A stretch of DNA of 46,415 nt, taken from IMG/VR virus record IMGVR_UViG_3300042506_000275, positions 1 through 46,415 of that record; one strand, given 5' to 3'. Below, one piece after another: positions 1 through 46,415 of the stretch. The notes under the pieces were generated by a model that saw only the letters and a program-made list of their open reading frames with translations, was not told the DNA's origin and searched no databases. Source of the stretch: a virus. The translations under genes were made by a program, and so were the position numbers. Within the stretch, counting starts at the first letter, position 1; each line of letters begins with the position of its first letter.

Positions 1-740
1 CTGTAGCACCTGTTGCTCCTGTATTTCCTTGAACACCTTGTGAACCTGTAGCACCTGTTGCACCTGTGTTTCCTTGAACACCTTGTGAACCTGTAGCACC
101 TGTTGCTCCTGTGTTTCCTTGAACACCTTGTGAACCTGTTGCACCTGTAGCACCTGTTGCTCCTGTATTTCCTTGAACACCTTGTGAACCTGTAGCACCT
201 GTTGCACCTGTGTTTCCTTGAACACCTTGTGAACCTGTAGCACCTGTTGCACCTGTGTTTCCTTGAACACCTTGTGAACCTGTAGCACCTGTTGCACCTG
301 TTGCTCCTGTTGCACCTGTTGCACCTGTTGCACCTGTGTTTCCTTGAACACCTTGTGAACCTGTTGCTCCTGTTACTCCTGTTGCACCTATATCGCCCGT
401 TGCTCCTGTTGCACCTGTGTTTCCTTGAACACCTTGTGAACCTGTTGCTCCTGTTGCACCTGTGTTTCCTTGAACACCTTGTGAACCTGTTGCACCTGTT
501 GCACCTGTGTTTCCTTGAACACCTTGTGAACCTGTTGCACCTGTTGCACCTGTGTTTCCTTGAACACCTTGTGAACCTGTTGCTCCTGTTGCACCTGTGT
601 TTCCTTGAACACCTTGTGAACCTGTTGCACCTGTTGCGCCTCCATCTGGACCAGGATTTCCTGTTGCTCCAGGATTTCCTGTTGCTCCAGGATTTCCTGT
701 TGCTCCAGGATTTCCTGTTGCTCCAGGATTTCCTGTTGCA
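1..740 (-). repeat. Tandem coding repeats of the collagen-like protein
   Basis: Two repeat families lie in frame in the tail-fibre gene. Between about 20 and 630 a core encoding GNT-GVQ-GSQ triplets (read in reverse on the plus strand as TTCCTTGAACACCTTGTGA) recurs twelve times by my count. The copies are separated by variable numbers of GAT codon triplets, giving periods of mostly 45 or 54 nt. Between about 650 and 735 an 18 nt unit encoding GATGNP occurs five times in a row. Near-identity at the DNA level implies recent slippage or unequal recombination, so copy number probably varies between relatives. Confidence 0.9.
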
Positions 741-1813
741 CCTTGTGAACCTGTTGCACCTGTAGCACCAGAACCTCCACCACCAGTAATATTTACTGTT
801 ACCTTTCCGCCTATTTTTGTAACTGATGCAACACCAGATCCAGTAAAATCTATGTCACGAACATCTGGAGTAATTGCCTCTCCATTGTACTTTATTGCAA
901 CTTTTCCACCACCACCTGTAGAAGCAAACCATCCCATATCCTGTGCCGATACTCTTCCTCCTCCTAATATATTTTTTAATATTGCATCTAATCTAGTTTC
1001 ATCTATAGAAATAGATTTTTCTTTTTCATTATAAACTAGTGGAAATTTAGCAGAAATAACTCCAGAAGAACCAGTAGATCCTTGTAACCCTCTTTCTCCT
1101 TGAATTCCTTTTAGTCCAATTGCTCCTGTTTCCCCTCTTAATCCTTGTATTCCTTTGTCTCCTTTTGGTCCAGCAACTCCTCGTTGTCCCATATCTCCCT
1201 TTGGACCAAAGATTCCTCTCTCTCCCATATCTCCTTTTAATCCACGATCACCTTTAATTCCATCTTTTCCTTGTATGCCAGGAACTCCTCTTGCTCCATC
1301 ATTTCCTTTTTCTCCCCTCTCGCCTCTCTCTCCTTTTGAGATAATACTTCCTGTTCCTTCTTCAACATAAACATTTTGTCCAGGAAGTCCTTGTTCGCCT
1401 CTATCTCCTGTATTTCCCTTTATTTCTATTAAATTCTTTATCTCTAAAAAAGATTTTTCTATATTTTCTTTAAATTCTGATAACACAGATTCAGTAATAA
1501 TCGGATCGGGTTTATGCTCGACTATGATAGTTTCAGGTACATGGCAAAAAATAGAATCTATGGTTGTATCATTTGCATGAATGATCAATCCAGTACCTGT
1601 GGAATCTATAAAATATCTTTCCCCGACTCCCCCCAACTTTAATATATTAGGATCTGTGCAATCTTCTTGCTCGACTAATATAAATTTGTCTCCTATATTG
1701 TATTTGCTGCCTCGTATTTCACATATTAACGAGAATACACTTCCATAAGAAAACTCACCGCTAGAAATTTTAGAGGGTTTTGGAAAATCAGAATCGTGAG
1801 TCGAATCAGACAT
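1..1813 (-). CDS. Collagen-like tail fibre/virion protein, C-terminus missing
   Basis: Starts at ATG 1813 and stays open to the left edge of the window, so at least 604 residues are encoded and the C-terminus is cut off. The first ~130 residues look globular, with an acidic/helical stretch ([13 protein letters not shown]). A charged Gly-X-Y stretch follows at about 132-250 ([17 protein letters not shown]). A non-collagen spacer at about 251-343 contains [11 protein letters not shown] and a Gly-rich turn. From ~345 to the edge the protein is Gly-X-Y again, almost only [12 protein letters not shown] and GNP triplets. Collagen-like triplets are common in phage tail fibres and form trimeric rods; that role is inferred here. 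It follows thyX after a 35 nt gap. The frame is intact through all the DNA repeats. An AGGA sits upstream of the start. Confidence 0.85.
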
Positions 1814-1848
1814 TCAGTATAGGTTTCCTGCTTGTATGTATGTGCGTT

Positions 1849-2574
1849 CTAATTAGTCAAAGCCAACCAACTCATTGGATACAATGGAGCAATAATTTTT
1901 GAAAACGCTTCTGCATATTGTTGTACTTCCCATTGTGCATGAGAATCTTTACGAAGTTTACATACTCTTGCATAGGCAGCAAGACTTCCTGTCCACCACC
2001 ATTCGGTATATGTTCCTTGTGGTAACACAAATCGTGCTTGTTCGGGCGCCACTCCGTCTTTAATTAAATTATTATATGTGTTCAAAGACTTCTCAATACA
2101 TTCTGTATACTCTCTACCAATCATATAATCATCATTAATAAATCCTTCACTTCCTTGTTTTGCTCCTGTTGTTGGTTTGCCTCTCCATTTTGGAATATAA
2201 ACCTCTGGATCATCAGAAACATATCTGCGTGATATTTCATTTTCACAAAATCCTACTTTATGTTTGAAAAGTTGAGTGCGAATAGAAATTGGTGCTTTTA
2301 CTCGTAATGTAATTTGAGGATGAGCAAAAGGAGTCCAATGATTATGCTTTGCAAGATATTGAATTAGTTTAGTGTCTTTTTGTGAAAGAATACGAAGATC
2401 AGCAGGATTATAATCAGACTTGCTGCTAATTAATCTTTGTTCAGCAACTTGATCAATATCCCATTCACTTTCTTTGTTGAAAGAAACTCTTGCAGCATTT
2501 GCAACAGTAAGATCGTTTCCCATATGAGAAACATATTGAACAAATCCTTTATCGAGTACAGATTCTTTATGCAT
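1849..2574 (-). CDS. thyX: Flavin-dependent thymidylate synthase ThyX
   Basis: 241 residues, the usual ThyX length. The enzyme makes dTMP from dUMP using FAD, NADPH and methylene-tetrahydrofolate. Family features visible: an early ANAARVSF block (25-32), HNHWTPFAHP (77-86), and the substrate-binding signature region around 99-117 (QLFKHKVGFCENEISRRY), followed by Q-A-R near 180 and a C-terminal PLYPMSW. The signature is a variant: KHK replaces the usual RHR, and eight rather than seven residues precede the Ser. The start overlaps the stop of the upstream small gene by 8 nt. It supplies thymidylate together with the dUTPase encoded at 15.7-16.2 kb. Confidence 0.93.
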   Translation of the reverse strand: MHKESVLDKGFVQYVSHMGNDLTVANAARVSFNKESEWDIDQVAEQRLISSKSDYNPADLRILSQKDTKLIQYLAKHNHWTPFAHPQITLRVKAPISIRTQLFKHKVGFCENEISRRYVSDDPEVYIPKWRGKPTTGAKQGSEGFINDDYMIGREYTECIEKSLNTYNNLIKDGVAPEQARFVLPQGTYTEWWWTGSLAAYARVCKLRKDSHAQWEVQQYAEAFSKIIAPLYPMSWLALTN

Positions 2575-2797
2575 TTTTTTCTAATTCCTTTATTTTTTCT
2601 TTGAGTTCCACTATTTCTTTTTTTGCCATTGTAAGTGTTGCTTGAACTTCTGACCAAAAAGAAAACATTTGCGAATAGATCACACCATCAAGTCTTTCTT
2701 CTATCGGCATCTCTGATATACGATCTAGCAATAATTTATTAACAGATGTGTTGCAAAAATCGTGTATAGGATTGAGTTCGTATTCATCATTCGTCAT
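2567..2797 (-). CDS. Small conserved-type hypothetical protein
   Basis: 76 residues, not recognised. It ends in a charged helix likely to form a short coiled coil (residues ~55-75, KKEIVELKEKIKELEK). It overlaps the preceding gene by 11 nt and thyX by 8 nt, so it is a member of the replication/thyX unit. An AGGA five bases before the ATG supports the start. The overlapping frame at 2430-2657 is a shadow. Confidence 0.72.
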   Translation of the reverse strand: MTNDEYELNPIHDFCNTSVNKLLLDRISEMPIEERLDGVIYSQMFSFWSEVQATLTMAKKEIVELKEKIKELEKNA

Positions 2798-3014
2798 CGG
2801 TTTCCTCTTCGTCTGTGAACAGCAAATCGTCTACCGTATCTTCTTCGATTTCATCAACATCTTTTAATTCGAAACTATCAATTTGCACACCTGTGGAATC
2901 TTCTGCATATTGTTTTGCTCTCTTTAATAATTTCTTATCTATTTCGCCAATATATTCTAAAGCTGTGAAACAATAATTCAATAAGTATTGCAGATGTTTT
3001 TCTTTCTCACTCAT
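2787..3014 (-). CDS. Small acidic hypothetical protein
   Basis: 75 residues from the ATG at 3014, which shares one base with the primase stop (TAATG); a longer reading from 3029 is possible but less likely. The N-terminal half is helical and mixed in charge. The C-terminus is very acidic (DVDEIEEDTVDDLL, then EEETDDE). No family recognised. The acidic tail could mimic nucleic acid or contact a basic partner; that is only a guess. Confidence 0.7.
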   Translation of the reverse strand: MSEKEKHLQYLLNYCFTALEYIGEIDKKLLKRAKQYAEDSTGVQIDSFELKDVDEIEEDTVDDLLFTDEEETDDE

Positions 3015-4000
3015 TATCGCATTCTCCATTTGGTAAATTTCATTTTAGCAACTAAACCACTACACGAACAATCGTCTACTATTTCTTTAATTTCAGCAGG
3101 ACTTTTTCCTGCCAGCACCATATCATTTATATCTTTTTCTCTTACTTCGGGAGACCACACACATACCGTGTACCCTCGATCAATGGCGATTTCCACCTTT
3201 GCCACAATTTCAGGATTGCGAGGTTCATTATCATAAACAATGACACAATCAGAAAATAATCTTGTGGCTTCAGCGAGTTCACACCCTGCCAAAGCAATAC
3301 CATTGTCCAAAAATATAGAATCAAACGGACCTTCAACTGCATAAACCCTCTTTGAATAATCTACTCGATCTTCTCCAAAAATTACTCTGCCTTCCTTGCG
3401 AAACTTTACCGTGATGTATCGAATAGAGGAATTGCCTAATGCTCGTCCTTGTGCAGCAATCATGTTTCCGTTCTTGTCAAAAAATGGAATGACGATGCGC
3501 TCGTCATTAGAAACAGATGTGTAATCTGAATCAATGGATCTTACCCAATCTCCAAAATTTTTCGTGTAATAAAAAATATCCAAACAACTTATTTGTCTAT
3601 GTTCTAAATATTTTCTAGCAACATGATCTGTTGGTAGAGTAGAGATGGACGGCAGTCGTATATCGTGTCCTTTTATCATTTCCTGAACAGGACTCGGTTT
3701 TATATAGTTCGATTGTCCGTTCTCTCCGTTGCGCCATCTCTCTAAAGAATACTCTGTTGCAAGAACAGGTGCTATTGCTTCTAAAAAACGAGACATAGAA
3801 TGTCCTACTCCACAATTATGGCATTTAAAAAAGAAATCATTTTTCTTTTTGAAAAAGAATCCTCTTGCTTTAGATTTGTTTTTCTGTGAGTCTCCGCAAA
3901 GAGGACAACGACAATTCGCAACATCCATTTTTTTCCACTTAAATCTTTCTAGTTGTGGAGAAAGCAAATTAATATATTTTTTATCTATAAAGGAACTCAT
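3014..4000 (-). CDS. 61: DNA primase subunit (T4 gp61-like)
   Basis: 328 residues from the ATG at 4000, which overlaps the gp41 stop as ATGA. It has an N-terminal zinc-binding region with Cys at about 30, 32, 35, 60 and 63 (CPLCGDSQ and CHNCG), as in DnaG-type primases. A TOPRIM-type catalytic region follows: VEGPFDS at ~222-228 and VYDNEPRN at ~255-262, giving the Glu and Asp metal ligands. gp61 makes RNA primers on the lagging strand and works bound to the gp41 helicase, whose gene lies directly upstream. T4 gp61 is of similar length. Confidence 0.93.
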   Translation of the reverse strand: MSSFIDKKYINLLSPQLERFKWKKMDVANCRCPLCGDSQKNKSKARGFFFKKKNDFFFKCHNCGVGHSMSRFLEAIAPVLATEYSLERWRNGENGQSNYIKPSPVQEMIKGHDIRLPSISTLPTDHVARKYLEHRQISCLDIFYYTKNFGDWVRSIDSDYTSVSNDERIVIPFFDKNGNMIAAQGRALGNSSIRYITVKFRKEGRVIFGEDRVDYSKRVYAVEGPFDSIFLDNGIALAGCELAEATRLFSDCVIVYDNEPRNPEIVAKVEIAIDRGYTVCVWSPEVREKDINDMVLAGKSPAEIKEIVDDCSCSGLVAKMKFTKWRMR

Positions 4001-5412
4001 ATATCCCAATCTTTAGTATTTGATTTTGCAAACTTCTGTGCAAAGTCTTGTTTTCCATATCCTGATCCGAATCCTTCTGTTTCATCACTTTTAATATTTG
4101 CATTAATAAGTGGTTCAAATTCCGAATGCTCTACATCAAAGAATTTCATTTTAGAATAATTAAGACCCACAATAAATTTCTTATTAGTTGTCTTTGTATT
4201 GTATCTGTTCTTTAATTGCTTTACAAGAATGTGTCCTGATCGTTCTAACTCTTCCGTTGTAATGAGTGCAATCATAAGATCAGCAGTTGCAGGAAGTCCG
4301 AATGATTCTGCTGTATCTGTCAAGTCCACATCTGTAGAAGAAAATCCTCCACGATTCGTTTGTGTGGCACTAATGATAGGAATATCTCGTTCCATTGCTA
4401 GACCTCGCAATTCTTCTGCAATTGCTTTAATATACGAATACGAATTAACTGTAGAATTTCCCATCTTGTATCGAGAAGAAGAACATATATTAATATAATC
4501 TACGAATAGGATATCAGGTTTAAATTCCTTTTTAGACCACAATTCGTCCAACAAAACCCTGAAGTGATTTGTATTTGCCGAAGAAGTTGGATATTCTTTA
4601 ACAATAAGTTTACCACTAATTCCTCTTGTGTGTGCTTGTAATCTTTTCTCATACATTTCACGAGAAAGATTAGCGAGATCACTCATTGTGATATCCATAA
4701 TATTTGCATCAATTCGTTCTGCTATTCTTTCTTCTGCCATTTCAAGAGTAATGTATAGAACATTTTTGTTTTGCAAAAGACAAGACGCTGCGTGATGACA
4801 CATAAACGCACTTTTTCCAACTCCAGTTCCCGCCATAAAAATATTGAGAGTCTTTGAACAGATTCCGCCATTTGTTATGGTATTGAACATTTCCAAATCA
4901 AATGGAATGCGTTTTTCTACACGATGATAGAAGTCAAATCGTTTCTCATAATCTTCCAAATAATCGTGACCAACATCAGTATCAAAAGAAACAGCAAGTG
5001 CCTTTGAAAGAATCTCTGGTAATGCTGTAGGACTTCTATTTTTGTCCTTGCCGTCAATGATCTTTATAGATTCTAATATTGCATTATATACTGCTTTATC
5101 TTTACAAAACTTTTCTGTTAAATCAACAAGCCATTGTGTGTCTTGCTTTGGACAACGATATATTTCTACTACAGTATCTTTACAACGAGAATATTCATCT
5201 TCAGAAAATGTCTTATCTGTTTCTAAAGAAATCAATAGAGCTTCTTTTGATGGAAGACCGTGATACTCATCCATAAAAGATTTTATACATCGAAAGATAG
5301 CACTCTCGATTTTATCGTGAAAATATTCTTCTGCAACAAATGGAATAACTTTTTTAGAGTATTCCGAATCAAGAAGAAGTCCTGAAAGAATAGTTCTTTC
5401 TGTTTGACTCAT
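3997..5412 (-). CDS. 41: Replicative DNA helicase (T4 gp41, DnaB family)
   Basis: 471 residues (T4 gp41 is 475). A DnaB-like N-terminal helical domain is followed by a RecA-type ATPase: Walker A AGTGVGKS at ~194-201, LEMAEERIAER (~223-233), Walker B ILFVDYINI at ~301-309, and ISATQTNRGG after it. The hexameric helicase unwinds the fork 5' to 3' and recruits primase. It lies between uvsX and gene 61, with a one-base gap to uvsX and an ATGA overlap with 61, the T4 order without gene 40. Confidence 0.95.
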   Translation of the reverse strand: MSQTERTILSGLLLDSEYSKKVIPFVAEEYFHDKIESAIFRCIKSFMDEYHGLPSKEALLISLETDKTFSEDEYSRCKDTVVEIYRCPKQDTQWLVDLTEKFCKDKAVYNAILESIKIIDGKDKNRSPTALPEILSKALAVSFDTDVGHDYLEDYEKRFDFYHRVEKRIPFDLEMFNTITNGGICSKTLNIFMAGTGVGKSAFMCHHAASCLLQNKNVLYITLEMAEERIAERIDANIMDITMSDLANLSREMYEKRLQAHTRGISGKLIVKEYPTSSANTNHFRVLLDELWSKKEFKPDILFVDYINICSSSRYKMGNSTVNSYSYIKAIAEELRGLAMERDIPIISATQTNRGGFSSTDVDLTDTAESFGLPATADLMIALITTEELERSGHILVKQLKNRYNTKTTNKKFIVGLNYSKMKFFDVEHSEFEPLINANIKSDETEGFGSGYGKQDFAQKFAKSNTKDWDI

Positions 5413-5413
5413 A

Positions 5414-6454
5414 TTACTCCGATTCTTCTACAGGAACTACATCATTACTACCATAACAAAATTCTTTCTTAACTGCAACTTCAAGTTTCGCCATAACATC
5501 TTCTGTAAAGAACTTTTCAGGATTCTTTAAGATTTGATTTTCAAAAACAGGTTTGCCGTTTCCAACATCAATCTTTGTGCTAATCTTTGTCCATATCCCA
5601 TACTTAATGGCGATATCTAAAAGTCCATAATATTTGTTTAATCCTGTGTCATAGTTTAACTGAACATCGACCATCTTATCTTGTTTAGTTTTTCTGCTCT
5701 TATAGGTCTTGCAATGAATAATGCTTCCCACAACTTCATTGTCTACCTTGTCCTTCTTCTTGCTCAAGTAAATAATTGTACTTGCGGCATATTTTAATCC
5801 TCCACCTCCACCCATTTCCTTTGTTGGAAAATATGAACCCACAACATCGTAAGTGTGATTCGTCATAACCAATGGAATATGTGCGTGACCTAATTTAATT
5901 GTGAGTACACGAAAGGTTGCCTTGACTGCCTGCGCTCTTGTCATATCTCTTGTATCTTTTCCCGCCGCAGTATCAGTCATTTCTTTTGTTGTACTCAACA
6001 TTCCTAAAGAATCTAATACCACAAGCATTGGTGGCCGATCTTCCTTGTTGGTTTCAAGGTATTTGTCTACGACAGAAATACATTGTCCTCGAAAGTCTTC
6101 TACCGTTGCTACTGGAAAAACTGCAACTCGTTCGCAATCTATACCACGACTAGTAAGTAAATCTTTTGTAACTGCTTGCTCGGAATCAAAATACAACACC
6201 ATTGCTTTAGAATTACTTGCAAGAAATTCTCTTACAATATTCATTGCAAAGTATGTTTTTCCTGTTGCTTGCTCTCCTGCAAGTGCGATAATCTTATTAT
6301 CAGGAATTCCTCCATACAAAGATCCACTCAATAAAGCATTGAATGCAAATGATCCTGTTTGAATATAGGTATCTGTATCACTTCCTTCAAGACCATCTGA
6401 TGCTAAACTTGCGTACTTATTGCCTGATGCTTTTAGAATATCACTTAATTTCAT
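5414..6454 (-). CDS. uvsX: UvsX, RecA-like recombinase
   Basis: 346 residues. RecA fold: Walker A GEQATGKT (~60-67), YFDSEQ (~88-93), Walker B MLVVLDS (~143-149), and the GGGGGLKYAAS loop region. It forms filaments on single-stranded DNA with UvsY and drives recombination-dependent replication. The start has a strong Shine-Dalgarno (AAAGGAG) and lies about 16 nt after the predicted transcription start of a sigma70-like promoter, so uvsX heads the unit uvsX-41-61-small genes-thyX-fibre. Confidence 0.96.
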   Translation of the reverse strand: MKLSDILKASGNKYASLASDGLEGSDTDTYIQTGSFAFNALLSGSLYGGIPDNKIIALAGEQATGKTYFAMNIVREFLASNSKAMVLYFDSEQAVTKDLLTSRGIDCERVAVFPVATVEDFRGQCISVVDKYLETNKEDRPPMLVVLDSLGMLSTTKEMTDTAAGKDTRDMTRAQAVKATFRVLTIKLGHAHIPLVMTNHTYDVVGSYFPTKEMGGGGGLKYAASTIIYLSKKKDKVDNEVVGSIIHCKTYKSRKTKQDKMVDVQLNYDTGLNKYYGLLDIAIKYGIWTKISTKIDVGNGKPVFENQILKNPEKFFTEDVMAKLEVAVKKEFCYGSNDVVPVEESE

Positions 6455-6476
6455 AAATCTCCTTTGGTTAAATCAT

Positions 6477-6504
6477 ATCATATACGAAAATTGGAAAAAG
6501 TCAA
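6477..6504 (-). promoter_or_regulatory. Sigma70-like promoter of the uvsX unit
   Basis: Minus-strand TTGACT (6499-6504), 16 nt spacer, TATGAT (6477-6482). The -35 box is followed by a T run (TTGACTTTT) as in three of the four other copies of this promoter class in the window. Its -35 overlaps the end of the upstream LSm-like gene. Transcription would begin near 6470, 16 nt before the uvsX ATG. Confidence 0.7.
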
Positions 6505-6815
6505 GTAGACAGTTTCAATTCAGGAACAACAAGTCCACGAAATGCTTCATTATATTCATTAGAAAGAGTTGTGATGGGATCTGCAAGAAACAAAATAGAG
6601 TCAGCAGGAATATCTAATCCTGAATCTTGCTTTGCTGTAGCCATCCACGGAATCATTGCCATATTTCCTGCATATCTTCCATCTTTTCCAGGAACAGGAA
6701 CGATAGAGCAAGGATTTTTAATCCTATATCCTGTTACGGTTTCTCCTGTAAATTTCTCGGTAATCGATGCAATAATTTCTTCACCTGTACGCATTTTTAA
6801 AATCTTAATAGGCAT
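6501..6815 (-). CDS. Small LSm-like phage protein (paralogue 1)
   Basis: 104 residues. The N-terminal MPIKILKMRTGEEIIASI resembles the Sm1 strand pattern of LSm/Hfq-type small beta-barrels (a 'lsgGeeiia' turn), with a second beta-rich half ending in PADSILFLADPI. It is clearly related in layout and sequence to the first ~100 residues of the 282-residue protein at 37192-38040. It lies between the polymerase gene and uvsX. The fold is inferred from pattern; the function is unknown, with RNA binding a reasonable guess. Confidence 0.75.
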   Translation of the reverse strand: MPIKILKMRTGEEIIASITEKFTGETVTGYRIKNPCSIVPVPGKDGRYAGNMAMIPWMATAKQDSGLDIPADSILFLADPITTLSNEYNEAFRGLVVPELKLST

Positions 6816-6833
6816 ATTACGCTTTCTGTATGG

Positions 6834-6851
6834 TCACCTATAGATAGGTGA
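6834..6851 (-). other. Perfect stem-loop between gene 43 and the LSm-like gene
   Basis: TCACCTA-TAGA-TAGGTGA gives a 7 bp perfect stem with a 4-base loop. It lies 18 nt upstream of the LSm-like start codon in the 63 nt intergenic space after gene 43. No T run follows on the minus strand, so it is not a standard terminator. It could be an RNA processing or stability element, or a protein-binding site. Confidence 0.5.
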
Positions 6852-6878
6852 GTTTGGGGAAATAAAAAATAAAAATCA

Positions 6879-9428
6879 CTAAACAAATAACGAATCTAAA
6901 CTAGATATTTTTTGTGGACTCCAACCAATAGCATTTGTAATAGTCGCTAGAGGTTGCATAAAAGATTTTTCGAATTGATGAGCATAATCAATGTATTTAT
7001 GAACACCAAATTCCTTTGGAAGTGTGCTTATAAATCCAACAACAGCATCTCCCGCAGGATTAGGAATTTTCAGATGCACGAATTTCATCTTTTCGCCCTC
7101 TCCGATAATCCTATATTTCTTTTTTAATTTCATTGAATGAATCATCTCATTATGAATGAGTGCCGCCTTAACTGCAATTGGTGTTCCTTTTTTATATCTT
7201 AAAGAATTATCTTGATATTTTTTTAATTGCGAAACAGAACGAGGAAAAGCAATTTCTTCGGGTGGCAATGTATTAAATTTTTCCTGCGTTTCTTTTACAA
7301 ATTTCTGAAGAGTTTCTTCGTTGGAACACAAAATCATATTAACTGCTTTCTTTAATTCTTTTCTCACAAAAGCAGGAGTAGAAGATCTAGCAGTTTCAAT
7401 TCCCATTATCTTAATCTTGGGTTCTTTGTATCTGACACCTTCAGAATCCCACACAGAAAGCATATAGCGTTTCTTAGCAGTCCATACACCCTTCTCTGCA
7501 ATAACTTCCCGACCCATCATCATTGCGTTCTTGTAAGCATTCATTAATTTATAGAGGATGTCGAACTCTTTCTCGATGTGTGTCTGAATGACTCGATCAC
7601 AAAATTTGTTGAGAAAGTCTACGATTTTGTTTGAATCTCGTTCGCCCTTGAAAGACTGCTCGACCACTTTACCGAGTCTTAAATATACAGAGTCTGTGTC
7701 GGAAGCAATTACATAGTCTTCGCCTTCGGTCTTTAAGATACGATTGAGAAGTTTGTTGATGCCATCTGCAATCCATTGAATATGAAGTTGTCCCGATAGA
7801 GTAATAGACTCTGCAAGTTCCAAATCATACCATCGGCTATACTCGTTTCCAAGTGCGCCGTAACAACTATTTAACTGAATCTTCCTGCATAGTTGAAAGT
7901 TCTTATACTTTGAAATCTCATATTCAATAGACAACTTTACATTTCCTGCCGTATTGGGAGGCAATGCTTCGAGTCGTTGTTGTGCGTCGATCATTTTCTT
8001 CTTGAACTGCTTGCGTTCCTCGTACATCTTTTCCATGAGTTCAGGCAAGAATCCTTGTTTGGTTTTGGTATATGCCACACCATTAGCGGCGATTGAAAGC
8101 GTATCTTTCTTTCCGTTATTCAGATATTCCATAGGATTACTGCGAGTCTTTGTAATCTCTCCTCTATTGTGACTCAAGATAGACTCCGCAGAAATATCTC
8201 CTCGTTTATAGGATTTCATTTGCGATTTCGTTTCAGGAGACAGATTATATTGACAGATCAACATTGGATACAGACTCGCAAGATCGTAACTTACAACCCA
8301 ATCGTGCATTCCTATCAATGGATCTTTGACATATGCTCCTGCGTATTGATCGTCCTTTACTATGTGCTTCTTTTGTGGCACTACTATTCCTTTTGCCATA
8401 AGATGATGGTGAATGATGGCATCCCAAGTCTTGACTTGCGAGAAAACATCTTCAAGATTTACATGAGCAGAATATGCCATTGTTACGGCAAGTTCAAGCA
8501 ACTTTAGTTTGTCTTCCAATCGACCAACAAGAGCAACATCTTTCATATTATATTCAATGAATTTCTGAAAGTTCTTGGTATAGAACTCTTGAATAGTTTC
8601 ATATTCTGCGTAAGACATCTTCTCTTCGCCTAATTCAACCAGCGAAATATGATTGAGAGCATATGATTCTTGATTTGTATATGTGAACTTTTGATAGAGT
8701 TCCAAGTAATCCAATGTAGCAATGCCATCAATCGTATAGGCCTTCTGATCTCTGCCCATACGATTCACAATAGTCTCACGAAGTCTGCCCCACGGAGACA
8801 GAGCATTCTGTGATCCTTCTTCAAGATGATTCATACGAGCAACAAGGTATGGAATATCGAAGAATCGAACATTCCATCCTGTAACAATATCGGGATCAAG
8901 TGTCTTCCACAAACTGGCAAATGCCATTAGCAAATCTCGCTCATCATCGAATTCAAAATACTCTGCATTCTCTACATGAAATTTACCGAGTCCATAGACA
9001 TGAGTTTTGTCTCCCATCGTAATGGTGATGGCAATAACCTTCTCAATGGGATTGTCTATAGAAGGGAATCCACTCTCGCAAGAAGTTTCAATATCCAAGT
9101 TTGCAATACGAAGTTTAGAAAAATCATACTCAACATCGTTTGGAAACTCATTATATAAGTATTGATATATAAAACTAGTATTGCCATAAACTTCATATCC
9201 CTGCACATCTTTGTACTTATCGATGAACTGACGAGCCTCGTATACATTTTCGAACGCAATTGGTTCTACAGGATTGCCGTGAATAGTGGTGAATTCACTT
9301 TTTTCTTTGTTTGATTTTACATAGAGAGTAGGACAGAACGGAATCTTTTGTTGAATCCGTCTGCCGTTGCTATGTCCTCGATAGAGAATATTGTTTCCAC
9401 GAACAGAAACATTAGTATAAAAATCCAC
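6879..9428 (-). CDS. 43: Family B DNA polymerase (T4 gp43)
   Basis: 849 residues from a GTG at 9428; T4 gp43 is 898. The GTG is preferred over the in-frame ATG at 9464 because AAAGGAG lies just before it, it clears the upstream stop at 9440, and the product then begins MDFYTNVS, aligning with the T4 start. Exonuclease motifs: NLDIET (~110-115), WNVRFFDIPY (~185-195) and YNMKD (~293-297). Polymerase motifs: A, DLASLYP (~382-388); B, KIQLNSCYG (~516-524); C, SDTDS (~576-580). All catalytic acids are present. It replicates the phage genome with clamp gp45 and loader gp44/62, encoded at 29-31.6 kb, an unusual distance for a T4-like phage. Confidence 0.96.
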   Translation of the reverse strand: MDFYTNVSVRGNNILYRGHSNGRRIQQKIPFCPTLYVKSNKEKSEFTTIHGNPVEPIAFENVYEARQFIDKYKDVQGYEVYGNTSFIYQYLYNEFPNDVEYDFSKLRIANLDIETSCESGFPSIDNPIEKVIAITITMGDKTHVYGLGKFHVENAEYFEFDDERDLLMAFASLWKTLDPDIVTGWNVRFFDIPYLVARMNHLEEGSQNALSPWGRLRETIVNRMGRDQKAYTIDGIATLDYLELYQKFTYTNQESYALNHISLVELGEEKMSYAEYETIQEFYTKNFQKFIEYNMKDVALVGRLEDKLKLLELAVTMAYSAHVNLEDVFSQVKTWDAIIHHHLMAKGIVVPQKKHIVKDDQYAGAYVKDPLIGMHDWVVSYDLASLYPMLICQYNLSPETKSQMKSYKRGDISAESILSHNRGEITKTRSNPMEYLNNGKKDTLSIAANGVAYTKTKQGFLPELMEKMYEERKQFKKKMIDAQQRLEALPPNTAGNVKLSIEYEISKYKNFQLCRKIQLNSCYGALGNEYSRWYDLELAESITLSGQLHIQWIADGINKLLNRILKTEGEDYVIASDTDSVYLRLGKVVEQSFKGERDSNKIVDFLNKFCDRVIQTHIEKEFDILYKLMNAYKNAMMMGREVIAEKGVWTAKKRYMLSVWDSEGVRYKEPKIKIMGIETARSSTPAFVRKELKKAVNMILCSNEETLQKFVKETQEKFNTLPPEEIAFPRSVSQLKKYQDNSLRYKKGTPIAVKAALIHNEMIHSMKLKKKYRIIGEGEKMKFVHLKIPNPAGDAVVGFISTLPKEFGVHKYIDYAHQFEKSFMQPLATITNAIGWSPQKISSLDSLFV

Positions 9429-9439
9429 AGAGTCTCCTT

Positions 9440-9703
9440 TTATCGTTCTACCAATGCAATCCAATCTTGATGCACCATATCATTACCATCGTATCCTTGT
9501 CCTTTGTTTTGTGTTCTGTCCCACAAAACACGATCTCCAACACAGATATCTTCAGTAAGTATACCACCAATCGAGACAACTGTCCCCCAAATATACTTAC
9601 TTTTGATTATTTCATTGTATATAATACCCGATTCTGTTTTAACAGAACCTCCGAGATGCGATTTTACACATACCCATTTTCCAAGTGGTTTAAACTTACT
9701 CAT
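9440..9703 (-). CDS. GroES-like co-chaperonin
   Basis: 87 residues from the ATG at 9703, about ten bases after an AAGGAG. The layout is Cpn10-like: FKPLGKWVCVK at the start, a mobile-loop-like segment with ESGIIYNE, then WGTVVSIGG, the EDICVGDRVLWDR strand pair, and a C-terminal DWIALVER. T4 replaces GroES with gp31 to fold its capsid protein; this gene may serve the same purpose, here coupled to DNA polymerase rather than to head genes. It overlaps the upstream methyltransferase by 8 nt. Confidence 0.8.
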   Translation of the reverse strand: MSKFKPLGKWVCVKSHLGGSVKTESGIIYNEIIKSKYIWGTVVSIGGILTEDICVGDRVLWDRTQNKGQGYDGNDMVHQDWIALVER

Positions 9704-10727
9704 TTTCAAATACTCCTTCTAGTGTTTGTGGTATTTCCGTTCTAATACGATCCTCTGCTATCTTAATATATTCAGGATTCAATTCTGTGCCAATAAAATT
9801 TCTATTATGGTTAAGTGATACTATAGCAGTTGTACCGCTTCCTGTAAAGGGATCAAACACAGTTCCTCCAATAGGACATCCTGCCAACACACAAGGTTCA
9901 ATGAGGTCTTTGGGAAATGTAGCGAAGTGTGCACCACGAAACGGTTTAGTTGTCACAGTCCATACAGATCGCTTGTTGCGCTTGCCTGTGTCAACAAAAG
10001 TGTTTCCCACATCTCCTCGTTTAGTTCCTTCTTGAACTGTTGCACCAAACTGTCGGGGTCTTGGTTTGTTCATACTATGTGCAGTTTGTCCTGGCGCACC
10101 ATTAACATTTTTATGCGTATCCGAAACTCCTCGCAACATTCTAGCAGCAGAACTTTCTGCTGCGGGTTCTCGTATTGCTTCGTGGTCAAAGTAATAGTGA
10201 GACTTCTTGCTCAATAGGAAAATATATTCGTGTGCCTTCGTGCATCGGTCTGTCACACTCTCAGGCATCGGATTTGGTTTGTGCCAAATAATATCCTGAC
10301 GAAGATACCATCCGTCTGCTTGAAGTGCAAATGCAACACGCCACGGAATGCCTATAAGATCTTTTGTTTTTATTCCTACACCTTCAAAATTGCGATGCGG
10401 AGTCAAAAATTCTTTTGTCCCACGATTTGATGATTGCTTGTCGCTTTTTGTGTTATGTTCTTTAACACTGTGTGCATAACTATCCCCCAAATTCAACCAC
10501 ACCGTGCCATCATCACGAAGAATACGACGAACTTCACGAAACACTTCTACCATTTTTTGAATATAGGATTCGGGTGTTTGTTCTTGTCCTATTTCTTCTG
10601 TTCCTCCTTGATAATCACGAAGACCGAAATAAGGAGGACTCGTAATACAAGTTTGAACGCATCCCACAGGCATTGTCTTCATTCCTGCAATGCAATCTCC
10701 TAGTATAATTTTATGCGTGTTGATCAT
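9696..10727 (-). CDS. DNA methyltransferase, N6-adenine/N4-cytosine type (beta class)
   Basis: 343 residues from the ATG at 10727 (MINTHKIILGDC); the longer frame to 10865 runs into the upstream gene and lacks the family start. The catalytic motif IV ITSPPYFGL is at ~28-36 and the AdoMet-binding motif FDPFTGSGTT near 291-300. This order, with the target-recognition region between them (~130-275), defines beta-class MTases. Asn/Asp-Pro-Pro-Tyr types methylate exocyclic amines; SPPY is often, but not only, N4-cytosine. It overlaps the preceding MTase by 17 nt. No cognate restriction enzyme is visible, so it is probably an orphan protecting or marking phage DNA. Confidence 0.9.
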   Translation of the reverse strand: MINTHKIILGDCIAGMKTMPVGCVQTCITSPPYFGLRDYQGGTEEIGQEQTPESYIQKMVEVFREVRRILRDDGTVWLNLGDSYAHSVKEHNTKSDKQSSNRGTKEFLTPHRNFEGVGIKTKDLIGIPWRVAFALQADGWYLRQDIIWHKPNPMPESVTDRCTKAHEYIFLLSKKSHYYFDHEAIREPAAESSAARMLRGVSDTHKNVNGAPGQTAHSMNKPRPRQFGATVQEGTKRGDVGNTFVDTGKRNKRSVWTVTTKPFRGAHFATFPKDLIEPCVLAGCPIGGTVFDPFTGSGTTAIVSLNHNRNFIGTELNPEYIKIAEDRIRTEIPQTLEGVFENE

Positions 10728-11481
10728 TGGTTTGCTTTCGTTTTTCGTTCCATTCTTCAAATAATAAAATCTGTTTGCTTGACAACTCTGATCCAACATA
10801 GGAAAGATTGCGGTTGATACACGCCTTCGCAGTTGTACCGATCCCAATAAAGTTATCATATACAAGAGCGGTTGGTTGAGCGTAAATACTTAAAAGTTTT
10901 TCGGCGAACTCTGTAGAGAAAGTCGCTTTATTCAGATCGTTGCTACCATCGTTGTTTTTTGCTTCAATGAAATTGTCCACCAAATCAAAATACTTCTGTC
11001 CGTTTGTTCCAACCTTGAACGATTTGTTTGTTGTGAAAGTGTCTAATGTCTTCTCTCTACAGAACACATAAACAAACTCACAAATTCTCCTACACCTATT
11101 GGGAGATGCAGGATGAGGAATAGCAGTAGGTTTCTTCCATACAATAGTATCCGCAATTGTGAATGAAGTATTGTTGCAAATGGTTGAGACAAGATGATAT
11201 GGCAAGGCAGGATTCTCAATTGAATATGAGAAGTTGAATAACACACAACCATTCTCCACAAGAACTGCATCATATCCTTGAAACACATTGGTGATGAAAT
11301 CAAGATATTCGTCTTGGGTTTTCCAATCATCATACCCATCATACCGAAAAGACTTGTCTGCATATCCTCCTTTGCGAGGAGTCATATTGTATGGAGGAGA
11401 TGTCAGCACGACATCTACTTGCTGTTGCATTTCAGGTCTCTTCATTGTCAACAGACAATCTTCATTGAAGATGATGTTCAT
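10711..11481 (-). CDS. Second beta-class DNA methyltransferase
   Basis: 256 residues from the ATG at 11481, which overlaps the upstream stop as ATGA. Motif IV LTSPPYNMT is at ~26-34 and the AdoMet motif near ~209-217 is DNFIGIGTT, slightly changed from DPFxGSGTT; NPP-type helix features follow. The recognition region is short. It is unlike the neighbouring MTase outside the motifs, so the two probably recognise different sites. It lies in the same translationally coupled string as the two acyltransferase-like genes upstream. Confidence 0.88.
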   Translation of the reverse strand: MNIIFNEDCLLTMKRPEMQQQVDVVLTSPPYNMTPRKGGYADKSFRYDGYDDWKTQDEYLDFITNVFQGYDAVLVENGCVLFNFSYSIENPALPYHLVSTICNNTSFTIADTIVWKKPTAIPHPASPNRCRRICEFVYVFCREKTLDTFTTNKSFKVGTNGQKYFDLVDNFIEAKNNDGSNDLNKATFSTEFAEKLLSIYAQPTALVYDNFIGIGTTAKACINRNLSYVGSELSSKQILLFEEWNEKRKQTNDQHA

Positions 11482-12125
11482 ATAAGAAACTCTCCAAGTG
11501 TTGTTTTTCTGATAATGGTAGGATCGTCGTATTGATACAAGTTGATTTTGCGTTTGCTTGTCTGCTTCCATGTGTTGGTGTGAGAAATTCCCAAACGATC
11601 ACCAACATGATTCCAATTCATTGCATTCCAAAATATATTTGATTCCAAATCTTCAGCGCAACCACAACCAAAGTCATGGCAACCAATGCTTGCACCATAG
11701 GCAACAACATTTGCTAATAGATTTCGCCCTCTCTCAAATTTTCTAGCATCGGATTGAATACAAATTTGTGCTATTTTTCCTCTACGATCTTTGCTTCTAA
11801 AATTTCCAAAAGAAGCAAGAACAAATCCAACAAGATCGCTGTTGTTTGTGCAAACCCACATACGATCATTGCACACATTCGACCATCGTTTACCTGTTTT
11901 TATTCCTGTGATTGCTGCTGTGTAAGCAGGTTTAGGAATGAATCCCAATGAGTGCGCTTCTTTTTTAGTTAAATCCAAAATATACGGAACATCTTCTACT
12001 GTTGCAGGACGAACATCGTCACCATTGGACGAACCAACAACATATAATTTATTGTTAGGTGTTATGAGTTTCGAGCATTGTTCGCCTGTCAAACCAAAAG
12101 AAACTATTGGAATAATATTACTCAT
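11478..12125 (-). CDS. GNAT-family acyltransferase-like protein
   Basis: 215 residues; the ATG overlaps the stop of the Mom-like gene (ATGA). A GNAT core is visible at ~38-180: DVRPATVEDVPYILDL at the start, the motif A region GKIAQICIQ...RGRNLLANVVAYG with the acyl-CoA-binding arginine/glycine turn, then SNIFWNAMNWNHVGDR near the end of the fold. A short basic tail follows. Substrate unknown. Its position between a Mom-like gene and a DNA methyltransferase suggests a role in base modification, but a protein or small-molecule substrate is possible. Confidence 0.75.
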   Translation of the reverse strand: MSNIIPIVSFGLTGEQCSKLITPNNKLYVVGSSNGDDVRPATVEDVPYILDLTKKEAHSLGFIPKPAYTAAITGIKTGKRWSNVCNDRMWVCTNNSDLVGFVLASFGNFRSKDRRGKIAQICIQSDARKFERGRNLLANVVAYGASIGCHDFGCGCAEDLESNIFWNAMNWNHVGDRLGISHTNTWKQTSKRKINLYQYDDPTIIRKTTLGEFLI

Positions 12126-12877
12126 TCAAATGCTTCTTCTAGTGTGTTTTTTACCACCGGCGCAATACATTTTGGACAAGGATACTGCTTGCCGAATCTA
12201 GCGTCTGTAACAGTTTTAGTTCCACCGCAACAATCGTATTGTTTGGTATCAGTTTTTTTCGGATAACTTTGCTCGCCGTACAAGCACTTCAAATCTTTCG
12301 CCATAATGTAAGCGTATCTGTGCTTTTGAGTTCTATTGATCCATACGCCTTGTTTATCTTTTGTTGCGCCACGAGGATTTACTTTCCATTCGCCATTCCT
12401 TTCACAATAAAAGAAATCACTTTTCTTGTCGGTCAATCCATAATATTTGAAATTACATACTTGATATATGCTTCCTGCGTGTCTGCTGTCGTCTGCTAAA
12501 GTTATAAGTGCTTTTACACCTTGTCGCTTCAAAAATCGTATACTGTTTCCTAAAAGATAAGAAGTTGCATTAGTTCCATTAAGTTCAGGTAACACACACA
12601 ACCGACTCAATTCCATTACTGTTTGATCGGAATTCTCTAATCCAAACCAACCTTTCAGAGCAACATTACCTTGTGGATTCGTCATAGTTGCCACACCCAC
12701 CAACTGATTTGTTTCTGTGTAATACAAACCATAAGAAAATTTGGAGAAGAATCTTGCATCTCCCAAATAATGATGTTGCCTGATAAAGTCATATGCCACT
12801 TTTTTATCTATTTGTTTAATACTAAAAATAGAGTTTGCTTTAACTTCTCTTGCAATGAATTTCTGCAAATTCATCAT
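12122..12877 (-). CDS. Mom-like DNA-modifying acyltransferase-fold protein
   Basis: 251 residues from ATG 12877, one base after the SpeD-like stop. It matches the pattern of phage Mu Mom relatives: FIRQHHYLGDARF near the start, ELSRLCVLPEL (~89-99), then ALITLADDSRHAGSIYQ (~123-139) followed by NFKYYG. Mom has a GNAT-like fold and converts adenine in DNA to N6-carbamoylmethyladenine, blocking many restriction enzymes. The C-terminus adds Cys pairs (DCCGG and PCPKC) that could bind zinc; as far as I know this is not part of Mu Mom. The homology call rests on motifs. Chemistry on this phage's DNA is inferred. Confidence 0.78.
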   Translation of the reverse strand: MMNLQKFIAREVKANSIFSIKQIDKKVAYDFIRQHHYLGDARFFSKFSYGLYYTETNQLVGVATMTNPQGNVALKGWFGLENSDQTVMELSRLCVLPELNGTNATSYLLGNSIRFLKRQGVKALITLADDSRHAGSIYQVCNFKYYGLTDKKSDFFYCERNGEWKVNPRGATKDKQGVWINRTQKHRYAYIMAKDLKCLYGEQSYPKKTDTKQYDCCGGTKTVTDARFGKQYPCPKCIAPVVKNTLEEAFE

Positions 12878-12878
12878 T

Positions 12879-13280
12879 TTATCCACTAATATCGCCATAT
12901 CCTGTGCCACGAACAAAATAATGTTCTTCTACTTTGTCAAACCCAAAGCACTCTCGTGCATAATCAAGAATAATCGTCTTATCAAACCGATTACAAGAAT
13001 AAACATCAAGAGTAATAAATCGTTTGGGTTCCATAGAATGAATTTGAATGCCACTTTCTATAAGAGGAACCCAACCACTTACTCCTGCTTTATCGGGATA
13101 CATTTCATATCCATTTTTAATTGGACCATGCATTACTACGGGTTGTGACATACGAGTCATGCCGATCTTGTCTACTACTCGTTCCAAAAACCTGTAATGT
13201 AGTTCCAAGTCATCGGCTGCTCCGACACGACAATTGTACATATCAAGATAATAAGAGTAACCAAAGGGAGTATTGCTCAT
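12879..13280 (-). CDS. speD: S-adenosylmethionine decarboxylase-like protein (SpeD type)
   Basis: 133 residues from ATG 13280. The layout is that of small prokaryotic AdoMet decarboxylases: GYSYYLDMYNC strand, DLELHYRFLERVV helix, GVSGWVPLIESGIQIHS (~66-82) and ITLDVYSC (~89-96). The self-cleavage pair Glu75-Ser76, the later His81 and the Cys96 all appear kept, so an active pyruvoyl enzyme is plausible. It would make decarboxylated AdoMet, the aminopropyl donor for spermidine. Some marine T4-like phages carry speD as a metabolic gene; here it lies inside a DNA-modification cluster. The ATG sits 7 nt after a -10 box, with no Shine-Dalgarno. Confidence 0.82.
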   Translation of the reverse strand: MSNTPFGYSYYLDMYNCRVGAADDLELHYRFLERVVDKIGMTRMSQPVVMHGPIKNGYEMYPDKAGVSGWVPLIESGIQIHSMEPKRFITLDVYSCNRFDKTIILDYARECFGFDKVEEHYFVRGTGYGDISG

Positions 13281-13286
13281 ATGCAT

Positions 13287-13314
13287 AGTATACACCAAAT
13301 TATCAGGATGTCAA
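13287..13314 (-). promoter_or_regulatory. Sigma70-like promoter placing speD on a leaderless mRNA
   Basis: Minus-strand TTGACA (13309-13314), 16 nt, TATACT (13287-13292). The -35 overlaps the stop codon of the upstream gene. The ATG of the SpeD-like gene begins exactly 7 nt downstream of the last base of the -10, where transcription should start. It would drive speD-mom-GNAT-MTase-MTase-groES-43. Confidence 0.75.
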
Positions 13315-13670
13315 CTGTTTTCTTTAATATTTGAAGATTCTATTATTTTATTTTGATCTTCTTTATCTTTAATATATGCGGCGAGCAAAACCATATAATT
13401 TATAACATCCACACAAGTGTCTGCAAAAGACTCATCCTTTACATTCATCTTGCCACTTTGCAAAAAAGAAGATAATCTGCTCATTTTATCTGTTAATCTT
13501 ACCATAAATCCTGCTTCTGTTTTACATATTCCCATTGCTTCTACTCTTGTAAAATTAGCAAAAGGTTCAATGCCATCTCTTCCTGCATAGTCTCTATTTT
13601 TTAGACTCATTAAATCTTTTGCTTCTCCACAAAGAGTACCGTGAAACTTTAATAATTCATCTCTTGTCAT
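13311..13670 (-). CDS. DUF1599 / Nmad1 (nucleotide modification associated) protein
   Basis: 119 residues. The signature of this family is visible: KNRDYAGRDGIEPFANF (~24-40), then MGIC, GFMVRLTDKMSRL (~54-66) and a final DTCVDVINYMVLLAAY helix. The family is all-alpha and is named for its association with nucleotide and base modification loci in phages and bacteria; its biochemical activity is not settled, to my knowledge. It lies between the PLP-fold gene (18 nt upstream) and the SpeD-like gene, which fits the named association. Confidence 0.8.
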   Translation of the reverse strand: MTRDELLKFHGTLCGEAKDLMSLKNRDYAGRDGIEPFANFTRVEAMGICKTEAGFMVRLTDKMSRLSSFLQSGKMNVKDESFADTCVDVINYMVLLAAYIKDKEDQNKIIESSNIKENS

Positions 13671-13688
13671 ATTATATTCCTTTCTTAT

Positions 13689-14426
13689 TTAAGCTCCGAC
13701 ATTCCAAAACATTGAATTTTTCGACGCATATTTTCTTATAAATTTCCACGCCTTTGCATCATATGTTGGAGCAGAAGGAAATGGAGGTTCGTCTTCTGCG
13801 TTTACAGGACGACTAAACTCTAATTCGCATTTATATAATTTTGCTCTTCCTAATTGTTTAAGTCCCATAGCGTGTCCAACAGAAACACAATGAAATTCTG
13901 CTTGCGGCCAAGCCATCTGAAGTCCTCTAGTCAACGTTCCGCTCGATCCAACTGTCCACACTTCATTTGGAGTGATACACATCTCTTGAGCAACAGCGCA
14001 AATATTATGAAGCACTTCATCTGTTCCAAATCCAATAGGAAATAATTTTCTTTCTTTTGAATTCTCTGCCACATAATCTCTTGCTCTTTTTTCTGTAACA
14101 GATAACATTCCCATTTCTACCATTCGAATATCTGCTCCAAATGCCCTTGCCTTTATTTGATACGGATGAAGATTTTCTAATTTTCTTTTTGCCATAAACA
14201 AGGTACATTTTTTATTAAAATGAGAACATACTCTTGCCAAAGCAATTTGTGCATATCCTGTAGCAGGAGAAGATCCGTATACCATTTCGTTTCCTGGAAA
14301 ATCACGAACTAAAGATTGAATAAATCTAGTCTTTGATCCTCCTTCTAGCAGATCATCACGAACAACATATATTCCTTCGTGCATCTCTACAATCGGAGGA
14401 GCATTTAACTGATCATCAAACATCAA
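13689..14426 (-). CDS. PLP-dependent enzyme, ACC deaminase / cysteine desulfhydrase fold
   Basis: 245 residues, shorter than bacterial ACC deaminases (~340). Fold-type II signs: VRDDLLEGGSKTRF (~22-35), with Lys32 as the likely PLP lysine; SSPATGYAQIALARV (~52-66); and a phosphate-binding loop VGSSGTLTRGL (~159-169). In this family PLP enzymes deaminate or eliminate amino acids, or act in beta-replacement. The gene overlaps the methyltransferase-like gene upstream by 4 nt (ATGA), suggesting that they work together. Substrate unknown. A DNA-bound or nucleotide-bound amino acid is one option; loss of some family regions means altered chemistry is likely. Confidence 0.75.
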   Translation of the reverse strand: MMFDDQLNAPPIVEMHEGIYVVRDDLLEGGSKTRFIQSLVRDFPGNEMVYGSSPATGYAQIALARVCSHFNKKCTLFMAKRKLENLHPYQIKARAFGADIRMVEMGMLSVTEKRARDYVAENSKERKLFPIGFGTDEVLHNICAVAQEMCITPNEVWTVGSSGTLTRGLQMAWPQAEFHCVSVGHAMGLKQLGRAKLYKCELEFSRPVNAEDEPPFPSAPTYDAKAWKFIRKYASKNSMFWNVGA

Positions 14427-15691
14427 AAAAAAGATTCCAAAGTAGAAGGAGCAAGAGTTTTATATTCCGTAGTTCCTTTTCTAAAGACCCACACAGGTTC
14501 AATAAATATTTGTTCTAATTCTGTTGTATTTGGACGAGCCATCATTCTCATTCCAATTTTACCAATATAATTAGAATCTTTTAATTGCTTAAATTCTTCT
14601 ACCATATCATCGCAAAGATTGAAACGAGTGCCTTGTCGTGATCGTGGTTCAATAATATTAATCATCATATATCCCTTTTGCTTAATAGTATCCCATACTT
14701 GTTTTGTAACCGCAAAAAAGAAATCATTTTTCCAAGCATCAAACGAGGAATATCTGTTCCAAGATTGATCACAAGTTTTTTCTGTATCAGATGCATATTT
14801 TTCTGTTTCAAAATAAGGAGGAGAGGTAAAGTAAAAATCAAAAGTATCTTTGTATTCGCTCCAATCCACATCTTCTGCCGGCTTTCGCCATATCTTCACG
14901 GTCTTTTTTCCAATACATTCAAAGTAATCTTCTGATTCGTGTATCACAGGTTCGACACCAAGCAATCGTTCATAAGCAACACATTGATTTAGATACACAG
15001 CAAAGACATCAGGATTTGGATCACAACCCACATACAATGTCGTACACGGAGTTCCATAGAATCCTGCGAGTCTATCTCCCCATCCACAGGAAGTATCTAA
15101 TACATTTCGTGCTTTGTGCTTTTCATAAAGTGCTTTTGCTACTGATGGTTTAAATTGTGTTGCTGTGTATGTTCCTAAACGAAATGCAGCTCTAAAAGCA
15201 CCTCCATCAAGATCAGAGTTTTCCATAACTCCTTCTCTCCAAAAAATCCAATTCATCTTGGATAATTTTTCTTGATCGTTCCATATCTCTAGTGGAGCTG
15301 GACTAGAGTTTGATCCACACTTCATTCTATTTTCTTGTTGAAAGAAATTACTAATCTCATTAAATACATGAGACTTGTCAATTACTCCGAGAGGAGAATC
15401 GGAATACTTGTACTTGTAATCATATCTTTCTTTTACAACAGGAAAATGCTTGTATTGATTCATATGCGAACGAGCAGAAAACTTTCTAAATGACTCTCCC
15501 ATTTCATTTTCTGTGATAGGAATAAGTGGAAACGGAATATTATTTGTATGAATATACTCTGCAAGAGCATCACGAATTTCGTCTTTTGAATATGTTGCAA
15601 TTAATTGTTTCCATTTTTCTGTGGATACGCAAGGCAATCCTGTTGCATCGCAATTGCCTGCAAAGAACTGTACAATTTCCGAACACACCAT
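14423..15691 (-). CDS. AdoMet-dependent DNA methyltransferase-like protein with N-terminal extension
   Basis: 422 residues. A ~160-residue N-terminal part of unknown kind is followed by a Rossmann MTase: motif I VLDTSCGWGDRLAG (~197-210), acidic VGCDPNPD (~221-228), and catalytic YFTSPPYFETEKY (~287-299). Motif I comes before SPPY, so the order is opposite to the two beta-class MTases downstream. SPPY points to an exocyclic amine on DNA, but residues after it are unusual and a donor other than AdoMet cannot be excluded. It follows dut after one base and overlaps the PLP-fold gene as ATGA. Confidence 0.8.
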   Translation of the reverse strand: MVCSEIVQFFAGNCDATGLPCVSTEKWKQLIATYSKDEIRDALAEYIHTNNIPFPLIPITENEMGESFRKFSARSHMNQYKHFPVVKERYDYKYKYSDSPLGVIDKSHVFNEISNFFQQENRMKCGSNSSPAPLEIWNDQEKLSKMNWIFWREGVMENSDLDGGAFRAAFRLGTYTATQFKPSVAKALYEKHKARNVLDTSCGWGDRLAGFYGTPCTTLYVGCDPNPDVFAVYLNQCVAYERLLGVEPVIHESEDYFECIGKKTVKIWRKPAEDVDWSEYKDTFDFYFTSPPYFETEKYASDTEKTCDQSWNRYSSFDAWKNDFFFAVTKQVWDTIKQKGYMMINIIEPRSRQGTRFNLCDDMVEEFKQLKDSNYIGKIGMRMMARPNTTELEQIFIEPVWVFRKGTTEYKTLAPSTLESFF

Positions 15692-15692
15692 A

Positions 15693-16205
15693 TTAGACTC
15701 CTGTACTTCCGAATCCCCCGACTCTTTGTGTTTTTTTCATAGGCGGATACATTATGTGTTCAATAGATGTTGGTTGATTTTGCACAAGTTCGCCTTGACA
15801 AATCCTAGAACCAGAAGTGATTACAGCAGGAGATCCCATTGCAGATATCATAATCATTACTTCTTGAGTGTAATCAGAATCTATTACACCTTCTGCATTT
15901 GAGAGAATTATTCCTTCTTTCAAAGCAAGACCACTTCGAGCATGAAGACGAACAGAAAATCCTTTTGGAATGTCTAATATGATTCCTGTTGGAATCAATG
16001 CTCTCCATCCCTTTGGGATGGTTATTAAGAAATCTTTACCAACAAAGAGTTCTTGTTTTATGTTTTGAGGACCATAGGCAACTACAACAGAATTTTTTAG
16101 TTGAGCGCAAATATCAAAACAAGCAGATTCTTCTGTGGAAAACTTTGGAACAGATGAACCTGAATCGGGAATAAGGTAAACGCCTAATGTTTGTTGTATC
16201 ATCAT
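15693..16205 (-). CDS. dut: dUTP diphosphatase
   Basis: 170 residues, trimeric dUTPase type. All five motifs are present: ACFDICA (~28-34), HARSGLALKEGI (~91-102), EGVIDSDYTQEV (~105-116), RICQGELV (~134-141) and the C-terminal RVGGFGSTG. It turns dUTP into dUMP, which feeds ThyX and keeps uracil out of DNA. Two ATGs stand in tandem (16205 and 16202). The first lies exactly 7 nt after the -10 of a sigma70-like promoter and has no close Shine-Dalgarno, so the mRNA may be leaderless. It heads the unit dut-MTase-PLP-Nmad1. Confidence 0.95.
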   Translation of the reverse strand: MMIQQTLGVYLIPDSGSSVPKFSTEESACFDICAQLKNSVVVAYGPQNIKQELFVGKDFLITIPKGWRALIPTGIILDIPKGFSVRLHARSGLALKEGIILSNAEGVIDSDYTQEVMIMISAMGSPAVITSGSRICQGELVQNQPTSIEHIMYPPMKKTQRVGGFGSTGV

Positions 16206-16211
16206 AATAAG

Positions 16212-16239
16212 ATTCTATCCTGTATTGTAGAAAAGTCAA
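16212..16239 (-). promoter_or_regulatory. Sigma70-like promoter placing dut on a leaderless mRNA
   Basis: Minus-strand TTGACT (16234-16239), 16 nt, TAGAAT (16212-16217); TTGACTTTT extended -35 as at uvsX, 55 and uvsY. The predicted transcription start coincides with the A of the dut ATG. Confidence 0.7.
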
Positions 16240-16242
16240 GTA

Positions 16243-16461
16243 TTAGTCTACTAATTTTAATATTTTATATGATTCTGTTCTTTGCAATAAGATACTAAGT
16301 GTACTATATCTTTTTAATATTTGAGAATTGAAGGTTCTTATTAGTTTTATTCCATTTTCCTTCTCTAAAATTTCATGTCCATATGCAGGAGAAATTTTAA
16401 CAATGGAATGATATGTTTTCTCTTGTATTTCGTGTGATTTATTTGCAATCTTTAATATCAA
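16243..16461 (-). CDS. Small hypothetical protein with TTG start
   Basis: 72 residues if started at TTG 16461, which overlaps the stop of the upstream gene as TTGA and follows an AAAGGT. A longer frame up to 16548 exists but would overlap the upstream gene by 90 nt. The product is basic and mixed alpha/beta (ILKIANKSHEIQEKTY). It is not recognised. It closes the accessory glycan unit, just before the dut promoter. Confidence 0.55.
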   Translation of the reverse strand: MILKIANKSHEIQEKTYHSIVKISPAYGHEILEKENGIKLIRTFNSQILKRYSTLSILLQRTESYKILKLVD

Positions 16462-16892
16462 CGAGTTACCTTTGGTGAAACAATAAATCTTCCATATATT
16501 AATTCTTCTGTGGTGACTCCCGCGGTTATATCCAAAGAATATTGCCACGATCCTGCTCTAACGAATCCCATAGAAGTAGCATCTGCTGTTATAAGAATAC
16601 CTCCTGTAAGTCCTGCACCAACATCACTCTTATTCATTCCAATATTTCCACTACCAGAAACACCAGATCTTCCTGTGACACCTGCTAAAAAATCTCCAGT
16701 AGATCCTCCGTGTGTAAGACCCGAAGTAGTAATTTCTAATAATTTATAAGCAGAATCAGCATTTGCTCGCACTTGAAATCGAGCAGTGTATGGAGATAAA
16801 TTTACACTTGCTCCAGTTGTTCCAATGTACTCTATATGAAACATAAAGGTTGAGTATTGTTGTGCTTCTATATCGTATGCGGCTGATGACAT
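16458..16892 (-). CDS. Virion structural protein, resembles the N-terminal domain of baseplate/receptor-binding proteins
   Basis: 144 residues, beta-rich: a strand pair around LSPYTARFQVRA (~37-48), a Gly/Ser-rich loop region (~58-95), and a closing WQYSLDITAG...ELIYGRFIVSPKVTR. The 'YTAR-Q-R ... YSL-I ... L--G-f-V-pevTr' layout is like BppU_N-type domains of baseplate and tail adaptor proteins; this is pattern similarity only. It overlaps the glycosyltransferase upstream by one base. A structural gene in a sugar cluster suggests that the sugars may end up on it or on another virion part. Confidence 0.6.
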   Translation of the reverse strand: MSSAAYDIEAQQYSTFMFHIEYIGTTGASVNLSPYTARFQVRANADSAYKLLEITTSGLTHGGSTGDFLAGVTGRSGVSGSGNIGMNKSDVGAGLTGGILITADATSMGFVRAGSWQYSLDITAGVTTEELIYGRFIVSPKVTR

Positions 16893-18088
16893 TAATTTCT
16901 CCGTTTTTTGAAAGTCTTTTGTTGTATGTAGGGTTTTTCTTTTCCTTGTAAATAGTTAGGATTTAATTTTAGATTTTCTTCTATTTTAGAGGTATATGCT
17001 GCAAGATTTGCTTGAACTCTAGGAATTTCAGACTCTGGTACTCTATTTTCCTTTAATAGAAGTTCACACGCTTGTTTTCCTCCAATAAAATCATGAACAT
17101 AAAAAGCACAAGCAGATAATTCGTCTAAACACATCCACTTATAAATGCCGGTATCAATAAAAAGAATATCCTGTATAGGATACGGCAAAGAACACGCCAT
17201 TTTTGCAAACATATACGCCGCTCTTTGTTGATTTTTTGAACGCAAATATCGTGCAATAATATGAAGTGGTTCTGCTCGACACGGACGATAGTCATATGCA
17301 TTTAACAATTTTTGCTGAATATCTCCCCAATTTGAGTCTGGTTTATTCATTGCAATTAATGCCACTCGAAATAAAGAATAATAGCATTCTTCTTCCCATC
17401 CACCCAATTCTACTCGACGAAGATATGCCGCTTCTGACTTTTCCCATTGTTGCGAATCAAAATATGATTGTGCAAGATAAAATTGATATCGAGAATTAGT
17501 TGGATCTTTTGCTATTTCTACTTCTAATAATTCTGCATCTTTTGAATATTTTTCTACCTGACTAATATTTACATTTCTTGCTCCGAGAGTACGAGCTTCT
17601 AAATGATATTCTCCAAATATTTGTGCTTGTGTAAGTGGTTGTCTATTTGGACAAGCTGCATATTCGTGTAGAACACCGGCATACATCCATCCAATACCAG
17701 TCTTAAAAATCTGATTTCTCCACCATACACAAGTTTCTCTTCCGCACTTAATTGCATAAGCATCATTATTCAAATTTTTTCCATTTGGATAGGCAAATTC
17801 ACCAAGAATGCGGTCGTCCGCATCAATCATCCAAGCATAGTCTGCTTTTCCATCACATAGAGTCAATGCTTCAGTACGATTGTGACCGAAATCAATCCAA
17901 GGTCTTTCTATTAATTCTCCAGGAATTCCCTTCTCTGCAAAATAGTTTCGAATTAAATCCTGCGTTCCATCTGTAGATCCAGTATCAACTACAACCCAAT
18001 AGTCGATATGTTTCCAAATAGAATCTAGGCATTCATGTATGATGTGCGTTTCGTTTTTAACGATCATTGAGAGACATACTGTAGACAT
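16892..18088 (-). CDS. Glycosyltransferase family 2 with TPR-like C-terminus
   Basis: 398 residues. The N-terminal GT-A domain starts VCLSMIVKNETHIIHECL, then VVVDTGSTDGTQDLI (~33-47) and the metal-binding MIDADDR (~87-93). The C-terminal half (~170-380) is helical, with TPR-like repeats (SRYQFYLAQSYFDSQQWEKSE). This GT2-TPR layout is common in phage and bacterial glycan loci. It probably adds a sugar to a virion protein or an oligosaccharide; acceptor unknown. AGGAG precedes the ATG, 20 nt after the epimerase stop. Confidence 0.85.
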   Translation of the reverse strand: MSTVCLSMIVKNETHIIHECLDSIWKHIDYWVVVDTGSTDGTQDLIRNYFAEKGIPGELIERPWIDFGHNRTEALTLCDGKADYAWMIDADDRILGEFAYPNGKNLNNDAYAIKCGRETCVWWRNQIFKTGIGWMYAGVLHEYAACPNRQPLTQAQIFGEYHLEARTLGARNVNISQVEKYSKDAELLEVEIAKDPTNSRYQFYLAQSYFDSQQWEKSEAAYLRRVELGGWEEECYYSLFRVALIAMNKPDSNWGDIQQKLLNAYDYRPCRAEPLHIIARYLRSKNQQRAAYMFAKMACSLPYPIQDILFIDTGIYKWMCLDELSACAFYVHDFIGGKQACELLLKENRVPESEIPRVQANLAAYTSKIEENLKLNPNYLQGKEKPYIQQKTFKKRRN

Positions 18089-18108
18089 TTCACAATTCTC
18101 CTATACGG

Positions 18109-19041
18109 TTATTTATGCTCGGCGATCCAAGATTCCAAAGAAACTTTGGGATTCCATCCTAATTGTATATTTGCTTTGGATGCGTTGGCAAGTGTAATAC
18201 GAGATTCTCCAATACGAGCAGGAATATTTATAGTATTCCCACCTAATAAAGAAGCAATTTCGTTCACAGAATGATTCTTGCCTGTTCCAATATTATAAGT
18301 TTGTCCCCATTCCCATATACGATATTCTATTTCATTCTGAATCGTATACTGTGGTGGAGAGAATTGTGATGCTAGAACATTTGCTTCTACGACATCGCTT
18401 ACATGAGTAAAATCACGGCGTTGATCTCCATCGCCTACAATCGTCATAGGCTCACCTGCGGCTCGTTGACGCAGAAAAATACCAATCACAGGAGCATATT
18501 GTCCTTTGAGTGGTTGACGCTCTCCGTACACATTGAAATATCGGAAAACGACTGTTTCCAAACCAAACAGTCTTGAATACATTTTACACATTTCTTCTCC
18601 CGCAGTCTTTGTAACAGAATACGGATTCAGGCAATCGTTCGACATTGTTTCTACGAGCGGTGGAGTATTTTTCATGCCATACGCTGCAGAAGTAGACGAA
18701 TACATGACTCGTCCTACTCCTGCCTCTCTAGAGCATTGTAGTACGGTTGCTGTTCCCAACACATTTGTATGAACTGCCTTGAGAGGATTTTCGATGCACG
18801 GCTGAATTCGTGCTTCGGCAGCAAGATGAAAAACTCTTTCTATCCCATCATAAAGTGGACGGGTAGACTCGTAATCTGTGACATCGTACTTGTAGTTTTT
18901 GGCTGCGGGATTCCAATAAAACTGTTCGTTGGCATCAGATGATTCGTTGTCGATCACCGTGACTTCGTGACCGTCTTTGACTAGACGATCCACCAAATTT
19001 GATCCAATAAATCCTGCTCCGCCTGTTACTAATGTTTTCAT
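18109..19041 (-). CDS. NAD-dependent sugar epimerase/dehydratase (extended SDR, GalE-like)
   Basis: 310 residues. The Rossmann loop TGGAGFIGSNL (~6-16), LAAEARIQP (~72-80), the catalytic Ser region SSTSAAYG (~115-122) and YSVTK (~141-145, YxxxK) are in place, as is RYFNVYG (~165-171). It most resembles UDP-glucose/UDP-hexose 4-epimerases. The ATG overlaps the Glf stop (ATGA), so a natural pathway is UDP-Glc to UDP-Galp to UDP-Galf. Confidence 0.88.
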   Translation of the reverse strand: MKTLVTGGAGFIGSNLVDRLVKDGHEVTVIDNESSDANEQFYWNPAAKNYKYDVTDYESTRPLYDGIERVFHLAAEARIQPCIENPLKAVHTNVLGTATVLQCSREAGVGRVMYSSTSAAYGMKNTPPLVETMSNDCLNPYSVTKTAGEEMCKMYSRLFGLETVVFRYFNVYGERQPLKGQYAPVIGIFLRQRAAGEPMTIVGDGDQRRDFTHVSDVVEANVLASQFSPPQYTIQNEIEYRIWEWGQTYNIGTGKNHSVNEIASLLGGNTINIPARIGESRITLANASKANIQLGWNPKVSLESWIAEHK

Positions 19042-20126
19042 TGTTGTAATTCCTTTTCACTTCTAATTAAAGCAGATCCAACCACTTGGTGCATGTCATA
19101 ATATTTGTAATCTGCCAAACGACCGCCTAATATGTATTTGCTATCATCTATCCTATTCTTATATTTTTGTAATAGTTTATTATTTTTTTCGTCATTCATT
19201 GGATAAAATTTCTCTTTGGTTTTATCCCATGCTTGTGGGTATTCACGAGTAATAATTGTATGTTTTTGTTTTCCAAATTCAAAATGTTTATGTTCACATA
19301 TACGAGTAAATGGTACACTTTCTTCTGTGTAATTGAACACAGCATTTCCTTGAAAATCCCCCATCATCTTCTCATGCTCAAATCGAAGACTACGCCATTC
19401 TAAATGACCACAATCATAATCAAAAAATTCATCAATTGCTCCAGTGTACACAATCTTTCTTGCCATGGAATCAAAGAAGTTTTTATCTTTTAGATAATCA
19501 ACATGAAGTAATATTGGAATATTATTCAGTAATTTTTCAAAGAGTGAAGTGTATCCTCCTATCGGTATTCCTTGATACCTATCCTCAAAATAATTATCAT
19601 CATATGTGAGTCGTATTGGAAGTCTTTTTATGATAGAAGAAGGCAAATCTTTTGGATCACATCCCCATTGCTTTTTCGTATATCCATATATGAATTTGTT
19701 GTATAATTCTTCTCCTACTTGAGAAAGTATCCATTCTTCTAAATTTGAAGGATTAGCACACGGAATCCTAACAGTTTCTAATTTGGCACTAGCCTCTTCA
19801 GGAGTACAAACCCCCCACAATTGATATAATGTAAAAAGATTGATTGGGAAAGAGTAAACCTTATCCGAATGATGTACCTTTGGACGATATACAAAATGAT
19901 TAAACTTAGTCCACCTGTTCATATATTCCCACACCATTTCGCTGCTTGTGTGAAATATATGTGGTCCATATTCGTGGACATGAATACCGTTTTCATTTCT
20001 GGTGTAACAATTTCCCCCTATGTGAGATCGCTTATCAACGATCAGACATTTAGCACCATAATCCGTCATTTGTCTAGCAAATATCGAGCCAAATAGACCA
20101 GAACCAACGATTAGATAATCAAGCAT
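19038..20126 (-). CDS. glf: UDP-galactopyranose mutase
   Basis: 362 residues, typical for Glf. FAD-binding VGSGLFGSIFARQ (~7-19), GGNCYT (~37-42), HEYGPHIFHTS (~50-60), KQWG (~152-155), YTGAIDEFFDY (~218-228) and the C-terminal GRLADYKYYDMHQVV carrying conserved Arg and Tyr. It interconverts UDP-galactopyranose and UDP-galactofuranose. With the adjacent epimerase it implies that galactofuranose is made during infection and used by the glycosyltransferases encoded upstream. Confidence 0.95.
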   Translation of the reverse strand: MLDYLIVGSGLFGSIFARQMTDYGAKCLIVDKRSHIGGNCYTRNENGIHVHEYGPHIFHTSSEMVWEYMNRWTKFNHFVYRPKVHHSDKVYSFPINLFTLYQLWGVCTPEEASAKLETVRIPCANPSNLEEWILSQVGEELYNKFIYGYTKKQWGCDPKDLPSSIIKRLPIRLTYDDNYFEDRYQGIPIGGYTSLFEKLLNNIPILLHVDYLKDKNFFDSMARKIVYTGAIDEFFDYDCGHLEWRSLRFEHEKMMGDFQGNAVFNYTEESVPFTRICEHKHFEFGKQKHTIITREYPQAWDKTKEKFYPMNDEKNNKLLQKYKNRIDDSKYILGGRLADYKYYDMHQVVGSALIRSEKELQQ

Positions 20127-20127
20127 A

Positions 20128-20775
20128 TCAATGTCCTCGGTCGTTGATTATGGTTCTTTCTAGACGACTTGGTTCGTGTGTTTTATGAGTCATAATATAA
20201 TACCATAATTGTTCAAACATTATCCCCAATCGCAAATCATCAAGGAGAACCTGTTCCATCAACAGTCCATGACATTTTTCATAGAATTCAAGTGAATTAC
20301 GAAGGATTGACTCTTTGGGTACAACAAATTGCGCCGACATGGTATGTTCCATTCTATCTGGTAAAGGAAGATCTATAGCGTACCAAGAAGAACAAATATG
20401 CAACCATACACTATTGTCAGGACAACCTTTGTATAACACATTCCTGTAGTACGGATTATTCAGAGACCAAAATTCTTCCCCCTTATATTCTTGAAGGGCT
20501 TCGAGTATGGTCTTGTCCTGATGCCATGCCGTATCGTGTCCATGACAGAAAGCAACATGATTTGGAAGATTGTGATAGTTATCTATAATATATTTTAAAT
20601 AAGACGAAGATTCTTTTCCTTTATTTGCAAGAACAACCACACGATCTTTGGGTATTAAATATTTGGAAACTTCCTCTTGGTTTTTAGAATAAACAAAGAA
20701 ATCATATTCGGTTTGATTCAACAACCAATTAAGATTTTCGGAATAATGAGATGCTAGAATGAGTGGCTTTATCAT
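20128..20775 (-). CDS. DUF3431-like protein, probable glycan gene
   Basis: 215 residues from the ATG at 20775, which overlaps the upstream stop as ATGA (a start at 20787 is also open). The segment HVAFCHGHDTAWHQ (~74-87) and the following SLNNPYYRNVLYKG resemble DUF3431 proteins, which occur in glycan-related clusters. No catalytic role is established, to my knowledge. The start KPLILASHYSENLNWL suggests an alpha/beta fold. Confidence 0.6.
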   Translation of the reverse strand: MIKPLILASHYSENLNWLLNQTEYDFFVYSKNQEEVSKYLIPKDRVVVLANKGKESSSYLKYIIDNYHNLPNHVAFCHGHDTAWHQDKTILEALQEYKGEEFWSLNNPYYRNVLYKGCPDNSVWLHICSSWYAIDLPLPDRMEHTMSAQFVVPKESILRNSLEFYEKCHGLLMEQVLLDDLRLGIMFEQLWYYIMTHKTHEPSRLERTIINDRGH

Positions 20776-21206
20776 ATATTTTTCCATTTAATTGGGTGAT
20801 CGGTACATATTCCATATATTTCACAAGGAAGAATTGTTTCTTCCGGTGTTCCATGAATGACCGTTATCCCATTTTGTTGATAGTTTCTTGGAAAACACCA
20901 AGGAATTCTTTTACTGGTTAATGTGAATCGGTCATTCTCGTGCCAAAAACAATGCGCTCCGATTTTTAACATTTCAGATAACGCCTCTTTATTTTTTGCA
21001 TGACACCAAATCTTATGATTCACTAAAAATAACTTATCAATTTCATATGATGGCTTGTCATGACCAAGATAAAACCTACCATCAGCCCACCAAACATCAA
21101 TCTCAACATCATACCCATTATCTATGGCTGTTTGAATATATGATGGGTGATTTTCCTGAGATGGAATTCTTCCGTTTAAATTTCCTCTATGTGATATAAT
21201 TTTCAT
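20772..21206 (-). CDS. Glycerophosphodiester phosphodiesterase-like protein, short
   Basis: 144 residues against ~240 for bacterial GDPDs. It begins with the family pattern: ISHRGNLNG (~4-12), ENHPSYIQTAIDNGYDVEIDVW (~18-39, read as two motifs) and YLGHD (~46-50), giving the His-Arg, Glu/Asp and second His expected of the PI-PLC-like TIM barrel. The second half is shortened. Its neighbours are sugar genes, so the substrate may be a phosphodiester in a polysaccharide rather than a lipid head group. ATGA overlaps on both sides. Confidence 0.7.
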   Translation of the reverse strand: MKIISHRGNLNGRIPSQENHPSYIQTAIDNGYDVEIDVWWADGRFYLGHDKPSYEIDKLFLVNHKIWCHAKNKEALSEMLKIGAHCFWHENDRFTLTSKRIPWCFPRNYQQNGITVIHGTPEETILPCEIYGICTDHPIKWKNI

Positions 21207-21928
21207 AAATTATTTGTAGATTTAGACAAGAATGACTTTAGATCTTCGGGAGTTCCAATTCCATACATTTCTTGAACAAAAAACGGAATCACGGTTTTTC
21301 CACTTGAAATCATTTCATTATATACAGGTGCAATATAAAACTCGTTATTAACTCGAATGTTTTTAGAAATCATGCGTTCGGCTGCCTCAACAAAATCTCT
21401 ACCCTTTCGATACCAATAAATACCACAAGTGGCAATATTTGAGATAGGAATCTTCTCTGCAACATAAGTAACCAAACCACAATCATTAATTTTAGCAAAC
21501 GACCATTTTGGATGAACAGAGTTGAATGTGAAAATAATTCCATCAGTTGCGATCATGTTTTTTATTGTTAAAAAATTCTCTGGGCGGTATTTTACTATCT
21601 GATCTGAGTTGGCAATCAATATATCTTCATCTGTATCAATCCATTCCTTTGCCAAAAGAGCAGTACAGGCGGCTCCTTCGGTAATCGAATCCACTTGAAT
21701 TATCTTGAATCTACTATTTGTGATTCTATCTAATGTCGTATATAATCCATCGTATTTCTCAAGATGATCCTTGCGGACTAGAAAGATATACTCGGCATCA
21801 AAATCTAAGTTTTCAACCACCCCTTGAATCATCGGTTTGCCATTCACATCTACAAGTGGCTTTGGAAAAGTATAACCTTCTTTAGCAAATCGACTGCCCT
21901 CTCCTGCCATAGGTATGAGTATTTTCAT
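21203..21928 (-). CDS. Sugar-1-phosphate nucleotidyltransferase
   Basis: 241 residues. The N-terminal signature PMAGEGSRFAKEGY and FPKPLVDVNGKPM (~6-33) gives the GxGxR and PKP residues that bind the NTP; LIANSDQIV (~104-112) holds the metal-binding Asp; GIYWYRKG follows at ~171. It activates a sugar phosphate as an NDP-sugar. The sugar cannot be named. A HAD phosphatase and a cupin lie directly upstream in the same unit, suggesting a small activation pathway. Confidence 0.88.
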   Translation of the reverse strand: MKILIPMAGEGSRFAKEGYTFPKPLVDVNGKPMIQGVVENLDFDAEYIFLVRKDHLEKYDGLYTTLDRITNSRFKIIQVDSITEGAACTALLAKEWIDTDEDILIANSDQIVKYRPENFLTIKNMIATDGIIFTFNSVHPKWSFAKINDCGLVTYVAEKIPISNIATCGIYWYRKGRDFVEAAERMISKNIRVNNEFYIAPVYNEMISSGKTVIPFFVQEMYGIGTPEDLKSFLSKSTNNL

Positions 21929-21929
21929 A

Positions 21930-22265
21930 TTATTGATCCTTGTTTGTGGTTATATACTTATCATTCATTACAGATGGGGTTTTAACGCAAACTATTGTAC
22001 AATCTGTATGAAAAACAGGATCTGCTATTTCTCCTGGATCAAATACAAATATATCTCCTGATATCAATACTGTTTCCTGCAAGGTCATCTTTCCTAAAAC
22101 AAGCACATTAATTTCCTTTGCAATTTTGTGATAATGTGGTTGCCATATTTCTCCCGCAAGATGGATCTTTACTGACACCTCAAATTGATCTGTTTGATGA
22201 ACGGATGGTTCAAACCCACCAATAAACCACCCTCCTTTCATATCCTCTAAACGAGAAACTTTCAT
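21930..22265 (-). CDS. Cupin-domain protein
   Basis: 111 residues, one cupin barrel. Motif 1 is around PHYHKIAKEINVLVLG (~48-63; two His and a Glu) and motif 2 around GDIFVFDPGEIADPVFH (~70-86). The metal ligands look kept. It could be a sugar isomerase/epimerase-like or an acyl-carrying helper; the family is too broad for a closer call. It overlaps the HAD gene by 4 nt and precedes the nucleotidyltransferase by one base. Confidence 0.75.
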   Translation of the reverse strand: MKVSRLEDMKGGWFIGGFEPSVHQTDQFEVSVKIHLAGEIWQPHYHKIAKEINVLVLGKMTLQETVLISGDIFVFDPGEIADPVFHTDCTIVCVKTPSVMNDKYITTNKDQ

Positions 22266-22867
22266 CGCACATACTCCATGTAGTTTTTTAAAGTAACCTC
22301 ACTAGAGTTTTTGACTTCCCACAGAAATTGTGCCTTTGAAGCCAATGCTGCTTTTTTTCCATTAGGAGAATCCTCAACACACAAACAAACTGACGGATCA
22401 ACTCCAAGTGCATTTATGGCAAAATTATAACAATCTGGATGTGGTTTATTTTTTTGAACATCCCCATTACTCACAAGTAAATCTATGAATTCAATTTGAC
22501 CTGTTCGACGAAGCATTGCTGTTGCCGTGGTGTGTATAGAATTGGTGACGCAGGCTATTTTAATATTTTGACTTTTCAAATATGAATGCAGTTCCTGCTT
22601 TTCCAACATCGTTTCGGCTCTTTCTGCTATAATTTTAGAAGTATTGATTTGTTTTAGTTCTTCTATCCGCAAAGCAATTTGGTCTTTTATCCCAAGCATC
22701 CGCAACTTCACTGCTGTGGGCAACCCATTATATTTGTTGATATGATCCTCTCGTGATATTTTGCCCCCAATTATATCCTGCAGGGCACTATTGAGTGCCT
22801 CATAATGCCACTCACAAGCATCAACTAAAACACCATCAAGATCAAAGAGAACACATTGAATATTCAT
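22262..22867 (-). CDS. HAD-superfamily phosphatase/phosphomutase-like
   Basis: 201 residues, subfamily with helical cap (beta-phosphoglucomutase-like). Motif I FDLDGVL (~8-14; nucleophile Asp9, Asp11), motif II VTNS (~107-110), Lys in KPHPD (~139-143) and acidic VEDSPNG (~163-169). It removes or moves a phosphate on a small sugar; with the nucleotidyltransferase it could belong to a heptose- or hexose-activation route. ATGA overlaps with both neighbours. Confidence 0.85.
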   Translation of the reverse strand: MNIQCVLFDLDGVLVDACEWHYEALNSALQDIIGGKISREDHINKYNGLPTAVKLRMLGIKDQIALRIEELKQINTSKIIAERAETMLEKQELHSYLKSQNIKIACVTNSIHTTATAMLRRTGQIEFIDLLVSNGDVQKNKPHPDCYNFAINALGVDPSVCLCVEDSPNGKKAALASKAQFLWEVKNSSEVTLKNYMEYVR

Positions 22868-23676
22868 GTTGTTCCTTTTTCTAATAGTAGTTGGATATCT
22901 GATGCATGACTATTATATGGTCGAAGTGAATGAAAATCAATATGTGTCCCTGAACCAAAAGTTTGTAATCCAATGTTGGATCTAATCCGAGACCTACATA
23001 GTCTGTTCTGTTGAAGGATTCTATTGTTTGTATTTACTATTCCTCCTGCGAGATAATACTCTCGCATAAGCGAAGATGAATACATCTCATCTATCCCCCA
23101 CATACCACCATTACCGGCACTTGCTTTCTGCAAATGAACTTCAGGTGTGTGTGCAAAACCAGTTTTATATTCGCTATAATCTCTAGTAACGATTTTATTC
23201 ATCTCTTCTATAAAAGAATCAGAGAATGAATAAACTTGATTAATAATTTCTGATGTTGCTAGATGATAACAGACAGGAACTGAAGCCCCCTCATATTTCC
23301 AATGATCAAAGTTTCCGACACAATAAGCGTCTGCATTCAGATGAGTGTACGAATCAATTCTTGGGTTTGCGTCTTCCAAGAAAAATTTACGAGACAGAGG
23401 AAACATATCAATATCACTTATTAAACACATTTTTTTTGGAAATAATTTAGTTACCCAAAATCTTCCCCATGTTGCAGCCACATAATCGGGAAATCCTTCA
23501 CTTGTATCTTGATACACAATAGTACCATATTTTTCAGATAACATAGGATTTTTGTTACCATAATAAAAAAGAACTGGATGAATTCCGAATCGTTCTGACC
23601 AATGACGAGATACAGGATTCCAAAATTCCCAATACATTGGATCATCATTACAAGAAAGTGTTACTATATCAATCAT
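22864..23676 (-). CDS. Glycosyltransferase-like protein
   Basis: 270 residues. It starts MIDIVTLSCNDDPMY, and a DXD-type site sits in LISDIDMFPLSRKFF (~85-99), followed by a probable acceptor region with GGMWGIDEMY (~189-198). A GT-A fold is likely; sugar and acceptor unknown. It begins 3 nt after the upstream gene and overlaps the HAD gene by 4 nt. Confidence 0.72.
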   Translation of the reverse strand: MIDIVTLSCNDDPMYWEFWNPVSRHWSERFGIHPVLFYYGNKNPMLSEKYGTIVYQDTSEGFPDYVAATWGRFWVTKLFPKKMCLISDIDMFPLSRKFFLEDANPRIDSYTHLNADAYCVGNFDHWKYEGASVPVCYHLATSEIINQVYSFSDSFIEEMNKIVTRDYSEYKTGFAHTPEVHLQKASAGNGGMWGIDEMYSSSLMREYYLAGGIVNTNNRILQQNRLCRSRIRSNIGLQTFGSGTHIDFHSLRPYNSHASDIQLLLEKGTT

Positions 23677-23679
23677 GGG

Positions 23680-24321
23680 TTATCTCAGTGTAAATACACG
23701 ATCTTCTATATATCCCTTATCAAATTGTCTTCGCAACAAAACTGTATATTCAAATCTATTCGTTGAAATTTGTACATTATGGTGTCTGTTTAAAATTTCA
23801 GAATGACATTGGACACCATCTATGGAATACTTTTCTATAAAATCATACAACGAACAATAATGAGACATTATATTTTTTGATCCAAAAGCCATCATATCAA
23901 ACATTCCACCACGCCAATCACCACCAACAGGAACATTCAACATATTCATATCGAATGTTTTCAGATACAATGGATTTGTGTACTTTACATCGTATCGTGT
24001 TTTAACAACACAATCATAATCTCCACATATTAAATTAAATACTTTATTAATATTTCTCCATTGGTAGAATATTCCTTCTACATTAGTTTCGATGGGTTTG
24101 TTTGTGTGACATAGTTTTGAAATATTAAGCACGATATCATTTTTATTCTCTATTATTATTTTTTTGGGAGAATACATTCGCAAAACTTCAGATGTATCAT
24201 TATCATCGTACATATGTAGAAAAATATCACATTCGTTTTTAGAAAGAATATTTGATTCTAATGAAGGATAACATTCCCTAAATGTTCTTGGTTCGCCTGA
24301 TAACAGTATTGCTATTTTCAT
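23680..24321 (-). CDS. Glycosyltransferase-like protein (WavE-like start)
   Basis: 213 residues. It opens with KIAILLSGEPRTFRECY, a start seen in a group of phage and LPS glycosyltransferase-like proteins. A possible donor/metal site is VVKTRYDVKYTNPL (~104-117). It has no clear DXD. No closer family can be assigned by eye. A 38 nt gap separates it from the methyltransferase-like gene upstream, one of the few gaps in this unit. Confidence 0.65.
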   Translation of the reverse strand: MKIAILLSGEPRTFRECYPSLESNILSKNECDIFLHMYDDNDTSEVLRMYSPKKIIIENKNDIVLNISKLCHTNKPIETNVEGIFYQWRNINKVFNLICGDYDCVVKTRYDVKYTNPLYLKTFDMNMLNVPVGGDWRGGMFDMMAFGSKNIMSHYCSLYDFIEKYSIDGVQCHSEILNRHHNVQISTNRFEYTVLLRRQFDKGYIEDRVFTLR

Positions 24322-24359
24322 TAAATTGTGTTCCGTCTCTTACGATATCTTGATGTTCT

Positions 24360-24878
24360 TCATTCTTTATGATCGTTGAGTATCACTTGCAGATCGTATT
24401 TATTACTGACTACCGTCGTCTTTATATTGAACATATCATATTCATACACAGAATTAAAATGTCCGTCTAATTTTTTCCAACCATATGAAGGCTCTTCAGT
24501 ATCATGAAAAATAATAACATCAACCTTATCTTTCAGAAGAAGAATATCTACTATGCGTCGTTCTCCAGGAGCATGATCTATGAATGCAATTGTCCATTTC
24601 TTGTTCCAATCAACAATATCATATACCAAATCCCAATTCATATTTGGAATAAAATGTAAATTGTGATTCGGTTTTTTCCACAAATTTTTTCCGTGAACTC
24701 CAGACTTCATCATATCATACCACGATTTATTCGATTCAAAGGAACATACTTCTCCATCAACAAGTGTACACAGAAGGGGACTTGATCCCATTCCAGTTCC
24801 AAATTCAATAATATTTCCTCCAAATTTAGAAATGCATTTTGCAAGAATAGGAATATGTGTGAGATTAGGGTCTATCAT
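24360..24878 (-). CDS. AdoMet-dependent methyltransferase-like protein
   Basis: 172 residues. A class I MTase-like Rossmann start: IIEFGTGMGSSPLL (~23-36), SFESN (~46-50), then a metal-site-like AFIDHAPGERR (~98-108) and IFHDTEEP (~123-130). This spacing is like small sugar or glycan methyltransferases. It overlaps the upstream gene as ATGA. It probably caps or decorates a glycan, as is usual for methyltransferases in such clusters (inference). Confidence 0.7.
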   Translation of the reverse strand: MIDPNLTHIPILAKCISKFGGNIIEFGTGMGSSPLLCTLVDGEVCSFESNKSWYDMMKSGVHGKNLWKKPNHNLHFIPNMNWDLVYDIVDWNKKWTIAFIDHAPGERRIVDILLLKDKVDVIIFHDTEEPSYGWKKLDGHFNSVYEYDMFNIKTTVVSNKYDLQVILNDHKE

Positions 24879-25582
24879 TTTATATGTTTTACTTTCTCTA
24901 ATTGTAGCATAGCAACATCAGATTCGCTATTATATTTGTCGTTCTCATCAAACACTTGACCAACAAACCAAACTCCTCCATTGTCCGCTCCACGACTTGC
25001 CGCAGCGGGAAATGGTTCAGGAGTAAATATACCATCATGCACTGTGGTTGTCAAGTCACCTTTTGTTATTTTATTCCACACCCAAGAAGTTAAAAATCGC
25101 TGATCCTGACCTTTTGCTAAAGTCGGCGTGAACTTATATATTTCTTCACGAATACCTGTGAGTTTGCCTCCAACCACTCCCCACATACCACCCAAAATGG
25201 GAGTTCCATGATACGGATGATCTCGCATTATATGAAAGTCTGTGCCTTGTGAGATCCATTCATCAATAGCCAATACTTCTCGTCGAGACAATCGTGAATC
25301 TGTGTCTCGGCAAATCATTCTCTCTACACCAACTTCGTCGGCAGGATAAAACCGATGAAACATTCCACGACTATCAGTCGAATCGTAATCGCCGTCCACT
25401 CTACGAACAATAACATTTGATCGTGATTCTAATTGTTGAACGATGTCCATTGGAACGCTGTTCCAACAATAAAACACACAAGTCCATTCCGGCAACAACT
25501 GCAATGCCAAATCAGCATTGCGTACTGCACCAACCGTGTATGTTGGATTTGTTCCCCAAAGACTAAATGATATTACTTTCAT
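24875..25582 (-). CDS. Glycosyltransferase-like protein with DxDS site
   Basis: 235 residues. It begins KVISFSLWGTNPTYTVGAVRNA, has a DXD site in MICRDTDSRLSRRE (~89-102), and a HIMRDHPYHGTPILGGMWG block (~116-134) common to this group. A GT-A fold is likely. Joined by ATGA overlaps on both sides. Confidence 0.72.
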   Translation of the reverse strand: MKVISFSLWGTNPTYTVGAVRNADLALQLLPEWTCVFYCWNSVPMDIVQQLESRSNVIVRRVDGDYDSTDSRGMFHRFYPADEVGVERMICRDTDSRLSRREVLAIDEWISQGTDFHIMRDHPYHGTPILGGMWGVVGGKLTGIREEIYKFTPTLAKGQDQRFLTSWVWNKITKGDLTTTVHDGIFTPEPFPAAASRGADNGGVWFVGQVFDENDKYNSESDVAMLQLEKVKHIK

Positions 25583-26220
25583 TGTTGCTCTTGAGGAACG
25601 AGTGATGTGGTTGTCTGTGAACTATAGATATATCCGTGAAGTGAATCTTCAATATGATGCTCGGTCTGAATCTTTGGATATAATCGCATCAACCAATCAA
25701 TATCTTCTGTGGATTGTCCATTGACTCCGTGTACTGCTCGGAAGTCTTCACTCTGCGCAATATCTCGTTTCCATACACACATATGATATGGAGGACGCTT
25801 AATATCTCCAAGAGATCCTTTATTATTCCTCCATAATTGTCCGTGAGGATTTCCGATTCCGAAATGCACATTCATCGGTTCTCCATTAATACTGCACCAT
25901 TGATTAAATGAGATGCAGTCAATACCATTATGAGTATCAATGGCTGTAAGAATCTTCGTCATATATTCTTTACTGACTGCATCGTCATCGTCCAAGAACG
26001 CAATATATTTGCCTCGTGCTATTTGCAGAAGATCATTACGTTTCTCTGAAATGCTTTTAGATCGGTTATCTAATAGAACAAGAATTTCTACCGACTTGCC
26101 TTGTCCTACGGCATCTGCTTGCTCTTGTAAATGCTTGACCGCAGCGGTCATAGATTCTATGCGTTCGGGAATGGACAGCATCAAGATACTGAACTTAATT
26201 TCACTTGCTAGTACTGGCAT
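25579..26220 (-). CDS. Glycosyltransferase family 2
   Basis: 213 residues from the ATG at 26220 (MPVLASEIKFSIL), chosen because GGAG lies ten bases before it and the GT2 start FSILMLSIPERIE follows at once; the upstream part of the open frame lies inside the previous gene. LVLLDNRSKSISEKRN (~46-61) and the metal-binding IAFLDDDDAVS (~69-79) are clear. GT2 enzymes use an NDP-sugar; acceptor unknown. Confidence 0.85.
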   Translation of the reverse strand: MPVLASEIKFSILMLSIPERIESMTAAVKHLQEQADAVGQGKSVEILVLLDNRSKSISEKRNDLLQIARGKYIAFLDDDDAVSKEYMTKILTAIDTHNGIDCISFNQWCSINGEPMNVHFGIGNPHGQLWRNNKGSLGDIKRPPYHMCVWKRDIAQSEDFRAVHGVNGQSTEDIDWLMRLYPKIQTEHHIEDSLHGYIYSSQTTTSLVPQEQQ

Positions 26221-26908
26221 TAAACATAGTCTCCATATCAAATTTATTAGTCTTACGGCGTTCATAAGTTTCACGATCCACATTATACATTTCACGATTC
26301 TCGTTGCGAGCATGAAGCGTATCAAATGGATCAGATGTCCATTGATGTTGAATGATGCATATATCACATTTAGCAAGTTTTCCTATTGCGGAACATACCT
26401 GCGTTTGTTCGTCATCACAATAAAGTGACAAATATTCTGGATTGTAGATATATCCAAATTCTCGATAAAGAGGAAATCCCATAACAGTCAGGGTCATAAG
26501 CAAATCATCCTTTGGTCTCAATCCATCCCAAAACTTAACAGCACCATAAAAATCAGGAAAGCATTGAAAAAATGAATTGAAAATATATTCATCATATCCC
26601 ATCTGCATAGGCATCATATCATCGGAAGCCAAAAGAAGAACATCCCCATCCACTTCCTCCATATTAGCATTACAAGCCTCAATCTTGGTTTTGGAATCGC
26701 CATAAAACCATTTGATATTGGCGTTCTTGGAACGAGTGGTTAACCACTCTTTTATGGAGTCATTGTTCATCGTCTCGTCGTTTGTATCCATAGTAATGAT
26801 AAATTGAACATCGTGTCGTCCACTTAAAAAAGTAAGATAACGACTAAAGACAGTCTTGAATTTTTCGGGTCGATTTCGAGTTGGAAATTTAATTACTAAT
26901 CTACTCAT
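26201..26908 (-). CDS. Glycosyltransferase-like protein (GT-A type)
   Basis: 235 residues. It starts RLVIKFPTRNRPEKFKTV; FIITMDTNDETM (~36-47) and LLLASDDMMPMQMGYD (~91-106) give a nucleotide-sugar/metal site of the GT2-like kind with DD in place of DXD. Overlaps the next gene by 20 nt. Function within the glycan unit unknown. Confidence 0.72.
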   Translation of the reverse strand: MSRLVIKFPTRNRPEKFKTVFSRYLTFLSGRHDVQFIITMDTNDETMNNDSIKEWLTTRSKNANIKWFYGDSKTKIEACNANMEEVDGDVLLLASDDMMPMQMGYDEYIFNSFFQCFPDFYGAVKFWDGLRPKDDLLMTLTVMGFPLYREFGYIYNPEYLSLYCDDEQTQVCSAIGKLAKCDICIIQHQWTSDPFDTLHARNENREMYNVDRETYERRKTNKFDMETMFNASTSK

Positions 26909-26925
26909 TTATTTACTCCAATTTA

Positions 26926-27510
26926 TTATACAGTCTTCCTAGAAAATAAACAATCCCAATAATTCATACCAGAACCATTATCGGGATATCTATCCATTTG
27001 AATTATATTATAGTATTTTTCAATATTTGAGATACAAGAATTGAACATACTGTCGTGCAATTCTTTAAAACAATGTTCGTGAAATTCTATGGACATTTGT
27101 TTAGCAACTGGATTAAAATTAGAATCTGCTAGTATTTTATACTCCGATCCTTCAATATCCATTTTCAAAACATCAATGTCAGAATTCAATTCATTCTTAA
27201 TATCAGTCAAAGTAATCATTTCTATTAAATTATGAAAATAATTCATATTTGCTATATGTGTGACATGACTTGCTGTTCTATCTTGTGTTAGTATTGGAGT
27301 AGTATGTCCATTTTTATCACTTAAAGCCTTTTTGTTAAAAATATCAATTTCTTTTGGAACTTCCATATCTTCAATATCTAAACAATAAACTTTATTGCCT
27401 AATTTTTTCATTTCTAAAGCAAATTTCCAATTCCTACAACCAGCATCTATAGTCCATCCATTAGATAGCAAATCAGTTTCAATCGTATGACCATGTAAAT
27501 TAATTAACAT
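26926..27510 (-). CDS. FkbM-like methyltransferase
   Basis: 194 residues. Rossmann start IDAGCRNWKFALEMKKLG (~22-39), acidic YCLDIEDM (~43-50), and the FkbM-type DVLKMDIEGSEYKIL (~113-127). These enzymes O-methylate sugars or polyketide hydroxyls. It overlaps the upstream glycosyltransferase by 11 nt. Confidence 0.8.
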   Translation of the reverse strand: MLINLHGHTIETDLLSNGWTIDAGCRNWKFALEMKKLGNKVYCLDIEDMEVPKEIDIFNKKALSDKNGHTTPILTQDRTASHVTHIANMNYFHNLIEMITLTDIKNELNSDIDVLKMDIEGSEYKILADSNFNPVAKQMSIEFHEHCFKELHDSMFNSCISNIEKYYNIIQMDRYPDNGSGMNYWDCLFSRKTV

Positions 27511-28417
27511 AATTAATAACTTTCTCTTCTATTATCTTTTCTAAAATATCAAACTTAGATCCTTCTTCTATTACATCATCCCATTTATTGTGCCAATGCC
27601 ATGCAAATGCGCCGTCATATAAGTCAATTTCCCCCATATTTTTCATTGAATTGAATCTGCTCTTCCGTATTGGAGGATTTTTACACTCACTCCATTCTGT
27701 ATTGAACCAAGAACATGGCAGATATTTTAAATCATCTGATATTATTTTTCCATATAAACCACTTCCCCAGCAAGTACTATTTGGTTGTGGTGGTATCATT
27801 CTTAATTGTTTTAAAAATTCAAAAGATGTTTGTGTATTTTTTTCCAATCTCATAATTGCACCATTGTAATACATATTAGGCTCGTCATTTGTTGTTCCAG
27901 AATCTCCCCATTGATACACAAATGAAAGTTCAGAAAGAGGACTCAAGTCTCGCAAAACACACATATCCATATCAAGATAGAATCCACCATATTTAAACAA
28001 ACATACGATTCTAAAAAAATCACCACCCAAATAGCACTTTTCGTCATCAATAAAAACAGATTTAAAATAAGGAATATGAGATTCCAATGGAGTACCAATC
28101 AATTCTTTCAATGGATTCCATATCTTGTGTGTTATGTATTTTGCATAAGGTTTTAGTAATTCGTGTTCACTCAAATCAACATTAGACCATAAATTGATTT
28201 GATAATTTTCAGAATTATGCAATTCATGATTTGCTATTATGGATTTGATAGGAAGCATTTGCTTTCTCTCAAAAACTCTTGGAACTCTCCAATACAAATT
28301 AAAAACCATCTTTTCTTTGGTTCTATATGGTTTTAATGAGTTGGCATATGCCAATGACTCTATCCACTTACCATCTTCATAACAATATAAGTCTCTATTA
28401 TCTTTAAAAGATATCAC
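27500..28417 (-). CDS. Glycosyltransferase with sugar-binding DXD motif (GT32-like)
   Basis: 305 residues from a GTG with GGAG seven bases before it. Key segment: VCLFKYGGFYLDMDMCVLRDL (split motif, ~138-158), where YGGxYxDxD is the hallmark of the DXD sugar-binding family related to OCH1/capsular transferases. IPKSI-type start is replaced by MVFNYLYWRVPRVFE-like text; ends in a helical tail. It is the first gene of the glycan unit, just 29 nt after regA. Confidence 0.82.
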   Translation of the reverse strand: MISFKDNRDLYCYEDGKWIESLAYANSLKPYRTKEKMVFNLYWRVPRVFERKQMLPIKSIIANHELHNSENYQINLWSNVDLSEHELLKPYAKYITHKIWNPLKELIGTPLESHIPYFKSVFIDDEKCYLGGDFFRIVCLFKYGGFYLDMDMCVLRDLSPLSELSFVYQWGDSGTTNDEPNMYYNGAIMRLEKNTQTSFEFLKQLRMIPPQPNSTCWGSGLYGKIISDDLKYLPCSWFNTEWSECKNPPIRKSRFNSMKNMGEIDLYDGAFAWHWHNKWDDVIEEGSKFDILEKIIEEKVINYVN

Positions 28418-28446
28418 AATTTTTCTCCATAATATAAAATTTCTAC

Positions 28447-28875
28447 TTATTCAGATTTGCGTTTGCCTCTACCCATATGGTATTTAGGTTCCAAAGTCCA
28501 ATCCACCTTCTCTTTATGCGACAAAATCTTTATTTTACTTAAAGGTGCTTTTGGTTCTGCATCTGATGGACGAACAATCTTCAACAATCCCCATTCTTCT
28601 AACAGACCTGCAATAGTATTTCGTCGTTCTGTGTCCTCATCACTAATAGATGTAGGAAGATCATCCATTGCAAACATTTCCTTGAAGTGAACAATGTAAT
28701 ATTTTCCTCTTTTATGAAGAATATGGCAACTTTGCCATAACTTCTTATCCTTTTGGGAAGATACTCCAATTCGAGTAAGAGTTTCTCTTATCTTTAGAAA
28801 ATCATCAGGTTTAATAAGACTAACTTCAAGCAAGTCTTCAGGGGTTATATCAATATAAACTTCGTCTTGTTCCAT
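28447..28875 (-). CDS. regA: RegA translational repressor
   Basis: 142 residues (T4 RegA is 122). Close to T4 over most of its length: KPDDFLKIRETLTRIG (~18-33), LWQSCHILHKRGKYYIVHF (~45-63), EEWGLLKIV (~93-101) and the C-terminal WTLEPKYHMG. It binds start regions of early mRNAs and blocks their translation, including its own in T4. AGGAG precedes the ATG. It lies after 62 as in T4, but gene 43 has been separated from it by ~19 kb. Confidence 0.95.
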   Translation of the reverse strand: MEQDEVYIDITPEDLLEVSLIKPDDFLKIRETLTRIGVSSQKDKKLWQSCHILHKRGKYYIVHFKEMFAMDDLPTSISDEDTERRNTIAGLLEEWGLLKIVRPSDAEPKAPLSKIKILSHKEKVDWTLEPKYHMGRGKRKSE

Positions 28876-28908
28876 TACAAATCACTCCTTTAGTAAATCT
28901 ACACAAGA

Positions 28909-29310
28909 CTATTTAGATTTTCCTAATTTTCCACCAATGGAGATGAGTTTTTGAATCTCTACTATTGCTTCTTCTGATAAGACTCCAAGTGCTTCTCTTG
29001 CCTTTTTTGCCGAGAATCCATAGTAAGTAATAAGAGCCGCCACACGGTCATCCTGCTCTCTTTTAATCCATTTGGAGAACCTTTTGCGAGGACGAACAGC
29101 AAACCGCAGAAAGTCAAAATGAAGTTTAGGATCAATGTGTGGTCGAGTATTCATCTCGTTTGAAGCAAACAGGGTATCGGGAAAATACGACATACACCTA
29201 GTTACCACAAAAGCAGGATATGACTGCTTGGCATAATGCTCATTCTCATCCAACATTCCTTCTTTTGTGGTATTGATTGCATTTAAATATTCACCTAATT
29301 GGGTACTCAT
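28909..29310 (-). CDS. 62: Clamp-loader small subunit (gp62-like)
   Basis: 133 residues, shorter than T4 gp62 (187). Placed by position (ATGA overlap with gene 44) and by CMSYFPDTLFASNEMN (~39-54) and LHFDFLRFAVRPRKRFSKW (~64-82), which match the gp62 pattern in marine T4-like phages. It joins four gp44 subunits to load the clamp. The C-terminal part of T4 gp62 is missing or reduced. Confidence 0.87.
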   Translation of the reverse strand: MSTQLGEYLNAINTTKEGMLDENEHYAKQSYPAFVVTRCMSYFPDTLFASNEMNTRPHIDPKLHFDFLRFAVRPRKRFSKWIKREQDDRVAALITYYGFSAKKAREALGVLSEEAIVEIQKLISIGGKLGKSK

Positions 29311-30272
29311 TTAAACTTACACTCCATCATTAGTTGAACCACACAAGCAGTAATGTTTATCTCTTGATCGGTTGCAAATGCTCCTTTATACTGATAGTCT
29401 GCCAATATAAGAATTGCCTGTGGAATGCTTCCACCCTCAAGAGTTTCATATAACGAGTCATAGATTGCCCTGAAGATTCGTGTTTGATCGTTGTCTAGGT
29501 TTTCCACCACCCACTTACGAACACCTGAAAACTCTTTTGTTTTCATACACTTGATTAAGTCTTTAACTTGCACATCAGCAAGAGTTTGAAGTATTCCTAC
29601 ATCAATCTTGCCGTTTGCCGAATATCGTTGAAGTTCGTTTAAAGTTCTTCTGAAGTCAGGAAAATACTTGGAAACTAATTGAGCAACCACCTTCTTATCG
29701 TACTTTATACCTTCATTTTGCAATACAGTTTCTGCTCGTTTCATAAATTGCATTGCAAGTGCAGGTTTTTCTTTTTGAGGAATCCTAAAATCAATAGGAG
29801 TACATCGAGAATGTAATGGTTCAATTACCCGATTCTTAAAGTTACAAGTTAAAATGAATCGACAATTCTCTGCAAATTCTTCAATGAATCCTCGAAGAGC
29901 AGGCTGGGTTGATTGAGCATTTGAATAATCGAACTCATCAAGTATAACTACCTTCTTTACTCCTTCTTGAAGAGAAACAGTAGAAGCAAAGTTACGAATT
30001 CGAGTCCGAAGAGTATCAATATTTCCATCTTCGGAACAATTAACCATTATCCAATCGCAATCTAAATCCTTACACAATGCCTTCGCAACAGAAGTCTTAC
30101 CACAACCTGCTCCTCCTGATAAGAGAAGATTTTGTGGTGATCCTTGCGTGACCATTTCTTGAAAGATGTTTTTTAAAGCCTCTGGAAGAATACAATCCTC
30201 AATAGTTTGGGGACGATATTTTTCAACGAATAAAAAATTACGAAACTCTGCGTGTGAATTATCGATTTTCAT
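29307..30272 (-). CDS. 44: Clamp-loader ATPase subunit (gp44)
   Basis: 321 residues from ATG 30272 (T4 319); the frame extends to a TTG at 30299, which lacks any ribosome site. AAA+ motifs: Walker A GGAGCGKT (~53-60), Walker B ILDEFD (~110-115), sensor LTCN and SRC arginine finger (~155-157). EKYRPQTIEDCILP (~17-30) is the typical start. It loads the gp45 clamp with gp62. Its 5' end lies only 39 bp from the start of the oppositely oriented homing endonuclease. Confidence 0.96.
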   Translation of the reverse strand: MKIDNSHAEFRNFLFVEKYRPQTIEDCILPEALKNIFQEMVTQGSPQNLLLSGGAGCGKTSVAKALCKDLDCDWIMVNCSEDGNIDTLRTRIRNFASTVSLQEGVKKVVILDEFDYSNAQSTQPALRGFIEEFAENCRFILTCNFKNRVIEPLHSRCTPIDFRIPQKEKPALAMQFMKRAETVLQNEGIKYDKKVVAQLVSKYFPDFRRTLNELQRYSANGKIDVGILQTLADVQVKDLIKCMKTKEFSGVRKWVVENLDNDQTRIFRAIYDSLYETLEGGSIPQAILILADYQYKGAFATDQEINITACVVQLMMECKFK

Positions 30273-30311
30273 ATATACTTTCGGGTCTATATCTTTCAAG
30301 AAAGGAACAGG

Positions 30312-30911
30312 ATGGGCATTATTTACAAACTAACAAACAAACTAAACAACGATTTTTATATTGGAAAAACTGAAAAGTGCTTATCTAGAAGAATGAAAAC
30401 GCACAAAAAGGCTTGGAAAGCGAAAACTCAAACTCATCTTTATCGTGCGTTTGATAAATACGGATACGAAAACTTCTCATCAGAAATTCTAGAAGAAGTG
30501 ACGGACAATTCAACTCTATCCAATAAAGAGATTGATTATATTTCACAACTCAAACCTCATTATAATATGACCAAGGGAGGAGATGGAGGAAACACCACAC
30601 TCATAATAACAGAAGAGTGGAGATCAAAACTTTCGGAACGATCAAAGGGCAAAAACAATCCAATGTATGGAAAAATTGGAACACTCAATCCCAATTTTGG
30701 TAAAAAATACGGAGAAAATCCAAAAATATCAAAAGCACTATCCAATGCCTGTGTATGTGATGGAATTTCTTTCGAGTCCATTGGTTTAGCAGAAAAATAC
30801 TTCATTGATAAAAATATACCCGTTTCTGTTAGAAAAAGATTAGACAGTAAATATCATCCAACTTGGTTTCGCATTCGTCCAAAAAGATACTATCCTAGTC
30901 AAGCCTCGTAG
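30312..30911 (+). CDS. GIY-YIG homing endonuclease (Seg-like)
   Basis: 199 residues and the only gene on the plus strand. The GIY-YIG domain (1-90) starts GIIYKLTNKL, with FYIGKT at ~15-20, catalytic Arg ~27 (SRRMKTH) and Glu ~73 (NKEIDY). NUMOD3-type DNA-binding repeats follow (SKGKNNPMYGK ~111-121 and LNPNFGK ~125-131), then a C-terminal HTH-like part (~140-190, SFESIGLAEKYF). GGAACAGG precedes the ATG. Stand-alone endonucleases of this kind copy themselves into allelic sites in mixed infections. Here it is inserted between 45 and 44 and overlaps the last 13 bp of gene 45 at its 3' end. Confidence 0.93.
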   Translation: MGIIYKLTNKLNNDFYIGKTEKCLSRRMKTHKKAWKAKTQTHLYRAFDKYGYENFSSEILEEVTDNSTLSNKEIDYISQLKPHYNMTKGGDGGNTTLIITEEWRSKLSERSKGKNNPMYGKIGTLNPNFGKKYGENPKISKALSNACVCDGISFESIGLAEKYFIDKNIPVSVRKRLDSKYHPTWFRIRPKRYYPSQAS

Positions 30912-31600
30912 GTAGATTCCGTGTTCAATGCAATCCAATAAGCAAGAGGTTCATTCTTGTTTGTAAATTGACTAACAATCTTTTCTGAAATCGAAACCTG
31001 ATAATCTCCGGGCAGAATTTTTAGATTGTCTGTATCAAATACAAAATCAAATGTTGCTGCACTTGTATTCTTTCCAACTACAACAGCATAAAAATTAGAA
31101 GTAGGATCTGTTTTATCTGTTGCAGCAATCTCGATATTCTCTCCGCATTCAGAAGATCGAACACACAAATGTGGAGCCTGAAGAACAGAAGCCGCCTTCA
31201 CAATTTCTGCAAAATCTTTTTGCTTTAATTCAAAAGAAACAACTGACTTTGGCATTGTAATCTTCTTGCTTGTTGTATTAACCAAGCGAGGATCACAATA
31301 ATAATATCGAACGCTTGAGTCTGTGCCTTGTATTGTTACATAATTTTCTTCAAACACAAACTCTGGTTCTTTAAACAAACTTACTGTTCCAAGAAACTTA
31401 TTCAAGTCCCATATTGCAAATGGTTGTTTAAACACCTCATTCACTCTTGCCTCGGCAAGAATATTCTTGCTTGCGGAAAGAGTGTTAAGAACACTTCCTG
31501 CGGGAACTAACAGTCCTGTATTGATCGCAGAGAAATTCTTGAGAATATCAAGAGTCCTCTTCGATATCTTAATACTTGCGGTCTTCGTCATTGTAGTCAT
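30899..31600 (-). CDS. 45: Sliding clamp (gp45)
   Basis: 233 residues if the ATG at 31600 is used (six bases after AAGG); ATGs at 31603 and 31591 are also possible. T4 gp45 is 228. Family features: SKRTLDILKNFSAINTG near the start, FAIWDLNKFLGTVSLF (~65-80), and NLKILPGDYQVSIS in the last third. It forms a trimeric ring that tethers gp43 and, in T4, activates late transcription with gp55 and gp33. The 3' end overlaps the homing endonuclease gene. Confidence 0.94.
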   Translation of the reverse strand: MTTMTKTASIKISKRTLDILKNFSAINTGLLVPAGSVLNTLSASKNILAEARVNEVFKQPFAIWDLNKFLGTVSLFKEPEFVFEENYVTIQGTDSSVRYYYCDPRLVNTTSKKITMPKSVVSFELKQKDFAEIVKAASVLQAPHLCVRSSECGENIEIAATDKTDPTSNFYAVVVGKNTSAATFDFVFDTDNLKILPGDYQVSISEKIVSQFTNKNEPLAYWIALNTESTYEA

Positions 31601-31763
31601 CATATTCCTTTCTTCCTGAGTTAATATCACCTAAAAAACCATCCAAACGTTGTTTATCTTCGTGACGACGAGATTTTTTATCTCTACGCAATAAACCCTT
31701 TCGAGCTTTCTTTGCGGATCTGTCGTTATCGAAGAATTCTCTTTTGTCTTTTTCCCTGTCCAT
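31569..31763 (-). CDS. Small, very charged basic protein
   Basis: 64 residues from ATG 31763 (GGGGA nine bases before it), overlapping the rnh stop; a longer start at 31784 is less likely. Mostly Lys, Arg, Asp and Glu (KDKREFFDND, KKARKGLLRRDKKSRR). No family recognised. It takes the place of rpbA next to 45 in T4 but shows no likeness to it. It may bind nucleic acid; not established. Confidence 0.65.
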   Translation of the reverse strand: MDREKDKREFFDNDRSAKKARKGLLRRDKKSRRHEDKQRLDGFLGDINSGRKEYDDYNDEDRKY

Positions 31764-31764
31764 T

Positions 31765-32613
31765 TTAAAAATCCCCAACATCACTTATAAGATTTCGTAA
31801 CCCCTTATGTATCATGTAATCCAAAACTTTCGCTCTAGATTTTTTTGCTGGAATATTCCATTCCGAAAGAATCTGCGATTCGTATTGAGCAGGAGTATTC
31901 AATAAATTTATAAGAGTACTATTACGATTCCAATTCACCTCATATTTATGCTCTACTGTTCCTGATTGAGCATAGACTTCTAATATTTCGCTTATTCTTT
32001 TTTTTGTAACAGGACTTTGGCGTTTTTCTTCATCTATAAAAACATCATCATCAGAAAGAATATTAGGAACACCATCCGAGGAATCTCCTCGCAAAATATG
32101 TTCGAATAAAAAATTCTTTGGATTTGAATCTGTTATAAACTTCTTTTGCATAGGAGAAAATTGTCGCACATCAGGATGAATATGCAACTGAATAAAATCC
32201 TTATCTCCACTCAAAATAAGTATTGGTTCTTGCTGTGCAAAATTCTTACACATAATTCCGATAATATCGTCTGCTTCACATCGAGCAACTTTAAGAGTCT
32301 TATAGGGGAAAATCTCCTCTACTTCTTTTTGAATAGTATTCATTATTTCATAAAATCTGCGCCAAGTATCAGGATTATCTTTTCTTGTTTTTTTTCTGCT
32401 TGCTTTATAGTGAGGAAAATAATCTTGTCGCCAAGACGGACCAGAGTCTTGACAAATAACAAGTTCTCCATAATCCGTTTTAAACTTATTTCGATATGTT
32501 CGATAGCAGTTTAGTACAATGTGACGAACCAAATCTTCGTCTATTGATGCAACATCCATTCTTTGAGAAAAAATGGCAGACATAAGAACTTGTGTGTTAT
32601 CTACTAGAATCAT
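31765..32613 (-). CDS. rnh: RNase H / 5' to 3' exonuclease (FEN family)
   Basis: 282 residues (T4 Rnh 305). FEN-like motifs: MILVDNTQVL start; LVICQDSG..WRQDYFPHYKASRK (~51-75, two motifs); RCEADDIIGI (~109-118); ILSGDKDFIQL (~132-142); and GDSSDGVPNIL (~174-184). It removes RNA primers from Okazaki fragments together with gp32. The ATG overlaps the upstream gene as ATGA. Conserved Asp residues all look present. Confidence 0.95.
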   Translation of the reverse strand: MILVDNTQVLMSAIFSQRMDVASIDEDLVRHIVLNCYRTYRNKFKTDYGELVICQDSGPSWRQDYFPHYKASRKKTRKDNPDTWRRFYEIMNTIQKEVEEIFPYKTLKVARCEADDIIGIMCKNFAQQEPILILSGDKDFIQLHIHPDVRQFSPMQKKFITDSNPKNFLFEHILRGDSSDGVPNILSDDDVFIDEEKRQSPVTKKRISEILEVYAQSGTVEHKYEVNWNRNSTLINLLNTPAQYESQILSEWNIPAKKSRAKVLDYMIHKGLRNLISDVGDF

Positions 32614-33734
32614 ACGGTTTCCTTATACGATTTCACAAGAATACAATGCTTATTGATTCGACCACTAGGCGTTGTTGATTTTGTTTTTAGGGAGTCCAAA
32701 TATTCACCTATATTATGGTTTTTAATTTTCTGCGATTGCTTTATGAGATCTGCTGGTTTGCGTACAATCTTTTCTTTTGATCGGTCTACACTAAATCCTA
32801 TAATAGTCGATCCCTTAACTATCAATCCTTTTGCAGGATCAAGTGCAACCATCAGAGTTGCTTTTTTGTTTTTTGTGTTGAATATCAGAAGTGACTGACA
32901 TCCTATTATACTACAAGGATCGCAGGAGTCAATACCATATTCCGTACTTTTTTCGCAGTATTTTAAACTTTTGACTAATTGTTCTGGCGATTTAATCTTT
33001 TGTTTTCTAGGTTTTCTATTTGAAATAATTGTGGTTAAACACGACCCAAATTCTTGTTTTGCAGATTCAAGTTCTGCAATTATTTTCTTTATTCCACTTG
33101 GTTTCAAATAAGAGTATCCTTCAGATAGTTGAGGATCTTTTTTGCTTTGTGCCAACCGCAAATCAACAAGACTTTTTTCTATTCTATTAGTGATAATAGT
33201 AACAATAGGACGACTCCAATCAGTCTTTTTAATCCAATCAATAAGACCACAATTTTTCTTTTTATTGCTAATTGCACACTCATATAAGCAGTCGAGAATA
33301 GGTTCAAACTCACACAACAAAACATCTGCTTTTGCTTGAATACGATTTTTAATAGATATTTCGTTTATCGGCGCTTGTGACTTACAAGTTGCCAAGAGTT
33401 CTGCTATCCCCTTCTCCACCAACGCAGTATATGTTGCATCAGGAATCCATCCACGAGACAATAATCTGCAATAGGGAGCAATTGTTTTAATTTCTGGCTT
33501 TCCTCCTCGTACACACATATCGGCATCTGAAATTCTTCCATTCTCTGTAAGATAAGCAACAATCCATTCCTTTGCTTTAGGAAGTTTGAAATTTTGCCTA
33601 TACCAATACATCGCCTTTTCTACTTCGGAGTATTGATCTTCATTAGAAGCAAAAACTTTACCCTTTAAGGTAGGTTCATATCCTCCTGCTAAGATGCGAG
33701 CGTATTTTTCTTTTTTAGATGATTTATTGATCAT
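32610..33734 (-). CDS. Large hypothetical protein between gene 46 and rnh
   Basis: 374 residues from ATG 33734, which overlaps the gp46 stop as ATGA (an ATG at 33743 is also open). Not recognised. The first ~120 residues (YWYRQNFKLPKAKEWIVAYL, a split stretch) look helical. The C-terminal ~120 residues look beta-rich and hold a Cys cluster (YGIDSCDPCSIIGCQSLLIF) before a VALDPAKGLIVKGSTIIGF segment. Position in the recombination/replication unit suggests a DNA-related role. Genes of this size at this place are seen in some marine T4-like phages, but I cannot name the family. Confidence 0.75.
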   Translation of the reverse strand: MINKSSKKEKYARILAGGYEPTLKGKVFASNEDQYSEVEKAMYWYRQNFKLPKAKEWIVAYLTENGRISDADMCVRGGKPEIKTIAPYCRLLSRGWIPDATYTALVEKGIAELLATCKSQAPINEISIKNRIQAKADVLLCEFEPILDCLYECAISNKKKNCGLIDWIKKTDWSRPIVTIITNRIEKSLVDLRLAQSKKDPQLSEGYSYLKPSGIKKIIAELESAKQEFGSCLTTIISNRKPRKQKIKSPEQLVKSLKYCEKSTEYGIDSCDPCSIIGCQSLLIFNTKNKKATLMVALDPAKGLIVKGSTIIGFSVDRSKEKIVRKPADLIKQSQKIKNHNIGEYLDSLKTKSTTPSGRINKHCILVKSYKETV

Positions 33735-35449
33735 TGTTGACATAGTTTGCTGAAGTTTTTAACTTTCTTGAAGACCATTACATTTTGAAACTTATCTAGT
33801 AATTGATCTGACTTGTGACTAATAACAAATACATTATTCGTTGTTCCCATATTTTGAAGAATTTTAATTACTTCTTCTGTACCAACTGCATCCAAAGAAG
33901 AATCAAAAACTTCATCCAAAATAAGAAGGTTGGTGTTTGCTGAATTTTTCATTTTGGCGATATCTCTCCACGCCAACAAAAGAGCAAGATCAATACGAAG
34001 TTTTTCTCCTTCGCTGAAGTTGTCATAGCAAAACTCATCACGAAATCGACTCTTTATGATTTCTACAAAGTCCTCATTAAGAGTAAATTGAGCAAAAAAG
34101 TCCATAGACACTAAATACTTGTTTATTATTTTATTCAAAGCAGGAATATACTTTCGAATAATCTTTCGTTTAATTCCGCTGTCTTTAAGAAGAACGGCCG
34201 CAATATCCATAAGATGAAGTAATTCTACTCCTGATTTCTTTTGAACATCTGCTTCGTCTTTTTCTCTTTCAATTTGCAAGAGCATATCTCTTTCAATTTG
34301 AAGAGAGTCCATCTCTCTTTTAGTTTTATCTTGAAACTCTCGCAACTGTCGTATATATCGTTTAGAACTATCAGAAGCAGTATCTAATTTAGCAACTTCT
34401 TGTAATTTAGACTGACGAAGAACCACAACAGAAGATGCAATTTCTAGTTCTGTTTGTGTTTGCTGTATCATCTTGGTCATTTTCTCTATAGCATCATCAA
34501 GTTCAGTTTTTCTGTCTTTCTTTTTTCCAACCATTCCATCACGAAACTCTGCATCAATAGACTGTCTGCACACAGGACAATCTGTATTGTCTCTGTAGAA
34601 TATAATCTCTTCTTCTGCTTTCTTTATACCACTTATCATTTGTTTACGCAAGCCAACAAGAGTAGTATACGATTCTCGTTGTTTTTCTACTGCTTCCACT
34701 CCTGCGCTAAGACCAGAGATTTCGGTTTGAATAATAATTTTTTTAGAAAGTATATCGTCAAGTGTAGCTTGTTCATCAGATTCTTGTTTTTTATATGATT
34801 GAAATTGCGATTCAGATTTTTCTTCAATTTTCTGAATCATATCTTTTTTATATTCAATTTTATTTTTTAATCCCTCTGTAACAGATTCTACACGACGCAT
34901 TTCTTCTTTTGTTTCCAAGACTCGTATTTTCAATCCCTCGTTCATTTTTGAAAATACATCAATATCTAAAATATTCTCAACAATGTTTCTGCGATCCGCC
35001 GCAGTTAATCGCATAAAGGGAATATAATTCGTCGATCCTAATATAACTACTTGACAAAATGTCTTGTAATTCATTTTTAGAATATGTTTTTCAAGAATCT
35101 GTTGATAATCTTTTACAGAAGCAGTTTGATCTAACTGAACTCCATCCTTTTCAATTAGAAATATTTTAGGAGAAAGTCCTCTAATAACCTTATATTGACT
35201 TGAATTGGTTTCAAATTCAATTTCCACAATACAATCTTTTGCATTTATAGAATTCACCGCCTGTGTAATATTAATGTTACGAAATAACTTACCGAACAAG
35301 ACAAAAGTAAGAGCATCCAACATTGTAGTCTTTCCCGCTCCGTTATCTCCGCAGACAAGGGTGGTAGGAGACTTATCTAATTGAACATCAATGAATTGAT
35401 TTCCTGTACTTAGTAAGTTTTTCCAACGAATTTTATTAAATGTAATCAT
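33731..35449 (-). CDS. 46: Recombination endonuclease subunit gp46 (SbcC/Rad50-like)
   Basis: 572 residues (T4 560). Walker A CGDNGAGKT (~33-41) at the N-terminus; two coiled-coil arms around a zinc hook CPVC (~291-294); C-terminal signature NFSEGEKLRIDLALLLA and Walker B LLILDEVFDSSLD; a His switch in VISHK. With gp47 it resects DNA ends for recombination-dependent replication. ATGA overlap with 47. Confidence 0.96.
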   Translation of the reverse strand: MITFNKIRWKNLLSTGNQFIDVQLDKSPTTLVCGDNGAGKTTMLDALTFVLFGKLFRNINITQAVNSINAKDCIVEIEFETNSSQYKVIRGLSPKIFLIEKDGVQLDQTASVKDYQQILEKHILKMNYKTFCQVVILGSTNYIPFMRLTAADRRNIVENILDIDVFSKMNEGLKIRVLETKEEMRRVESVTEGLKNKIEYKKDMIQKIEEKSESQFQSYKKQESDEQATLDDILSKKIIIQTEISGLSAGVEAVEKQRESYTTLVGLRKQMISGIKKAEEEIIFYRDNTDCPVCRQSIDAEFRDGMVGKKKDRKTELDDAIEKMTKMIQQTQTELEIASSVVVLRQSKLQEVAKLDTASDSSKRYIRQLREFQDKTKREMDSLQIERDMLLQIEREKDEADVQKKSGVELLHLMDIAAVLLKDSGIKRKIIRKYIPALNKIINKYLVSMDFFAQFTLNEDFVEIIKSRFRDEFCYDNFSEGEKLRIDLALLLAWRDIAKMKNSANTNLLILDEVFDSSLDAVGTEEVIKILQNMGTTNNVFVISHKSDQLLDKFQNVMVFKKVKNFSKLCQQ

Positions 35450-36510
35450 TGTTTAATAGTTTCATTCGCAAGACATTCTGTATATAAATCAAGAAGCAAA
35501 GATTTCAATTTGTTTGCATCTCCTATATTTTGAAGACTGTCTATTTCTTTATTGATAAGAGAAACTGTATTTTCGGACAAATCAACATCTGTTTCCTCTG
35601 ATCCAAAATCAGGAATAAAATCTTCAATTATAGTGACACCATTCGGCGATGCTCCATATATTCCATCAACAAACTTCTCGAAAAGATAAGGTTTGGTTTT
35701 TGCTTCCACTAGAATTCTGACGAATTGTCCCTTGACTTTTTCTTCAGGAATTGCTAATGGAGCAGTTTCAATCATATCCGTATCATTATACCTAATCTGC
35801 AAGAAAATGGTATAGGGATTTCTGATAAATTCTAATTCTCCTGTATCCGTATCAAGAATATGAAATCCTTTCTTGTCGCCGTAATCACTCATCGTTATTT
35901 GATATGGACATCCCAAGTAATGAATATTTTCTTTTGAATGCTTTCCGTGAAAATGTCCTGTATAGACAGCACGAAATTTAGAAAATACATCAGACTCCAT
36001 TCCACCTTGAAATATTGTAGTGCGTAAAACATTGAATCCATTCAATTCCAAATGTCCACATAATATTTCTGCATTTACATTTTTAATAAATTCCAAAGAC
36101 TCTGCTTGATTTTCTGAATTAATCCACGGAAGTAATGCTATCGGCGTTCCATCGAATATTTCAACAGTCGGTTTTGTGTGTACTATAAATTTATCTGTAA
36201 ATAATTCTTGAAGGGAATTAACATCACTTCTATTCTTATAGAAGATATCATGATTACCAAGAATAACGTGCATCTTTGCACGACTTGTTTCTAGTCTATC
36301 CACAAATCCACTTCGAACAGCATTGAGTGTTTGAAAATTAACAAACTTACGGCGATCTAAAAAATCACCTAAATGAATTATTGTATTGATATTATGAGTT
36401 TCGATGTAAGGAAAAAATACCTCACCAAAGAACTTCATAAAATATTCAAGAAACACAGGAGAATCATTTCTTGCTCCGAAATGAGTGTCACCTATAATTG
36501 CAATCTTCAC
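35446..36510 (-). CDS. 47: Recombination endonuclease subunit gp47 (SbcD/Mre11-like)
   Basis: 354 residues (T4 339) from a GTG that overlaps the gp55 stop as GTGA. Five phosphoesterase motifs: GDTHFG (~7-12), HLGDFLDRR (~46-54), LGNHDI (~84-89), CGHLEL (~150-155) and YTGHFHG (~181-187). Nuclease partner of gp46. The use of GTG and the weak ribosome site make it dependent on coupled translation from gene 55. Confidence 0.95.
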   Translation of the reverse strand: MKIAIIGDTHFGARNDSPVFLEYFMKFFGEVFFPYIETHNINTIIHLGDFLDRRKFVNFQTLNAVRSGFVDRLETSRAKMHVILGNHDIFYKNRSDVNSLQELFTDKFIVHTKPTVEIFDGTPIALLPWINSENQAESLEFIKNVNAEILCGHLELNGFNVLRTTIFQGGMESDVFSKFRAVYTGHFHGKHSKENIHYLGCPYQITMSDYGDKKGFHILDTDTGELEFIRNPYTIFLQIRYNDTDMIETAPLAIPEEKVKGQFVRILVEAKTKPYLFEKFVDGIYGASPNGVTIIEDFIPDFGSEETDVDLSENTVSLINKEIDSLQNIGDANKLKSLLLDLYTECLANETIKQ

Positions 36511-37088
36511 TCTTTTTTACCCTTTGGTTTAATTTTCTTTGTTGCAGTTTTCTTTTTCACTTTAGTCTTTTCCTCTGATTTTTCTAATTTTTCTTCTTCT
36601 TTCTTTTCGAAAGAAAGTACATCATTCTCTGTTAAGAATGTTGGAACTGTTTCATATCCACCTGGTTTAAGAAAGTTTTCTCGAAACCATCTTCGTGTAC
36701 CAGAATCCACATCAGAATCTTCGATCTTCTTTAATTTAATATAAGCCTGTTTCTTTTCCTTTTGGATACGACGAAGAAAGGCGTAGTAAATTATTTGAGT
36801 AAAATAAGAAAAAGGATTAGTTGATTTTTCTGGATCAAAGTTGTAAGCATAAAGCAAACAATTTTCGACTCCATCGGATTGCATTTCGTCTCGATATGGA
36901 TAATTCATAAAATTAGGCTTGCGAGACAAATGCTCTGCAATCTTCATAAAACAAGTTCCAATATATTCAGTTATAGGAGGATGTTTCTCTCCTGCTTTGT
37001 CTGCCACATCGACAAGAACTTTCCAATCCTTCATTGCAACAAAAAACTCTTGGTTATTAATATAATGATCGCTTTTTCGTTTAGCCAT
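36507..37088 (-). CDS. 55: Late-transcription sigma factor gp55
   Basis: 193 residues (T4 185). The region YIGTCFMKIAEHLSRKPNFMNYP and YRDEMQSDGVENCLLYAYNFDP (two segments, ~42-88), then NPFSYFTQIIYYAFLRRI (~91-108), is the typical gp55 text, matching sigma region 2. The C-terminus from ~150 is Lys/Glu-rich and ends in KKxAT, longer than in T4. It directs host RNA polymerase to TATAAATA late promoters. Shine-Dalgarno AAAGG; it heads the unit 55-47-46-...-regA. Confidence 0.93.
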   Translation of the reverse strand: MAKRKSDHYINNQEFFVAMKDWKVLVDVADKAGEKHPPITEYIGTCFMKIAEHLSRKPNFMNYPYRDEMQSDGVENCLLYAYNFDPEKSTNPFSYFTQIIYYAFLRRIQKEKKQAYIKLKKIEDSDVDSGTRRWFRENFLKPGGYETVPTFLTENDVLSFEKKEEEKLEKSEEKTKVKKKTATKKIKPKGKKE

Positions 37089-37107
37089 CTAAAACCTTTC
37101 ATAATAA

Positions 37108-37135
37108 AGTATACACTAATCTAGTCAAAAGTCAA
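37108..37135 (-). promoter_or_regulatory. Sigma70-like promoter of the gene 55 unit
   Basis: Minus-strand TTGACT (37130-37135), 16 nt, TATACT (37108-37113), with TTGACTTTT extended -35. A second TTGACT starts 7 nt further in (37123-37128) but is wrongly spaced. Predicted start near 37101, 13 nt before the gp55 ATG. An AT-rich spacer at 37136-37191 containing two copies of TTAAAATATTA lies upstream. Confidence 0.75.
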
Positions 37136-37191
37136 GCACATTACTTGAATTTACAATATTTAAATCTAATATTTTAATTTAATATTTTAAT

Positions 37192-38040
37192 TTATTTTTT
37201 ATTTTCGTCCTGTGGAGGTTCGTCAATATAATCTTTTAAATATGGAGACCAATCTTTTATATCATTTCCAAATTGATCGTTTTTCTTTTCTGCTTCTGGT
37301 GGTTCTACCCATTCTGCTTTTGTGGTCTTTTCTTTGGGTTTTTGTTTTTTAGGTGTTTTTCTTTTTTTAGATTTTTTGAACTCTTCTTCTGCTTCCATAA
37401 GTTCATCTATAAAATCAGCACTCATAAAATCAGAAACACAATCTTTAAGATAATCTATAAATCCTCTTTCAATCCAATCAACCATTATTTCATTAGGAAT
37501 AGCAACGGTAAATTGCACCATAGGAGGCATCTTTCCACGATTCGGAGGAAATGGAATTTTACCAAATTCTCCAAATTGATAGGGAACTAAAGGAGCAGAT
37601 TCAGAAGTCTTTTCTCTTTTTGGAAAAGGAATATCGCATTCCTTCATAAGTTTTTCCAAATCTTTATAGATTCCTTCTGAAAGTTTTTTCATTTCTGCAT
37701 CTGGTATTGCAGACGGAGGAGGCGAAGAATTGGTTGCAGCATCGTCCATATTCATTTGCTTTTCATACAAAACAATAACATCAGCATCAGGAGGCAAATC
37801 CATAACAATAAAATCAACCGGAAGATTTGCTTTTATGTCGCTGGAACTTCCCAACCAACTATGCAAATAAGTCATGTTTCTTTTTGATCCTGTGTAAGGA
37901 TCGACTGCAAGACTTGTAACAATTTTCATTGGACGATTAATAGTAATCTTGCCTCGTACTTTTCCTACGATCTCTGCAACTAATTCTTCTCCACTTCGAA
38001 GTTTAAATACTCGTATGTTTAATTTCTTTTTTCGTGCCAT
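37192..38040 (-). CDS. LSm-like phage protein with long acidic/basic C-terminus (paralogue 2)
   Basis: 282 residues from ATG 38040, which follows TAGGAG and overlaps uvsW by 38 nt. The first ~100 residues (IRVFKLRSGEELVAEIVGK ... LPVDFIVMDLPPDADVIVLY) repeat the layout of the small protein at 6501-6815: RSGEELVAEI against RTGEEIIASI, and LPVDFI against IPADSI. A Pro-rich linker (~105-115) and a predicted helical region (~116-215) follow. The tail is charged (SKKRKTPKKQKPKEK). An LSm-type barrel is inferred. Likely nucleic-acid binding; function unknown. Confidence 0.75.
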   Translation of the reverse strand: MARKKKLNIRVFKLRSGEELVAEIVGKVRGKITINRPMKIVTSLAVDPYTGSKRNMTYLHSWLGSSSDIKANLPVDFIVMDLPPDADVIVLYEKQMNMDDAATNSSPPPSAIPDAEMKKLSEGIYKDLEKLMKECDIPFPKREKTSESAPLVPYQFGEFGKIPFPPNRGKMPPMVQFTVAIPNEIMVDWIERGFIDYLKDCVSDFMSADFIDELMEAEEEFKKSKKRKTPKKQKPKEKTTKAEWVEPPEAEKKNDQFGNDIKDWSPYLKDYIDEPPQDENKK

Positions 38041-39538
38041 TGGGTTCTCCTATTTTAATTCGTACCAATCGATAATTGAATCCTTCCGAATCATACAGGC
38101 GCATTCTTTCTTTCATATGCCTATATGTGTGATTTATCCAAGACTTCCAACTTAAATCATCTCCAATATCATATAACCTTGCAACGATTTTATTTTCTGC
38201 TACTCGCAACTGTCTTCCAATACTCTGTAGAACTCGTATTCTAGACTTTGAAGGAGAAGCAAAGATAATATTGTGTAGTCGTTTAACAGAAATTCCTGTA
38301 GAGAAAACTCCATACGAAGCAATGATAATTGCATCTGATTCTGTTTCAACTATTGCTCGTATGCGTTCACGCTCCTTTGCTTCTGTATCTCCGTAAACAA
38401 AAAACACCTTACGTGTAGATGGCACACAAGACTCCATAAGAGTATTTAGTATTTTTCCATGTCCCTCCACGAATTGAAATAATACAAGAGTGTTTCCTTT
38501 AAGAGATTTACACAAATCAACAATGAATTGATTTCTTTCTTTTGATCCCACAATCCATTTCATCTCATCAGGATATTTTGCTCGTTTTGCCATCTCTCTA
38601 ATTTCCGTAGGATAATCCAATACCAAACAATCAATTTTAAGTGGACTGAGAATTTTCTTATCCATAAGTTCTTTTGTTTTTGCTACTTCGTATGCTCGCC
38701 CAAATAATCCTTCAAGAACAAGTTTATGTGTTGTTGTTCCATCAAGTGTTCCTGTTGTTCCTATGCGATAAGGACAAGTTTTTAGTTTCGTCATTATAGC
38801 ACAAAGAGATTTAGATTTAAAGAGATGCGCTTCATCTCCAACAACTGCACCGAATTGTTCAAAATATTTTTCGTTCTGACGAAATATAGATTGCCAAGTA
38901 GAAACAACAACTCGTTTTCCTGTTATCTTTTCTGCTCCACCAAGAATTTTATGACAATTTGCCGTTGCATTCCATTCGTTTGTAGAAGAATAGTCTGCAA
39001 AATCAGAAACCATTTGTTCTACAAGAGAAACTGTAGGAACAACAATTAGTATCTTTTTATTTTTAGGAATTTTATCAAGGTAAAATCGAACAAGAGAATA
39101 CACAATCAAAGACTTTCCTGATGCAGTCGGAGATAAGAGCAAACATCGTTCTTGTTCTAGGGCGTGATGTATTGCTTCTGCTTGATGTTCGTGCAGTACT
39201 AACTTTTTATCTCGTGAATGCACATCAAGAAAATCTTCTACAAATGCTCTTACCTTTTTTGTATCTGCTTTGAATTCAGAACGAATAGGTAGTGCCAAAG
39301 AGTAATTTCTGTCTAGAGCAAATTTTTCAATATAATATATTAATCCTGCGTAGATTTCTTGTGTGTGAATATTATAAAGACGAATTTCTCCATCCCACAT
39401 CTTACTACGATATGCTGGCATATACTGATATCCGGGGACCTTAAAAGCGAAAAAATCAGAAAGTTCACGAGCAATTCCTCTTTCGCAAACTACTCGCAAA
39501 TAAACAGAATTAATCAAACTTACATCAAGATCAATCAC
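38003..39538 (-). CDS. uvsW: UvsW DNA/RNA helicase
   Basis: 511 residues (T4 503) from GTG 39538, preceded by TGGGGG. The N-terminal ~110 residues form the UvsW-specific part (GYQYMPAYRSKMWDGEIRL). SF2 motifs: SPTASGKS (~136-143), VPTVSLVEQM (~168-177), GDEAHLF (~234-240), GTTGTLDG (~258-265), ASYGVFSTGISV and QSIGRQLRVAEN. It remodels stalled forks and unwinds R-loop origins in the switch to recombination-dependent replication. Confidence 0.96.
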   Translation of the reverse strand: MIDLDVSLINSVYLRVVCERGIARELSDFFAFKVPGYQYMPAYRSKMWDGEIRLYNIHTQEIYAGLIYYIEKFALDRNYSLALPIRSEFKADTKKVRAFVEDFLDVHSRDKKLVLHEHQAEAIHHALEQERCLLLSPTASGKSLIVYSLVRFYLDKIPKNKKILIVVPTVSLVEQMVSDFADYSSTNEWNATANCHKILGGAEKITGKRVVVSTWQSIFRQNEKYFEQFGAVVGDEAHLFKSKSLCAIMTKLKTCPYRIGTTGTLDGTTTHKLVLEGLFGRAYEVAKTKELMDKKILSPLKIDCLVLDYPTEIREMAKRAKYPDEMKWIVGSKERNQFIVDLCKSLKGNTLVLFQFVEGHGKILNTLMESCVPSTRKVFFVYGDTEAKERERIRAIVETESDAIIIASYGVFSTGISVKRLHNIIFASPSKSRIRVLQSIGRQLRVAENKIVARLYDIGDDLSWKSWINHTYRHMKERMRLYDSEGFNYRLVRIKIGEPNGTKKEIKHTSI

Positions 39539-39597
39539 TATAAACCCCCAAAGAACGAACTAGGATTGATTTGCAGAGGTTCTTATGAGCAATACTA

Positions 39598-40032
39598 TCA
39601 TTGACCATTGACAAAGCGTCTCCATTCAATAGCATTGCGTATTTTCCAATGTCTATTATTTAATTCTTTGACTATTTCTTCTAATAAAGAAATCTTTTCT
39701 CTTTGATAAAGACACTTTTGTCTTGCTTTTATAATATTAGGATCAGCATTAAGATACAAAGGAATATCTTGTCTTAATATTTTAAGAGTAAATGGTTCTA
39801 ATTTTCTAACGAGTAGTTCTTCTCTAGACATCTTTCCTGTATAATACTCCCACCATATTCTTTCAAATATTGATAATTCGCTTTCATATTGAGAAAGAAC
39901 TAATCGTTCATCTGTTAGAAAATTAAGATACTTGCTGTGTAGTTGAGGAATCTTTAGGGATTCCGTATCTAATGCAGTTTGATCAACTAAAGTATCTCTT
40001 TCTAATTCTTTTCTAATATCATCAAGGGTCAT
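39598..40032 (-). CDS. uvsY: UvsY recombination mediator
   Basis: 144 residues from ATG 40032 (T4 137). GGAG lies eight bases before it; an upstream in-frame start at 40053 is discarded as it falls in the promoter -10. It opens TLDDIRKELERDTLVDQTALD, like T4's DLQEELKKDVFIDSTKL, and has a central YYTGKMSREEL and helical C-terminus. It loads UvsX on gp32-covered DNA. Followed by 59 nt without any gene, then uvsW. Confidence 0.93.
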   Translation of the reverse strand: MTLDDIRKELERDTLVDQTALDTESLKIPQLHSKYLNFLTDERLVLSQYESELSIFERIWWEYYTGKMSREELLVRKLEPFTLKILRQDIPLYLNADPNIIKARQKCLYQREKISLLEEIVKELNNRHWKIRNAIEWRRFVNGQ

Positions 40033-40052
40033 TATAATTTCTCCGTGACACA

Positions 40053-40080
40053 ACTATACACGAGATTCTATAAAAGTCAA
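40053..40080 (-). promoter_or_regulatory. Sigma70-like promoter of the uvsY-uvsW unit
   Basis: Minus-strand TTGACT (40075-40080), 16 nt, TATAGT (40053-40058), with TTGACTTTT extended -35. Predicted start near 40046, 14 nt before the uvsY ATG. Confidence 0.72.
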
Positions 40081-40110
40081 GGGATGTATTGAATTTTCTA
40101 AAATAAAATA

Positions 40111-40638
40111 TTATAAAATTTCAATATCATATGTTCTATAAGAAAATGAACAGGTTGCTTGCAGGGGTTCTGGATCCATTCCTGTTGAAGTAAAATCTAA
40201 AGCAGATAAAGTTATAGGATAGAGTGAATTGAATGTAACATTTATTTTAGGATTTTTTGAACTATTCAAAATGAGAAGATTTGCTGTTGCATATTGTTCG
40301 TTGTCGGGACGATATTCGTCAAACGAATCTACATTTGTTGTAGAACGCATCCATTTATATATTTCCATCCAATTATTAATTCCTTCATCTACCACAAAAG
40401 TTATTGTTAATTCATCAAATGTGAGTTTGGATGGACTTTGTATAGTAGAAAATCTTGTAGGAAATTGAACTTGGGAAAGAGTTAAACTAGGCAATGATGC
40501 AGTCTGACAAAAGTAATTAACACCAGGCAGTCTAGAAATACTAAACTGATAATATGTTGGTAGTAATGGATTAATTCTCTCAGGATATTTTGCTAAAATA
40601 TCCATTGAAATTCCTGCAAAAGTAAAAGGATTTGCCAT
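40111..40638 (-). CDS. Tail-tube terminator/completion protein (gp3-like, gp19 fold)
   Basis: 175 residues (T4 gp3 176, gp19 163). Tube-protein-like text: YYQFSISRLPGVNYFCQTASLP (split motif, ~27-48), FPTRFSTIQSPSKLTFDELTI region (~60-80), FVVDEGINNWMEIYKWM (~82-98) and a closing beta strand pair. In marine T4-like phages gene 3 lies between 23 and uvsY, as here; by fold alone a second gp19 tube protein cannot be excluded. No clear ribosome site; it starts 13 nt after the terminator T run that follows gene 23. Confidence 0.78.
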   Translation of the reverse strand: MANPFTFAGISMDILAKYPERINPLLPTYYQFSISRLPGVNYFCQTASLPSLTLSQVQFPTRFSTIQSPSKLTFDELTITFVVDEGINNWMEIYKWMRSTTNVDSFDEYRPDNEQYATANLLILNSSKNPKINVTFNSLYPITLSALDFTSTGMDPEPLQATCSFSYRTYDIEIL

Positions 40639-40650
40639 ACTCTATGTATG

Positions 40651-40684
40651 AAAGAAAAAAGGGGAGGGATTTAAGTCCCTCCCC
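40651..40684 (-). terminator. Intrinsic terminator after the major capsid gene
   Basis: On the minus strand GGGGAGGGA (40676-40684) pairs perfectly with TCCCTCCCC (40661-40669) around a 6-base loop, and TTTTTTCTTT follows (40651-40660). This is a 9 bp GC-rich stem with a U tract, the clearest terminator in the window. It lies 26 nt after the gene 23 stop and 13 nt before the gp3-like start. Confidence 0.92.
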
Positions 40685-40710
40685 AATTCTTTATTACTTG
40701 AAACCTAATA

Positions 40711-42084
40711 TTACGATGCAACACCGTGCAGATTATCAACACGGAAGATGCGATAATACTGATTTTCACGATGACCAATCGTATTACTGACCGCAGCAAG
40801 TCCTTTGGCAAATGGATTCGGAGCCATTCCGTATCGTGTCTTAAATGCCATTTTTGGTTGGAAGGTAGTAGTATCAACTGCGCGCATCATCTGCAACGGA
40901 ACATATGGGCAATAGAAGATTCCTGCGTCATACGCACTAGATCCCTTGTATCCCACACAGCAGTAATTAAGAGCAGTTGTTGCATATGGATCAACAAAGA
41001 CCTTAATCTTGCCGTTAAGAGTTCCAACAAAAGTGTTGCCCGTATCGTCAACATTCATTGAAACATTTAGAGCAGGAGACAAGTTCAAGAATCCACCCAT
41101 TGCCAACGCAGATGCAACATCTGCGGAAACAATGATGAAATTTCCCTTACCTCGGCGAGTTGCCTTGGCAATAGCATTACATTCTCTTTCAATTTGGAAC
41201 ATAAGACCACGGAACTTTTCAGCACTCCATCGTCCGTCTGCGTCTTGTGTAAGATCGTAGACTCCACCAACAAGTTGCGATGCTCCCGATTGACAAAGAC
41301 CACTTGCCGTTGATCCAGCACCCTTGTAAAACAAATCACTTTGCTGACAACCCAAAACTGCTGTATTATACACAGTCTTGACAACTTCACGATTAATTTC
41401 AGCAAGAATTTCTGTGCTGAGAATATTCGAAAGTTCAGTTTCTGCATCTAATCCGTGAACTGCCTTGAGATCCTGTGCCAATTCAATGGAATAGGATGCA
41501 GCGAGTGCACGAGTCTTTGCTTCAACAGCAACTCGATCAATCGAGAATGCCATTTCATTTGGTGCAATATTTTCACCGGCAGAAGTAGACATACCATTTC
41601 CTAATGTTACACCTGTATTAGAAGTTAGTTGCGTTTCGAAAGGATCTGTTCCTGCAGCAGGACCAACAGAACCACAAAGACCACTCCATCCACTCTGAAC
41701 TTCATTAAAGAAGTTTTCTGTTCCAGTCTGTCCACCGTATCGTGAATGCATTGCAAAGATGAGACCTGTTGGTGCACTCATTGCTTGAACTCCACAAATG
41801 TCATACGCCATCAGATTTGGCATTGCTCTGCGAACAAGTTGAATGAGAATAGGATCATATCCAGCGATATTTCCTGCTGACGCAGCCAATGAAGTGTTTG
41901 CACCCATGACATTGAGAGGATTTGCTTCTGCAAGATACTGTTGTCGGCATGCAACTTCTTGGTTTTCCAAGAGAGTTGCAGTTGTTGCTCGACGATGTGC
42001 ATCAGCAATTGCTGGCATATCTGAGTGATCCAAGACAGGCTTCCATTTTCGAATAGCAGCCTCATTTAACATTTGATCGGACAT
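40711..42084 (-). CDS. 23: Major capsid protein (gp23)
   Basis: 457 residues (T4 521). Start AAIRKWKPVLDHSDMPAIAD resembles T4 gp23. VRRAMPNLMAYDICGVQAM (~84-102) and SAPTGLIFAMHSRYGG (~103-118) are the HK97-fold hallmark text of this family. A likely gp21 cleavage site is YLAE|A after Glu53. The C-terminus KTRYGMAPNPFAKG is typical. AAGGAG precedes the ATG. Confidence 0.96.
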   Translation of the reverse strand: MSDQMLNEAAIRKWKPVLDHSDMPAIADAHRRATTATLLENQEVACRQQYLAEANPLNVMGANTSLAASAGNIAGYDPILIQLVRRAMPNLMAYDICGVQAMSAPTGLIFAMHSRYGGQTGTENFFNEVQSGWSGLCGSVGPAAGTDPFETQLTSNTGVTLGNGMSTSAGENIAPNEMAFSIDRVAVEAKTRALAASYSIELAQDLKAVHGLDAETELSNILSTEILAEINREVVKTVYNTAVLGCQQSDLFYKGAGSTASGLCQSGASQLVGGVYDLTQDADGRWSAEKFRGLMFQIERECNAIAKATRRGKGNFIIVSADVASALAMGGFLNLSPALNVSMNVDDTGNTFVGTLNGKIKVFVDPYATTALNYCCVGYKGSSAYDAGIFYCPYVPLQMMRAVDTTTFQPKMAFKTRYGMAPNPFAKGLAAVSNTIGHRENQYYRIFRVDNLHGVAS

Positions 42085-42105
42085 TTGTGATACTCCTTAT
42101 TGTTA

Positions 42106-42121
42106 GTCAGATTTTTCTGAC
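42106..42121 (-). other. Small stem-loop upstream of gene 23
   Basis: GTCAGA-TTTT-TCTGAC is a perfect 6 bp hairpin between the gene 22 stop and the gene 23 ribosome site. No T run follows on the minus strand. It could be an mRNA processing or stability element for the capsid transcript; otherwise nothing is seen in this 44 nt gap. Confidence 0.45.
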
Positions 42122-42128
42122 GGGTTGA

Positions 42129-43451
42129 TTAAAGACTAGATTTCGTCATAGAACGCATATATGCTTCCATGAGCGGCGATGCTGATGTTTCAGATGATTC
42201 TTCAAAGGATTCTTCAATACCTTCTTCAGTTTCTTCTGATACATTTTCTGTGGATCCAATAGATCCGATATTTTCTTTGAGAACACTAAGTTTTTCTGCA
42301 AATTGTTCTACAGTTTCGAATTCAATGCTTTCGGAAAGTCTACGAAGTTTTTCGCTGTCGGTATCAATCATTCCTTCTGTGACTTCTCGGAAAAGAATTT
42401 CGCAACGAAGTTGATCGTTTTCTTCAGCAAGTTCCATATTCTTTTCTACTTGACTTCCAAGTTCGGTTTCAAGAGAATCGCATTGTTCCACAGCAGAATC
42501 AAAAAGATCTACTTTATCTTCTGGAACTTCGATATATGATTCGGTAAACAGATCCTTTAGATTAGAAATAAATTTCTCTGTGACTTCTGTTCGCAGACCA
42601 TTCTCAACGGCAAGACGATTTTCTTGCATCCATTCTTCAACAACGTAATTAAGATACTCGTCAATTCTTTCAACAAGTTCTTCTGTCACTGCTGTTGTAT
42701 GTTCTTCAAGAAGAGTTTCATATCCCGTTTGAAGTTCTTCTTCAATTTGATGAACTCTTTCTGCAACGTGTGCTTCGAAAAGAAGAGCTGTCTGTGCTTT
42801 GAATTCTTCTGAAAGTTCTTGTCCTTCAAACAAAGATTCAACTCCAACAAGTTCTGTGCCTTCTTTCTTTAGAGAAGCAACATATTTTTGATGTTCTGCA
42901 TCAACTTCACTTGCAAGTTTTGGAGCAGGTTTCTTCTTAACAAGAGGTTTCTTTGCTCCACTCATTCGACTTCCAGCGGTAAGAGCACCAGCAGTAGCAG
43001 CGAGGGACTCGTCTACTTCTACTTCTTCTGTAGTTGCCTTGGCAGCACTTGCTTTTGGAGTAATTGTTGCTTTGTTCTTTGCACTAGAATCTCCGGTTGG
43101 TCTAGCAAACTTTGCTCCTTTTTTATTCACATCAAAAGTTCCTTTGCCATTTACATCATGAACATCTTCTTCTGCAAGTTCCGCTGCTTCTCGCATTGCT
43201 TTCTTCTTCTTTAGAAAATTAGATAATTTATTAGAAGATTCTTCTTCCTCATCTTCGTCTTCATCTTCGTCTTCATCTTCATCATCATCAGAACACTTAG
43301 CCTCTTCAATATTTTCTTCATCCGAAGTATCATCATCGGTGTCGTCAGAGGTATCATCATCCTCCACTACTTCATCCTCATCAGGACCAGCAGCGAATGA
43401 TTCTCCTAAAACAACCTTCTTGATAATATCTTCAATTTTTTCTCGTGACAT
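42129..43451 (-). CDS. 22: Prohead core scaffolding protein (gp22-like)
   Basis: 440 residues, longer than T4 gp22 (269). It is acidic and helical: an Asp/Glu tract (~52-72, CSDDDEDEDEDEDE), an Ala/Lys-rich linker (~120-190), then a long helical part with LFEAHVAERVHQIEEELQ (split, ~228-245), the hallmark of gp22, and an acidic end with many LxE/IxE sites suited to gp21 cutting. It shapes the prohead and is degraded during maturation. AAGGAG lies before the start. Confidence 0.9.
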   Translation of the reverse strand: MSREKIEDIIKKVVLGESFAAGPDEDEVVEDDDTSDDTDDDTSDEENIEEAKCSDDDEDEDEDEDEDEEEESSNKLSNFLKKKKAMREAAELAEEDVHDVNGKGTFDVNKKGAKFARPTGDSSAKNKATITPKASAAKATTEEVEVDESLAATAGALTAGSRMSGAKKPLVKKKPAPKLASEVDAEHQKYVASLKKEGTELVGVESLFEGQELSEEFKAQTALLFEAHVAERVHQIEEELQTGYETLLEEHTTAVTEELVERIDEYLNYVVEEWMQENRLAVENGLRTEVTEKFISNLKDLFTESYIEVPEDKVDLFDSAVEQCDSLETELGSQVEKNMELAEENDQLRCEILFREVTEGMIDTDSEKLRRLSESIEFETVEQFAEKLSVLKENIGSIGSTENVSEETEEGIEESFEESSETSASPLMEAYMRSMTKSSL

Positions 43452-43486
43452 GACGGTGAATCTCCTTTGGAATATATGTAGACAAT

Positions 43487-44128
43487 TTAAAGTTTTGCGA
43501 TAAAGTCTGTGAATAAACGAACGGCCTGTTCTTCTAGATTCCTAGAAGAAGTTTTTTCAATTATTTTTTTATAGTTTTCGATTTGAACAGGTTTAATGAT
43601 GCCGTTGTCCCAAATCCATTCTTTTCCTTCCATAATGCCGTTAACAAAGGCATTTGGAGCAGAAGGATCGGCAACCACATCTACGGAAGCAAGCATAAAG
43701 TCTTCTTGAACTACATTCACTCCGTCTTGTTCTTTAAGAGAACCCATACCTCGACTAGAAACACCAAGTTTTGCTCCTTCGTCCATAAGATTCTTTACTA
43801 TCTTGCCGTATGGAGTATCTAAAATCTTGGCACGACCATACACATCATTTCCTTCTAATCTCAAGTCTTTAATGATATGCGAAACTCTTTCTAGATTAAC
43901 AGTTGGTCCTTCAGGATGACCTAGTTCTCCCATTGCTCTATTTTGTTCCACATACTCTTTATTATAACGACCAACTTCTTTGCTCATTACTGAACCAGGA
44001 TACATTCTTCCATTGCGGTTCTTGGTTTCGCTTTGCATGAAAACACCTTCAATGAAATAATTCTTCTTACCATCTTTATCTTCGGTAAGAAGTCTGACTC
44101 CTAAAGTTGTTTCAGTAATTAACTTCAT
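43487..44128 (-). CDS. 21: Prohead core protease (gp21)
   Basis: 213 residues (T4 212). Herpes-like protease text: QSETKNRNGRMYPG (~32-45), GELGHPEGPTVNLE (~67-80) with the catalytic His71, and LGVSSRGMGSL (~121-131) with the nucleophilic Ser in SSRG. ASVDVVADPSAPNAFV (~147-162) completes the fold. It cuts gp22, gp23 and core proteins after (I/L)xE. GGAAG precedes the ATG. Confidence 0.95.
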   Translation of the reverse strand: MKLITETTLGVRLLTEDKDGKKNYFIEGVFMQSETKNRNGRMYPGSVMSKEVGRYNKEYVEQNRAMGELGHPEGPTVNLERVSHIIKDLRLEGNDVYGRAKILDTPYGKIVKNLMDEGAKLGVSSRGMGSLKEQDGVNVVQEDFMLASVDVVADPSAPNAFVNGIMEGKEWIWDNGIIKPVQIENYKKIIEKTSSRNLEEQAVRLFTDFIAKL

Positions 44129-44130
44129 AA

Positions 44131-44493
44131 TTAGTCAATTCTTCCTACTCGTTTTCCTGTTTTCTTTGTATAAGCAGCACGATAAGCATCAGTCTTTGCA
44201 TCTTTTTCTATTTCTGATGGTGATCTGGATGCTTTCTCTTTTGCCTTACGAGCATAAAAGTTATCGACATGCGCTTTGCGTGATTTAGCATCCGTGAAGT
44301 ATCCGCCTTTAGATTCTTCAATTTCTTCTGTTTCTTCTGTTTTTTCTTCAGCATTATTAAAAACACCATTTGCTACTTCTAATCGTGCTTCATCTAATGC
44401 AAGTGCGCTCTTTGCGTAAAGAGACTTGAAAACAAGTTCCTTTGCTTCAGAAAAGTTCTTTAATGCTAGTGCTTGGATAATTTTTTTATTCAT
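44131..44493 (-). CDS. Prohead core-type protein (T4 gp68 position)
   Basis: 120 residues. Helical start MNKKIIQALALKNFSEAKELV, acidic middle EEKTEETEEIEES (~53-65), basic end (KTDAYRAAYTKKTGKRVGR). It lies in the place of T4 gene 68 between 67 and 21; sequence likeness to T4 gp68 is weak, so the call rests on position, size and make-up. A doubled late promoter motif lies 57-76 nt upstream. Confidence 0.7.
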   Translation of the reverse strand: MNKKIIQALALKNFSEAKELVFKSLYAKSALALDEARLEVANGVFNNAEEKTEETEEIEESKGGYFTDAKSRKAHVDNFYARKAKEKASRSPSEIEKDAKTDAYRAAYTKKTGKRVGRID

Positions 44494-44520
44494 TGAAACT
44501 CCTATTGTGGTATGTGCTAT

Positions 44521-44691
44521 TTATTTAGTAATTTTTGTGTCTTCGTGTCTATTTATATCTGTATTTATAGAAGATTGAAGTAAAGAATTTGATATATTTT
44601 CGTGTTCTGCTTCAAGTTTATCCTCTACTTTGCTCATTAATGTAAGAAAAATAGCATCTCTAAATTGTTTAAAATCTGTCAGATTTATCAT
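44521..44691 (-). CDS. Small prohead core-type protein (T4 gp67 position)
   Basis: 56 residues. The ATG overlaps the portal stop as ATGA and follows AGCAGAG. The product starts MINLTDFKQFRDAIFLTLMS and is acidic/helical, ending KITK. T4 gene 67 (80 residues, acidic core protein) lies at the same place, but likeness is not shown. Its 3' part also contains the doubled late promoter motif, so the codons for SINTDINR and a regulatory signal share the same bases. Confidence 0.65.
   Translation of the reverse strand: MINLTDFKQFRDAIFLTLMSKVEDKLEAEHENISNSLLQSSINTDINRHEDTKITK
44550..44569 (-). promoter_or_regulatory. Doubled T4-type late promoter motif
   Basis: Minus-strand TATAAATA occurs twice, at 44562-44569 and 44550-44557, separated by four bases. 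This is the exact consensus read by gp55. It lies inside the end of the gp67-position gene, upstream of the gp68-position gene, 21, 22 and 23. Predicted starts fall near 44543-44555. Confidence 0.72.
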
Positions 44692-46355
44692 TTCTCTGCT
44701 CCTGGTGGAGGAACAACTTCTCCAATTGTAATCTGTCTATCAGAAGTAGATTGAGGAGCAGCAGCAGGAGGTGATTCTTGTTCTTCATTTGAAGACCCAT
44801 CTTCTCCACCAGTTCCTGGTTGTGCTTGTTGCTCTTGTCCTGCTGTACTAACTATAATTCCTTGTGCAATTTCTTTCTTTATTTGTGAGTCGATTTCATC
44901 AATATCTTCTTCAGTTTGACGCAGAATATTCTTACGAATCCATTCTCTTGAATAATACTTTCCAACAAAATCTTCTGCATCTCGAGCACCCAATAGACGA
45001 TCCTTTAAAACTTCGGATTCTTTTATTTCAATAAAATGTGAGTCTTTTTTGAATTGAAATATTATATCTCCTTCAATCTTACTCCACTCATCTTCTCGTA
45101 TAATTCCTTTTAATACCAATTGAACTCGCAATAATTCTAAAAATAACTCACTAAACTTCATACGCAAGCGTTCAATAAATTTGAAGAATTTAACTTCGTC
45201 TCTTGAGATTTCACTTGAACGACCCATATTAAATCCTGATGCTTCTTCTAATCTTGAAACAGGAACATTTAGACTTTGATATAATTTCTTTTGGAAATAT
45301 TTTACATCATCCATTTCTCCTAAATTCTGTCCACCAGGAATAGTGGTAATTTCTGTTCCTTTTCCTCCTTCACGACGAGGCATCCAAAAATCTTCAAGCA
45401 TAGACATATGCTTGCGTTGATCACCAATCTCGCCTGTTGTAGGATCATAAATTAGTTTATTGCGATATCGACGCATAAGTCCATTCACATATTCTTCTGC
45501 TTTTTGTTTAGGCAAATTTCCCACATCTACATAGAAAATTCTGCGTTCTGGTGCACGAGTAATTCTGTAAATAACAATTGCATCTTCTATCATTCGTAGT
45601 TGATTCAGAGCCTTAATTGCCTTGTGTAAGTATCCTACAATCTTTTTTCTTTGTGCATCATACAAACCAGAATGAACAAAGCAGATGGCATCAGGAGAAA
45701 TCTTCAATCCTTCCATTGTTGCTGCTCCGCTTTTATTTTCATTCTCGCTGAAAATATAAAACTCTTCCACAGAAGTAACCATTTTTGCTCCTGCGGTGTC
45801 TTGTGTGTTTATTGGTTTTTTATTTATTTTTCTAATCTTACGAATCTTTGTAGGATCAATTGGTCGTAATTCCATGATTCCTTTTTTCTTATTCTTTTCA
45901 TCAACTATTATATGATAATATAATCTAGAATCAATATACCATTTACGAAATGTTTCAAATCCTCTACGAGAAGAATTAAGAAGTCTAAGCACTTCTTGAA
46001 ATTCATCTTCAATTTTATCTTTTATTGATTTGGATATGTCTAATTTTGCAACATCTATTTTAACAATATCGTGAGATTCATCATACACAATAGCCTCATT
46101 ACAAACATCAGAGATAGCAGATTCTGCTTCAGGCTGTAAAGCCATTTCTCTGTATTTGTGTATGAGTTCTATATCTGTTTTGATTGAACCATCAAAATCA
46201 ACATACGAACCAAAATATCCACCTGCTTCTACAGGTACTGCTCCATCTTCATAATCTGGAGGAACAAACGAAACAACTTTTTTATCGCTGTCTCCATCCG
46301 ATGGATCTTTTCCAGGACTACGACCAATCACTAAACCAAAAAGGTTAATTGCCAT
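44688..46355 (-). CDS. 20: Portal vertex protein (gp20)
   Basis: 555 residues (T4 524). Portal-family text: VEAGGYFGSYVDFDG (~41-55), RYREMALQPEAESAISDVCNEAIV-like region (KYREMALQPEAE ~66-77), FRKWYIDSRLYYHI (~138-151), ELRPIDPTKIRKIRK (~162-176), RAPERRIFYVDVGNLPK (~264-280), and the stretch around RREGGKGTEITTIPGGQNL (~325-343). The C-terminus is Gln/Ser/Pro-rich. It forms the 12-fold DNA entry ring. No strong ribosome site. Confidence 0.96.
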   Translation of the reverse strand: MAINLFGLVIGRSPGKDPSDGDSDKKVVSFVPPDYEDGAVPVEAGGYFGSYVDFDGSIKTDIELIHKYREMALQPEAESAISDVCNEAIVYDESHDIVKIDVAKLDISKSIKDKIEDEFQEVLRLLNSSRRGFETFRKWYIDSRLYYHIIVDEKNKKKGIMELRPIDPTKIRKIRKINKKPINTQDTAGAKMVTSVEEFYIFSENENKSGAATMEGLKISPDAICFVHSGLYDAQRKKIVGYLHKAIKALNQLRMIEDAIVIYRITRAPERRIFYVDVGNLPKQKAEEYVNGLMRRYRNKLIYDPTTGEIGDQRKHMSMLEDFWMPRREGGKGTEITTIPGGQNLGEMDDVKYFQKKLYQSLNVPVSRLEEASGFNMGRSSEISRDEVKFFKFIERLRMKFSELFLELLRVQLVLKGIIREDEWSKIEGDIIFQFKKDSHFIEIKESEVLKDRLLGARDAEDFVGKYYSREWIRKNILRQTEEDIDEIDSQIKKEIAQGIIVSTAGQEQQAQPGTGGEDGSSNEEQESPPAAAPQSTSDRQITIGEVVPPPGAEK

Positions 46356-46392
46356 AAATATAAAGTCCGATCAGAAAAATTGTTATTAAAAA

Positions 46393-46415
46393 TTAAGGAC
46401 CAAATCCACCACCAA
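46393..46415 (-). CDS. C-terminal end of an upstream gene (fragment)
   Basis: The last seven or so codons of an open frame reading GGGFGP and a TAA stop at the window edge, 37 nt before the portal start. In T4-like phages gene 19 (tail tube) would be expected here, but six residues do not allow a call. Confidence 0.35.

Follow-up and report, generated by a model that had tools for sequence, protein, structure and literature searches.

The window analysed here is the whole of a 46.4 kb viral record from IMG/VR (IMGVR_UViG_3300042506_000275). On its minus strand it encodes a methyltransferase-like (MTase-like) protein of the SPPY family and, overlapping the end of that gene, a PLP enzyme. The features of the pair, and of the other genes considered in the window, are the following:

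14423..15691, minus strand: MTase-like gene, SPPY family; an open reading frame of 422 aa
15062..15097, minus strand: motif I of the MTase-like protein, D199-TSCGWGDR207-LAG (LDTSCGWGDRLAG, D199-G210); R207 is at +8 from the Asp and is partner-diagnostic
14813..14824, minus strand: catalytic SPPY motif (S290-Y293, TSPPYF), C-terminal to motif I
14421..14426, minus strand: gene junction, reading TTTTTTGATGTTT (TTGATG)
13689..14426, minus strand: PLP gene, encoding a PALP-type (fold type II) enzyme of the M6-PLP family; 245 aa from TTG, 244 aa from the ATG at 14423; PF00291 E 2.4e-4, phrog_7093 E 5.4e-40
14331..14333, minus strand: Lys32, predicted Schiff-base lysine (GGSKTR); invariant, aligned with the GGNK lysine of DcyD
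13935..13949, minus strand: phosphate-binding loop GSSGT (residues 160-164), from the viral and DcyD alignments
13746..13763, minus strand: YDAKAW (222-227), family signature; YDLKAW in M6 and, by eye, like VYTGKAM of DcyD
13311..13670, minus strand: phrog_1485 protein (2.1e-16), directly downstream of the PLP gene
12879..13298, minus strand: AdoMet decarboxylase homologue (PF02675 2.5e-15)
12122..12916, minus strand: DNA-modification protein resembling Mom (PF25680 1.1e-26), part of the same run of genes
11478-12125: GNAT, after the Mom-like gene and overlapping it
9440-9709: small co-chaperonin of the Cpn10 type (PF00166 1.9e-8), immediately upstream of the gene for the family B DNA polymerase
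16892-20787: group of sugar genes, for a glycosyltransferase of family 2, an NAD-dependent epimerase, a UDP-galactopyranose mutase and a DUF3431 protein

An earlier, sequence-only reading had the two genes overlapping as ATGA. They do overlap, but the junction reads TTGATG: with an ATG start, the PLP gene shares one base with the TGA stop of the MTase-like gene (TGATG), and with a TTG start the overlap with that stop is of 4 bases (TTGA). Note that a 4-nt overlap is the commonest arrangement in relatives, a gap of -4 being found at 67/99 MTase-to-PLP junctions. The gene run of the pair also includes the phrog_1485 protein, the AdoMet decarboxylase homologue, the Mom-like protein, the GNAT and two more SPPY MTases. 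The phrog_1485 protein matches DUF1599 (nucleotide modification associated domain 1; PF07659, 0.0015) below the cut-off.

The MTase-like protein and the PLP enzyme

The MTase-like protein consists of a helical N-terminal region of ~160 aa followed by a class I Rossmann domain. Its AlphaFold (AF2) model (pLDDT 77.7) has a class I MTase core, and the PDB neighbours of the model are class I MTases, including the N2-guanine tRNA MTases Trm11 and Trm1. In Pfam the protein has no match above cut-off and none to PF01555, whose cut-off is passed by the ParB-linked MTases of P2559S, ZRG1, Mae-JY30, Pam4 and ZS04 but not by that of Vincenzo; the PHROG 'DNA methyltransferase' matches it weakly (2.4e-6). 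The window protein combines the class I fold and the SPPY motif by which N4-C/N6-A DNA methyltransferases are recognised. Its N-terminal ~160 residues had been described as of unknown fold, and our results agree with this: the region has no Pfam match and was modelled as helices, with low confidence at residues 126-178.

As had also been read from the sequence, motif I precedes SPPY in this protein. The accompanying claim, that the two other MTases of the window have the reverse order, was borne out in MT3 (9696-10865), in which SPPY comes first and FDPFTGSGTT last, but not in MT2, in which a motif I of the FDPFTGSGTT form was searched for and not found. Motif I of the MTase-like protein has Arg at +8, in contrast to the GSGTT form of MT3. 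Its relatives, from viral contigs as well as from cultured phages, have the pattern D-x-[FSC]-x-G-x-x-x-R followed by (S/C)PPY-x-x-x-E-x-Y. The closest of these (loci L058-L065, 54-68%) have no PLP gene within the short flanking stretches examined.

The PLP protein scores 21 bits against PF00291, less than the gathering score of 35 bits, which is reached by its relatives in Vincenzo (40.6), in the ZS04 fusion (40.1) and in M6 (39.7). Its match to phrog_7093, labelled threonine dehydratase, covers profile positions 14-279 of 279. The AF2 model (pLDDT 88.3, pTM 0.86) has the two-domain PALP fold, with a Foldseek probability of 1.00 against DCyD, ACC deaminase and TrpB; the best PDB matches are a D-cysteine desulfhydrase and an ACC deaminase homologue (4d8t, 1j0a), with a TM by query length of about 0.74-0.79. 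Moreover, hhalign aligned the protein with E. coli DcyD (E 1.5e-4), placing Lys32 on the GGNK lysine and the two phosphate loops on each other.

The Lys and the phosphate-binding loop that the sequence-only reading had recognised are both present. No variation was seen among 31 aligned viral homologues at K32, R34, E47, S162, G163, Y222-W227, W241 and N242, and K32 is kept in 42/42. Since the active-site residues are invariant among these homologues, the second gene is expected to encode an active PLP site; loss of this site, named beforehand as contrary evidence, was not seen, Lys32 and the loop being intact. The protein is indeed shorter than enzymes of the ACC deaminase type, by 83 aa relative to E. 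coli DcyD (245 versus 328 aa; the claim was of ~100 relative to ACC deaminase), and lacks the full length (about 330 aa) of ACC deaminase and D-cysteine desulfhydrase. The structural comparison upholds a relation of fold to ACC deaminase, not an identity with it. Although D-cysteine desulfhydrase/ACC deaminase is the nearest solved fold, with Lys and phosphate loop aligned, we rejected a plain enzyme of either kind: a sequence search of PDB chains with the window protein gave no significant match, the family is almost confined to contigs of viral or prophage-like character, and it is tied to a conserved partner, a DNA enzyme. The M6 PLP enzyme, used as query against PDB sequences, gave nothing useful. 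In GTDB genomes there were only 15 PLP matches, several of them adjoining genes for ParB and an MTase, an arrangement like that of prophages.

Association of the PLP gene with (S/C)PPY MTases and its relatives in M6 and ViI

An (S/C)PPY MTase lies near the PLP homologue in 169/186 loci: within 300 nt on the same strand in 135, in the same polypeptide in 5, within 2.5 kb in 26, and farther away or on the opposite strand in 3. Pairing is close (<=300 nt or one polypeptide) in 140 of the 169 paired loci. Note that the 186 loci are partly non-independent, and that 12 of the 17 without an MTase have short flanks. The association between the two genes is real, conserved and far beyond chance, and the neighbourhood search did not find them widely apart in relatives, the other outcome that had been named as contrary.

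The MTase comes first in the window and in most ParB-linked loci, and the PLP gene comes first in marine phages. In the Erythrobacter phages R6L and ZS04, in loci L066 and L067 and in Pam4, the PLP enzyme is nested in a ParB-MTase, with motif I on one side of it and SCPPY on the other. The PLP proteins of the window and of locus L009 are 72% identical, their MTase partners only 27%; judged by these identities, the MTase partner of the PLP gene has been exchanged. In a tree of 116 MTase domains, at least 4 changes are required for the PLP label.

The PLP family also extends to the thymidine-hypermodification cassette of Pseudomonas phage M6. A PLP profile built without M6 found a single significant M6 ORF, at 39165-40115 (1.2e-16, and 1.6e-15 in a second search), which is a full-length member of phrog_7093 (530 bits). 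This gene begins at the end of the amino acid:DNA transferase (ADDT) gene (PF18724), and a radical-SAM gene comes next; farther along lie the helical domain of a 5-hmdU kinase and a gene of the thymidylate-synthase (hydroxymethylase) type. The same cassette, with the PLP enzyme named, has been described in the M6-like phage SN1 (PMC9476957). The M6 and SN1 enzymes have the FSK/GSK-R, SSGT and PFP..YD.KAW..FWN motifs in common with that of the window. Vi01_182 of Salmonella phage ViI also has the PALP fold (PF00291 2.5e-7), but is a protein of 424 aa; it is a full-length member of phrog_3650, to which gp2 of Mycobacterium phage Vincenzo, an MTase-adjacent PLP gene, belongs as well, and to which the window protein is weakly matched (1.4e-5). 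The M6 and ViI PLP enzymes are said, by Lee et al., to decarboxylate DNA-linked amino acids.

The gene surroundings are different. Whereas the M6 enzyme is encoded in a 5-hmdU cassette, between the ADDT and radical-SAM genes, that of the window has a SAM-dependent (S/C)PPY partner and no 5-hmdU genes were found with it. A Pfam search of the window gave no PF18724, PF18723 or PF00303 (ADDT, HMUDK_hel and the thymidylate-synthase type). An M6-type cassette of amino acid:DNA transferase, 5-hmdU kinase and dUMP hydroxymethylase is thus not found there, and we rejected a 5-hmdU route for the window phage. PF18724 and PF18723, both matched by M6, are also absent from the complete genomes of Mae-JY30, ZS04, Pam4 and Vincenzo. 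A ThyX gene is present in the window.

AdoMet decarboxylase-partnered MTases and motif I

In the Croceibacter phage P2559S, an AdoMet decarboxylase (AdoMetDC) gene overlaps the ParB-MTase gene. A search from this decarboxylase found the MTase family directly upstream of AdoMetDC at most viral loci:

L224-L303, also NC_018276 and OQ504961: AdoMetDC gene that overlaps a ParB-MTase gene at its end (72/80 viral loci)

The ParB-(S/C)PPY MTases of P2559S and of Pseudomonas phage ZRG1 are related to the window class (PHROGs 498 and 12517 in common) and resemble it in forming an overlapping gene pair and in having motif I before SCPPY. They differ in their partner, a pyruvoyl AdoMetDC, and in motif I, where Asp and Phe replace Gly/Trp and Arg. 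The P2559S decarboxylase is bona fide, since it restored spermidine in an E. coli speD mutant; the paper describing it mentions neither the methyltransferase nor DNA modification (PMC9992855). Polyamine synthesis could be the reason for AdoMetDC in P2559S and ZRG1, with a host that could supply the synthase; against this, no spermidine synthase is Pfam-detectable in either phage genome.

Motif I separates the two classes of MTase. Counting positions from its Asp (3 sequences had no readable motif), Arg is found at +8 in 88/88 PLP-partnered MTases with a readable motif, with Gly (67) or Trp (21) at +5, and all of the AdoMetDC-partnered MTases (40/40) have Asp at +5 with Phe or Ile at +8. The window protein has Trp204 and Arg207, and the Asp of the aminopropyltransferase type is absent. 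Three isolates from a collection of annotated phages, outside the viral-contig sets, agree with the rule linking motif and partner: ZRG1, with a canonical AdoMetDC, has FAGDTVFG, Vincenzo, with a PLP partner, has FAGGPVRG, and Pam4, with a nested PLP enzyme, has FAGGSVRG. The AdoMetDC-partnered MTases form a single clade (96/98), and because of this the motif switch counts as one evolutionary event.

A possible meaning of the switch comes from spermidine synthase. In this enzyme, Asp131 of the glycine-rich loop bonds the amine of decarboxylated SAM (dcSAM) (PMC6514230), a role also described for Asp98 (PMC10146546). Counted along GxGxG in our own alignment, the Asp corresponds to +5 of the MTase motif I. 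Spermidine synthase is likewise of the class I fold, and its dcSAM-amine Asp matches that of the AdoMetDC-partnered MTases; unlike the MTase family, it has putrescine as acceptor and no SPPY motif. By analogy with this Asp and with an Arg of CmoX (see below), we infer that in intact SAM the carboxylate would be held by Arg at +8, and that dcSAM would be the donor for the Asp/Phe class. Note that Arg is also present in the partnerless Funu2, LT996078, B054, phiFL3A and L058-L065. Because partnerless relatives (B054, phiFL3A, L058-L065) carry it too, the Arg could be no more than an ancestral feature, and such relatives may be ordinary methyltransferases. If the Arg is instead a marker of 3-amino-3-carboxypropyl (acp) transfer, the partnerless phages would carry untrimmed acp.

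Among the loci examined, both partners, a PLP enzyme and an AdoMet decarboxylase homologue, are present in the window phage and a near-copy only. In the alignment, the window homologue has the cleavage Ser, the His and the Cys, and HSMEP replaces HT(F/Y)PE, the motif whose Pro marks a true AdoMetDC (PMC10407285). With this Pro replaced, a true AdoMetDC is improbable, and we set the protein aside as an unlikely source of dcSAM, the window MTase moreover having Arg and not Asp/Phe. The homologue is possibly an arginine/ornithine decarboxylase or an enzyme otherwise shifted in substrate.

A candidate two-step base hypermodification and its alternatives

We propose that the pair carries out a two-step hypermodification of DNA bases, in which acp would be transferred from SAM and then decarboxylated on the DNA by the PLP enzyme, a proposal that we regard as evenly balanced between right and wrong. 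In the first step, the SPPY protein would flip a DNA base and transfer to its exocyclic amine (N4-C or N6-A) the acp group of SAM instead of the methyl, Arg207 of motif I holding the SAM carboxylate. In the second, modelled on the M6 homologue, the PLP enzyme, sitting beside the MTase, would decarboxylate the DNA-bound alpha-amino acid to give a cationic 3-aminopropyl base. In the sister clade, AdoMetDC would trim free SAM first and the MTase, with Arg changed to Phe/Ile and Asp added, would transfer aminopropyl directly, so that both routes would end in a 3-aminopropyl base. The wider proposal, that phages have two convergent routes to acp/aminopropyl bases and that the two-residue switch in motif I tells which one is used, is put forward tentatively, as slightly less likely than not. 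The modification would likely serve to shield phage DNA from host nucleases.

The pairing with (S/C)PPY MTases, the homology to the M6 enzyme, the replacement of the partner by AdoMetDC and the switch in motif I all argue for this arrangement. The genes of the 5-hmdU route were not found (all three in the window, the first two also in the four complete genomes), so the amino-acid donor is most likely SAM itself; and as ADDT and the 5-hmdU kinase helical domain are absent from those four genomes, the MTase would be the best candidate for installing the amino-acid group. The sequence-only reading had suggested addition of such a group by the pair, followed by its trimming. The homology of the PLP protein to the M6/ViI enzymes of hypermodified phages makes this the best-supported reading, with ACC deaminase, which had been brought into the comparison, reduced to a relative in fold. 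We found no report in the literature of a DNA chemistry in which a SAM-derived amino acid is attached and its carboxyl then trimmed, and we know of no assayed example of acp or aminopropyl transfer in the (S/C)PPY MTase family. Phage DNA modifications using SAM derivatives were reportedly predicted by Iyer in 2013, so the AdoMetDC-MTase link may already be on record.

A close parallel for a non-methyl, SAM-derived group on DNA is the carboxymethylcytosine of phage S-B43, made by CmoA/CmoX, which are also frequently linked to ParB; CmoX uses an Arg to contact the carboxy-SAM carboxylate (PMC12783734). Unlike the pair, CmoX is a C5-cytosine enzyme with an SPPC motif that uses carboxy-SAM, and its product then undergoes amino-acid ligation with no PLP trimming (PMC12783734).

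Another possibility is that the MTase-like protein only methylates, as ordinary N4-C/N6-A enzymes do, and is merely co-regulated with a PLP enzyme that acts on another group, installed by a different enzyme (a Mom-type product, for example), or that serves metabolism as a desulfhydrase/deaminase. Many MTase relatives, some of them annotated as methylases, have neither a PLP nor an AdoMetDC gene nearby, as this explanation would have it. However, the repeated pairing, the nesting of the PLP enzyme within the MTase domain, the perfect agreement between motif and partner, and the lack of ADDT and HMUDK_hel domains in the complete Mae-JY30, ZS04, Pam4 and Vincenzo genomes make it unlikely. The PLP enzyme could also act on free SAM or a small amino acid, producing a modified cofactor such as dcSAM that the MTase would transfer to DNA. 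The PLP gene does occupy the same slot as AdoMetDC, and carboxy-SAM in CmoA/CmoX provides a precedent for phage DNA enzymes with a modified SAM (PMC12783734). Yet dcSAM from the PLP enzyme would call for the Asp/Phe motif in the MTase, and the Arg found throughout the PLP-partnered class counts against free dcSAM as the product; furthermore, in the cassette of the M6 relative the amino acid is already on the DNA. We consider this possibility quite unlikely. Finally, a non-catalytic PLP fold, serving as scaffold or regulator of the MTase, would fit a protein about 80 residues shorter than DcyD that seems to have lost part of the region closing the active site, but is hardly credible given the invariance of Lys32, the phosphate loop and Y222-K225.

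If acp transfer followed by decarboxylation on DNA is what the pair performs, aminopropylation and aminocarboxypropylation would join the known DNA-base chemistries, and the presence of a working AdoMetDC in phages without spermidine synthase, such as P2559S, would be explained. The M6/ViI PLP enzymes would be connected with far more phages than before, and Arg versus Asp/Phe in motif I would become a sequence rule predicting the donor. Cultured relatives (Vincenzo, P2559S and ZRG1) make this reading testable, one of the hosts being Mycobacterium smegmatis mc2 155. In the window itself, the Mom-like protein and the GNAT could represent a second base-modification activity or provide an acetyltransferase for the amine product.

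Some relatives depart from the paired arrangement. A diverged PLP clade (30-37% identity), represented by six loci, is without an MTase of the (S/C)PPY family, which counts against the proposal:

L105, 3881-4903: diverged PLP clade member
L199, 1151-2131: diverged PLP clade member
L200, 6863-7798: diverged PLP clade member
L202, 2959-3936: diverged PLP clade member
L203, 6878-7786: diverged PLP clade member
L204, 99-992: diverged PLP clade member

The L200 cluster contains a homologue of thymidylate synthase as well as conserved unknown proteins, with phrog_13881 as one common family; it is possibly a further hypermodification cluster. SPPY relatives are also found inside long proteins (L006, 3750-5684; L007, 2931-6620) in uncultured phage records of about 484-485 kb, where the N-terminal regions resemble, by eye, homing endonucleases.
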